Shown piece by piece: positions 1-42,089 of a DNA stretch of 42,089 bases. Every line of letters starts with the position of its first letter. Positions within the stretch are counted from its first letter, which is position 1. The DNA is from an uncultured Oscillospiraceae bacterium (GTDB lineage Bacteria; Bacillota; Clostridia; Oscillospirales; Oscillospiraceae). The stretch is from NCBI GenBank assembly GCA_947589545.1, contig CANQBA010000033.1, positions 1 to 42,089 on the forward strand. The letters run 5' to 3'. Below the pieces are notes generated by a model. That model searched no databases. It was given only the letters and a program-made list of their open reading frames with translations, and had not been told where the DNA came from. The position numbers and the translations under genes were made by a program.

Positions 1-705
1 CAGGCTGTGCGCTGGATGCCGATGGACAAATGGGACCGCTGCGCTTTCGCCACCTCCGAGGATGATTTGGAGGGGCGTGTCTGCTACGGCGGTCTGGACT
101 TGTCCTCCACCACGGACATCACCGCCTTCGTGCTGGTATTCCCGCCGCAGGACGAGGACGATAAATTCGTGGTGCTGCCGTACTTCTGGATTCCAGAGGA
201 CAACCTCGACTTGCGCGTCCGCCGTGACCACGTCCCCTACGATGTGTGGGAGCGGCAGGGATACCTCCAGACCACAGAGGGCAACGTCGTCCACTACGGC
301 TGCATCGAGCAGTTCATCGAGCGGCTCGGCGAGAAGTTCAACATTCGGGAGATCGCTTTCGACCGCTGGGGCGCTGTGCAGATGGTGCAGAACCTTGAGG
401 GCATGGGCTTCACGGTGGTTCCTTTCGGGCAGGGCTTCAAGGATATGTCCCCGCCCACCAAGGAGCTGATGAAGCTGGTGCTGGAGGAGAAGATTGCCCA
501 CGGTGGAAATCCTGTCCTGCGCTGGATGATGGACAACATCTACATCCGCACCGACCCGGCGGGGAACATCAAGCCGGATAAGGAGAAGTCTACCGAAAAA
601 ATAGACGGCGCCGTCGCCACAGTGATGGCCCTGGACAGAGCTATCCGCTGCGGCAACGACACCAGTGAATCGGTCTACGACAGCCGGGGTATTTTGTTTA
701 TCTGA
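1..705 (+). CDS. terL: Phage terminase large subunit, C-terminal part (5' end outside window)
   Basis: The frame is open from the first base, so the gene begins upstream and only the last ~235 residues are visible. This part is the nuclease domain that cuts concatemeric phage DNA during packaging. The motif GGLDLSSTTDITAF supplies the first RuvC-like acidic residue, AFDRWGA lies on the next core strand, and KIDGAVATVMAL near the end is the usual last acidic motif. The ATPase half is not in the window. A GTG at 7 and ATGs soon after are internal codons. The portal gene follows 16 bases downstream, the usual terminase-portal order. The family is confident; the pac or cos type cannot be told. 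Confidence 0.93.
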   Translation, partial: QAVRWMPMDKWDRCAFATSEDDLEGRVCYGGLDLSSTTDITAFVLVFPPQDEDDKFVVLPYFWIPEDNLDLRVRRDHVPYDVWERQGYLQTTEGNVVHYGCIEQFIERLGEKFNIREIAFDRWGAVQMVQNLEGMGFTVVPFGQGFKDMSPPTKELMKLVLEEKIAHGGNPVLRWMMDNIYIRTDPAGNIKPDKEKSTEKIDGAVATVMALDRAIRCGNDTSESVYDSRGILFI

Positions 706-721
706 AAGGACGGTGTTTAAT

Positions 722-1969
722 ATGGGCATTTTCAGCAGTATCTTCCGTTCGCGGGCTTCTCCCCAGGACCGTACCAGCGGGAGCGCGTACAGCTTTTACT
801 TCGGCAGCACGACCTCCGGCAAAGCCGTGACGGAACGGTCCGCCATGCAGATGACCGCCGTGTATTCCTGCGTCCGCATTCTGGCGGAGGCGGTGGCGGG
901 ACTGCCGCTCCACCTCTATCGCTACAAGGACAGCGGCGGCAAGGAAAAAGCCATCGACCATCCGCTGTATCTGCTGCTCCATGATGAGCCGAACCCGGAG
1001 ATGAGTTCCTTCGTGTTCCGGGAAACGCTCATGACGCACCTTCTGCTGTGGGGCAACGCCTACGCACAGATCATCCGCAACGGCAAGGGTGAGGTCGTGG
1101 CTCTGTATCCGCTCATGCCGAACAAGATGACCGTGGACAGGGACGCAAACGGTCAGCTTTATTACCAGTACACGCGCTCCAACGAGGAAGCGCCGACCAT
1201 GAAAGGCACGACGGTCAACCTCCATCCCTCGGATGTGCTGCACATCCCCGGCCTGGGCTTCGACGGTCTGGTGGGCTACAGTCCCATCGCTATGGCGAAA
1301 AACGCCATCGGCATGGCGATTGCCTGCGAGGAGTACGGCGCTAAGTTCTTCGCCAACGGCGCGGCTCCGGGCGGCGTTCTGGAACACCCCGGCACCATCA
1401 AGGACCCGGAACGTGTGCGGCAAAGCTGGCAGTCCACCTTCGGCGGCAGCGGCAACGCCAACAAGATCGCCGTGCTGGAGGAAGGCATGAAATACACGCC
1501 CATCGGCATCTCGCCGGAGCAGGCCCAGTTCCTCGAAACAAGGAAGTTCCAAATCAATGAGATAGCTCGAATTTTCCGAGTCCCGCCCCACATGGTGGGC
1601 GACCTGGAAAAGTCGAGCTTTTCCAATATTGAGCAGCAGTCGCTGGAGTTTGTGAAATACACGCTGGAGCCCTGGCTCGTCCGCTGGGAGCAGTCCATCC
1701 ATCGGTCGCTGTTCAGTCCCCAGGAAAAACCGCAATACTTCGCTCGGTTCAACGTGGACGGCCTTCTGCGCGGCGACTACGCCAGCCGGATGCAGGGCTA
1801 CGCTGTAGGCATACAAAACGGCTTTATGTCGCCAAACAATGTGCGCGAGCTGGAAGGATTGGAACCCATCCCTGCCGACCAAGGCGGTGACCTGTACTTC
1901 GTAAACGGCAACATGGTGAAGCTCAAAGACATCGGTGCGGCGTATGGCGCGCCTGCGATTGGAGAATAA
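722..1969 (+). CDS. Phage portal protein, HK97 type
   Basis: 415 residues, the usual size for the HK97-type portal family. The portal forms the ring at one capsid vertex through which DNA enters and leaves. Recognisable segments are TERSAMQMTAVYSCVRILAE near the N-terminus, LLLWGNAYAQIIRNGKGEV, and the C-terminal stretch IFRVPPHMVGDLEKSSFSNI followed by EQQSLEFVKYTLEPWLVRWE. The frame stays open upstream to about 665, inside terminase, but ATG 722 follows an AAAGGA ribosome site and starts the conserved MGIFSSIF sequence, so I chose it. It sits between terminase and the prohead protease. Confidence 0.95.
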   Translation: MGIFSSIFRSRASPQDRTSGSAYSFYFGSTTSGKAVTERSAMQMTAVYSCVRILAEAVAGLPLHLYRYKDSGGKEKAIDHPLYLLLHDEPNPEMSSFVFRETLMTHLLLWGNAYAQIIRNGKGEVVALYPLMPNKMTVDRDANGQLYYQYTRSNEEAPTMKGTTVNLHPSDVLHIPGLGFDGLVGYSPIAMAKNAIGMAIACEEYGAKFFANGAAPGGVLEHPGTIKDPERVRQSWQSTFGGSGNANKIAVLEEGMKYTPIGISPEQAQFLETRKFQINEIARIFRVPPHMVGDLEKSSFSNIEQQSLEFVKYTLEPWLVRWEQSIHRSLFSPQEKPQYFARFNVDGLLRGDYASRMQGYAVGIQNGFMSPNNVRELEGLEPIPADQGGDLYFVNGNMVKLKDIGAAYGAPAIGE

Positions 1970-2081
1970 ACACGATGCGTAGAATGCCAATGATTGGTAC
2001 TTCGGAGACTTTGCCTGTCTCAATTTTTTAGGCAATGAATATCAGGCCATTAGCGGCTAACAAGAAAGGAGGAAGAATCCG

Positions 2082-2819
2082 ATGAAGAAGTTTTGGAAGT
2101 GGACGAATCAGGCGGCAACGGAGACGGCCCCGGCGGAACGGACGCTGTTCCTAAACGGCACCATCGCGGAGGAAAGCTGGTTTGACGACGATGTAACGCC
2201 CCAGCTTTTCAAGGAGGAGCTGATGGACGGCAGCGGCCCCATCACGGTCTGGATAAACTCGCCGGGCGGTGACTGTGTGGCGGCGGCGCAAATCTACAAT
2301 ATGCTGATGGACTACCCCCACGATGTGACGGTCAAGATCGACGGCATCGCGGCGTCCGCGGCAAGCGTCATCGCTATGGCCGGCACGAAGGTGCTGGTCA
2401 GTCCCGTGTCCATGATGATGATCCACAACCCCATGACCGTGGCGATGGGCGACACAGCGGAGATGCAGAAAGCCATCGAGATGCTCGGCAGCGTGAAGGA
2501 TTCCATCATCAACGCCTACGAGATCAAGACCGGGCTGTCCCGCGCCAAGCTGTCCCGCCTCATGGACACCGAAACCTGGATGGACGCCAACAAAGCCGTG
2601 GAGCTGGGCTTTGCGGACGGCATCCTGCGCCGGGAGGACGTCCCGGAGGACGTGGAACCGCCCACGGTATCCATGCTGTACTCCAGGGCGGCGGTGGTCA
2701 ATTCCCTCATGGACAAAATTGCCATCCGCTGCAAGACCCATACATCCCCGGCGGAGCCGGAAAAGACAGGCCGCAAGGTAGACGAGCTTTACGAGCGGCT
2801 CAACCTTATGAAACATTAA
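2082..2819 (+). CDS. ClpP-like prohead protease
   Basis: 245-residue serine peptidase of the ClpP/crotonase fold, which in this position cleaves capsid or scaffold protein during head maturation. Visible ClpP motifs are INSPGGD (about residues 59-64), the nucleophile region GIAASAASVIAMAG with Ser92, and MIHNP with His115. The third catalytic residue is probably the Asp of MDTETWMDA. A charged tail follows the protease domain. A strong AAGGAGG site lies just upstream of ATG 2082. The 112-base gap from the portal is the largest in the head module and holds no convincing gene. The capsid gene begins 18 bases after the stop. Confidence 0.93.
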   Translation: MKKFWKWTNQAATETAPAERTLFLNGTIAEESWFDDDVTPQLFKEELMDGSGPITVWINSPGGDCVAAAQIYNMLMDYPHDVTVKIDGIAASAASVIAMAGTKVLVSPVSMMMIHNPMTVAMGDTAEMQKAIEMLGSVKDSIINAYEIKTGLSRAKLSRLMDTETWMDANKAVELGFADGILRREDVPEDVEPPTVSMLYSRAAVVNSLMDKIAIRCKTHTSPAEPEKTGRKVDELYERLNLMKH

Positions 2820-2837
2820 CAAAGGAGGATTTCTATC

Positions 2838-4037
2838 ATGACGATTCTTGAACTGCGCGAGAAACGCGCCAAGGCGTGGGAGGCTGCCAAGGCATTCCTG
2901 GATTCCCACCGCAACGCAAGCGGCGTCCTGTCCGCCGAGGACGATGCCGCCTACACCCGCATGGAGCAGGACATCACCAACCTGGGCCGTGAGATCGCCC
3001 GTCTGGAGCGCCAGGAGGCGCTGGAGGCGGAGCTGAACAAGCCCGTAAACAAGCCTCTGACGGACAAACCCATGAACAGCAAGGGCGAGGCCAAGACAGG
3101 CCGCGCCACCGACGAGTACCGCGCCAACTTCTGGAACATGATGCGTTCCAAGGCGCCCATGCCCCAGGTTGTGAACGCCCTCCAGATCGGCACCGACTCC
3201 GAGGGCGGTTTCCTGGTCCCGGACGAGTATGAGCAGACGCTGGTGGAATCTCTGGAGGAGGAGAACATCTTCCGGCAGCTCGCCAACATCATCCGCACCT
3301 CCAGCGGCGACCGCAAGATCCCCGTGGTCGCCACCAAGGGCACAGCGTCCTGGATCGATGAGGAGGGCGCCTATCCGGAGGGCGACGATTCCTTCGGTCA
3401 GGTGTCCATCGGCGCGTACAAGCTCGGCACGCTTATCAAGGTGTCCGAGGAGCTGCTCAACGACAGCGTTTTCGATTTGGAGAGCTACATCTCCCGCGAG
3501 TTCGCCCGCCGCATCGGTTCCAAGGAGGAGGAAGCCTTCTTCACCGGCAACGGCACCGGCAAGCCCCTTGGCATTCTCGCCGAGACAGGCGGCGCCCAGG
3601 TCGGCGTGACCGCCGCCAAAACGGACGCCATCTCGGTGGACGAGCTTATTGACCTCTTCTACTCTCTCAAGACGCCCTACCGCCGCAACGCCGTGTGGCT
3701 GCTGAACGACGCCACGGTGAAGCTCGTCCGCAAGCTGAAGGACGGGCAGGGCCAGTACCTCTGGCAGCCCTCCCTGGTGTCCGGCACCCCCGACACCCTC
3801 CTGGGCAAGCCCGTGTACACCTCCGCGTATATGCCCACCGCCGCGGCGGAAGCCAAGACCGTGGCATTCGGAGATTTCCGCTACTATTGGGTCGCCGACC
3901 GCCAGGGCCGTTCCTTCAAGCGGCTGAACGAGCTTTACGCCGCCAACGGTCAGGTGGGCTTCCTTGCGTCCCAGCGCGTGGACGGCAAGCTGGTGCTGCC
4001 GGAGGCCGTCAAGGTCCTTCAGCAGACGGCTGCGTAA
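2838..4037 (+). CDS. Major capsid protein, HK97 fold
   Basis: 399 residues. The first ~100 residues are charged and helical with low complexity (ELREKRAKAWEAAKAF onward), like the delta/scaffold domain removed during maturation in this family. The capsid domain then begins around ALQIGTDSEGGFLVPDEYEQ and continues through SWIDEEGAYPEGDDSFGQVS, YKLGTLIKVSEELLNDS and the end KRLNELYAANGQVGFLASQR, all typical of the HK97 capsid family. An AAAGGAGG site precedes ATG 2838. Placement directly after the ClpP-like protease agrees with proteolytic processing; the cleavage site itself was not determined. Confidence 0.96.
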   Translation: MTILELREKRAKAWEAAKAFLDSHRNASGVLSAEDDAAYTRMEQDITNLGREIARLERQEALEAELNKPVNKPLTDKPMNSKGEAKTGRATDEYRANFWNMMRSKAPMPQVVNALQIGTDSEGGFLVPDEYEQTLVESLEEENIFRQLANIIRTSSGDRKIPVVATKGTASWIDEEGAYPEGDDSFGQVSIGAYKLGTLIKVSEELLNDSVFDLESYISREFARRIGSKEEEAFFTGNGTGKPLGILAETGGAQVGVTAAKTDAISVDELIDLFYSLKTPYRRNAVWLLNDATVKLVRKLKDGQGQYLWQPSLVSGTPDTLLGKPVYTSAYMPTAAAEAKTVAFGDFRYYWVADRQGRSFKRLNELYAANGQVGFLASQRVDGKLVLPEAVKVLQQTAA

Positions 4038-4048
4038 GGGAGTAGGCC

Positions 4049-4405
4049 ATGAACTGCAACATAAGGAACTACACCGAGCAGGGCGGCGGCGTCACCCATA
4101 TTGGCGGCAAGCTCATCATTGAGAAGGGCGCCGAGGTCGAGGGGCTGGACGGCGGAGGTGGCTCCTACACGCTTCCCACCGCTTCGGCGGATACCCTCGG
4201 CGGCGTCAAGGCCAAGGCCAAAGACTCCGAAACTGTCGAGGTCGCCGTGGACGGCGAGGGCAGGCTGTATGTCCCCGCCTACCCCGTGGTGCCGCAGATG
4301 GATAAGCAGGATGACAGCACCGCCGAGGATACCGGCGGCATTGTCACGGATTTCAACGCCCTGCTTGCCAAGCTGAAAGCCTCGGGCCTCATGAAATCTG
4401 AGTAA
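4049..4405 (+). CDS. Head fibre-type protein
   Basis: 118 residues beginning MNCNIRNYTEQGGGVTHIGG, a start I recognise from small head-fibre proteins encoded directly after capsid genes in Clostridia prophages. The middle motif YTLPTASADTLGGVKAKAKD followed by TVEVAVDGEGRLYV resembles a repeat-like module that also ends the tail-fibre gene at 13008-14327. The C-terminus is acidic and predicted helical. It lies 11 bases after the capsid stop and 14 before the connector gene. A capsid-decoration role is inferred from family and position; catalytic function is not expected. Confidence 0.72.
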   Translation: MNCNIRNYTEQGGGVTHIGGKLIIEKGAEVEGLDGGGGSYTLPTASADTLGGVKAKAKDSETVEVAVDGEGRLYVPAYPVVPQMDKQDDSTAEDTGGIVTDFNALLAKLKASGLMKSE

Positions 4406-4419
4406 GGGAGGCGGCGGAG

Positions 4420-4737
4420 ATGGACACGCGGGAGCTTCTCTCCAAGGTGAAACAGAACCTTATACTCGAACACGCGGCGGATGATGGATTGCTTCAAAGC
4501 TACATCACCGCCGCTGTTTCCTACGCCGAGAGCTACCAGCACATCCCAGAAGGGACCTACGCGGCAAAGCCGATGCCGCCGACCACGGAGCAGGCGGTCA
4601 TCATGCTCGTGAGCCATTTCTACGAAAGCAGGGACGGCTCCACGGGCGGCTTTTTCGCCGACAACGTGCAGGCCGGGCAGCAGGTTTGGAACACAGTCAA
4701 TCTGCTGCTCCGGCTTGACCGGGACTGGAAGGTGTGA
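4420..4737 (+). CDS. Head-tail connector protein, gp6-like
   Basis: 105 residues, mostly helical, of the HK97 gp6/SPP1 gp15-like adaptor group that forms a ring under the portal. The N-terminus MDTRELLSKVKQNLILEHAA and the following LLQSYITAAVSYAESYQHI match the usual start, and AVIMLVSHFYESRDGS is the other conserved helix. An AGGGAGG site precedes ATG 4420. The stop overlaps the ribosome-site region of the next gene, suggesting coupled translation. The call rests on motif pattern, size and place between capsid and head-closure genes. Confidence 0.82.
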   Translation: MDTRELLSKVKQNLILEHAADDGLLQSYITAAVSYAESYQHIPEGTYAAKPMPPTTEQAVIMLVSHFYESRDGSTGGFFADNVQAGQQVWNTVNLLLRLDRDWKV

Positions 4738-4739
4738 CC

Positions 4740-5075
4740 ATGAGCTTCGGAAAGATGAACGGCTTTGCCGACATCGTAGCGGTCACAAAGGAAAAGGACG
4801 CCGAGGGCTTCGGCACGACTGTCGAGCGTGTCCTCGCGTCTGTCCGTGTGTATCGGGAAGGACGCCACGGGAGTGAGCGGTGGGCAAACCTCGCCGCTTT
4901 CTCCGAGGCGACCGACCTGTTCCGCTTCCGCGTCATCCCAGGGCTGACCGTCACCACGGAACACTTCATCGTGCAGGGTGACGAGCGGTTCGACATCGTT
5001 TCCGTGGAGAATGTCAAAGGACGCGGGATGTATATCGAGGCTCTTGCGAAAAAGACCGTACCCAGCGTCGGATAA
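4740..5075 (+). CDS. Head closure / head-tail adaptor protein, SPP1 gp16-like
   Basis: 111 residues from ATG 4740. A GTG at 4734 is also in frame, but GGAAGGTG is better spaced for the ATG. The family stops the DNA-filled head leaking and links the connector ring to the tail. Typical parts are VERVLASVRVYREGRHGSER, a short beta-barrel with FRFRVIPGLTVTTEHFIVQG, and the end RFDIVSVENVKGRGMYIEAL. It is the last plus-strand gene before the antisense toxin-antitoxin insertion; the tail genes resume at 5737. Confidence 0.82.
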   Translation: MSFGKMNGFADIVAVTKEKDAEGFGTTVERVLASVRVYREGRHGSERWANLAAFSEATDLFRFRVIPGLTVTTEHFIVQGDERFDIVSVENVKGRGMYIEALAKKTVPSVG

Positions 5076-5107
5076 AAAGCGAAGCCGGGAGAACGACCTC
5101 CCGGCTT
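5074..5107 (-). terminator. Rho-independent terminator of the toxin-antitoxin operon
   Basis: A perfect 10-bp stem (AAGCCGGGAG at 5082-5091 with CTCCCGGCTT at 5098-5107) and a 6-base loop lie just beyond the toxin stop. Read on the minus strand the stem is followed after three bases by a run of five T (5078-5074). On the plus strand no T run follows, so the late phage transcript should be able to read through. Confidence 0.75.
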
Positions 5108-5111
5108 GCCC

Positions 5112-5375
5112 TCAATAGCTTTTCAAAATATCGTGATGACCGATGTCCACAAGAGCCACCAGTGAATCGCCCTCATAAAACCAGATAACACGAATGTCCA
5201 TGTTGACGCTGAATTCAAACAGACCGTCCGTTCCCTGGATTCGCTTTACCCGGAGCGACGGATGCATGGGTTCCTCCGCGAAAAGAGTGAGCTTCTTCCT
5301 GAATTGCTTTTTCTCTGCCTCCGTCAGCCCCTTGTAATGCTTTTGGAAACGGTCCGTAAAGGTTATCTTCAGCAT
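5112..5375 (-). CDS. RelE/ParE-superfamily toxin (YafQ-like)
   Basis: 87 residues, the normal size for RelE-fold toxins, which usually cut mRNA on the ribosome. The pattern is typical: ITFTDRFQKHYKGLTEAEKK at the start, a helical hairpin, LRVKRIQGTDGLFEFSV, then the core strands MDIRVIWFYEGDSLVALVDI and a C-terminal IGHHDIL with conserved-looking histidines. It shares the sequence TGATG with the antitoxin stop, so the two are translationally coupled with the antitoxin first. It runs against the late phage genes on both sides. Whether it acts as an RNase or a gyrase inhibitor cannot be told from sequence alone. Confidence 0.88.
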   Translation of the reverse strand: MLKITFTDRFQKHYKGLTEAEKKQFRKKLTLFAEEPMHPSLRVKRIQGTDGLFEFSVNMDIRVIWFYEGDSLVALVDIGHHDILKSY

Positions 5376-5635
5376 CAGTCCTCCTCCAGCTTGTCTATCA
5401 GGGCGTCGATGCTGTCAAAGACGGGCTGCTTTCCCGCCCGAATGTCCTCTTTGAGCTGACTTATCTCATTGTGGAGCGCGTCCACATACCCCTTGGGATA
5501 TACGGCGACCGGCATCATGTAAATGATCCCGTCGCGCTCATACACCTCCAGCTTGTCACCCTCTGAGAGCCCAAGAGCTGCAACGATCTCTCTTGGGAGC
5601 GTGATTTGAGATTTTGCGCGAAGCTCGGCTAACAT
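5375..5635 (-). CDS. AbrB/MazE/SpoVT-type antitoxin
   Basis: 86 residues. The N-terminal swapped-hairpin DNA-binding domain is clear: MLAELRAKSQITLPREIVAA, then LGLSEGDKLEVYERDGIIYM. The C-terminal half (NEISQLKEDIRAGKQPVFDS onward) is acidic and helical and would wrap the toxin. I start at ATG 5635, which is preceded by ACGGAGGTG with good spacing; a GTG at 5644 is less likely. Pairing an AbrB-type antitoxin with a RelE-fold toxin resembles PrlF-YhaV more than MazEF. A strong promoter and a possible operator lie directly upstream, consistent with autoregulation. Confidence 0.87.
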   Translation of the reverse strand: MLAELRAKSQITLPREIVAALGLSEGDKLEVYERDGIIYMMPVAVYPKGYVDALHNEISQLKEDIRAGKQPVFDSIDALIDKLEED

Positions 5636-5680
5636 GGTAAGCACCTCCGTAAGTTGGAAATTCGTATTTTCTCACTAAAT

Positions 5681-5709
5681 ATAATACGCCGGTCCGAGGG
5701 ATTTGTCAA
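5681..5709 (-). promoter_or_regulatory. Sigma-A type promoter of the toxin-antitoxin pair
   Basis: On the minus strand TTGACA (5709-5704) and TATTAT (5686-5681) are separated by exactly 17 bases, close to consensus. An inverted repeat CGTATT (5663-5668) / AATACG (5683-5688) overlaps the -10 box and the likely transcription start and could be the antitoxin operator. This gives the pair its own expression in the lysogen. The -35 box lies only ~28 bases before the start of the next plus-strand tail gene. Confidence 0.8.
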
Positions 5710-5736
5710 CCGGTGAGAGAGGAGAAAAATAACCCA

Positions 5737-6168
5737 ATGGCTAAAGCGGATATAAAGCTGCCCGATGAGCTTCTGGAGCGGCTCTCAAAGCTGGGCAGGG
5801 ACTTCGACCCCGTCGCCGAAAAGGTGCTGGAGGCCGGAGGCGAGGTCGTGCTGGAAAAGGTGCGCGGCGCGCTGGCCTCCGTGGTCGGGAAGGACACGAA
5901 ATATCCGTCCCGTTCCTCCGGCGAGCTGGAGGGAGCGCTTGGCCTGTCTGAGGTGAAGGTGGACCGGAGCGGAAACCACAACATCAAAATCGGCTTTGCC
6001 GAACCGCGCTCCGATGGCGGCAGCAACGCCAAGATCGCCAACATCATCGAATACGGCAAGCACGGACAGCCGGCAAAGCCCTTTCTGAAACCCGCCAAGA
6101 GCGCGTCCAGAGCGGCGGCGGTCGCCGCCATGCAGCAGAAGTTTGAGGAGGAGGTTGGAAAGCTGTGA
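5737..6168 (+). CDS. HK97 gp10-like tail component
   Basis: 143 residues from ATG 5737. The family lies between head-closure and tail-completion genes and takes part in joining head and tail. Visible features are the helical start IKLPDELLERLSKLGRDF, a middle YPSRSSGELEGALGLSEV, and the family's usual end IANIIEYGKHGQPAKPFLKP, with the conserved YG and P-A-x-P-F motif. The upstream GAGAGGAG gives a rather long spacing; in-frame codons back to 5713 are possible but lack a better site. Its stop overlaps the next start (GTGA). Confidence 0.85.
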   Translation: MAKADIKLPDELLERLSKLGRDFDPVAEKVLEAGGEVVLEKVRGALASVVGKDTKYPSRSSGELEGALGLSEVKVDRSGNHNIKIGFAEPRSDGGSNAKIANIIEYGKHGQPAKPFLKPAKSASRAAAVAAMQQKFEEEVGKL

Positions 6169-6506
6169 GTCTGCTGACAGAACTGAAGGAAGCGCTGGAA
6201 CCGCTGGGCATTCCCTTTGAAACGGGCGTGTTCTCCGACGAGGCTCCGGCAAGGTATATCGTAATCGTGCCGCTCTCCGACACCTTTGACCTCCACGCGG
6301 ACAACACGCCGGGCGTCGATGTGCAGGAGGCGCGGCTCTCCCTCTACACACAGGGGAACTATATCGCGGCGAAAAATGCGGTCGTGCTGTCGCTTCTTGC
6401 CGCGGACTTCACCGTTACCGCACGGCAGTACATCGGTTTTGAACCCGAAACGGGCTACCACCACTACAACGTGGATGTGGCCAAATACTACGAAATGGAG
6501 GAATGA
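6165..6506 (+). CDS. Phage tail completion-type protein
   Basis: 113 residues, GTG start overlapping the previous stop. Size, position between gp10-like and major tail genes, and the sequence LTELKEALEPLGIPFETGVF, then the strand YIVIVPLSDTFDLHADNTPG, fit the minor tail proteins that terminate the tail tube at the head end. The C-terminal GYHHYNVDVAKYYEM is a common ending in related prophages. No catalytic motif is seen. Confidence 0.7.
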   Translation: MSLLTELKEALEPLGIPFETGVFSDEAPARYIVIVPLSDTFDLHADNTPGVDVQEARLSLYTQGNYIAAKNAVVLSLLAADFTVTARQYIGFEPETGYHHYNVDVAKYYEMEE

Positions 6507-6509
6507 CCT

Positions 6510-7097
6510 ATGGCTACCATTGGCCTGGATAAACTTTACTACGCTCCCATTACCGAGGACGAGAAGGGTGAGGAGGCCTACGGCACCCCGGCGCAGCTGG
6601 CAAAGGCTATCTCCGCCGACCTCTCGGTGGAGCTGGCGGAGGCGACCCTCTATGCCGACGACGGCGCCTCAGAGATCGTCAAGGAGTTTCAGAGCGGGAC
6701 CCTGTCCCTGGGCGTGGATGACATCGGTGGCGAGGCGGCATCCACGCTGACCGGAGCGGTCATCGACGACAACGGAGTCGTCATATCCGCGGGAGAGGAC
6801 GGCGGCCAGCCCGTGGCCGTGGGCTTCCGGGCAAAGAAATCCAACGGGAAGTACCGTTACTTCTGGCTGTACCGGGTGAAGTTTGGCATCCCCGCCACGA
6901 ACCTCGCCACGAAGGGCGACTCCATCTCCTTCTCCACGCCCACCATTGAGGGGACGGTCCTGTGCCGCAACAAGCCGGACACCAAGGGTCGGCACCCCTG
7001 GAAGGCCGAGGCCACCGAGGGGGACAAAAAGGTCGGCGAGGAAACCATCAAGAACTGGTACGAGTCTGTGTACGAGCCGAACTACGCGGCGGAATAA
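6510..7097 (+). CDS. Major tail tube protein, phi13 type
   Basis: 195 residues that resemble the phi13-family major tail protein: start MATIGLDKLYYAPITEDEKG, then AKAISADLSVELAEATLYAD, then the strand-rich middle GTLSLGVDDIGGEAASTLTG and the region YRYFWLYRVKFGIPATNLAT. The protein polymerises into the tail tube. It has a GGAGG site eight bases before ATG 6510. No C-terminal Ig-like extension is present; it ends soon after WYESVYEPNY. It lies directly before the tail-chaperone pair, as in most siphoviruses. Confidence 0.88.
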   Translation: MATIGLDKLYYAPITEDEKGEEAYGTPAQLAKAISADLSVELAEATLYADDGASEIVKEFQSGTLSLGVDDIGGEAASTLTGAVIDDNGVVISAGEDGGQPVAVGFRAKKSNGKYRYFWLYRVKFGIPATNLATKGDSISFSTPTIEGTVLCRNKPDTKGRHPWKAEATEGDKKVGEETIKNWYESVYEPNYAAE

Positions 7098-7111
7098 CGG
7101 AGGGAGCGGAC

Positions 7112-7498
7112 ATGGAAAACGACAGAAGCACATCCGTCACCATCGGCGGGACGGAATATGAAATGCTCCTCACCACCCGTGCCACCCGCGCCATTGCCGG
7201 AAGGTACGGCGGCCTTGAGGACCTGGGCGAGAAGCTGCTCCACTCGGAGAACATGGAGATGGCCCTGAATGAAATTATATGGATCATCACGCTCCTTGTA
7301 AACCAGCCCATCCTCATCCACAACCTGAAGCATCCGGAGGACAAGCGCCGGGAGCTGACGGAGGAGGAGGTGGAGCTTCTCACTTCTCCTAAAGACCTCG
7401 CCGGCTTCAAGGACGCCATTATGGAGGCTATGCTCCGGGGGACGAAGCGGAACGTGGAGAGCGAGGCAGACGGGGCAAAAAACACACAGGCCGGGTAA
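7112..7498 (+). CDS. Tail assembly chaperone, zero-frame product (gpG-like)
   Basis: 128 residues from ATG 7112, preceded by CGGAGGGA. Phage tail chaperones hold the tape measure protein during tail-tube assembly and are commonly made in two forms by a -1 frameshift. This is the short form. It starts MENDRSTSVTIGGTEYEMLL, has the helical middle RYGGLEDLGEKLLHSENMEM and an acidic end. The last codons contain A AAA AAC at 7477-7483, a classic slippery heptamer, just before the UAA at 7496-7498. The next frame carries the extension. Confidence 0.85.
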   Translation: MENDRSTSVTIGGTEYEMLLTTRATRAIAGRYGGLEDLGEKLLHSENMEMALNEIIWIITLLVNQPILIHNLKHPEDKRRELTEEEVELLTSPKDLAGFKDAIMEAMLRGTKRNVESEADGAKNTQAG

Positions 7499-7522
7499 GC
7501 GACGGGGAGTTGTTTACCCGGC
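7477..7522 (+). promoter_or_regulatory. Programmed -1 ribosomal frameshift signal
   Basis: The slippery heptamer A AAA AAC (7477-7483) is correctly phased with the zero frame. Six bases downstream begins a perfect 9-bp stem, GCCGGGTAA (7490-7498) with TTACCCGGC (7514-7522), around a 15-base loop; one G-T and one A-T pair can extend it outward. The zero-frame stop lies inside the stem. Heptamer, spacer and stem-loop are the three canonical parts of a stimulated -1 frameshift. Confidence 0.87.
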
Positions 7523-7686
7523 TTCTCTATTACGGCATTGCCCACCTGCGGATGGGCCAGGAGGAGGTGTGGCTCACGCCCTTCGGCCTGCTTCTGGACC
7601 TTGTGGAATGCCACAAGCAGTACATGGGCTGGGCAAAGCCGAAACGGGAGCTGTTTATTGACGACGTCATCCCGGAGGGTATCTGA
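7483..7686 (+). CDS. Frameshift extension of the tail assembly chaperone (gpT-like part)
   Basis: Open in the -1 frame relative to the upstream chaperone, with no ribosome site or good start of its own. If ribosomes slip at 7477-7483, reading continues HTGRVSDGELFTRLLYYGIA and ends PKRELFIDDVIPEGI with stop TGA at 7684-7686. The joined product spans 7112-7686 and has 191 residues. The segment EEVWLTPFGLLLDLVECHKQ is typical of the second part of such chaperones. This ORF is short and easily missed by gene callers. The tape measure gene begins 16 bases later. Confidence 0.82.
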   Translation, partial: HTGRVSDGELFTRLLYYGIAHLRMGQEEVWLTPFGLLLDLVECHKQYMGWAKPKRELFIDDVIPEGI

Positions 7687-7702
7687 GAAAGCGGTGATTT
7701 GA

Positions 7703-10306
7703 TTGGCAGAAGATTTTGGCCTGAAAATCGGTCTGGAGGGCGAAAAGGAGTTCAAGAGGGCCCTCTCGGAGATCAACCAGACGTTTAAGGTGCTTGGCTC
7801 CGAGATGAAGCTCGTATCCTCAGAGTTTGACAAGAACGACAGCTCCGTCCAGGCGCTCACCGCCCGGAACCAGGTGCTGAATAAGGAGATCGAGGCGCAG
7901 AAGCAGAAAATAGAGACGCTTCGCTCCGCCCTGCAGAATGCCGCCGAGTCCTTCGGCGAAAACGACCGCCGCACACAGAACTGGCAGATCCAGCTGAACA
8001 ATGCGGAAGCCGCCCTCAACGGCATGGAGCGTGAACTCTCGGACAACGAAAAGGCCATCGACGCTATGGGCGATGAGATGGACGACGCGGAAGAAAACAC
8101 CGAGGACTTCACCGACGCCGTTAAGGACAGCGGCGAGGAAGCCGATAAAGCGGGAAGCAAATTTGAGAGCTTCAAAAATGTTGTCTCGAAGGTCGCCAAA
8201 GCCGCCGCTGCCGCTGTCGCCGCCATTGGCACGGCAGCCGTCGCAGCCGGCAAAGCGATATGGGACATGGCAAACGATACCGCCGCGGCTGGGGACCAGA
8301 TCGACAAGATGTCGCAGAAGATCGGCATCAGTGCGGAAGCCTACCAGGAATGGTCGTATGTATTTGAACGCTGCGGCTCCGATGTGAACAACCTCCAGGC
8401 GGGTATGAAAACCCTGTCTACGGTCATCACCGACGCCGGGAACGGCTCCGCATCCGCCGCAGAGAAGCTGGCGGCTGTCGGCCTTTCCATCGAGGACCTG
8501 AACGGGCTGTCGCAGGAACAGCAGCTGGAGAAGGTCATCACCGCCCTGCAGGGCATGGGCTCCGGCGCGGAACGGACCGCCGCCGCTACCGACCTTCTCG
8601 GCAAATCCGCCACGGACATGGCGGCTGTCCTCAACATGACCGCCGAAGATACAGCGGCTCTGAGACAGGAAGCCGAGGACTACGGCATGGTCATGAGCAA
8701 CGAGGCGGTCGCCGCAAGCGCGGCATTCGAGGACAGTCTCACCCGGCTGAATAACACCTTCGGCGGTCTGAAGAACCGCATCATGGGTGATATGCTCCCG
8801 GCTCTGACCAGCATCATGGACGGCTTTTCCGACCTTATCGCCGGGAACGATGAAGCCGGGGAGAAAATCAAGAGCGGCGTCACCGACCTCATTACCAGCA
8901 TCAGCGGCATGATACCGCAGGTCGTGGAACTGGTCGGCACGATCGCCGACGCCGTGCTGGAAAGCGCGCCGGTCATCATTCAGTCGCTGGCGGAGGGCAT
9001 CCTCGCGGCTATCCCGACGCTGCTCCCCACCATCACCGAAGTCATCACGCAGCTTATCGGCGCGCTGGTGGAACTGCTCCCTCAGATCGTTGACGCCGGG
9101 ATGCAGATCATTGTGTCTCTGGTGCAGGGCATCGCGGAGAGCATTCCCACTCTCATTCCGCAGATGGTGGCGGTCGTCGCCCAAATGGTGCAGACGCTCA
9201 TCGACAATCTGCCTATGGTGCTTGACGCCGCGCTCCAGCTTATCACCGGGCTTGCCCAGGGACTTCTGGACGCAATCCCCGTGCTGATCGAGGCGCTCCC
9301 TCAGATCATCACGAGCATCGTGGAATTTATCATCGGCGCTATCCCGCAGATCATCGACGCCGGGATACAGCTTCTGACCTCGCTGGTAGCGGCTCTGCCG
9401 GAGATCATCACCGCCGTGGTCGAAGCGATCCCCCAAATCATCGAGGGACTGGTGACCGCTATCCTGGGGAGCATCCCCCAGCTTATCGACGCAGGCGTAA
9501 AGCTGCTGATTTCGCTGATACAGAATCTGCCCACCATCATCACCACGGTGGTCGGCGCCATTCCGCAGATCATTTCGGGACTGGTGACCGCCATCATCGG
9601 CAGTATTCCGCAGATCATCCAAGCTGGCGTGGAACTGCTGATTTCACTCATCAAGAATCTGCCCACCATCATCGTGGAGATCGTCAAGGCGGTCCCGCAG
9701 ATCATTTCCGGGCTGGTGTCCGCTTTCGGGCAGGGCGTGTCCCAGCTTGCCAATGTGGGCAAGAACCTGGTGCAAGGTCTCTGGAACGGCATCCAGTCCC
9801 TTGCATCGTGGCTTTGGAATAAAGTGTCCGGCTGGATCTCCGGCATTTGGGACGGCATCTGTAACTTCTTCGGCATCCACTCGCCCTCGACCGAGATGGC
9901 GTGGGTCGGCAAGATGCTGGTCAAAGGTCTGTCCGGCTCCATTGAGGACAACGGCGGCGACGCGGTCAAGGCCGCCGAAGCCATGACCGGGGATGTGCTT
10001 GGGGCTATGAGGGGGCTTGCGGACGGGGCAGCTCTTCGCGTCCCGGTGAGCTTTGCCGAGGAGATGAACGGTCTTGACCTGAGCGCGGCCTCTGCCCTCT
10101 CCGGCGCACACCGCGCCGGCGCAGAAGCGTCCGGGCAGGCCCAAAGCGGGACATCGGCGCCGGACCCCGGCTCCTTGGCGGACGCCATACGTTCCGCCCT
10201 TGACGGCGCTGCGGTCTATCTGAGCGGACGCCGTGTCGGGAACCTCGTGACAGCGCAGCAATCCAACGCCGTCCGTGCGCGGGGAGCCGCCGTCGTCCCG
10301 GTGTAA
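7703..10306 (+). CDS. Tail tape measure protein
   Basis: 867 residues, by far the longest phage gene here, as expected for the protein that sets tail length. Order: N-terminal domain beginning AEDFGLKIGLEGEKEFKRAL, a coiled coil with DUF-like SEFDKNDSSVQALTARNQVL, an Ala-rich hydrophobic segment near residues 165-190, a core with DQIDKMSQKIGISAEAYQEW, then about residues 400-690 with many tandem hydrophobic repeats of the IPQIIDAGIQLLTSLVAALP kind, and an end with FGIHSPSTEMAWVGKMLVKG. The start is TTG 7703 with a weak upstream GCGGTG; I see no better start. The repeats are likely membrane-active or helical spacer units. Confidence 0.93.
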   Translation: MAEDFGLKIGLEGEKEFKRALSEINQTFKVLGSEMKLVSSEFDKNDSSVQALTARNQVLNKEIEAQKQKIETLRSALQNAAESFGENDRRTQNWQIQLNNAEAALNGMERELSDNEKAIDAMGDEMDDAEENTEDFTDAVKDSGEEADKAGSKFESFKNVVSKVAKAAAAAVAAIGTAAVAAGKAIWDMANDTAAAGDQIDKMSQKIGISAEAYQEWSYVFERCGSDVNNLQAGMKTLSTVITDAGNGSASAAEKLAAVGLSIEDLNGLSQEQQLEKVITALQGMGSGAERTAAATDLLGKSATDMAAVLNMTAEDTAALRQEAEDYGMVMSNEAVAASAAFEDSLTRLNNTFGGLKNRIMGDMLPALTSIMDGFSDLIAGNDEAGEKIKSGVTDLITSISGMIPQVVELVGTIADAVLESAPVIIQSLAEGILAAIPTLLPTITEVITQLIGALVELLPQIVDAGMQIIVSLVQGIAESIPTLIPQMVAVVAQMVQTLIDNLPMVLDAALQLITGLAQGLLDAIPVLIEALPQIITSIVEFIIGAIPQIIDAGIQLLTSLVAALPEIITAVVEAIPQIIEGLVTAILGSIPQLIDAGVKLLISLIQNLPTIITTVVGAIPQIISGLVTAIIGSIPQIIQAGVELLISLIKNLPTIIVEIVKAVPQIISGLVSAFGQGVSQLANVGKNLVQGLWNGIQSLASWLWNKVSGWISGIWDGICNFFGIHSPSTEMAWVGKMLVKGLSGSIEDNGGDAVKAAEAMTGDVLGAMRGLADGAALRVPVSFAEEMNGLDLSAASALSGAHRAGAEASGQAQSGTSAPDPGSLADAIRSALDGAAVYLSGRRVGNLVTAQQSNAVRARGAAVVPV

Positions 10307-10316
10307 GGGGGCCAAT

Positions 10317-10676
10317 ATGAAAGCAAAACTCATTGTAAACGGCTTGGACATCTCCCGTGTTATCCGGGAGAACGGCCTCAAGCAATCCGAGATACAGCGC
10401 CTGGGCCGCAGCGTCATTACGCTGGACGGCACCTTGTACCAAACACAGACCGTCAAGCGGAGGCTGGACGTGGGGCTGGTGAACCTGAGAGACGACGGCT
10501 GGTACGCTGTCGAGCAGGCTCTCGCCACACGTCCCGCCTCCGTTACTTATGTGGACGACAGCCTTGGGGAGCGGACCGCGCTCTTTTATGTCGTGTCTCC
10601 CACAGCCGCCGCCAAGACCGTCCGGGGCGGTCACACCTGGTTTGGCGGCATCTCTTTCGCACTGGAGGAGCGGTAA
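10317..10676 (+). CDS. Small phage tail-region protein, function unknown
   Basis: 119 residues from ATG 10317, preceded by AAGGGGG. I do not recognise a named family with confidence. It occupies the place where distal tail proteins lie (directly after the tape measure) but is much shorter than a normal Dit. The start MKAKLIVNGLDISRVIRENG and the strand-rich rest with VITLDGTLYQTQTVKRRLDV suggest a small beta fold. Its stop shares bases with the next ATG (TAATG), so it is coupled to the large tail protein. A baseplate or tail-tip accessory role is inference from position only. Confidence 0.6.
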   Translation: MKAKLIVNGLDISRVIRENGLKQSEIQRLGRSVITLDGTLYQTQTVKRRLDVGLVNLRDDGWYAVEQALATRPASVTYVDDSLGERTALFYVVSPTAAAKTVRGGHTWFGGISFALEER

Positions 10677-12715
10677 TGCAGACAGTAAACGACACATACA
10701 GGGCCATGCTCCGGGACCCGTCCTGCGTAAAGGATCCCATGGTCCTTGTGGGCTCAGACCTCTTCGGGCAGGACCGCATCCTTTCCCTTGAGGTGAGCGG
10801 CGGGCTTTTCGCCCAGGACAGCCCCTGCGTGGGGAGCGCCGTAGCCCGTGAGCTGGAGATGTCCGTCCGCGGGCAGGGCGATGTGGGCAAGGCGGCGGAG
10901 GTCTGGCCTGTCGTGTCCCTGCGCGTGGGCGACCGGCGCAGCGAGCCCATTTTGCGCGGCGCGTTTTTTATTGACACGCGGGAGACGGACTCCGCCACGG
11001 GCGTCCTCACTGTCCACGCCTTCGATGCCATGATACTTACGGAGCGTGAGTGGGTCCCGGACCGGGCTATGGTCTTTCCCATGCCGATGGACGAGGCCGT
11101 GACTGCGCTCTCGAAGCTATTGAACCTGGAGGTGGACCCCAGGACGGTCCTCCGCCACGATTACACCATTGACTACCCCGCCACGGGTACCACTATGCGG
11201 CAGGTGCTGCGATGGGTCGGCGGGGCACACGGAGGGAACTGGACGATCACAGAGGAGGGGCGGCTCCGCCTTGTCCCTCTTCGCAATGAGAACGCGGATG
11301 TGGTGGAGCTGGGCCGCGAGGCCGCGGGGATACAGATAGGCGCAGCGCTTGACCCCATCACGCGCATCGTGGTGAACGTGGACAACGCCAACCGCTATGA
11401 GGCCGGAGACGACACGGGGCTGACGCTGGAGGTGGATTGTCCCTACGGCACCCAGGCCATTGCCGATGACCTGCTGGCCCTCCTGGGCGGATACGTTTAT
11501 CTGCCCTTCGAGGCAACCGACGCCGTCCTGGACCCCGCCGCCGAGCTGGGCGACACCGTCATCGTGGACGGCGTCCAGGCTCCGCTGGTCAGGGCCGACA
11601 CCGTCTTCGACGCGCTCATGACCTCGGACATTTCCGCTCCCGGTCATAAGGACACGGAGAGCGAGCTTGGGGTGTGGTCCGGACCCCTGACGTCAATGGT
11701 CGAACGCCGGCTCGCGCGGACCTACTCGGCAATAGAGAAGAGCGCCGAGGAGGTCCGCGCCTATGTGCGGGACAACGTGACCGACGCCCTGGCGGAGGTG
11801 GATGTACGGCTCGGTGAAATATCTCAGCGCGTCAGCGATGGCGAGACGAAGGCCGCGGAGATCGAGACGAAGGTAGACGGCATCAAGCTGGAGGTCACCC
11901 AAAGCGCCGGGGCGGACGGGACCGTCACCGCCCGCATCACCCTCAAGGTGGGTCCCAACTCCTACTCGGGGTTTATTAAGATGGACGGCAATCTGGAGGT
12001 CAGCGGTCAGCTCTCCGCCGACGCTCTGTACGCCGCCCTGGGTGACATCGCCCAGCTCACCGTGGACCAGGTCTCCACCTCCCGGCGCATCCCCATGTAT
12101 CTTGCCGGGGATACGGGTGACGACAACTTTATCCGCATCAGCGGTATGGAAATAGAATTTGTGACGGGCAGCACGGACGGCAGCACCGAGCAGGCCGCAG
12201 CTCCCACAGGGCTCCCTCTTTACTGGGAGGATGACCCCTCCGGGGCCGACCTGGGCGCGGACGGGTATCCGTACCGCGGCGGCGAGCGTATCTTCACCAC
12301 CACCTCCCGCACGGCGTGGCCTGTCACTGTGTACGTCTACTCCGAGTCCGTAAAGCGCCGGATATGCTTTGACGACAGCGACGGCCAGTACGTCCCAACG
12401 GACATCTTCGGGGCCGGGAACGGCGCCGGAGGGCAATTCGGCAGGCTCGTCAAGGCCGCCAACAGGCTGGAGCTTATCTATGTGTCCTCAAGCCGCAAGG
12501 AGGTCGGCATCATTGCCAGGGACTCGGGCTATCTGGACCTCTACGGTCTGCGCCGGCCCACCGCGCTGGATTTCAGCGGCTGGGATTCCGGGTATTTCAC
12601 CGAGCGCGTAGACGGCGATGAAACAGAGCATCGCTTCGGTGTGAGCTTTGACAGCCAGGGCCGGCCTGAGCGGATAACAGACAGCGACGGACACAGCACG
12701 CAGATAAGGTGGTGA
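10676..12715 (+). CDS. Large tail / baseplate protein (tail-associated, fibre-like C-terminus)
   Basis: 679 residues. The first ~330 residues (SLEVSGGLFAQDSPCVGSAV, then VLTVHAFDAMILTEREWVPD, then DYPATGTTMRQVLRWVGGAH) resemble the hub domain of tail-associated proteins. Around residues 335-400 a helical segment SMVERRLARTYSAIEKSAEE leads to a triple-coil-like stretch, and the repeat ISQRVSDGETKAAEIETKVD is typical of prophage tail proteins. The rest is a beta-rich domain. No protease or cell-wall hydrolase motif is visible, so I do not call a tail lysin. It is coupled to the preceding gene and followed by small fibre-region genes. Confidence 0.78.
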   Translation: MQTVNDTYRAMLRDPSCVKDPMVLVGSDLFGQDRILSLEVSGGLFAQDSPCVGSAVARELEMSVRGQGDVGKAAEVWPVVSLRVGDRRSEPILRGAFFIDTRETDSATGVLTVHAFDAMILTEREWVPDRAMVFPMPMDEAVTALSKLLNLEVDPRTVLRHDYTIDYPATGTTMRQVLRWVGGAHGGNWTITEEGRLRLVPLRNENADVVELGREAAGIQIGAALDPITRIVVNVDNANRYEAGDDTGLTLEVDCPYGTQAIADDLLALLGGYVYLPFEATDAVLDPAAELGDTVIVDGVQAPLVRADTVFDALMTSDISAPGHKDTESELGVWSGPLTSMVERRLARTYSAIEKSAEEVRAYVRDNVTDALAEVDVRLGEISQRVSDGETKAAEIETKVDGIKLEVTQSAGADGTVTARITLKVGPNSYSGFIKMDGNLEVSGQLSADALYAALGDIAQLTVDQVSTSRRIPMYLAGDTGDDNFIRISGMEIEFVTGSTDGSTEQAAAPTGLPLYWEDDPSGADLGADGYPYRGGERIFTTTSRTAWPVTVYVYSESVKRRICFDDSDGQYVPTDIFGAGNGAGGQFGRLVKAANRLELIYVSSSRKEVGIIARDSGYLDLYGLRRPTALDFSGWDSGYFTERVDGDETEHRFGVSFDSQGRPERITDSDGHSTQIRW

Positions 12716-12719
12716 GGTC

Positions 12720-13007
12720 GTGGACTACGACAAGAACAGCTTTCTGGCGGGCCTCTCCGTGGGCCGCACCCTCAAGGGCTGGGCCGGGGGCGGAGCGGGC
12801 AGCGGCAGCGGAGGAGGCGGCGGCTTGGCTATGCCGCAAATCGTCCGGAGCTTCCGACTGGCGGACGACGTCAGAGCGCCCTGGGCGCGGGCGGGGGCGA
12901 TGCCCTCGGCGGTCACGCTTTTGGAGCTTGCGGAATCTCTCACGGTCTCCGGCGCTGTGCTTGGACGGATGCCGCTGGCGGCGACAGATTTTGAGGAGGT
13001 GACCTGA
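12720..13007 (+). CDS. Small glycine-rich phage protein, function unknown
   Basis: 95 residues, GTG start at 12720 four bases after the preceding stop, with a GTGAGG-type site nearby. A start MDYDKNSFLAGLSVGRTLKG is followed by a Gly/Ser linker (about residues 23-36) and a short C-terminal domain PQIVRSFRLADDVRAPWARA. Such N-terminus-plus-linker proteins are common between tail tip and fibre genes, where they anchor fibres, but that is inference. The stop directly abuts the next GTG start. Confidence 0.62.
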   Translation: MDYDKNSFLAGLSVGRTLKGWAGGGAGSGSGGGGGLAMPQIVRSFRLADDVRAPWARAGAMPSAVTLLELAESLTVSGAVLGRMPLAATDFEEVT

Positions 13008-14327
13008 GTGGTCAGCAGATCTATTCAGGAGGTGAGGAACACACTCACCTTTAAAGAAAAGACGGAGATGGGGACCATCTGCAAAGCGTATGTCTCGGCG
13101 CTTCTCTCGGTGTGTCCGGGACTTAGCGTCCACTCCATCGCCGCGGACACCGCGGACATTTACGACGTCCGCCTGAAATGGACGCCCTTTGACGGGTATC
13201 TCAGGATATTCAACGGCGGCAGCACCGGAGACACGGCGGGCGGCTCCTTTTTACGCATCCAGTGGCTGTATTCCACCGGCACGGCGTTTCTCTCCGCCGC
13301 CTCCGGCTACCAGAGCTACGGCACGGATTATCCCATCCTGTCCTGCAGCTCCTACTCGGAGAACGGGAAGACGACCTACATCAAGCACATCCGGGTGATC
13401 TACTCCGGCATCGGCGGGTTTTTGAACACGTTTGCCCTCTACAACCCGGACGGGAACGCCTCGGTGAGCATCTATTTCAACTGGTTCTACTCCACGGAGC
13501 TGAAAAAGCGGGTATGCTGCTTCGGTTATTCGGGCGCGGGCTCCTGCTCCAACGCCGGACAGGTCTACACAAACTGCGGCGTGAAGCTGGACATCCTCTC
13601 CAACTGTGTGGTGGACGGTTCCTCCGCCACCGTCACCGTCACGGACCAATCCGGCGTCCAGGACATTCTCTATTATCCGTCGGACACCGGCGCGGCGCTG
13701 CTGTATCCCGTCTACACCTCCGGGCATATCACCTCGCTTCAAACGAACCTCGGCCTGATGATGTGGGGCGGAACGTATGTCCTGTACGCTCTCTGCGGCA
13801 GAGGCACCAACACCCCCATCGCCATAGAGCCGCAAAGGAGCTACACCGTCAACGGCTCCGTCTACAAAGGCTGCGGCACCACTCTTTACATCCCCGGCGC
13901 CGCGGACGGCTTGGGCGAGGCAGCGCCGGAGGAGGGCGACGGCTCCCCCTCCCAGGGGCAGAAGGGCGCCACCTTTACGCCCACCGTCTCGGCGGACGGA
14001 CTGCTCTCCTGGACAAACGATGGCGGTCTCCTGAACCCCAGCCCCATAAACATCATGGGTAAAGACGGCGAGGACGGGCAGACGCCGCAAAGAGGCGTGG
14101 ATTACTGGACGGACGCAGACAAGGCAGAGATCGTCCGGGATGTGGTGGAGAAGGTGGACGGGGACGGCGGGTACGAGCTTCCTGCCGCCACATCCGCCGC
14201 CCTCGGCGGCGTCAAGGCCAGCGACACCCTGACCGTGGACGCGGACGGGACCGCCCATGTGAACATGAAGCCGATACAGGACTACATCGACAAAGCATTG
14301 GGGGCGATCGAAAATGGCTCTTACTGA
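13008..14327 (+). CDS. Tail fibre / receptor-binding candidate
   Basis: 439 residues, GTG start directly after the previous stop. The N-terminal ~290 residues are strand-rich with an unusual cluster of cysteines (KKRVCCFGYSGAGSCSNAGQ and following). Then comes a phage-fibre module, KGATFTPTVSADGLLSWTND, GKDGEDGQTPQRGVDYWTDA and a helical DKAEIVRDVVEKV. The end YELPAATSAALGGVKASDTL is similar to a segment of the head-fibre protein at 4049. The layout suggests a virion fibre with an exposed binding domain; host receptor is unknown. A 14-base overlap joins it to the next gene. Confidence 0.7.
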   Translation: MVSRSIQEVRNTLTFKEKTEMGTICKAYVSALLSVCPGLSVHSIAADTADIYDVRLKWTPFDGYLRIFNGGSTGDTAGGSFLRIQWLYSTGTAFLSAASGYQSYGTDYPILSCSSYSENGKTTYIKHIRVIYSGIGGFLNTFALYNPDGNASVSIYFNWFYSTELKKRVCCFGYSGAGSCSNAGQVYTNCGVKLDILSNCVVDGSSATVTVTDQSGVQDILYYPSDTGAALLYPVYTSGHITSLQTNLGLMMWGGTYVLYALCGRGTNTPIAIEPQRSYTVNGSVYKGCGTTLYIPGAADGLGEAAPEEGDGSPSQGQKGATFTPTVSADGLLSWTNDGGLLNPSPINIMGKDGEDGQTPQRGVDYWTDADKAEIVRDVVEKVDGDGGYELPAATSAALGGVKASDTLTVDADGTAHVNMKPIQDYIDKALGAIENGSY

Positions 14328-14745
14328 CAAGCTCGCCGCCATCGGCGACGCCATCCGGCTGAGGACCGGAGGCGTGGACAAGCTCACCCTGGCTGAGATG
14401 CCGGAGGCCATTGCCGGCATTCCCTCCGGCGGCTCCGGCGAGGGCAGCGGCACGGTGCGGTATGTTGTGGGAACGCCCGTGGCTTTCCGAATCTCCGACT
14501 GGGACGCGGACGCCGCGGGCCACACCTATACGCTGCCCCTCACCGGGTACAAGGTCGGGGCAAACGGCGCGCAGCTCGGCCTCATGCCCGCTTCCTCCTC
14601 CGTCAATACGCAGGCGGTGGTGGAGGCGGCGCTGACCATCGTGAGCGGAAACAGGGCCGGGGCCACCTCCCTCACTCTCTCTGCCGTCAATATCCCGAAA
14701 GGCGACCTGACCGTGGCAGTCTTCGGATTGGAGGCACGGGAATGA
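14314..14745 (+). CDS. Tail fibre-associated protein
   Basis: 143 residues from ATG 14314, overlapping the previous gene by 14 bases. The N-terminal motif LTDKLAAIGDAIRLRTGGVD then KLTLAEMPEAIAGIPSGGSG is a very common opening module of Clostridia prophage tail proteins. A Gly/Ser linker leads into a beta-rich ~95-residue domain ending VNIPKGDLTVAVFGLEARE. Enzyme motifs are absent. The stop overlaps the ATG of the prenyltransferase gene (ATGA). Structural role likely, exact role unknown. Confidence 0.68.
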   Translation: MALTDKLAAIGDAIRLRTGGVDKLTLAEMPEAIAGIPSGGSGEGSGTVRYVVGTPVAFRISDWDADAAGHTYTLPLTGYKVGANGAQLGLMPASSSVNTQAVVEAALTIVSGNRAGATSLTLSAVNIPKGDLTVAVFGLEARE

Positions 14746-15398
14746 ACGAGCTTAACCACATCGCCGTCATCGCCGATGGCAACGGGCGCTGGGCGGAGCG
14801 CCGGGGTCTGGACCGCGCCCGAGGACACGAAGAGGGACTTAACCGCGTGGAGGACATGATGCACTGGTGCGTGGAGCTGAGCATCCCGATCCTGTCGGTC
14901 TATTGCTTCAGCTGGGAAAATTGGAGCCGACCGCAGGAGGAGGTGGACTCGCTGTTTGAACTGGCGAACCACTACTTCGAGAGATACCGGGAATTTGCCG
15001 AGAACAACATCCGCGTACTCATTTCCGGGACCACAAAGCGCGTAAAGCCTGAGAGCTTAGAGAAAATGGAGCGCATCCAGCGGGAGACCGCCCACTGCGA
15101 CGGGCTGACGCTCAACTTGTGCGTCAACTACTCCGGGCGTATGGAAATCGTTGACGCGATTGCCAAGGGCGCCCGGACGGAGGATGAGATCACCGCCGCG
15201 CTCTACCAACGGCTCCCGGAGCCGGACCTCATCATCCGCACCGGGGGCTACCGGCGGTTGAGCAATTTTCTTTTGTGGCAGTCGGCCTACGCTGAATTAT
15301 ACTTCACGGACACACTCTTCCCGGACCTGAGTTTGGGAGAATTTCGTCACGCCGTGCGGCGTTTTGAGCGGACGCGGCGGAAGTTTGGAGGCGCATGA
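14742..15398 (+). CDS. uppS: Phage-encoded cis-prenyltransferase (undecaprenyl diphosphate synthase-like)
   Basis: 218 residues, against about 250 for bacterial UppS. The family adds isoprene units to farnesyl diphosphate to make the C55 carrier lipid for peptidoglycan. Signature regions are present: HIAVIADGNGRWAERRGL with Asp12, GH at 28-29, the FSWENWSRP loop, LNLCVNYSGRMEI, and IIRTGGYRRLSNFLLWQSAY then AELYFTDTLFPD with the two diphosphate-binding arginines and the Mg-binding Glu. The ending RRKFGGA matches the family's usual C-terminus, so the gene looks complete; loops are shorter. It overlaps both neighbours by four bases (ATGA), so it belongs to the late operon. UppS activity is inferred; a different chain length is possible. 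Confidence 0.9.
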   Translation: MNELNHIAVIADGNGRWAERRGLDRARGHEEGLNRVEDMMHWCVELSIPILSVYCFSWENWSRPQEEVDSLFELANHYFERYREFAENNIRVLISGTTKRVKPESLEKMERIQRETAHCDGLTLNLCVNYSGRMEIVDAIAKGARTEDEITAALYQRLPEPDLIIRTGGYRRLSNFLLWQSAYAELYFTDTLFPDLSLGEFRHAVRRFERTRRKFGGA

Positions 15399-16303
15399 TG
15401 TATACGTCGGAACAGTACAAATATCTGCTTCTTCGTCGCCTCCAGCGGGACTTTTCGATGCCCTCGGCAGCAGACCGGGCGTACACCTACAACTTCTTTC
15501 TTCGCCTGTTCGAGGGCATAACCGTCACGGAGGCGGCCTACGCCTCGTTCATCTCCGTCATGGACGAGGAGCTTGAATACTGCGCCGAGAACGGCTACTA
15601 CTCCGTGGACACGATTCCGCAGGACTCCGTGAAGGAGCATACGCTTCTCCTCCAGCCGGCCTTTGCCGCGCTGGGTATCCGGATGGACATTCAACTGAGC
15701 GGCCCGGCATTCGGGATGCAGAATATGTACCTGACCGCAACGGCGGTCTTCACGAAGCCCGACGGCACGGAGCTTTCCTGGGTCGTGGACGGCGCCTCCC
15801 TTGGCTCGGCCAGCAACTACTTCCGCATCAACTCCCTCGCCGGGACGGAATACGGCTACGCCACGGACTCGGCGCGGTACTATCGCCTGGAGGATACAGA
15901 GCCGCTGGGGGCCGACGGCCTTGACCCGCACTGCGCCGGACCCGGCCTTGGCTGGGCCTACAGCGCGGAGGACAACGCCCTCACGGTGTCCGGCTCCGGC
16001 TCCTTCGCCGGGGTGGTGGCGGACGGGCAGCTGGGCTGCGGCGACTACGTCACCCTCATCCTCGGCGCGGAGGTGGGGCGGCTGCTTCCGGGCTGCCTCG
16101 GGAGCGCCACGCGGCCCTTCGCCCACATAAAAACGCTGGTGGTCCTCCGCCCGGAGGACGCGCCCCTCACCCTGGACGCGGGCATCATCCACAACACGGC
16201 CCGGACCCTGGACGTGTACACGGACAACGCCTGGCTCCGGGCCTACAGCTTCCCATCAAACGTCACCGTCAACCTCCACCCCCTCTCGGAGTGGGCGGGC
16301 TGA
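15395..16303 (+). CDS. Phage minor structural protein with beta-rich C-terminal domain
   Basis: 302 residues, ATG overlapping the uppS-like stop (ATGA). The N-terminal ~85 residues are helical (YLLLRRLQRDFSMPSAADRA). The middle is beta-rich. After residue ~190 the segment GLGWAYSAEDNALTVSGSGS resembles repeats found beside leucine-rich or BspA-like surface domains, and the end NVTVNLHPLSEWAG is like those of minor tail proteins. I do not recognise the whole. It is the last gene before the holin, so a tail-tip or host-contact role is plausible but inferred. Confidence 0.62.
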   Translation: MMYTSEQYKYLLLRRLQRDFSMPSAADRAYTYNFFLRLFEGITVTEAAYASFISVMDEELEYCAENGYYSVDTIPQDSVKEHTLLLQPAFAALGIRMDIQLSGPAFGMQNMYLTATAVFTKPDGTELSWVVDGASLGSASNYFRINSLAGTEYGYATDSARYYRLEDTEPLGADGLDPHCAGPGLGWAYSAEDNALTVSGSGSFAGVVADGQLGCGDYVTLILGAEVGRLLPGCLGSATRPFAHIKTLVVLRPEDAPLTLDAGIIHNTARTLDVYTDNAWLRAYSFPSNVTVNLHPLSEWAG

Positions 16304-16342
16304 CGGGCGAGATACATTTAAATATATGAGGAGGAAAAAACA

Positions 16343-16759
16343 ATGAAACAGGTATGGAACGGTATTCAGGCGGGGGCGGCGGCGCTGGGAGGGTTTCTCG
16401 GCTGGTTCCTGGGCGGAGCGGACGGCTTCCTCTACGCGCTGATCGCCTTCGCGGTGATCGACTATGTGACGGGCGTTCTGTGCGCCATCGCGGACAAGAC
16501 GCTGGACAGCTCCGTGGGCTTCTGGGGCATCTGCCGGAAGGTCCTCATCTTCGTCCTGGTGGGCATCGGCAACATTCTGGACGTCCATGTGCTGGGCAAG
16601 GCCGGGGTGATGCGGACGGCGGTCATCTTCTTCTACCTCTCCAACGAGGGCGTGAGCCTTCTGGAAAACTCCGCCCGTCTGGGGCTGCCCATCCCGGAAA
16701 AGCTCCGGGACGTGCTGGCGCAGCTCCACGGTCGTGACGGAAAGGACGGTGAGGAGTGA
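16343..16759 (+). CDS. Phage holin, toxin-secretion/phage-lysis type
   Basis: 138 residues with AGGAGG well placed before ATG 16343. It contains hydrophobic segments near residues 10-25, 28-47 (FLYALIAFAVIDYVTGVLCA), 65-82 (CRKVLIFVLVGIGNILDVHV) and 88-100, followed by the family-typical FYLSNEGVSLLENSARLGLP and PEKLRDVLAQL. The segment YVTGVL after an Asp is diagnostic for this holin family. It would form membrane holes that release or activate the amidase encoded next; the two genes overlap at TGATG. Confidence 0.93.
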   Translation: MKQVWNGIQAGAAALGGFLGWFLGGADGFLYALIAFAVIDYVTGVLCAIADKTLDSSVGFWGICRKVLIFVLVGIGNILDVHVLGKAGVMRTAVIFFYLSNEGVSLLENSARLGLPIPEKLRDVLAQLHGRDGKDGEE

Positions 16760-17478
16760 TGGACTATACGAACAGCCCTCTGGTGGCCTATACCAGACTG
16801 AGCCCCAACCACTCCGGGCAGCGGACCCACGCCATTGACCGCATTTCGCCCCACTGCGTCGTGGGCCAGTGTACCGTGGAGACCCTGGGCGAGATATTCG
16901 CCCCGACCTCCAAAAAGGCGTCCTCCAACTACGGCATCGGCAAGGACGGCAGGGTCGGAATGTACGTCGAGGAGGCGAACCGCTCCTGGTGTACGTCCTC
17001 CAACGCCAACGACCAGCGGGCCGTCACCATCGAGTGTGCCAGCGACACCTTCCACCCCTACGCCATGACGGACGCCGTCTACGCCTCCCTCATCGAGCTT
17101 TGCGCGGATATATGCCGCCGCAACGGGAAGACGAAGCTCCTCTGGCTGGGCGACAAGGACACGACCCTCGCCTACGAGCCGAAGGAGGGCGAGATGGTCC
17201 TAACCGTCCACCGCTGGTTTGCCAACAAGTCCTGCCCCGGCGACTGGCTCTACGCCCGGCTCCCGGACCTGGCGGTGCGGGTGACGGCGGCCCTCGCCCC
17301 GGTTGTCCGTTTGGACAACACCCCCTCCGCCTGGGCGAAGGAGGCCGTGGATTGGGCGGTGGGCGCCGGCATCATGGCTGGCGGGAGCGGCGGGGACCTC
17401 ATGCTGCACAGCCCCGTCACCCGTGAGCAGCTTTGCGTATTTCTCCACCGTTACCGCGAGCTGTATGGGAAAATGTGA
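16759..17478 (+). CDS. Phage lysin: N-acetylmuramoyl-L-alanine amidase with SLH-like C-terminus
   Basis: 239 residues from ATG 16759; GTG 16756 is also possible. The N-terminal ~175 residues are an amidase-2 type domain that cleaves the amide between muramic acid and the stem peptide. Likely zinc ligands are the His of RISPHCVVGQ, the His of LTVHRWFANK and the Cys of SCPGDW. The Glu of AVTIECASD lies in a conserved strand. After about residue 190, SAWAKEAVDWAVGAGIMAGG and PVTREQLCVFLHRYREL match one S-layer-homology repeat, a cell-wall-binding module. It is coupled to the holin and ends the late operon. Confidence 0.92.
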   Translation: MDYTNSPLVAYTRLSPNHSGQRTHAIDRISPHCVVGQCTVETLGEIFAPTSKKASSNYGIGKDGRVGMYVEEANRSWCTSSNANDQRAVTIECASDTFHPYAMTDAVYASLIELCADICRRNGKTKLLWLGDKDTTLAYEPKEGEMVLTVHRWFANKSCPGDWLYARLPDLAVRVTAALAPVVRLDNTPSAWAKEAVDWAVGAGIMAGGSGGDLMLHSPVTREQLCVFLHRYRELYGKM

Positions 17479-17520
17479 GGAAAAAACGCTGTTTTTCGTG
17501 ATTTTTCACCCGTTCTTGCC

Positions 17521-17574
17521 TTGACTGTTTCCTTTTTTTGAGTGATAGATTGTCTGCGCCCTTTTCGGGCAGAC
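17521..17574 (+). promoter_or_regulatory. Possible integrase promoter and leader hairpin
   Basis: TTGACT (17521-17526) and an extended -10-like TGATAGATT (17543-17551) are present with a 19-base spacer, longer than ideal. A bulged hairpin follows (GTCTG and CCC pairing with GGGCAGAC, 17552-17574) before the AAGGAGG of the integrase. Expression separate from the late operon would be expected for an integrase, but the match is only moderate. Confidence 0.35.
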
Positions 17575-17599
17575 TATTCTCACAAGGAGGAAACATTTT

Positions 17600-18622
17600 A
17601 TGGAAGCCAAAGTAATAACCCCGGAGGTCATTTCGGACTTTCGGAACGCGCTGGACGCGCTGGGCCGTAGCGTCCACACCGTCACCCGGTATCTCTTTGA
17701 CGTCACGTCCTTTGCCCGGTTTCTGGACGGGCGCGAGGCCACGGCGGAGGCGACACGGGAATTTCGGGACAGTTTAATGCTCCGAGGCTACGCGCCCGGC
17801 AGCGTCAACACCAAGCTCGCGTCGCTCTTCTCCTTCTTCCACAGCCTGGGCTGGGAGGGCTGCGAGACGCCCCGCGTCCTCATCCAGAAGGACGCCTATA
17901 TCTCCGAGGACGCGGAGCTTACGATGGAGGAGTACCGCAAGCTCCTGGCCGCCGCCCGCAGTCCGCGTGACCGGCTGATCCTGGAGACCCTGGGCGGCAC
18001 AGGCATCCGCGTGTCGGAGCTGCGCTATTTCACTTTAGAGGACGTGCGGAAACGCGACATCCGCGTCCAGTGTAAGCGCAAGATCCGCCGCATCATGATT
18101 CCGGAGGCGCTGGGGCGCCTGCTGGAGGACTACGCCGCGGAGCAGGGCATCACCTCCGGCGTCATTTTCCGCCGAAAGAACGGCGGAGCGCTTGACCGGG
18201 TCGCTATCTGGCGGCTCATGAAGGCGGCGGGAAGACGCGCAGGGCTCCTCGCCTCCAAGGTCCACCCCCACAACCTGCGGAAGCTCTTCGCCCGGACGTT
18301 TCTTGAAAACGGCGGGACGCTGGAGCAGCTGTGCGACGTGCTGGGGCACAGCAACCTGGACACGACACGAATCTATATAAAGACCAGCGGCGCGGAGCAT
18401 CGCCGGATCGTGGAAGGGCTGGGCCTCGTCCCATGTCAAGAGGAGGAACCGGAGACAGAACCGGCAGCGGAGCCGGAGGAAGCCGAAACGGAGGACGGGG
18501 ATTCGGAGGACGCGGAAAAGCCGGGATTCTCCGTCAAGACTGGCACAAAACCGCACGGCGCGAAAAAGCCCCTCCCACGTCGTAAAAACAAACGCAGGAA
18601 GGGCAAAAGGGCAAAAAAATAA
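17600..18622 (+). CDS. int: Tyrosine integrase
   Basis: 340 residues. An N-terminal core-binding SAM-like domain (about 1-95, with TVTRYLFDVTSFARFLDGRE) precedes the catalytic domain. Catalytic residues are visible: Arg in GTGIRVSELRYF, Lys in VQCKRKIRRIMIP, HxxR in HPHNLRKLFA, His in LGHSNLDTTRIYI and the following Tyr. It resembles XerD/phage integrases. Unusual is a ~60-residue tail after VEGLGLVPCQ that is first strongly acidic and then very basic (PRRKNKRRKGKRAKK); this could be an extra DNA-contact arm. AAGGAGG precedes ATG 17600. It lies right after the lysis genes, so an attachment site is expected nearby, possibly in the structured region 18.6-19.8 kb. Confidence 0.93.
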   Translation: MEAKVITPEVISDFRNALDALGRSVHTVTRYLFDVTSFARFLDGREATAEATREFRDSLMLRGYAPGSVNTKLASLFSFFHSLGWEGCETPRVLIQKDAYISEDAELTMEEYRKLLAAARSPRDRLILETLGGTGIRVSELRYFTLEDVRKRDIRVQCKRKIRRIMIPEALGRLLEDYAAEQGITSGVIFRRKNGGALDRVAIWRLMKAAGRRAGLLASKVHPHNLRKLFARTFLENGGTLEQLCDVLGHSNLDTTRIYIKTSGAEHRRIVEGLGLVPCQEEEPETEPAAEPEEAETEDGDSEDAEKPGFSVKTGTKPHGAKKPLPRRKNKRRKGKRAKK

Positions 18623-18688
18623 CGCAACATTATAGATATAATGTTACGCACGTCCGGCGGGAAAGCGCAAGCCTCACGAAATTCTTCG
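18613..18688 (-). ncRNA. Putative short minus-strand RNA downstream of integrase
   Basis: A consensus promoter (18722-18695) would start transcription near 18688, and the palindrome 18645-18626 followed by seven T (18619-18613) would stop it, giving about 75 nt. A small ACGAA/TTCGT hairpin lies near the 5' end. The 3' end lies at the tail of the integrase gene in antisense, which suggests possible control of int mRNA. No ORF of note. This is inference from promoter plus terminator. Confidence 0.45.
18626..18645. repeat. Palindrome copy 1 (AACATTATA ga TATAATGTT)
   Basis: Two 9-bp arms with a 2-base centre start four bases after the integrase stop. The same palindrome occurs once more at 18933-18952 in the opposite sense of its centre. 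On the minus strand it is followed by a T-rich run (18619-18613), so it can act there as a terminator hairpin. It could also be an integrase or regulator binding site. Confidence 0.7.
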
Positions 18689-18694
18689 TCACCT

Positions 18695-18722
18695 ATTATA
18701 GACGATTTGAACAAATTGTCAA
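18695..18722 (-). promoter_or_regulatory. Consensus sigma-A type promoter, minus strand
   Basis: TTGACA (18722-18717) and TATAAT (18700-18695), both perfect hexamers, separated by 16 bases. It points back toward the 3' end of the integrase gene and has no protein gene in front of it. Confidence 0.72.
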
Positions 18723-18764
18723 GAGCGGATGAGGAATTTCGATAAAATTTTCTTCCGGATACAT

Positions 18765-18839
18765 AAAAAAGGCACGCCGCGACACGCCCTCGGGCTGTTT
18801 CAAAAAAATGGAACAGCGGAGAGCGCGTCGCGGCGTGCC
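18765..18839 (-). terminator. Long GC-rich two-storey hairpin with minus-strand T run
   Basis: Stem 18771-18787 pairs with 18823-18839 over 17 positions with a single mismatch (GGCACGCCGCGAC core). An inner 7-bp stem (18795-18801 with 18810-18816) closes an A-rich loop. Read on the minus strand the hairpin is followed at once by six T (18770-18765), a rho-independent terminator layout, although the structure is longer than usual and could be the body of a structured RNA. Confidence 0.6.
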
Positions 18840-18932
18840 CAAAAGTGTTCACTTCGTCAAAGTGTAAAGACGAGAAAGGCCCCGGAACGCCGTCCGGGGG
18901 GTCTTCGACACCCTTCGAGTTAAGCCGCATGA

Positions 18933-18952
18933 AACATTATATCTATAATGTT
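18933..18952. repeat. Palindrome copy 2 (AACATTATA tc TATAATGTT)
   Basis: Same 9-bp arms as at 18626-18645 with the centre reversed; here the arms extend to 11 perfect pairs (GAAACATTATA / TATAATGTTTC, 18931-18954). Together the two copies bracket about 290 bases containing the minus-strand promoter and the large hairpin. Confidence 0.7.
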
Positions 18953-18983
18953 TCGTACCCCGGTGGGGAGGGGCAGGTCATCG

Positions 18984-19365
18984 AAATCCGCCGCGGCGTT
19001 TTTGTTCATTTTGACGGAGAAATTCACGCTCCGCCTCAGAATTGGCAAATGTCACGGCACGTCAGTGGTAGATATGGGGCGTTGCCGATGCCGCCTACTC
19101 TCTGGCGGTCTTGTGTGTCAAGCAGAATACGGCAAGGCTCAGGATGCTGACGGTTGTCGCATCCGTTTTGTTTATGGGGACTTGACCGACGCTTCAACTC
19201 GTCGCTCCCGGCCCCGTAGACGCAGGGGTCAAAATCCGCCGCGACCTTCTTGCCTGTTCTGACGGAGCGGTTCGCTCTACTTCTCCGAAACGGCAAGCGC
19301 CACGGCACGTCAGTGGTAAGCATACGGCATTGCCGATTTATCCCGCCGTCTGGCTGTCCTTGCCC
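18984..19365. repeat. Degenerate tandem repeat with 248-bp period (noncoding region)
   Basis: Sequence from 18984 (AAATCCGCCGCG) recurs from 19232 with the same order of blocks: GACGGAG, then CACGGCACGTCAGTGGTA identical over 18 bases (19053-19070 and 19301-19318), then TTGCCGAT and a CCGCC-CTCTGGC-like block. The second unit is shorter or more diverged at its end. No convincing gene is seen in 18,960-19,520; open frames on the minus strand look like a by-product of composition. Confidence 0.6.
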
Positions 19366-19538
19366 GTACACGGGGACTTTAAGTTTGGCAATGTCAGGGT
19401 TTGCGAGTATGTCGCACCCTGACTTATTTTTTCGGCGGCTTGCGGAGACCTCGGTTTTCGCTTCTGCATATAGCAACTCTGATACAAGGAAACAGGGGAA
19501 CGGCAGACGGGAAAACTCCACCCCGCACCGGCGTGACA

Positions 19539-19599
19539 GAGGGACGGTTCTTTAGTCACACCTCCGCTGCGCTTCGGTGGTACAAAAAAACCGTCCCTC
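19539..19599. repeat. GGGACGGTT-type hairpin element 1
   Basis: GAGGGACGGTT (19539-19549) pairs perfectly with AACCGTCCCTC (19589-19599). An inner stem ACCtCCG/CGGtGGT lies within. A related hairpin follows at 19643-19691. Elements of this look are, to my knowledge, scattered in clostridial genomes and behave like miniature non-autonomous repeats; here the pair fills most of 19,530-19,700. Confidence 0.6.
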
Positions 19600-19642
19600 A
19601 GTCCCGCGGGAAAGTGTTCCGTGACTGAGTAGGTGGGACAGT

Positions 19643-19691
19643 GGGGACGGTTTCGCTGTAGCACCGCAGGTGTGACTGCGGAACCGTCCCC
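19643..19691. repeat. GGGGACGGTT-type hairpin element 2
   Basis: GGGGACGGTT (19643-19652) pairs with AACCGTCCCC (19682-19691); outside, GACAGT and ATGTC can extend the pairing with a bulge. The 19,700-19,833 stretch after it holds only the AGGAGGTT ribosome site of the pilin-like gene. Confidence 0.6.
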
Positions 19692-19833
19692 ATGTCACAC
19701 CGGCGAACAATAGACGCGAAAACCCTACCCCCGTCAACGTCCCCATGTAGAGGCCGCCTCTCTTTGCAGGCCGCAACCCGGTAGAACACGGCAGGACCGT
19801 TTTCTATACAAAAAACTTAGGAGGTTTAATCAG

Positions 19834-21258
19834 ATGAAAAGAAATTCTTCAAAACCCAAGCGCCGCTACGGTGACGCCGGCTTTACGCTGGTGGAGCTGG
19901 TGGTGGTCATCGCCGTCCTCGCCATTCTCGCGGGCGTGGGCGCGGTGGCCTACACGGGGTACATAGAGTACGCCAAAAAGGGACAGGACAGGGCAACCGT
20001 GGGCGAAATCATGCACGCGCTGGAGCTGGCAGACTACAACGATCCCTCACTTTTCGAGGAAGGCAAACCGAAAACAATTTATCTCACGACAGATAATGGG
20101 TTAATAAGCTTCGATTTAGAGGAAGCCCTGAAAGACACCTTCGGCGACGACCTGAGCAGCGTAAAGCTAACCGGAAATTGGGACAGCGCGGTTGATTGCT
20201 CGGAGCTTTCCGGGATTCTAAAAAATCAGGCTTTAACGGATTTACTGGACAAGACGGATTCCCAGATCAGTCAATATCTCGAGGCCGATGGCACGGCCAG
20301 CTTCGCAGGTCAAATGAGCGACTACTGGAAAGAGGTCGAGGATAAAGTAGCGCTTGCGGCGCAGGCTGGAAACAAAAACGCTATACAGGACATCATCGAA
20401 TACAGCAGTAGTAATGCCGCTGACATCGTGAGTAAATGGAACAGTAATGAATACTGGACTGATAAGAAAGGCGGTTATATAGATGTTGCCCGAAATCTGG
20501 CGTTCACCTCATATGTGGAGCAGAAGTACGGTGACAAGTACAAGAATGAGCTTGATTCATTAAATAGTGGTGCGCTCACTATTAATACCTATGATTTTAG
20601 CGAGGAATTAAAGAAGATTAGGGATGAATATATATCATGTGACGGTAGTCAGGCCGAAATCGACGCCAGGGCTTTTCTTGGGCTGATGGAAGCGGGAGGC
20701 ACTCTGAAAAATGCAGACGGCACCTTTCCGACAGACGAGGAGATCATGCCGAGGCTTCGCTCCGTCGTTAGCGCGACTTCCGCTATACTTGATAAGAGCG
20801 TGGACGCCACAACCTTATCAGGCAAATTGCCGACAACAGGCAAGTGTGTTGCAATTACCGCCACTAAGAGAAATGGCATAATCACATTCAACGATCTTGG
20901 CGATCTCAACCCGAGGAAAGACAGCGCTGGGAGCGGTGAGACTGGTGAAACTTGCAGCGAATCGCATACTCCAACGATTACAGTCGATTCGACAACAAAA
21001 GAAATAAATATTGTCATCTGCTCAAAGGATGAGGCATACAGATCCTGCACCATTAGCAAGATTGACAGTGCTGATAAAATCGTTGTACTTACGCCTTTTG
21101 CTGACAATGGCGATGAATTTGTTGACGTTTCCGGGACTACTATTACCGCCAAAAAAGCCGGCACTACGACCCTTACATTAAAAATGACACTTCAAGATCC
21201 CAATTGGGTTGAAGAGGATCAGACCATTAACGTCACCGTTCATGTGACCGTCCACTAA
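19834..21258 (+). CDS. Large type IV pilin-like (pseudopilin) protein
   Basis: 474 residues. A basic leader ends at Gly16 and is followed by FTLVELVVVIAVLAILAGVG, the classic prepilin site with Phe at +1 and Glu at +5, so prepilin peptidase should cut it and the helix would anchor it in a pilus or membrane. The soluble part is very long for a pilin (most are 120-200). It has six cysteines, a helical middle, and a C-terminal ~80 residues (DVSGTTITAKKAGTTTLTLK) like a bacterial Ig-like (Big2) domain. Codon use changes: the helix region is GC-rich, the rest clearly AT-richer than the phage genes. No assembly ATPase or peptidase is in the window, so it must use machinery elsewhere. AGGAGG precedes ATG 19834. 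Confidence 0.82.
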   Translation: MKRNSSKPKRRYGDAGFTLVELVVVIAVLAILAGVGAVAYTGYIEYAKKGQDRATVGEIMHALELADYNDPSLFEEGKPKTIYLTTDNGLISFDLEEALKDTFGDDLSSVKLTGNWDSAVDCSELSGILKNQALTDLLDKTDSQISQYLEADGTASFAGQMSDYWKEVEDKVALAAQAGNKNAIQDIIEYSSSNAADIVSKWNSNEYWTDKKGGYIDVARNLAFTSYVEQKYGDKYKNELDSLNSGALTINTYDFSEELKKIRDEYISCDGSQAEIDARAFLGLMEAGGTLKNADGTFPTDEEIMPRLRSVVSATSAILDKSVDATTLSGKLPTTGKCVAITATKRNGIITFNDLGDLNPRKDSAGSGETGETCSESHTPTITVDSTTKEINIVICSKDEAYRSCTISKIDSADKIVVLTPFADNGDEFVDVSGTTITAKKAGTTTLTLKMTLQDPNWVEEDQTINVTVHVTVH

Positions 21259-21356
21259 TTTTTACACAAAAGATTATATTGTTTTTTCAGCGGTATGCTT
21301 GGGGTAGGGTGGTTTGGGAAATTATAAAGGGGGTGGTTCCAAAGACCTGATTTTGC

Positions 21357-21375
21357 TTTCGCGTTTATCGCGAAA
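21357..21375. other. Small hairpin in the leader of the secreted-protein operon
   Basis: TTTCGCG (21357-21363) pairs with CGCGAAA (21369-21375) around a 5-base loop, about 55 bases before ATG 21430. No T run follows, so it is not a simple terminator. The 171-base gap between the pilin-like gene and the next gene holds no ORF. Confidence 0.35.
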
Positions 21376-21429
21376 CCGATAGAGCATCCAAATAAACCTC
21401 AAAACTTTATTTAAAAAAGGAGAATTACA

Positions 21430-22827
21430 ATGAAACAGTTTAAGAAAATCATTGGCGTTTTTCTTGCAGGAATGATGCTCGTCTCTCTGTTTACTGTAAG
21501 CGCATTTGCTGCATCTGATGACGATACCCCGGAAGCAATTGTTTTCTTTGCGGGTACGACAACAACCAACACATCATACGCCACTCTCAGCGAGGCTATA
21601 ACCGCCGCGAATGCCAGTACGGATACAACAAACACCATCTATCTTTTGAAAGACGCAGCCCTCTCTACATCCATAGGGATTGCGTCCAATGTTACTCTTG
21701 TCGTTCCGACAAGTTCTAACTATCAAAAGGACAGCACCACGGGGGGAAGCAACGTCACAGATAACGGCGACCCTAATGGGAACCCTTACGCCACTTTGAC
21801 CATTAACGCGAACGTGTCTTTCACTGTAAGAGGTACTCTTCTTGTTGCCGGTAACCAGCAGGGAATACAGTCCAGAACAGGATTTCGCACCGGCGATTAT
21901 GGGCAGGTTGTTCTCAAGGACGGGGCAAGACTCAATATTTCGAGCGGTGGGAAGCTCTATGCCCGCGGCGAAATAACGGGAACCGGCACGGTAACGGCAA
22001 ACTCCGGAAGCACAGTTTATCAGCGCTTCCAAATCGCTGACTGGCGCGGCGGCACGGCGTCCAGAAACGCCTACAATGCCAAAGTATTTCCGTTTAATCT
22101 TTTCAGTCTCGGCGGGATTTCCGCGAAAACCGTCTATAATGCCGGTTCTAATTTGAATGGGCAGGGTTTCTTCACGATTTACGGAATCGGGCAGCCTCTT
22201 AACATTCCTTATATATCCAATGGAACCAGTGCAAACGCGCCTCTGCATTTCACCGACGATGAGGGCAGTATTCAGTTCACCACAAACGGCGATTTGACCA
22301 CCATTGAGATCAACGGTGCCCATATAGCCACAGGCAATCTCACCTTCTCTGCGTTCGGCTACAGCTTCAGTAGCGCCGGCCTTGACTGTCCCTTTGGCTA
22401 CAACACCAAAGTAAAGCTGAATTCCGGTTCTACTTTGGCTGTCGATACAAAGCTTAAGCTGTTGCCGGGATTCGATATTGAAGTTGGGTCCGGCGCAACT
22501 ATCAATGTGGCCTCTGGCGCGGCCATGTACTTCTACGGAGCCGATGCCTATAAATCCACTTACTTTTTCAAAAAAGTGCCTGATGATATTCCTCTCAACT
22601 GGACATACTCCGCAGCCGCTACCTTGACCAACAAAGGCGGCACGGTAAATAATGCGGGCACTATCGCCAGCACCGACCCGAACTTTGACAACGTGGACGG
22701 CTTCAAGGCGGCCGAATCCGAACCGAGCGTGGACATTCTGGAGTACAACCAGTCTACCAGCAAGACTGAAACGGCCTATTTCTACCTCGGCACTCCCGAT
22801 ACCAGCACCCCCACCCCCGCTGCATGA
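21430..22827 (+). CDS. Secreted beta-rich surface protein
   Basis: 465 residues. A signal peptide is clear: KKIIGVFLAGMMLVSLFTVS followed by AFA, a probable signal-peptidase site before ASDDD. The mature part is rich in Gly, Asn, Ser and Thr with many short strands, for example VLKDGARLNISSGGKLYARG and LKLLPGFDIEVGSGATINVA, the look of a right-handed beta-helix. There is no LPXTG or SLH anchor; the end is TPDTSTPTPAA. An AAAGGAG site precedes ATG 21430. The stop overlaps the next start (ATGA), tying it to two small membrane proteins. Function is unknown; adhesion or surface coating are guesses. Confidence 0.72.
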   Translation: MKQFKKIIGVFLAGMMLVSLFTVSAFAASDDDTPEAIVFFAGTTTTNTSYATLSEAITAANASTDTTNTIYLLKDAALSTSIGIASNVTLVVPTSSNYQKDSTTGGSNVTDNGDPNGNPYATLTINANVSFTVRGTLLVAGNQQGIQSRTGFRTGDYGQVVLKDGARLNISSGGKLYARGEITGTGTVTANSGSTVYQRFQIADWRGGTASRNAYNAKVFPFNLFSLGGISAKTVYNAGSNLNGQGFFTIYGIGQPLNIPYISNGTSANAPLHFTDDEGSIQFTTNGDLTTIEINGAHIATGNLTFSAFGYSFSSAGLDCPFGYNTKVKLNSGSTLAVDTKLKLLPGFDIEVGSGATINVASGAAMYFYGADAYKSTYFFKKVPDDIPLNWTYSAAATLTNKGGTVNNAGTIASTDPNFDNVDGFKAAESEPSVDILEYNQSTSKTETAYFYLGTPDTSTPTPAA

Positions 22828-23192
22828 TTCCCACCACTAACCGCACACAACCCACAAATACTGAGGGCCAGGTACACGCAAGGCTATACCTGGCCCTCGC
22901 CGTGGGCACGCAGATTTTAAGTCTCCTGGACTTCATCTACACCACCGTGGGCCTCCGGCTCATTCCGGGGAGCTTTGAGATGAACCCCTTCTTCGGCGGA
23001 ATCCTCGGCACCCCCTGGGCCACGCTGGGGCTGAAGTTCGTCCTCATCCCCGCGTCACTCTGGCTCCTCTACCACTTCCGCCGCCGCCCCCTGGCGCGCT
23101 TCGGCCTGTGGCTCTGCTTCCTCGCCTACCTCGCCTTCGACGCCTTCGCCCTCTACATAGTCCTGACCTACTGGCGGGAGGTGCTGGCATGA
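22824..23192 (+). CDS. Small membrane protein, DUF5658-like (copy 1)
   Basis: 122 residues with three predicted membrane spans (about 22-45, 64-82, 92-115). The signature DFIYTTVGLRLIPGSFEMNP (Asp, then Thr, then Glu-x-Asn-Pro) recalls the DUF5658 family; function unknown. ATG 22824 overlaps the stop of the secreted protein. It is clearly homologous to the next gene: shared HARLYL, LLDF-Y, NPFF and RPLAR-GLWLCF blocks in the same order, so this is a tandem duplication. Confidence 0.7.
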   Translation: MIPTTNRTQPTNTEGQVHARLYLALAVGTQILSLLDFIYTTVGLRLIPGSFEMNPFFGGILGTPWATLGLKFVLIPASLWLLYHFRRRPLARFGLWLCFLAYLAFDAFALYIVLTYWREVLA

Positions 23193-23560
23193 TCGCGCAG
23201 AAGGACAAGCCCGGCGTGAAGCGCCCCCGCGAGAGCCGGATACACGCAAGGCTTTACCTGGTCCTCGCGGCAGTCACCTACGCGCTGAACCTCCTGGACT
23301 TCGCCTACACCGTCTTCGGCCTTGAGCGTCTGCCGGGGATGCAGGAGGGGAACCCCTTCTTCGCCATGCTGCTCCGGGCGCCGTGGCTGGCGGCGGCGTA
23401 CAAGCTGCTGGTGATACCCACGGCGTTTTACGTCATGTACCGCTTCCGGAGCCGGCCCCTGGCCCGCGCGGGGCTGTGGCTGTGCTTCACCATCTTCGCC
23501 GTCCTCGGTGTCAAGGCCGCCTATATGCTCATTACATACCGCCAGTACTTCTTCCCGTAA
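23189..23560 (+). CDS. Small membrane protein, DUF5658-like (copy 2)
   Basis: 123 residues, ATG overlapping the previous stop (ATGA). Three predicted spans. It keeps the blocks of copy 1 (RIHARLYLVLAAVTYALNLL, DFAYTVFGLERLPG, GNPFF, SRPLARAGLWLCF), but Glu of the E-x-NP motif sits in QEGNP. The two copies differ at roughly half of positions, so the duplication is old and both have been kept. A terminator follows within 20 bases. Possible roles are anchoring, export or immunity for the secreted protein, none of them shown. Confidence 0.7.
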   Translation: MIAQKDKPGVKRPRESRIHARLYLVLAAVTYALNLLDFAYTVFGLERLPGMQEGNPFFAMLLRAPWLAAAYKLLVIPTAFYVMYRFRSRPLARAGLWLCFTIFAVLGVKAAYMLITYRQYFFP

Positions 23561-23577
23561 CACATACCTCCTTTCAC

Positions 23578-23612
23578 CCCCGCCCGCCCCAAAAGCGGAC
23601 GGGGATTTTTTT
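23578..23612 (+). terminator. Rho-independent terminator
   Basis: CCCCGCCCGC (23578-23587) pairs with GCGGACGGGG (23595-23604), nine of ten positions, followed by ATTTTTTT (23605-23612). It closes the secreted-protein/membrane-protein operon and separates it from the recombinase operon. Confidence 0.85.
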
Positions 23613-23690
23613 GTGGTTGGAGGTGCGACAAAGGGCGGGTGAACCCTCCGTATTATGAGGACAGACCGTCCTCGGAAAGGAGCGGGTCCC

Positions 23691-24095
23691 ATGACCGCCG
23701 AACAAATCAACCGCGTAAACGAGCTTTCGCGGCAAGGGCTGGGTTACAAGAGAATAGCGGCGCTGACAGGCATCCCCGCCAACACCGTCAAGACGCATTG
23801 CCGGAGGCACCCGGTCGGAGGCGGCAAGACGGAGAGGGCGGACGCATACTGCCGCCAGTGTGGAAAGCCCCTCACGCGGCAGCCGAAGCAAAAGCCCCGG
23901 AGGTTCTGCTCCGATGCCTGCCGGATGAAGTGGTGGAACGCCCACCCGGAGCAAATCAGGCGGAGGGCGTGGTACACCTTCGTCTGCCCACAGTGCGGAG
24001 AGGAGTTTCAAAGCTACGGGAACGCCCATCGGAAGTACTGTTCCCGGAAGTGCGCCGCCGACGCCAGACGGATGGGAGGCGGGAAGGGTGACTGA
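23691..24095 (+). CDS. HTH and zinc-ribbon DNA-binding protein of the recombinase operon
   Basis: 134 residues from ATG 23691, which follows AAAGGAG; the frame is open further upstream but lacks a site. Residues ~1-40 form a helix-turn-helix (INRVNELSRQGLGYKRIAAL then TGIPANTVKTHCRRH). Two Cys4-type ribbons follow: CRQCGKPL with FCSDACRMKWW, and CPQCGEEF with YCSRKCAADARR. Such proteins are often named sigma-like HTH proteins, but no polymerase-binding region is seen. It is first in a chain of five overlapping genes and overlaps the next by 8 bases. A DNA-site accessory or regulatory role is inferred. Confidence 0.78.
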   Translation: MTAEQINRVNELSRQGLGYKRIAALTGIPANTVKTHCRRHPVGGGKTERADAYCRQCGKPLTRQPKQKPRRFCSDACRMKWWNAHPEQIRRRAWYTFVCPQCGEEFQSYGNAHRKYCSRKCAADARRMGGGKGD

Positions 24096-24327
24096 CTTTG
24101 ACCGCCGCATGGCGGATTACAGGACCGCCATGTCCCTTGCCGCGGATATGCTCGAAAGGGGTATCATCAACGAAAAGGACTACGCCCAAATTGATAGAAT
24201 TATAGCCAAAAAGTACGGCCTTTCTTTGGACAGTATATGCTGCCGAAGCCCGTTGATAAATACCGGGACCAGAGGTAATATGCTCACTGACAAAAAGGGA
24301 GGTGTTGCCAATGGAACAAACCGTTAG
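24088..24327 (+). CDS. SHOCT-domain small protein
   Basis: 79 residues, GTG start at 24088 inside the end of the previous gene. The segment LERGIINEKDYAQIDRIIAK then KYGLS matches the short C-terminal (SHOCT) helix-hairpin domain that is common in small proteins next to recombinases; its role is unknown, often thought to be oligomerisation or nucleic-acid contact. It overlaps the recombinase gene by 17 bases. The overlap on both sides supports that it is real and translated in one operon. Confidence 0.72.
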   Translation: MTDFDRRMADYRTAMSLAADMLERGIINEKDYAQIDRIIAKKYGLSLDSICCRSPLINTGTRGNMLTDKKGGVANGTNR

Positions 24328-25627
24328 AAAAGTGGAGTTCAACGCGCTCCGGCCCAGCGGCGTAAAGCGCGTAGCCGCATACGCCAGGGTCTCCGCCGCC
24401 AAAGACGCGGCGCAGCACTCGCTCGCGGCGCAGGTGAGCTACTACAGCGACCTCATCCGGAAGCACCCCGGCTGGCTTTACTGCGGCGTCTATGCCGACA
24501 ACGGGATAACCGGCACCAAGGCCGACCGCGAGGGCTTCCAGCGCCTCATGGCGGCGTGCAGGAGCGGAGAGGTGGACATGGTCATCACAAAGTCCATCTC
24601 GCGCCTTGCCAGGAACACGGTGACGCTGCTGGAGACCATACGGGAGCTGAAGGGCCTGGGCGTGGACGTCTATTTCGAGGAGCAGAACATCCACACCCAG
24701 AGCGGCGACGGAGAGCTTATGCTGACCATCCTTGCCTCCTACGCGCAGGAGGAAAGCCGCTCCGCCAGCGAGAATCAAAAATGGCGGGTAAGGGAGAATT
24801 TCCGGCAGGGAAAACCGCGTGCAGGCAGTATGCTCGGCTACAGGCTCCGGGACGGGAAGTATGAGGTCATCCCGGAGGAAGCCGCGACGGTCCGCCGTAT
24901 CTTCAACGATTACCTCTCCGGCATGGGCGGCCTTGCCATTTGCAAGGCGCTGAACGAGGAGGGGATCACAACGAGGGACGGCGGCGTCTGGCACCTCGGA
25001 CCGCTGATGAACGTGTTGGGCAATTACTGCTACACCGGAAACCTCATCCTGCAGAAGACCTACCGCGAAAACCACATCACGAAGCGGAAGTGTGTTAACC
25101 GCGGTGAGCTGCCGATGTACCATGTGGAAGGGTTTCACGAAGCGATCATTCCGCCGGAGACGTTCCGAGCCGTCCAAGAGGAGCGCGCAAGGAGAGCCGA
25201 AAAATACTCCGCGCAGCACTCGGCTCGGCAGTATCCGTTCACGGGGAAAATAACCTGCGGATGCTGCGGAGCAAGCTACAACCGGAAGACCACCCTGGGC
25301 AAGGTGACGTGGGTCTGCCGCACGTTCAACACCCAGGGCAAGTCAAAATGCGGCGGCTCCAAAGCGATACCGGAGGCCACGCTCATGTCCGCAGCCGCGG
25401 AGGTCCTGGGCTTGGATGTGTTCGACCCTACGGCCTTTGAAGCGGCTGTCAGTACGATTACCGCCGCCGAGGGCAACAGGCTCATTTTTCATTTTAGAGA
25501 CGGCTCGACCCAAACAGTGATTTGGAGTGACCGCTCAAGGTCGGAATCCTGGACGCCGGAGATGCGGGCCGAGGCGGGACGGAAGACAAAAGAAAGGTGG
25601 GAAAAAACACATGGCGAGCGTTCATAA
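24311..25627 (+). CDS. Large serine recombinase A
   Basis: 438 residues from ATG 24311, preceded by GGGAGGTG. The N-terminal resolvase domain has AAYARVSAAKD with catalytic Ser28, YADNGITGTKADREGFQRLM and the helix KSISRLARNTVTLLETIREL. Next come the recombinase domain (GKPRAGSMLGYRLRDGKYEV, then SILR-like LMNVLGNYCYTGNLILQK) and a zinc ribbon with CGCCGASYNRKTT and WVCRTF. The C-terminus is short, without a long coiled coil, and ends with a basic SWTPEMRAEAGRKTKERWEK. It would cut and rejoin DNA at att-like sites through a covalent serine link. The middle gene overlaps its end by 17 bases. Confidence 0.93.
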   Translation: MEQTVRKVEFNALRPSGVKRVAAYARVSAAKDAAQHSLAAQVSYYSDLIRKHPGWLYCGVYADNGITGTKADREGFQRLMAACRSGEVDMVITKSISRLARNTVTLLETIRELKGLGVDVYFEEQNIHTQSGDGELMLTILASYAQEESRSASENQKWRVRENFRQGKPRAGSMLGYRLRDGKYEVIPEEAATVRRIFNDYLSGMGGLAICKALNEEGITTRDGGVWHLGPLMNVLGNYCYTGNLILQKTYRENHITKRKCVNRGELPMYHVEGFHEAIIPPETFRAVQEERARRAEKYSAQHSARQYPFTGKITCGCCGASYNRKTTLGKVTWVCRTFNTQGKSKCGGSKAIPEATLMSAAAEVLGLDVFDPTAFEAAVSTITAAEGNRLIFHFRDGSTQTVIWSDRSRSESWTPEMRAEAGRKTKERWEKTHGERS

Positions 25628-25991
25628 AGCCGCGCTGTACTGCAGGATTGCCGAATGTGATCCGTTGATTGTGGAGCTGCAAACGTCGCTCCTGAGAGAC
25701 TATGCCGCCCAAGAGGGGCTGGACATTTTCGGGGTGTACACAGACGAATGCCCCGTGAGCGTCCCTCGTCCGGCGCTTCGGAAGTTGCTGGAGGACGCTC
25801 GGGACCGCCGCTTCGATGTGGTCGTCGCCGTGTCGCCCAGCCGCCTGGAGCGCCGTACCGAACAGCTCCTGGAGATCGTCAGTCAGCTTACGGAGGCGGG
25901 AGTACAGATTCGGTTTGCCGACGGGACCGAGGATTTGTCCACTTGGCTTCGGATTTGCGAGGGGGTCTATGAATGCCTAACATCACTGTAA
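25611..25991 (+). CDS. Resolvase-domain-only protein lacking the catalytic serine
   Basis: 126 residues from ATG 25611. It aligns by eye to the N-terminal domain of serine recombinases: KAALYCRIAECD, DYAAQEGLDIFGVYTDECPV, RPALRKLLEDARDRRFDVVV, then SPSRLERRTEQLLEIVSQLT. The residue after CRI that should be the nucleophilic Ser is Ala14, and the usual Gly of DEG is Cys. The active-site arginines (Arg12 and those of SRLERR) are kept. There is no recombinase or DNA-binding tail. It overlaps both large recombinase genes (17 and 19 bases). It probably cannot cut DNA; a partner, scaffold or direction-control role is inferred. Confidence 0.82.
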   Translation: MASVHKAALYCRIAECDPLIVELQTSLLRDYAAQEGLDIFGVYTDECPVSVPRPALRKLLEDARDRRFDVVVAVSPSRLERRTEQLLEIVSQLTEAGVQIRFADGTEDLSTWLRICEGVYECLTSL

Positions 25992-27544
25992 TCCCCGCAA
26001 CAAGGGCGCTCCACACCAAGGCGCCTGTCGGGACCGCCGCACGGCGCCGCGTGGCGGGCTACGCCAGAGTGTCCACGGACAGCGACGAGCAGTTCACCAG
26101 CTACGAGGCGCAGGTGGACTACTACACGCAGTTCATCAAATCCCGCAGCGATTGGGAGCTTGTGGACATCTATACGGACGAGGGGATCTCCGGCCTCAGC
26201 ACCAAGCACCGCCCAGGCTTCAACCGCATGGTGGAGGATGCCCTCGCCGGACGTATCGACCTCATCGTGACCAAGAGCGTCAGCCGCTTTGCCAGGAACA
26301 CCGTGGACAGCCTGTCCACCATAAGAAAGCTGAAGGAGGCCGGATGTGAATGCTTCTTTGAGAAAGAGAACATCTATACCTTCGACAGCAAGGGCGAGCT
26401 GCTCCTGACCATTATGTCCTCCCTGGCCCAGGAGGAGAGCCGCTCCATCTCCGAAAACGTCACATGGGGACAAAGAAAGCGGTTCGCTGACGGCAAAGTC
26501 TCCATGCCGTACAAGCATTTCCTCGGCTACGAAAAAGGACCGGACGGCAAACCGAAGATAGTCCCGGAGGAGGCGGAGCAGGTACGGCGAATCTACAATA
26601 TGTTTATTTGGGGAGGCACCCCCTACTCCATTGCGAAGCAGCTGACAGAGGAGGGCGTCCCCACCCCTGCCGGGAAGACAACGTGGAGCGCATCCACCAT
26701 AAAAAGCATACTTCGCAATGAGCGCTATTCCGGAAATTGCATTTTGCAAAAGCAGTTCACGGTGGACTACCTGACCGGGAAAATGAAGGTCAATGAGGGG
26801 GAGGTCCCTCAATACTATGTGGAGGGCAGCCACGAAGCGATCATTTCGCCAGAGGAATTCGACAGGGTCCAGCGCGAGTTCAATCGCAGGGAGCAGATGG
26901 GGCTCAGAAGCGGCGGTGGCAGCATCTTCAGTTCGCGCATTATTTGCGGCGACTGCGGCGGGAGTTACGGTCCGAAGGTATGGTCTTCTACAAGCAAATA
27001 CCGCCGCGTGGTGTGGCAGTGCAACAACAAGTTTCATAACAGGCATAGATGCACCACACCCCACTTCGATGAGCAGGAAATCCAGGAGCGTTTTGTGGCG
27101 GCGATCAATGCCGTTCTCGGCAGCAAAGAAGCCCTGATGGACGACTGCCGGACAATCTTGAAGGCGCTGACAGACTGCACGGAGCTGGAAGCCCAAGCCA
27201 ATGAGCTTACATCTGAGATCGACATCGTATCAGAATTGGTCAGGCGCTGCGTAGACGAGAATGCGACAAGCGCAGGGAGTCAGGAGGAATATGCAGCCAA
27301 GTACAAAGCGCTTTCCCTGCGCTTCGAGCGAGCTTCCTCCCAGCTTGCTGAAGTGAAGAAAGAGATAGCCGACCGAAAAGCCCGTGCCGCTGATATTGGT
27401 GATTTTATGTTCGAGGTCCAGGAGCTGGATGCCATCACACAGTTTGATAAGAAGCTCTGGCTTTCTACAGTTGACCGCGTCACAGCCTACAATGACGGAC
27501 GACTGGTTTTTCAATTCCGAAACGGCATGGAGCAGGAAGCATAA
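25973..27544 (+). CDS. Large serine recombinase B
   Basis: 523 residues, ATG 25973 inside the end of the preceding gene. The catalytic domain has VAGYARVSTDSDEQ with Ser34, YTDEGISGLSTKHRPGFNRM and KSVSRFARNTVDSLSTIRKL. The recombinase domain follows (MPYKHFLGYEKGPDGKPKIV; TIKSILRNERYSGNCILQKQ), then a zinc ribbon with CGDCGGSYGPK and WQCNNKFHNRHRC, and a ~100-residue coiled coil (LEAQANELTSEIDIVSELVR; FERASSQLAEVKKEIADRKA). All parts of an active large serine integrase are present. It is the last gene before the operon terminator. Confidence 0.95.
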   Translation: MPNITVIPATRALHTKAPVGTAARRRVAGYARVSTDSDEQFTSYEAQVDYYTQFIKSRSDWELVDIYTDEGISGLSTKHRPGFNRMVEDALAGRIDLIVTKSVSRFARNTVDSLSTIRKLKEAGCECFFEKENIYTFDSKGELLLTIMSSLAQEESRSISENVTWGQRKRFADGKVSMPYKHFLGYEKGPDGKPKIVPEEAEQVRRIYNMFIWGGTPYSIAKQLTEEGVPTPAGKTTWSASTIKSILRNERYSGNCILQKQFTVDYLTGKMKVNEGEVPQYYVEGSHEAIISPEEFDRVQREFNRREQMGLRSGGGSIFSSRIICGDCGGSYGPKVWSSTSKYRRVVWQCNNKFHNRHRCTTPHFDEQEIQERFVAAINAVLGSKEALMDDCRTILKALTDCTELEAQANELTSEIDIVSELVRRCVDENATSAGSQEEYAAKYKALSLRFERASSQLAEVKKEIADRKARAADIGDFMFEVQELDAITQFDKKLWLSTVDRVTAYNDGRLVFQFRNGMEQEA

Positions 27545-27549
27545 TTTAC

Positions 27550-27590
27550 AGGACCGCAGGTTAATTTGGCCTGCGGTCCTTCTCTCTTTA
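27550..27590 (+). terminator. Rho-independent terminator of the recombinase operon
   Basis: AGGACCGCAGG (27550-27560) pairs perfectly with CCTGCGGTCCT (27570-27580), 9-base loop, followed by a T-rich TCTCTCTTT. Confidence 0.88.
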
Positions 27591-27602
27591 CGCGCCCTCA
27601 TT

Positions 27603-27663
27603 TGCACCCAGCAACCCCCAAATGCACCCAGCAATGCCTCAACTTGAAATCCGGTGCATTTTT
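27603..27663. repeat. Direct repeat TGCACCCAGCAA and a following inverted repeat
   Basis: TGCACCCAGCAA occurs at 27603-27614 and again at 27623-27634, 20 bases apart. AAATGCACC (27620-27628) also pairs with GGTGCATTT (27653-27661), followed by TTT. These sit just past the recombinase terminator, a usual place for attachment or binding sites of large serine recombinases. The stretch 27,664-27,824 is AT-rich and holds no recognisable gene. Confidence 0.5.
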
Positions 27664-27824
27664 ATCAATTTGAGAGTGGTTTTCCAGAGAAAGAGGTTCT
27701 GCTTATCGAATTTTTTATCAAAAAGCAGGATCTCTTCCTTTTGTAATCCTTGACGTATCCGGGGTTCCCAATAAAGTTGATCCAGCTATCCCCCAGGAAG
27801 AAGCAAAAAAATTTCTAAGAAATA

Positions 27825-28118
27825 GATTTATACTTCAAGGTCTGGTGAGCACTCACCTCATTGAAAATGCTGATACGGTCACCAACGCTTTTTCGAAAAT
27901 CTGCCTCCAAAGAATATCCCGCTGTTAGCCTCTTTCTTTTTAAAGCCGCCAAGAAGGTCTCAGACACCGCATTGTCAAGAAGGCCATCCGGTATTAGAAA
28001 ATAACTGCGTCACCCCGTTTTGGATCAAAAGCATCCTTAAAGAATCAGCGTTATATTGCCCTCCCCTGTCGCAGCGGATACTTACTGAGCCAAACTCCCG
28101 CATAGCGGCAAGAATACG
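27825..28118 (-). pseudogene. IS3-family transposase remnant (DDE C-terminal part)
   Basis: Read on the minus strand from 28118, the frame gives RCDRGGQYNADSLRMLLIQN and GVTQLFSNTGWP, the second Asp block of an IS3/IS150-type integrase core. After a stop and frame change near 27,975-27,985 it continues DNAVSETFLAALKRKRLTAG and EADFRKSVGDRISIFNEVSA then HQTLKYK, the Glu block. The N-terminal half and both terminal inverted repeats are missing. It abuts the zinc-finger pseudogene, so insertion and later deletion may have removed that gene's promoter. Confidence 0.8.
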
Positions 28119-28162
28119 TTTTGTATTTATTTATAAAACAAAATCAATTTAGAAAAACTGAT

Positions 28163-29932
28163 ATGATAGCACGTGAGTCGTCACTGGGAAAATGGTGCCA
28201 AGAGAATGAAAAAGAGGAGCTGCTAAAGCAGTGGGATTACCAGGGAAATCCCTTTACTCCGGCAGACATTTACTATCATTCGCGAACACAATGCCGCTGG
28301 ATCTGTGAAAATGGACACAAGTGGTCTGCCACTCCAGAACGGCGGACAAAGCACAAGCCCACCGCGTGCCCATACTGTACTGGCAGGCTGATGACCCCGT
28401 CTGTCAACAGCTTGGCAGCGCTCTATCCCTCCCGGGCGGCGTTCTTTGACAGCGTCCGAAACGGGACCACACCGGATCAGATCTTTCCCCAGACCAACCG
28501 CCTCTATTGGTGGCTGTGCCCGAAGGGGCATGAGTGGCAGGCGACGCCAAACAGCTTTGTGAACGGGACAGGCAAGTGTCCCTATTGCGCCCACCGCAGG
28601 GCCAGTCCAAAATATAACCTGGAGTCGGAATACCCATGGATCGCTGAGGAATGGGCAGTGGAAAAGAGCGAAGGGACTCCGTCTGATTATCTGCCGCATA
28701 GCGAAAAAGCGGTGTGGTGGCGGTGTCATTTTCACCCGGATCAGGTATGGAAATCCCCGATCTGCTATCGCACCACCAGCAGAACCAGCAACTGTCCCGT
28801 GTGCCGGAAGGAGTGGAACGCCTCGTTCCCGGAGCAGGCTGTATATTACTATTTAAAGCTGCTTTTTCCGGACGCTGAAAACCGCAGTCTGGTTGTGGGC
28901 AAGGAAGCGGATATCTTTCTCCCCACGCTCAAGCTGGTGATAGAGTACAATGGTTATTATTTTACAAGTCGGACGCGGCTTTGCTCAACCGGCGGTACGG
29001 TTTACGTCTGACCGTTCGCCCGGATATCCGTCGGGACAGTCAAAAAATCATGTCCAGCTATCTCTCCAGGCGGAAAGAGGCCAGCTTAGCTGCTCAGGCA
29101 CCAAACCTGACGGATCAGTGGCATAAGATGCGGAACGGCTCCATTACCCCCGGGCTGGTCGCGGCGACCTCCAGCAAGAAATTCTGGTGGATGTGCGAAA
29201 AGGGCCACGAGTGACAGGCGTCCCCATGGAAACGTGTACACGGAAGCGGTTGTCCGTATTGCTCCGGTAAAAAAGTCAGCCGGGAAACCTCGCTGGCCGT
29301 GCAGAAACCGGAACTGGTCAAATGGTGGCATACGATCAAAAATGGCGACTTGACGCCTTGGCACGTGATGCCTTATTCCGGGAAGGTCGTTTGGTGGAAA
29401 TGCCCTAAGGGCCATGAACGGCAAATGAAAGTGGCGGACGCCACCCGGGGCTCCCGCTGCCCATACTGCTCTCACCACTGGGTCAGCAAGGAAAACGCGC
29501 TGGCGACGCTCAGTCCGGCAATCGCGGCGCAGTGGCACCCTGCAAAAAAACGGATCCCTTACGCCGGAACAGGTGACCAATCACTCCAGCGCCATGGCCT
29601 GGTGGCTGTGTCCGAAGGGGCATGAGTTGCAGGCGGTGATCCGTTCCCGAACCAAGTCAGGCGCCGGCTGCCCGGTCTGCGCGGGCAAAAAAGCGGCTCC
29701 TGACTACAATCTCGCGACCGAGTTCCCGGCTATCGCCGCGGAATGGGATCACCGCATCAGCAAAAAGCCGCCGGAGGATTTCCTGCCGTTCTCCGTTCAA
29801 GAGGTATCCTGGCAGTGCGCTCAGTGCGGAGGAAAATGGGAGGCCAGAGTGATTGATCGAACCAGGAGGGCGGCGGAGAGCTTTCTCAGTCGTCCTCTTT
29901 TAGGTATTTATCCCATTCCTTCTAAAGTATAA
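28163..29932 (+). pseudogene. Broken treble-clef zinc-finger / endonuclease-like protein
   Basis: Reading across three frames gives one long protein. Near the start is SLGKWCQENEKEELLKQWDY. Treble-clef fingers (DUF4379 type, pattern W-x-C-x-x-GH then C-P-x-C) lie at ~28,300, 28,510, 28,720, 29,190, 29,400 and 29,600, with a degenerate one at ~29,810. Between fingers three and four is a PD-(D/E)XK-like segment: FPEQAVYYYLKLLFPDAENR, EADIFLPTLKLVIEYNGYYF. Breaks: a lost base near 28,965; TGG of a GHEWQ motif changed to TGA at 29212-29214; a seven-A run at 29544-29550 with one A too many. An open piece 28,121-29,011 remains. A DNA-binding nuclease, perhaps defence-related, is inferred for the intact ancestor. 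Confidence 0.78.
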
Positions 29933-30040
29933 GCCGTGATTGCGGGGACTATTTTCAAAAAGATTGTCGAAGAATGTAACGATAAGCACTCTTGAAAACA
30001 TTTTATATAGTGAGTTTCTAAACCCATCTTGTGCTTGCAT

Positions 30041-30078
30041 GGAGAAATTGAAATATGGGGTCATATTTTAATTTCTCC
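30041..30078. repeat. Long AT-rich perfect-stem hairpin
   Basis: A 17-bp stem (30041-30057 with 30062-30078) has only one G-T pair and a 4-base GGGT loop. It lies between the zinc-finger pseudogene and the methyltransferase-like gene. No T run follows. It may be a bidirectional terminator, a regulator site or a relic of a small mobile repeat. The rest of 29,933-30,198 shows only the CCGGAGG ribosome site of the next gene. Confidence 0.55.
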
Positions 30079-30198
30079 GATAATTCTCTCCTGTCTATGT
30101 GGAACCATACGATGAAAATGCCCTTGGCGATAGGACAGGAGGTTGACCCCGCATATCAGGCGCAAGCCGAAATAAAATAAAAACCGGAGGAATCACAA

Positions 30199-31089
30199 AT
30201 GATAAGCATAAACGACTATTTGGACAAAATCCTGGAAGATTTCAAGGAATACGCCCAGTCCGGTGAGAAGCTGTGTAAGCTGAAAGACGTCCGTTTCGAT
30301 GCCGGAAGGCTCCCGGACTACTCGGACAAAAATGTTCAACAGCTGTACCTTCTGCGGTATGCCTATGCCTATACGTTCGAATATAAACGCATGTATCAGG
30401 ATCTGATGGCCCTGCTTAAAAACAAAAGTCAGCTTTCAGTAACCTCCATCGGATGCGGATCCATGATCGATTACTGGTCCTTGACCCGCGTATTTCCCAA
30501 AAGCTGTGATATCTGTTACATAGGCGTCGATGTGATCGATTGGAATTACAAGCTGAACGGGCGCGGAAAAGATAAGGTAACATATATAAACGCCGATTTT
30601 GTTGACTTGATTTCCAGGCATGCTATAATACCTACAGACGTATACATCTTTCCGAAATCCATCAGCGAATTCTCGGCCACCGCTATTTTCCGCATCTGCG
30701 TTGAGTTGTCCTCGTTGATTCCCGACAGAAAGCCTGTTTATTTTCTCTTCTCCCTGCGCTCAAAGTCAGCAAGTCAACAGATCGATATCAGCAAGACAAA
30801 GCTGCTGCATAAAACCATGCTGAACCTTGGCTTTACTTCAAACGACGACCCCGAATCTTTTTCGAATTTTGAAGGTGAGGAAAAGGATAAAAAGATATAC
30901 AAAGTAGACAGCTCCTTTTCTCACCCCACCGATGTAGTGGAATTTCTGGTAAATACATTGCCGGCCTGCTGTACCCACTACGATGAGAGTAGCTGTGATA
31001 ATAGCTGCAAACAAAAGCTGAGATGGTGGCCCATCCTCAGCTGCAGCCAAGTAAACTATCAGATTTTTAAATTTGTGAAAGAGGCATAA
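30199..31089 (+). CDS. Methyltransferase-like protein with Cys-rich C-terminus
   Basis: 296 residues, GGAGG before ATG 30199. A Rossmann-type pattern is visible: VTSIGCGSMIDYWSL (glycine-rich loop I), then ICYIGVDVIDW with the acidic end of the second strand, then YINADFVDLI. This suggests S-adenosylmethionine binding, though motifs for a specific substrate are lacking. The last ~45 residues hold a cysteine cluster, ACCTHYDESSCDNSCKQKLR and a further Cys in PILSCSQV, perhaps a metal or Fe-S site. Only two bases separate it from the DUF1848 gene, so they are probably one operon. GC content is lower than in the flanking phage region. Exact function unknown. Confidence 0.62.
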   Translation: MISINDYLDKILEDFKEYAQSGEKLCKLKDVRFDAGRLPDYSDKNVQQLYLLRYAYAYTFEYKRMYQDLMALLKNKSQLSVTSIGCGSMIDYWSLTRVFPKSCDICYIGVDVIDWNYKLNGRGKDKVTYINADFVDLISRHAIIPTDVYIFPKSISEFSATAIFRICVELSSLIPDRKPVYFLFSLRSKSASQQIDISKTKLLHKTMLNLGFTSNDDPESFSNFEGEEKDKKIYKVDSSFSHPTDVVEFLVNTLPACCTHYDESSCDNSCKQKLRWWPILSCSQVNYQIFKFVKEA

Positions 31090-31091
31090 GC

Positions 31092-32030
31092 ATGATCATC
31101 AGCGCCAGTAGAAGAACAGACATCCCGACCTATTATTCCACCTGGTTTTTCAACCGTCTTCGCGAGGGATATGTCCTTGTCCGCAATCCGCTGAACATCC
31201 ATCAGGTCAGTAAAGTCAGCCTAGATCCGGATGTGATCGACGGCATCGTCTTCTGGACAAAGAATCCCATCCCCATGCTGGATAAGCTTGACCGGCTGAA
31301 GGACTACGTGTATTACTTCCAGTTTACTCTGACTCCCTACGGAAAAGATGTGGAGACGGGGCTCCCCGGCAAGAAGAACGTGATTATTCCGGCGTTCCGG
31401 CATCTCTCGGATACCATCGGCCCCGACCGCGTCATATGGAGATACGATCCCATTTTCCTGAGTGAGACATACACAGCGGACTGCCACATTCGGACTTTCG
31501 AGGCAATGGCCAAAACGCTGAGTCCGTACACGAAAAAGTGTACAATAAGCTTTATTGATATGTATCGGAAAACGCAAAAAAATGTGGCCGGTCTTTCCAT
31601 GAGAGAATTCTCCGTGCAGCTGCAGGACGAGTTGGCGGGAAAGCTGGCTGAGATCGCTCACAGTTACGGTCTTGACATCGAGACGTGCTCCGAGGGCATC
31701 GACCTTGAAAAATACGGCATACACCACGCCAGGTGCATCGACGACCGCCTGTTTGCCAAGCTCATCGGATGCTCTCTGAACGTGGGGAAGGACAAAAATC
31801 AAAGAGCTGAATGCGGATGCGTTGAAAGCATCGACATAGGGGCATACAACACCTGCAAAAACGGCTGTCTGTACTGCTACGCCAATTACAGCAACGCCGC
31901 TGTCATAACCAACGCCGGTAAGCACGATCCCAATTCTCCGCTTTTGTTTGGCTCACTTGGCCCCGAAGACGTGGTCTCTGAGAAAAAGATGGTCTCCTAT
32001 AAGGATTATCAGATTTCTTTGGACATCTGA
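31092..32030 (+). CDS. DUF1848 family protein (radical SAM-like cysteine motif)
   Basis: 312 residues. The start MIISASRRTDIPTYYSTWFF is diagnostic of DUF1848, as are VRNPLNIHQVSKVSLDPDVI and the strand GIVFWTKNPIPMLDKLDRLK. Near the end a cluster CGCVESIDIGAYNTCKNGCL then YCYANYSN contains Cys-x3-Cys-x2-Cys, the spacing used by radical SAM enzymes to bind a 4Fe-4S cluster, here placed at the C-terminal end. Biochemical function of the family is not known to me. It is adjacent to and in line with the methyltransferase-like gene and is followed by a GC hairpin, so the two look like a self-contained unit. Confidence 0.88.
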   Translation: MIISASRRTDIPTYYSTWFFNRLREGYVLVRNPLNIHQVSKVSLDPDVIDGIVFWTKNPIPMLDKLDRLKDYVYYFQFTLTPYGKDVETGLPGKKNVIIPAFRHLSDTIGPDRVIWRYDPIFLSETYTADCHIRTFEAMAKTLSPYTKKCTISFIDMYRKTQKNVAGLSMREFSVQLQDELAGKLAEIAHSYGLDIETCSEGIDLEKYGIHHARCIDDRLFAKLIGCSLNVGKDKNQRAECGCVESIDIGAYNTCKNGCLYCYANYSNAAVITNAGKHDPNSPLLFGSLGPEDVVSEKKMVSYKDYQISLDI

Positions 32031-32080
32031 ATGGGTCGCGTTTTAAGAGGAGCTGATCTGCGTCTAAGGACGGGGGAAAC

Positions 32081-32108
32081 CATAGGGCGGGGTCTCCCCC
32101 GCCCTATG
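32081..32108. terminator. Perfect GC-rich hairpin between convergent genes
   Basis: CATAGGGCGGGG (32081-32092) pairs with CCCCGCCCTATG (32097-32108), 12 bp, 4-base loop. It lies where the plus-strand DUF1848 operon meets the minus-strand regulator gene and overlaps that gene's stop. No T run follows on either strand, so termination is likely but not certain. Confidence 0.6.
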
Positions 32109-32352
32109 CGACAACTGAAGCCGACGCGTTGTTGACGACGAGAATATCGTCGATCTTTACCCGAAGCAGCGCCGCCAGGACGATGAGATTATCCACCGTG
32201 GGCAGCGACGCCCCGTTCTGCCACTTGTAGATGGCCTGAGGCGTGGAGAAGCCGAAGACGGCCTGCAAGTCCCGGACGGTGAGGCCCGCCGCTTTTCGGA
32301 GCCTTGTGATGTTCGCCCCGGTGAGGGCCAGGTCGATGGTTGGAATGGTCAC
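32104..32352 (-). CDS. XRE-family helix-turn-helix regulator
   Basis: 82 residues. I start at GTG 32352 because AAGGAGGTG lies six bases before it; an ATG 21 bases upstream (32373) is in frame but that start would place the ribosome site inside the gene. The HTH is typical: ITRLRKAAGLTVRDLQAVFG then FSTPQAIYKWQNGASLPTVD and NLIVLAALLRVKIDDIL. No second domain. The gene is monocistronic with a terminator of another minus-strand gene just upstream. It could control the neighbouring DUF1848 pair or a distant target. Confidence 0.85.
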   Translation of the reverse strand: MTIPTIDLALTGANITRLRKAAGLTVRDLQAVFGFSTPQAIYKWQNGASLPTVDNLIVLAALLRVKIDDILVVNNASASVVA

Positions 32353-32382
32353 GCTAACACCTCCTTCTTTCATTTTCCCACG

Positions 32383-32413
32383 AAAAAACCGCCTGTCCCA
32401 CGGGACAAGCGGT
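32383..32413 (-). terminator. Rho-independent terminator of the small minus-strand gene
   Basis: On the minus strand, ACCGC and TTGTCCC pair with GGGACAG and GCGGT (32413-32388, one mismatch, 2-base loop), then six T (32388-32383). It sits 24 bases after the stop of the 37-codon ORF. Confidence 0.78.
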
Positions 32414-32436
32414 CATGAAAGAAGTCGGCGTGAAAA

Positions 32437-32550
32437 CTACGCCTGATCCATCGTCTGCTTATCCCTGATTGGGCGCGCGAAATCATAGCTATATTCATTG
32501 CTGAACATAGGCTGGCGCTCGTACCGATAAACAAACATGGCAACGATCAT
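32437..32550 (-). CDS. 37-residue protein, function unknown
   Basis: MIVAMFVYRYERQPMFSNEY followed by SYDFARPIRDKQTMDQA. I do not recognise it. Support for a real gene: an AAAGGA site eight bases before ATG 32550, a good minus-strand promoter 47 bases further up (32625-32597), and a terminator after the stop. A second in-frame ATG lies at 32568. The N-terminus is slightly hydrophobic, too short for a sure membrane span; the rest is rich in Tyr, Arg and Asp. It may instead be the coding part of a regulatory RNA. It lies between the XRE regulator and the SEC-C gene. Confidence 0.55.
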   Translation of the reverse strand: MIVAMFVYRYERQPMFSNEYSYDFARPIRDKQTMDQA

Positions 32551-32596
32551 GGCGTTGGTTCCTTTCATCAGATTGGCCCTTTGGCCTTACGACAGC

Positions 32597-32625
32597 AGTA
32601 TAGCACAAAGCTTTCGGTTTGTCAT
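32597..32625 (-). promoter_or_regulatory. Promoter of the 37-codon gene
   Basis: ATGACA (32625-32620), 17-base spacer, TATACT (32602-32597) with an upstream TGC giving an extended -10. Five of six matches in each box. Confidence 0.68.
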
Positions 32626-32722
32626 TAAACTTGTGGGGTAATTTTGAAAAAAATTGCGAAAACGGTCGGCGCGTTAGCTGCAGGAAACGGAGATCATCGC
32701 GCTTCCCATGCTCGCCAATCTC

Positions 32723-32751
32723 TTGCATATAAGCCGAAAGCGTGCTAAAAT
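32723..32751 (+). promoter_or_regulatory. Promoter of the SEC-C protein gene
   Basis: TTGCAT (32723-32728), 17-base spacer, TAAAAT (32746-32751) with an extended TGC. It lies 34 bases before ATG 32785, leaving a short leader. Confidence 0.6.
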
Positions 32752-32784
32752 GATCCTGTAAAAACTTTTTTGGCGGGGTACGCT

Positions 32785-34059
32785 ATGGAACCAAACGAGA
32801 TCATGGAACAGCTTTCAGTGTTCGGCCAGGACAAGCCCGTTCCCAGGGAGGCGCTGGCGGAGGCCGCGCGGCAGAAGGAGGCTTTGACGCCTCTGCTGCT
32901 GGGCCGGCTCGACTGGCTTTGGGAGAACGTACAGGCGCGGGGAAATGAGATCTGCGGCGAACCGGAGTACAACCAGGGCTGGTACGCGTTCTTTCTGCTT
33001 GCCCAATTCCGGGAAAAGCGGGCGTATCCCAAGCTCATACGCCTTCTGCGTCTGGACGAGGCTCTGTTGGAGATCGCCTTTGGCGACGAGGTCTGCAACG
33101 CGGGCAATCTGCTGTACAGTACTTACGACGGGGATCTGGAAGCGGCCATGTCCCTGGCCGCCGACGATTCTCTGGATCCCTTTGCCCGGAATGCGGCGCT
33201 CAACCTTATGTGTGGGCTGGCCGCCGACGGGCGCATGACCCGCGAGACGCTGGCCAGCTTCATCCGGGAGCGTCTGGCCGCCATCGGGGACGGTGAACAT
33301 GAGGAGCTGTTCGCGGCCTTCCTTGCCAACCTGACGGCGGACGCGGGTCTTTTCGAGCTGACGGAGGATTTTCGGCGGGCTTACCGTCAGGAGAAGGTGG
33401 ATCGCACATTTTTAGGGGACTTTGACGGTTTCCTTGACATGCTTTTTGACGGCCCGAAGCACCATGAGCAAACGCGATATATAGAGGACGCCGCCACGGA
33501 GCTGGCCGGCTGGGCCTGTTTTGAGCGGGAAAAGCCCTCACAGCCGGACATTCTCGAGATCCGGAGCTGGAAGGTGGGGCGGAACGACCCCTGCCCCTGC
33601 GGGAGCGGTAAAAAGTTCAAGAAATGCTGTCCTCCCACGCTGGAGGAGTGGGGACTCGAGATGAAGCCGTACGAGGAACGGGAGCGGGACGCGTACCCGC
33701 CCCTCACAGGCCGGAATGGCCGCCCGGGTCTGGCCGAACTTTACAGCCGGGACGCCATCGCCGTTGACGAGCCGGCGTATCGGGCCCTGAAGCTGCTCCA
33801 CGGCCCCCTCTTCCGGTCGCGCGCGGAGGATCGTCAGGCGAAACGGCAGGCCAGGGATCTCCTTTGGAACGCGTTTCAGAAGACGCGGCGGATCTGCGCG
33901 GAGCAGGGCATTCGAACACTCGAGGAATTTGATGAAAAGTACCATATACACTACGACTGCGCTCAGTGGCTGGAGCCGCTGTCGGAGCTTTTGGACAACG
34001 AGGAACCGCGCCGGCGGGAGGTGACGGCCTTTCTCGGGGGCCAGGTCGGCGGCATCTGA
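32785..34059 (+). CDS. SEC-C motif protein (DUF1186-like)
   Basis: 424 residues from ATG 32785. The first ~230 residues are alpha-helical repeats (WENVQARGNEICGEPEYNQG; AYPKLIRLLRLDEALLEIAF; MSLAADDSLDPFARNAALNL) like the DUF1186 family. Around residue 265 is a clear SEC-C zinc motif, KVGRNDPCPCGSGKKFKKCC, the same kind that ends SecA and marks YecA-type proteins. The rest is charged and helical. Function unknown; SEC-C proteins are often linked to protein quality control or secretion, which is only a family statement. It is a single gene with its own promoter and a terminator after it. Confidence 0.82.
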   Translation: MEPNEIMEQLSVFGQDKPVPREALAEAARQKEALTPLLLGRLDWLWENVQARGNEICGEPEYNQGWYAFFLLAQFREKRAYPKLIRLLRLDEALLEIAFGDEVCNAGNLLYSTYDGDLEAAMSLAADDSLDPFARNAALNLMCGLAADGRMTRETLASFIRERLAAIGDGEHEELFAAFLANLTADAGLFELTEDFRRAYRQEKVDRTFLGDFDGFLDMLFDGPKHHEQTRYIEDAATELAGWACFEREKPSQPDILEIRSWKVGRNDPCPCGSGKKFKKCCPPTLEEWGLEMKPYEERERDAYPPLTGRNGRPGLAELYSRDAIAVDEPAYRALKLLHGPLFRSRAEDRQAKRQARDLLWNAFQKTRRICAEQGIRTLEEFDEKYHIHYDCAQWLEPLSELLDNEEPRRREVTAFLGGQVGGI

Positions 34060-34108
34060 TGCGCGCGAGGAAACCGGCAAAACAGTGAAGTAAAATCAAA
34101 TATTCTGA

Positions 34109-34148
34109 GCCGCTCATGATCCTTTTCATGGGCGGCTTCCTCTATTTT
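34109..34148 (+). terminator. Terminator after the SEC-C gene
   Basis: GCCGCTCATG (34109-34118) pairs with CATGGGCGGC (34127-34136), nine of ten positions, followed by TTCCTCTATTTT. Confidence 0.7.
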
Positions 34149-34244
34149 AAGACGCGCTCATCTGTTCGCGCCCATCCGCCCGGTTTTCTGAATCCTGCAT
34201 CCGGTATTTTCGGAAAAATGCGCCGGATAAACCGGCGCGGGGGA

Positions 34245-34273
34245 TTGCCACGCCGGTAAATATGGTGTATAAA
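34245..34273 (+). promoter_or_regulatory. Promoter of the broken surface-protein gene
   Basis: TTGCCA (34245-34250), exact 17-base spacer, TATAAA (34268-34273). The boxes look intact although the gene behind them is destroyed. A GCGCCGG/CCGGCGC hairpin lies just upstream (34220-34238). Confidence 0.6.
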
Positions 34274-34339
34274 ATCCGTGATTATACGCGAACCTGTCGG
34301 AATTTGACGGGCGGCGCGTCATGGCGGGAGGATGCCGGT

Positions 34340-36888
34340 ATGAAAAAAACGTGCGGAAGGATCCTGTATGCGCTTTTGATACTTCTTCTGACGGCGCAGA
34401 CCACGCCCCAGGCGGCTTTCGGCGTCCCCGACGCTCTGTCCGGCGGGATCGTCCTGCCGGCCGGCGCAAGGCCGGCGGGCGTTCTCTACGCCCAGGCCCG
34501 ATCCAACGCGGTGGACGCCACCGTGGATTCGCTTATATAATACTACATGGACTCCGAGTATTCCGTTACCTACACCGGCTTTGTCCAGCAGCACCCCATC
34601 TACGCCATCGCCAGCGCCTATGTTAACGTGACCTTGGGCAATTATGCCGCCACCAACGTTGACCGGTATCCGTTTTATATGGAGCCCAAGGCCGGCTATA
34701 CCTGGCAGGACGGCACTGTCACCCCCAGATTCGTGGTGTGGCACATCACCAAGGCGAACCCCACGGGCGCCCTCCCGTCCCTCACCGTGGAGCCGTACAG
34801 CGAAACGCCGTACGCCCTCACCGGCGGCATCTATCTGATGGAGGGCGGCAACAAGACCGTCTACCCCACCCTGCCGGCCGCCTACAACGCCCTCCCGGAC
34901 AGCGGCGGAACCATTTACATTCAAGGAGAGGTGACCGTCACCTCCGGCCTGGAGACAGTCCCCGGCAAGCTGGTGAAGCTGCTGGGCAAGAAGGGGGCCG
35001 TCCTGGCCCGCGACGGAAACTTCTCCACCGTCACGGTCACGGACGGCGCGTCCCTGACCGTGGAAAATCTTACGATGACCTCCGCCTCCGGCACGGCGGC
35101 GAACGGCGGTGCCATCAACGTTCAGGGCGGTTCCCTGACCCTGGCGGACGGCGTCGTTCTCACCGGCAACAAGGCGCCCGGCTATGGGCGCGGTCTACGT
35201 GCCGGCAAAGGCCGCCAGCGTCACCGTGGGCGACATTCACCCTTCAAAACAACTCTGCCGCCTTCGGCGGCGGCATCTTCCTGGAGGACAGCGCGACAGT
35301 CACCGTCTCCGGGCGTATGAGCCGCAGGCCGGCGGCCTCTCCGTCAAGAGCGCCAATACCATCGCCGCCGCCCTTCAAAACGCGGACAGCTCCTGGAGGG
35401 AATTTACCGATCCCCAGGCGGCCATAGACGCCGCGCAGGACGGGGACACCGTGTATTTTGCCGTCTATGAAAATGCCGGGAATCCCTCGATGAACACCAC
35501 GCAGGTGGACTCTCCAAAACGCTCACCCTTCCGGCGGGCAAGTCCCTCACCTTCTCCAACGTGAAAAAATATATCCCCGACAGCCCCTCCCCGATTCCCG
35601 AATATCGTACCGACGGCGTCTCCGTATCCCTCAAGCGCGCCGGCGGGAACACCGAAGCCATGATGTCCGTGCCCGCGGGGGCCGCGCTGACGCTGAAGAA
35701 CATCACCCTGGACGGCGGCGCGGTGTGGAGCGGCGGCGTCCGCAACCAGGGCGGCGGCGTGCTCACCATGGAGGGCGGGATCATTAAAGACTGCTACTTC
35801 CGGGAGGGCGGCATCATGAACGTGTGTAAGCCCGGATATGGAACCGGCTCCAACCCCTCCGTCACCGTGTCCGTCGGCAGTATAACCGGCTGTATGTCCC
35901 GACAGAAGGGCGCGGCGATCCAGACCATTTACGGCGGCGCGGCGACCGTCGTCGCCTCCGGCGCGTCCGTCACCGGCTGCCGATCTCTCCACGATCTGGG
36001 CGCGCTCTCCGTGGAGGAGGGCGGCATGCTCCAAATCACGGGCGGCTCCGTTGACGCGGGAGGCGGCCAAAACGCCGTATACTTATACAACCAATACAGT
36101 GCCGAGGACTACGCCGGCGCCGCCACAAAGCCCTTTATCGAGGGGAAGGCCCCCGGTAGGCTCATGGTCAGCGGCTCGCCCGCCGTCACCGGCAGGATCC
36201 ATGTGGGCGACTCCTGCTATGTGGTGGACACCGCAAGCCTCGCGCCGTCCTCTCTCTGGTACGGGGTCTACGCGGATCTCACGGGCCACACCGGGACATC
36301 GCTGACGCTGGATTTCACCGGCGGCGGGAAGTCCTTCGGCAAGGTGGAGGAGTGTGGCTCCGTCGCGCCCCAGTATCCCCAAGCCGCTTCCGGCGGCGCG
36401 TCCAACGTCTTCTACCTGGAGACGGAGACGGACGGCAAGACCGTCCTCACCCGCGGCGGCTACGCCCTGGAATTCTCCCAGATCGAACCCAACCGGCTTA
36501 CCGTCTCCGGTACCTGTGACGAAAGCGTTACCGGATTCACGGTGAAGATCGGGGAGCAGACGGTCAGCCTGACGGTGAAAAAGGGCGTTCTCAGCGGTGA
36601 GATCGTCTTCACCGGGGACGAGGGGACGGCGGCGTTCGCCAGCACGCTCATCCCCGTCTATGGCGATACGGAAACCGGCTTTGCCGGCCCCACGCTGGAC
36701 GTCCTTCTGCATAACAGCGCCGGCAGAACCTTTACCGCCCCGGCGGGTACCGCGTACCTGACCGATACGGGCGCTTACAAGACCTTCACCGGCGGCACCC
36801 TCCCGGAAGACGCCGCGCTGGACGGCGGAAACGCTGCCTTCCGGGTGGGGGATTCCCTGATTACCGTGCCCATGGGGCCCAGCGAGAA
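34340..36888 (+). pseudogene. Secreted beta-helix surface protein, multiply broken
   Basis: ATG 34340 begins a normal signal peptide (KKTCGRILYALLILLLTAQT). The mature sequence shows beta-helix repeats such as GGAINVQGGSLTLADGVVLT and LTLKNITLDGGAVWSGGVRN. Breaks seen: an in-frame TAA at 34538-34540 (reading continues in the same frame at MDSEYSVTYTGF), and frame changes near 35,185, 35,238, 35,312 and 35,510. The last 440 or so codons (from 35,561) are open and run without a stop into the MscS part. At least five lesions make this a clear pseudogene, not a sequencing slip. The protein was probably a surface adhesin or coat protein. Confidence 0.85.
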
Positions 36889-37546
36889 CGCCCCCACGCT
36901 GATCGCCAGCGCCGGAATCCTCTCTCTGGTCATCGGCCTCGGCGCCCAGAGCCTGGTGGCGGACATCATCGCCGGCCTGTTCATCGTACTTGAGGGCGAA
37001 AACCAGGTGGGCGACATCGTCGTCATCGACGACTGGCGCGGCACCGTGCAGGAGATCGGCGTCCGCACCACCAAGATCGTGGACGCGGGCGGCAACGTGA
37101 AGATCATCAACAACAGCGCCATCAGCTCCATCGTCAACCAGACGCAGGAGCTCTCCGTAGCCAAGGCGTACATCAGCATCGAGTACGGCGAATCGATCCC
37201 CCACGTGGAGCGGATCATCAACGAAAACCTCAAGGATATCCGGGAGCACATCTCCTCCATCGTAGACGGACCTTTCTACAAGGGTGTCAACGCCCTGGCG
37301 GCCTCCAGCGTGGATCTCCTGTTCGTAGCCAAGTGCAAGGAGGGGGACGTCTACCAGATCCAGCGCGATTTAAACCGGGAGCTGAAGCTCATGTTCGACA
37401 GCAGCCACATCAACGTCCCGTTCCCGCAGATTGCTCTGAACGAGCCCACCGTCTTCGAGGAACAGCCCGAGGCCCCTATCGACACCCGCTCCTTCGTGGA
37501 CGACCAGCGCCGCCGCTCCAAGGGCATCGAGGAAAAGACAAACTGA
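36889..37546 (+). pseudogene. Mechanosensitive channel MscS, C-terminal part fused to a beta-helix remnant
   Basis: About 218 residues with the last membrane helix and cytosolic part of an MscS channel: LIASAGILSLVIGLGAQSLV, ADIIAGLFIVLEGENQVGDI, the beta domain VVIDDWRGTVQEIGVRTTKI, NVKIINNSAISSIVNQTQEL, and a C-terminal domain to FVDDQRRRSKGIEEKTN. The first transmembrane helices are missing. In their place the frame continues upstream from the broken surface protein without a stop. No ribosome site or good start lies at the junction, so I see a deletion fusion and not a working channel. A terminator follows the stop. Confidence 0.82.
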
Positions 37547-37562
37547 CGCAATCTGGTAAACG

Positions 37563-37609
37563 AAAAACCTTCAACTCCCAACCGTCCGGGTTTGAAGCTG
37601 AAGGTTTTT
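37563..37609. terminator. Bidirectional terminator
   Basis: AAAAACCTTCA (37563-37573) pairs with TGAAGGTTTTT (37599-37609); T runs exist on both strands. It separates the MscS remnant from the sigma-factor operon. Confidence 0.75.
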
Positions 37610-37701
37610 TTGATTTTCTGACATCTCCCGCAACCGGGGAGGAGAAAAAGGGTACTTATAGGGTGAAGGGCCCTGAAAGGAAAAAGAAAGGAGGCGAAGG
37701 C

Positions 37702-38256
37702 GTGGAGGACGAGGCGATCATCGAGCTCTATTTTACCCGGGACGAGCGGGCGCTCCGGGAGACGGAGGTCAAATACGGCCCTCTCTGCCGCCAGGTGGCG
37801 AACAACATCCTGAGCGACCACCAGGACGTAGAGGAGTGTGTCAACGACGTCTACCTGGCGCTTTGGGACGCCATTCCCCCAGCAAGACCCCGGAGCCTCA
37901 AGGCCTTCGCCTCCGGTATCACCCGCCGCCAGGCCCTGAAAAGGCTCCGCCACGACACCGCCGGGAAACGCTCCGCCGGGTGCCTGGTGCCCCTCTCAGA
38001 GCTTGCGGAAGTCCTGCCGGATGAGAGCTTCAGCCCCGAGGTGGAGGACGGGGAGCTGGCCCGGCTCATCGGGAGCTTTCTCAAAAAACAGAGCCCGGAG
38101 GCCCGGTGCGTCTTTGTCCGCCGCTACTGGTACTTCGAATCCGTGCGGGATATCGCCGGACGGTACGGCTTTAGCGAAAGCAAGGTGAAATCCCTTCTGT
38201 TTCGCGGCCGGAATCATCTAAGAGATTACCTAAGAAAGGAAGGTATTCCCATATGA
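37702..38256 (+). CDS. ECF-type sigma-70 family sigma factor
   Basis: 184 residues from GTG 37702, with AAAGGAGG eight bases upstream; the frame is open much further up but without sense. Region 2 is seen as KYGPLCRQVANNILSDHQDV and EECVNDVYLALWDAIPP, and region 4 as SPEARCVFVRRYWYFESVRD then IAGRYGFSESKVKSLLFRGR. There is no region 1.1 or 3.0, so it is the short ECF type. Its stop overlaps the start of the next gene (ATGA), which encodes a membrane protein, the usual sigma/anti-sigma arrangement. It probably turns on a stress or envelope regulon and itself. Confidence 0.92.
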   Translation: MEDEAIIELYFTRDERALRETEVKYGPLCRQVANNILSDHQDVEECVNDVYLALWDAIPPARPRSLKAFASGITRRQALKRLRHDTAGKRSAGCLVPLSELAEVLPDESFSPEVEDGELARLIGSFLKKQSPEARCVFVRRYWYFESVRDIAGRYGFSESKVKSLLFRGRNHLRDYLRKEGIPI

Positions 38257-39068
38257 ATATACCGAGGATCGCCGACGTCCTGGGCCTCATCGACGAGGAT
38301 CTGCTGAATACGGAGCTTCCAAAGAGGCGGTGGGGCAAAACCGCAAAAATTCTGCTCACCGCCGCCTGTGTGTGCCTCGTTCTGGGGACAGTCAGCGCCC
38401 TCGCCGCCGGGGCGGGAACCGCGCTTCTGGCGAAGCTCCGAAAGGGGGAGGACGGCTTCGAGTCCGGCTACGACATGGCCGCCCAACTGACGCCCTTCCC
38501 GGAGGAGGCCCTGACCGGGGACATCCGGGAGGTTCCGGCCATCATCCGCCGGCAGCTGGAGGAGGCGCCCATCTGGTCAAACCAGCTCCCCAACACCTAC
38601 TACCGCAAGTTCGACACCGCCGCCCAAGCTCTGGAGTACGTGGGCCTTGCGGAACTCCAGCCCATCCGCTGGAATGTGGAGGAGACGTGGACGATCCTCC
38701 ACGTCCTTGGGGGAGCGCGTGGAGAGATTGCCGATGTGAGCATTATGACCTACTGCCAGAAGGGGGAGGTGCGCTTTCAGACCCAGGCGTGGCTGTGCAC
38801 AGAGAACGACAGCGCGGACACCACCTTCAGCGTCCGTACCACGGAGGATGTGGACTACGCGGAAGAGAGCTTCACCGCCGCCGGGGGCTTCATCTGCCAT
38901 GTGATCCGCTCCACTGCCCTGGAGAGTGGCAATGTCACCTATGACGGCTGCATCGTCCGCGCCGGCATCCTCTACACCCTCCACGCCGCCTACCCGCCCT
39001 CCGAAGAGGCCCAGGCCGATGAGCTTCTCCACACCTGGGCCAATCAGTTTGAGTCGGAAACGAGGTGA
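38253..39068 (+). CDS. Membrane-anchored anti-sigma-like protein
   Basis: 271 residues. A short cytosolic N-terminus (IPRIADVLGLIDEDLLNTEL) and one membrane span (AKILLTAACVCLVLGTVSAL) are followed by an extracellular domain of ~215 residues with DUF4367-like strands (PIRWNVEETWTILHVLGGAR; GNVTYDGCIVRAGILYTLHA). Translation is coupled to the sigma factor. No zinc-binding HxxxCxxC anti-sigma motif is present, so the anti-sigma role is inferred from position and topology. The lipoprotein gene follows after 7 bases. Confidence 0.72.
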   Translation: MNIPRIADVLGLIDEDLLNTELPKRRWGKTAKILLTAACVCLVLGTVSALAAGAGTALLAKLRKGEDGFESGYDMAAQLTPFPEEALTGDIREVPAIIRRQLEEAPIWSNQLPNTYYRKFDTAAQALEYVGLAELQPIRWNVEETWTILHVLGGARGEIADVSIMTYCQKGEVRFQTQAWLCTENDSADTTFSVRTTEDVDYAEESFTAAGGFICHVIRSTALESGNVTYDGCIVRAGILYTLHAAYPPSEEAQADELLHTWANQFESETR

Positions 39069-39075
39069 AAAAGGC

Positions 39076-39576
39076 ATGAAAAAACGACTTTTAGCGGCTG
39101 CACTGGCCGCGCTTCTCCTTTTCTCCCTCTCCGCCTGCGGAAAAAGGGCGTCGGAAAGGGACATTGAATTGGATCTGGACGCCATCGCCCAGGCCCTGTG
39201 CGCCAGCGGATATTTTTCCGGGGAAATGGCCATGATGGATCCCGAAACCGTGCCTGAGCTTTTGCTCCTGGATACAGACAGGGTCGAGGCCTCGCCGGAG
39301 GACTTGACGGACGCCAGATATTACGGCGTGACGATGGGTACATCGGCCAATCAGTTTATTTTGCTTGAGGGCGCCGATCCGAAGGCGGCGGAGCGGTTGG
39401 AAAAGGCGCTGAGGATCTATGCCGAGGATCAGAGGACGGGGTTTGAGCTCTATCTCCCGGAGCAGGCGGCGCGGTTCGAGGACTTCATCCTGGAACGCCG
39501 GGGCAGATATCTCCTCTTTGCCATAGGGGAAAACCGCGAGGCGCTGTCCGGCCTTTGCCGTCGCCTTATGATTTGA
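39076..39576 (+). CDS. DUF4358-type lipoprotein
   Basis: 166 residues from ATG 39076. The signal KKRLLAAALAALLLFSLSAC carries a lipobox (LSAC) with lipidated Cys20. The mature part (LDLDAIAQALCASGYFSGEM; DTDRVEASPEDLTDARYYGV; RLEKALRIYAEDQRTGFELY) has the layout of the DUF4358 family, whose function is unknown. It follows the sigma and anti-sigma-like genes by 7 bases and ends at a strong terminator, so it is likely part of the sigma factor's own operon. It would sit on the outer face of the membrane. Confidence 0.82.
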   Translation: MKKRLLAAALAALLLFSLSACGKRASERDIELDLDAIAQALCASGYFSGEMAMMDPETVPELLLLDTDRVEASPEDLTDARYYGVTMGTSANQFILLEGADPKAAERLEKALRIYAEDQRTGFELYLPEQAARFEDFILERRGRYLLFAIGENREALSGLCRRLMI

Positions 39577-39583
39577 CAGTCTC

Positions 39584-39615
39584 AAAAAACCGGGAGCCTT
39601 CGCTCCCGGTTTTTG
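39584..39615. terminator. Bidirectional terminator between convergent genes
   Basis: ACCGGGAGC (39589-39597) pairs perfectly with GCTCCCGGT (39602-39610), CTTC loop, with A run on the left and T run on the right. It serves the sigma operon on the plus strand and the MATE gene on the minus strand. Confidence 0.9.
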
Positions 39616-39624
39616 CTGTTTCTT

Positions 39625-40995
39625 CTACGCCGCCATGCTTCTCTTTTCGTACCACCGGTACACCGCCACCGACAGCGCCACGGTGAGGATATCCGCCCAG
39701 AGCTGGCTCCAGACGATGCCCTGCATCCCGATCAGGCGGTTAAGGATAAAGAGCATGGGGATATTGAACACCAGCCACCGCGTCACGCCCAAAAACAGCG
39801 CGTAGCGGCCCTTGCCGAAGCCGTTGAACAGGTAGACGTGGAAGAAGCTCAGGAACATCAGGGGCGTCGCCAGCACCCTGGCCCGCAAAAAGCCCGTGCC
39901 CAGCCGCACCACCTCCGGCGAGTCCTTGATGAAGAAGCTCATGATCTGTCCTGCGAACAGCTCGTAGAGCACGATGCTGACGGCGGCGCACACCAGCCCC
40001 AGGGCCATACTGTACCGCTTCGTCTCCCGCATCCGCTTAAAATTCCCGGCGGAGTAATTGTAGGCCACAATGGGCATCATCCCCTGGCAGATGCCCACGC
40101 CCACATTCAGCGGCAGGCGTTCCGCCTTCAGCACGATCCCCACCGCCGTCAGGGCGTTGCCGGAGTAGGCGCTCATCAGCCGGTCGATGACCACATAATC
40201 CAGGTCAAAAAGCAGTGTGGAGATGGCCGAGGGCAGACCCACGGTGAAAATCCCCGCGATGTTCGCCCACCGGGGGAGCTTACGCGGCGCGCACAGCCGC
40301 AAAACCGGCTGGTCGCGCATCAGCAGGATCATCACAATGAAATAGCCGCAGGCGATGCAGTTGGAAAGACACGTGGCCAGCCCTGCGCCCACGATCTCCC
40401 GCCCCGCGGGCATGAGCACGAACATAAAAAGCGGATCCAGGGCGATGTTGATAAGGCCCCCCATGGTGATGCCGAACCCGGCCTTTTTCGACTCCCCCAC
40501 GCTCCTCAACAGCGCCGCCAGGGTGTTGGAGAGCACCGTCGGCACGCCGCCCAGCGTGATGACGAAAAAGGCGTAGGCCGAGGCGTATTGAAAATTCTCC
40601 TCATCCGCCCCCAGCGCCCGCATCAGCGGCCCGTTGAAAAAGAGCACGCCCAGGGAGAACAGCGCCGCCACCAGCACGCTTATGTAGACGCTGAGGCTGA
40701 AAACCCGCCGCGCCTCCCCCGTCTCCTTCCGTCCCAGAAGCCGCGACACCAGCGCTCCGCCGCCGATGCCGGCCAGACCCGAGATGGAAAGCGAAATATT
40801 GAACACCGGCAGGATCAGCGACGCCCCGCCCACCATGGCGGCGTTGCCCGTCCTCCCGATGAAAAACGTGTCCGCGATGTTGTAGATCAGCACGATCAGC
40901 TGGCTGATCACCGTGGGCACCGCCATGGTGCGCACGGCCTGGGGCACCGGCATCGTCTCAAAAAGCGCCGTGTTTTTCCGATCCGCCGTATCCAT
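39625..40995 (-). CDS. MATE family multidrug efflux transporter
   Basis: 456 residues, the standard size, with twelve predicted membrane spans in two related halves. Family features: the start MPVPQAVRTMAVPTVISQLI and VLIYNIADTFFIGRTGN, LPVFNISLSISGLAGIGGGA, and in the second half GLPSAISTLLFDLDYVVIDR and GICQGMMPIVAYNYSAGNFK. It resembles the MepA-like branch that expels cationic drugs using a sodium or proton gradient. GGAGGTG lies before ATG 40995. It is separated from the acetyltransferase gene by 48 bases in the same direction and could be co-transcribed. A long open frame on the other strand is a shadow. Confidence 0.93.
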   Translation of the reverse strand: MDTADRKNTALFETMPVPQAVRTMAVPTVISQLIVLIYNIADTFFIGRTGNAAMVGGASLILPVFNISLSISGLAGIGGGALVSRLLGRKETGEARRVFSLSVYISVLVAALFSLGVLFFNGPLMRALGADEENFQYASAYAFFVITLGGVPTVLSNTLAALLRSVGESKKAGFGITMGGLINIALDPLFMFVLMPAGREIVGAGLATCLSNCIACGYFIVMILLMRDQPVLRLCAPRKLPRWANIAGIFTVGLPSAISTLLFDLDYVVIDRLMSAYSGNALTAVGIVLKAERLPLNVGVGICQGMMPIVAYNYSAGNFKRMRETKRYSMALGLVCAAVSIVLYELFAGQIMSFFIKDSPEVVRLGTGFLRARVLATPLMFLSFFHVYLFNGFGKGRYALFLGVTRWLVFNIPMLFILNRLIGMQGIVWSQLWADILTVALSVAVYRWYEKRSMAA

Positions 40996-41043
40996 TTCCC
41001 CACCTCCGCTTAATCTCTTTCTCCGGCGTTTCCCCGCCGCCGG

Positions 41044-41496
41044 TCACGGGATCCTCTTCACATAGACCCGGGAGAGCTCCCCGTCCATATCCTTCAGCTG
41101 CGTTATGAACTCACAGCCGTATTTCTCATATAACCCGGTGTGGTTGGTGGAGATATATACCTCTTTCACCCCCTCCCGCCCGGCCAGCCGCTGGATCTCC
41201 TGAAAGAGCAGGCCCACATAGCGGTGCCCCCGGTATTGCGGGAACGTATAGACAAACCCCATCCACGGCGTCAACTCCGTGGGCTGGATATCGTCCCATC
41301 GGGCATAGGTGCAAAAGGATATCAGCTCCTCCCCCTCCGTCAACAGAAGCACCCGGGAGCCCTCTCCCACAGCCTCGAAAAATGTTCCCCCGCTGAGAAG
41401 CTCATGCAAAAACGCCCCCGCGCCCCAGTCGCACTTCCCGATCTCCTCCAGCCAGTGCTCCCGCGGCCCGCTTTCAAAATAGTCGATTACCTTCAT
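41044..41496 (-). CDS. GNAT family N-acetyltransferase
   Basis: 150 residues. The acetyl-CoA binding core is seen as WMGFVYTFPQYRGHRYVGLL (Q/R-x-x-G-x-G/A-like loop with RGHRYVG) followed by FQEIQRLAGREGVKEVYIST and the family's ending LYEKYGCEFI. The N-terminal part is FESGPREHWLEEIGKCDWGA. Substrate unknown; protein, small amine or antibiotic are all possible. It is just upstream of the MATE gene on the same strand, suggesting a shared transcript. Confidence 0.85.
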   Translation of the reverse strand: MKVIDYFESGPREHWLEEIGKCDWGAGAFLHELLSGGTFFEAVGEGSRVLLLTEGEELISFCTYARWDDIQPTELTPWMGFVYTFPQYRGHRYVGLLFQEIQRLAGREGVKEVYISTNHTGLYEKYGCEFITQLKDMDGELSRVYVKRIP

Positions 41497-41729
41497 ATAC
41501 AGTCTCCCAAACTCCCTGTCCCCGCCGCGCGGAGGATCTATGCTTTTACTGATTTGGATAAAAAAGAGAAAGTCCTGCTCCTTAATGTTCCAATAAACCG
41601 GATTTTATACTCCTATTTGGAGCATTTGTTCCTCTACAACCGCCTTGGAAAGCAAGGACTATGTATTCGTATTCAGTTGTGACTATACGCTCAAATGGAG
41701 CGTTTGGGTAGAAAAAAGCGTCCAAGTTT

Positions 41730-41864
41730 TTAGTTGTGGGGCTGGTAGTTATCTGCTCGACAAATAGGAGTTTTTGAAGATACGCTACCATCGGCTTGGA
41801 AATATTCTCTTATCTCGTCTGCTCTCTGTGCAAGAACGTCAGGCCAAAACTGTTGTATGCTCAT
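41730..41864 (-). pseudogene. Truncated NTF2/SnoaL-like fragment
   Basis: 44 codons overlapping the preceding gene's stop (ATGA). MSIQQFWPDVLAQRADEIRE then YFQADGSVS looks like the first ~30 residues of small NTF2-like (SnoaL) proteins common in this group; the sequence then diverges into an unrelated end after a break. The area 41,497-41,729 is AT-rich and shows no further recognisable gene. Probably a remnant whose 3' part was lost. Confidence 0.5.
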
Positions 41865-42089
41865 TCTATCGCCTTACCAAAAATTCGCTCTCTGTCTGAT
41901 GATATGCGAGAGAATTTAAACCCATTACGGACATAAAAGCGTTCAGCCTTTTCAGCAGGATTAGTCTCTATATACTTCGCGCCCAATGATCGAAGATGGT
42001 TTTCGACGATTCGACATACAGCAGAACCAACACCGGAGCTTCTACGCTCTCTACATACATAGAAGTTGTTGATAAAGCCCTTGTTGCGT
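41861..42089 (-). CDS. GNAT acetyltransferase, C-terminal part (start outside window)
   Basis: The last ~75 residues of a second acetyltransferase, open to the window edge. FINNFYVCRERRSSGVGSAV has the acetyl-CoA pyrophosphate loop (R-x-x-G-x-G-like), followed by CRIVENHLRSLGAKYIETNP and the ending AERFYVRNGFKFSRI. It is not closely similar to the acetyltransferase at 41044-41496. Its stop overlaps the start of the small NTF2-like fragment. Confidence 0.75.
   Translation of the reverse strand, partial: RNKGFINNFYVCRERRSSGVGSAVCRIVENHLRSLGAKYIETNPAEKAERFYVRNGFKFSRISSDRERIFGKAIE

Follow-up and report, generated by a model that had tools for sequence, protein, structure and literature searches.

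What does a serine recombinase catalytic core that has lost its nucleophile do between two intact large serine recombinases? The question is raised by a five-gene operon in a 42,089-nucleotide stretch of DNA (the window; contig CANQBA010000033.1) from an uncultured Oscillospiraceae bacterium. The five genes (g1 to g5) occupy positions 23691-27544 with neighbours overlapping by 8, 17, 17 and 19 bases; the gene coordinates bear out both these overlaps and the tight packing noted in a preliminary description of the locus. The features of the operon are as follows.

23691..24095, + strand: g1, 134 aa, HTH/zinc-ribbon protein, first gene of the module; phage family phrog_2308 (5e-46), function unknown
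24088..24327, + strand: g2, 79 aa, GTG start; SHOCT_2 (Pfam PF20612, 1.6e-12)
24311..25627, + strand: g3, 438 aa large serine recombinase with Ser28 intact and a short C-terminus; Pfam Resolvase 3.6e-33
25593..25601, + strand: Shine-Dalgarno-like AAAGGTGGG before g4, within g3 (by eye)
25611..25991, + strand: g4, 126 aa stand-alone serine-recombinase catalytic core; Ala14 replaces the nucleophile Ser
25973..27544, + strand: g5, 523 aa large serine recombinase with Ser34 intact; Pfam Resolvase 2.6e-34 and others
27551..27579, + strand: inverted repeat GGACCGCAGG / CCTGCGGTCC, then a T-rich run (read from the sequence)

Purine-rich stretches resembling Shine-Dalgarno sequences were seen by eye ahead of the gene starts, and the inverted repeat at 27551-27579 with its T-rich run is likely the operon terminator. 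Both g3 and g5 combine Resolvase, Recombinase and zinc-ribbon domains (Pfam) with a Ser nucleophile and the arginines, the features by which large serine recombinases are recognized, and both match the Resolvase profile at positions 1-144. They had been called complete and active on the strength of Ser28 and Ser34, and this stands if 'active' is taken to mean intact catalytic residues. The two upstream genes had been described as encoding an HTH/zinc-ribbon and a SHOCT protein; SHOCT_2 was recovered in g2 at 1.6e-12, but the HTH and zinc matches of g1 fall under the Pfam cut-offs. With two full-length recombinases and one dead core, the window does not hold a serine-integrase triplet. In the predicted model of g5 (pLDDT 78.6), long helices follow the zinc ribbon at residues 403-432 and 437-483; the model drops below pLDDT 50 at residues 153-176, which makes a comparison of last-helix length with g4 unusable. 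The DNA of g5 (window 25973-27544) is 97-99% identical to that of locus L061 (1447-3021) over the first 200 codons, and identity falls to 44-75% from about codon 206, where the Recombinase domain starts. The DNA-binding half of this serine recombinase has apparently been exchanged in nature.

The middle protein had been described as a 126-residue resolvase-domain protein with Ala14 at the nucleophile position and its arginines retained, and sequence, Pfam and alignment all agree. Pfam finds in g4 a Resolvase domain only (2e-16), with no Recombinase (DNA-binding) domain, and because the match covers positions 2-106 of the 145 in the profile, most of the last helix is missing. R12, R53, R78 and R81 align with the conserved arginines of the family, and from what is known of that family we take them to be the active-site arginines. 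Ala14 lies in the motif YCRIAECD, which has no second Ser, so that no adjacent residue obviously replaces the nucleophile. Lacking both the Ser nucleophile and the Recombinase domain, g4 is not itself a large serine recombinase. The predicted model (pLDDT 87.6) ends in a 17-residue C-terminal helix. Serine-recombinase catalytic domains top its Foldseek list, with TP901-1 integrase at a TM of about 0.8; ISC1926 TnpA and TP901-1 integrase are among its PDB matches, and phmmer aligned g4 with 3bvp at 6.1e-05. OPG061 proteins, presumably the same protein as F16, were also among the fold matches. The model thus predicts that g4 adopts the resolvase catalytic-core fold.

We place the module in a prophage because genes for head, tail, tape measure and endolysin proteins share its contig, which starts within the prophage. 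The following genes were assigned by PHROGs/Pfam.

2838-4037, + strand: major head protein
6510-7097, + strand: major tail protein
7703-10306, + strand: tape measure
16756-17478, + strand: endolysin
17600-18622, + strand: tyrosine integrase

The tyrosine integrase gene directly follows the endolysin gene and lies 5 kb upstream of the serine-recombinase module in the same prophage region. An undecaprenyl-diphosphate-synthase-like gene (PF01255, 1.2e-70) is found at 14742-15398 amid phage structural genes. Elsewhere in the host genome, in which a Resolvase domain occurs at 27 places, a second module lies on contig C5 (L038); its g1, g2, g3 and g5 are 53%, 55%, 72% and 64% identical to those of the window, and no counterpart of g4 is present in it.

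A scan with g3 gave 133 relatives in named genomes and 229 in viral contigs, and the best 80 of each were analyzed. The best 80 of the 133 genome relatives come mostly from Oscillospiraceae and other Clostridia, and some have relatives of phage genes nearby (amidase at 27 loci, tape measure at 15, capsid at 12). Seventy-five of these genome loci could be scored, four being excluded for want of an intact g3 3' end and one for want of a downstream g5; the 80 viral loci were counted with near-copies left in. Where at least 800 bp were present upstream of g3 (71 genome and 74 viral loci), relatives of g1 were found at 63 and 71 loci, relatives of g2 at 54 and 70, and both together accompanied the pair at 50 and 68, respectively. 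Judged by these sequences, the core module is g1-g2-g3-g5, built on a CcrA/CcrB-like pair and widespread, mostly in Clostridia. No dead domain lay between the pair in 73/75 scorable genome loci or in any of the 80 viral loci of these best-80 sets, and among the 155 scorable relatives in both sets only L061 and L070 have a dead middle gene. Given its absence from 153 of these 155, from the paralogous module and from six modules that are 88-92% identical to L070, g4 is not a core part. The preliminary description had made g4 a built-in member of a five-gene machine, a claim that the pairs without a dead domain and the near-identical modules lacking g4 do not support.

The same five-gene order was sought in other genomes, as had been suggested, and Ala stands at the nucleophile position in all three members (window, L061 and L070). 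The g4 proteins of the window and L070 are 42% identical over 114 codons; the frame is intact, and both retain Ala and all four arginines. L070, from Clostridiaceae bacterium strain 9, shares 92% DNA identity with L064 and 88-90% with five other modules; among these seven similar modules it alone has the g4 gene, as a clean 361-bp insert (L064, L072 and L088, at 89-92% DNA identity to L070, have no g4 gene). The L070 module is not intact, since its g5 is broken off after about 50 codons. At this break, at about 6117-6128, a minus-strand gene for a 501 aa serine recombinase (6117-7622) ends, a pattern that insertion of an element into the g5 recombinase gene might leave. At a further locus, L253 (G345:C4), a dead protein with Gly at the nucleophile position occupies the place of g4 and is 39% identical to it over 74 residues; the domain tree puts this protein with that of L150, on a long branch inside the g3/g5-like group. 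The four pair modules that have a dead gene in the middle (window, L061, L070 and L253) are scattered across the 88-row g3 tree among modules that lack one, which requires three changes. No close relatives of g4 were found by tblastn in plasmids and phages or by a single-sequence scan of viral contigs; a viral scan with alignment A1 returned three distant dead proteins. It had been argued that g4 would be a mere decayed copy if its homologues mostly carried Ser or if it were absent from otherwise identical cassettes. The absence is indeed seen in otherwise like modules, but the homologues carry Ala. Because it is often absent and its homologues nevertheless keep Ala, g4 looks like an accessory that a module may have or lack, rather than a core subunit or a plain decayed copy.

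Searches with g4 profiles also recovered free-standing dead cores, roughly 120-145 aa long, that often form the final gene behind a row of three full-length serine recombinases (L243, L244, L251, L252, L160, L161 and L162). One profile, A2, proved too general: it matched 271 of 391 genomes, most of the matches listed lay in long recombinase frames, and only loci retrieved for inspection entered later counts. We then scored triplets found with the third recombinase of L251 as query. In viral contigs this query gave 30 loci, 22 of them scorable; a dead fourth gene was present in 11 (L161, L262, L263, L264, L268, L273, L274, L275, L277, L281 and L288) and absent from 11 (L265, L266, L267, L269, L270, L271, L276, L278, L279, L280 and L282). 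Although this query does not pick out dead genes as such, the sample is not neutral, because the module of the query recombinase itself has the dead gene. L266 and L270 were scored as absent on just 394 and 258 bp of downstream sequence, and a weak match in L266 at a loose threshold falls on the beginning of a different recombinase that carries Ser. The remainder consisted of seven loci that were too short and the unusual L290, where a stretch of 109 aa stands alone and carries Ser.

The same query gave 18 loci in genomes, comprising the query itself, three that were cut short and 14 that were scorable. The dead gene was found in three of the 14, at the standard threshold in L325 and L334 and by the loose scan in L336, where it is diverged and 99 aa long (E 6.8e-8); it was missing from the other 11, the query being left out. 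In L329 (1344-1499) and L332 (1005-1562) the third recombinase is followed by short frames with YCRVD or YCRIG that look like the beginning of a dead core (E values of 0.07 and 0.17) and may be remnants of a dead fourth gene. The divergence in L336 and these possible remnants indicate that the dead gene can be lost or decay. On these counts the dead gene is common in one triplet lineage and rare in others.

Other arrangements were also encountered. At L022 (6132-10852), L023 (708-5428) and L249 (2611-7005) the module has a split arrangement: a dead core comes first, and between the two full recombinases that follow stands a protein of 259-288 aa with the Recombinase domain alone, in which no catalytic domain was found. 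L176 (5496-6044) and L180 (6708-7199) encode a stand-alone recombinase-like domain of 163-182 aa that has lost the nucleophile and the two late arginines and lies directly upstream of a 644-683 aa recombinase. Dead cores at L245, L246, L247 and L250 (G235, G284, G084 and G108) have no large serine recombinase within the roughly 3 kb examined, and dead cores of this type may serve elsewhere too.

The residue at the nucleophile position was tallied over distinct ORFs. Full-length recombinases, defined by a Recombinase domain, had Ser in 483 of 484 readable cases (one Leu in a weak alignment; 18 unreadable). Stand-alone domains had Ala in 25, Asp in 13, Gly in 2, Phe in 2 and Ser in 22, with 6 unreadable, the share of non-Ser residues being biased upward because part of the set came from dead-profile searches. 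The four arginines are retained in 40, 37, 38 and 37 of the 42 non-Ser rows. Of the stand-alone domains that neighbour a large recombinase and do not touch a contig end, 28 were non-Ser and 9 Ser; among the other non-Ser rows, 12 had no large recombinase up to 250 bp away in the sequence examined and 2 touched a contig end. In this census, loss of the nucleophile appears confined to stand-alone domains.

The dead proteins of triplets gave dN/dS values of 0.10-0.23 in five pairs with dS < 1, pairs that are not independent because four lie among L262, L263, L264 and L268; the L263/L274 pair (dN/dS 0.10) was excluded for its dS of 3.25. Values this low indicate that the triplet proteins are under constraint. 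Window g4 and its L061 counterpart differ by 12 substitutions (5 synonymous, 7 nonsynonymous), and the resulting dN/dS of 0.46, or 0.33 without the overlaps, settles nothing with so few changes. The case for long-term constraint on window g4 would come from the comparison with L070.

Domain trees of 112-113 columns are weak guides to where the dead cores came from. With the nucleophile column removed, 28 dead rows including g4 grouped together (support 84) and the six L160-type rows stood apart; a tree with all 34 dead rows forced together was not rejected (p-AU 0.28). Nor was one in which the g4 trio was forced to join the g3/g5 family, which fitted slightly better (p-AU 0.59), and the trees are compatible with either answer as to whether g4 is a plain copy of one of its two neighbours, g3 or g5. 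The dead domains of L022/L023 (Asp) and of L056/L150 (Gly) fall inside the g3/g5-like group, the former with the full-length recombinase of L022 itself (branches of 99 and 97, both starred). They look like separate events, and their position in this group makes it probable that dead stand-alone cores arose more than once.

How might g4 act? We suppose that g3 and g5, with g1 and g2, form an integration/excision module of the prophage and would work like the paired large serine recombinases CcrA and CcrB. Its nucleophile being Ala, g4 should not attack DNA. Its likeliest mode would be protein-protein, with g4 docking on g3, g5 or both at their catalytic domains and altering how, when or in which direction these recombinases synapse. 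A long helix is the normal means of pairing between recombinase subunits. In the simplest form g4 would be a brake that fills an interface without adding a cutting subunit: a core without a long helix of its own could take the surface that receives the partner's helix and so limit synapsis. Alternatively, it could bias direction or poison the related recombinases of competitors. We put at about even the chance that g4 is an optional, non-catalytic accessory that regulates large serine recombinases, the sign of the regulation being left undecided. This reading draws on the fold, the missing nucleophile, the kept arginines, the optional presence, the recurrence of dead cores near recombinases and the low dN/dS in triplets. 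Counted against it are the absence from 153/155 pair modules and from 11/14 genome triplets, the failure of the trees to establish kinship between window g4 and the dead proteins of triplets, and the 12/42 non-Ser rows that have no large recombinase within 250 bp.

The same patchiness would be expected if g4 were a truncated, inactivated domain hitch-hiking harmlessly in the operon and gained or lost by chance, a reading that we consider unlikely. It is favoured by the absence of g4 from 153/155 relatives and from near-identical modules, by dead domains that arise elsewhere as local copies (Asp, L022/L023) and by the apparent leftovers of the dead gene in triplets L329 and L332, and the dN/dS of 0.46 on 12 substitutions gives no case against neutrality. 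It does not, however, lead one to expect an intact frame that at 42% identity between window and L070 still keeps Ala and four arginines; g4's own ribosome-binding-like site and the low dN/dS of the triplet dead proteins also speak against it. The preliminary description had instead proposed an obligate subunit of a hetero-oligomer, supplying asymmetry or direction. The place of g4 between both recombinase genes, overlapping each, and its kept arginines are in keeping with this, but a similar module persists without g4 in 153/155 loci and in L038, and we now think the proposal quite improbable, although g4 may set direction in some few lineages alone. Finally, g4 could serve exclusion: a dominant-negative core of this kind would poison recombinases that belong to rival elements sharing the cell. 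The host genome, with its 27 Resolvase-domain places and a second module 72% (g3) and 64% (g5) identical, offers such targets, and patchy presence suits a factor in competition between elements; yet g4 would need to spare its cognate g3 and g5 or act only when they are off, and we rate this very improbable.

If g4 is a regulatory accessory, the idea might extend further. We offer tentatively, and with some doubt, that dead stand-alone cores are dedicated 'pseudo-recombinase' subunits of two- and three-recombinase machines in Clostridia, gained and lost as modules, in which the active-site pocket without its nucleophile, or a subunit interface, would control synapsis, direction or competition between elements. 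To our knowledge, division of labour and choice of direction in multi-subunit large serine recombinases, whether pairs or triplets, is an open question, and a natural dead subunit that is present or absent in near-identical modules allows both architectures to be compared directly. Were g4 a brake or direction switch, it would also offer a natural protein with which to control the large serine recombinases that serve as DNA tools.

Multi-recombinase modules (ICE triplets, CcrA/CcrB, DsiA/DsiB and gin) and a dead poxvirus serine recombinase are already known. In a literature search that covered few of the subscription journals, we found no account of large serine recombinases being served by a dead stand-alone core. 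The resemblance to CcrA/CcrB drawn in the preliminary description is upheld by matches of both g3 and g5 to CcrB, CcrC and CcrA models, though their scores of 127 and 140 bits are far below the NCBIfam CcrB cut-off of 900. Like CcrA/CcrB of the staphylococcal cassette chromosomes, they are large serine recombinases that differ in length and are encoded side by side; in contrast to these, the window-type pair is found in prophages, accompanied by an HTH/zinc-ribbon gene, a SHOCT gene and an optional dead core. We know of no dead third gene in ccr complexes and of no direction factor with a recombinase fold. In having this fold itself, g4 differs from directionality factors such as GirX of the gin element, an element described as having three recombinases, where GirX blocks integration by a serine recombinase and permits excision (PMC5595907). 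In the ssrA islands of Dehalococcoides, the DsiA/DsiB pair is described as a 200 aa serine-recombinase-domain protein adjoining a CcrB-like integrase (PMC3146451). The smaller Dsi protein resembles g4 in having no detectable DNA-binding motif, whereas g4 is shorter (126 aa) and without a nucleophile, and the accessible text of that report does not describe DsiA as catalytically dead. Poxvirus F16 is presented as an inactivated serine recombinase whose protein has been kept and whose role is obscure (PMC4304020); it differs from g4 in coming from animal viruses and in that the accessible part of the source names no partner recombinase. The serine-integrase triplets of streptococcal ICEs resemble the modules described here in that adjacent serine integrase genes form one module (PMC4701971). 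According to the accessible part of that account, each of the 42 serine integrases contains, besides its Recombinase domain, a Resolvase domain in which the serine is conserved, and no dead fourth gene is named, whereas the triplets of our analysis can carry one.
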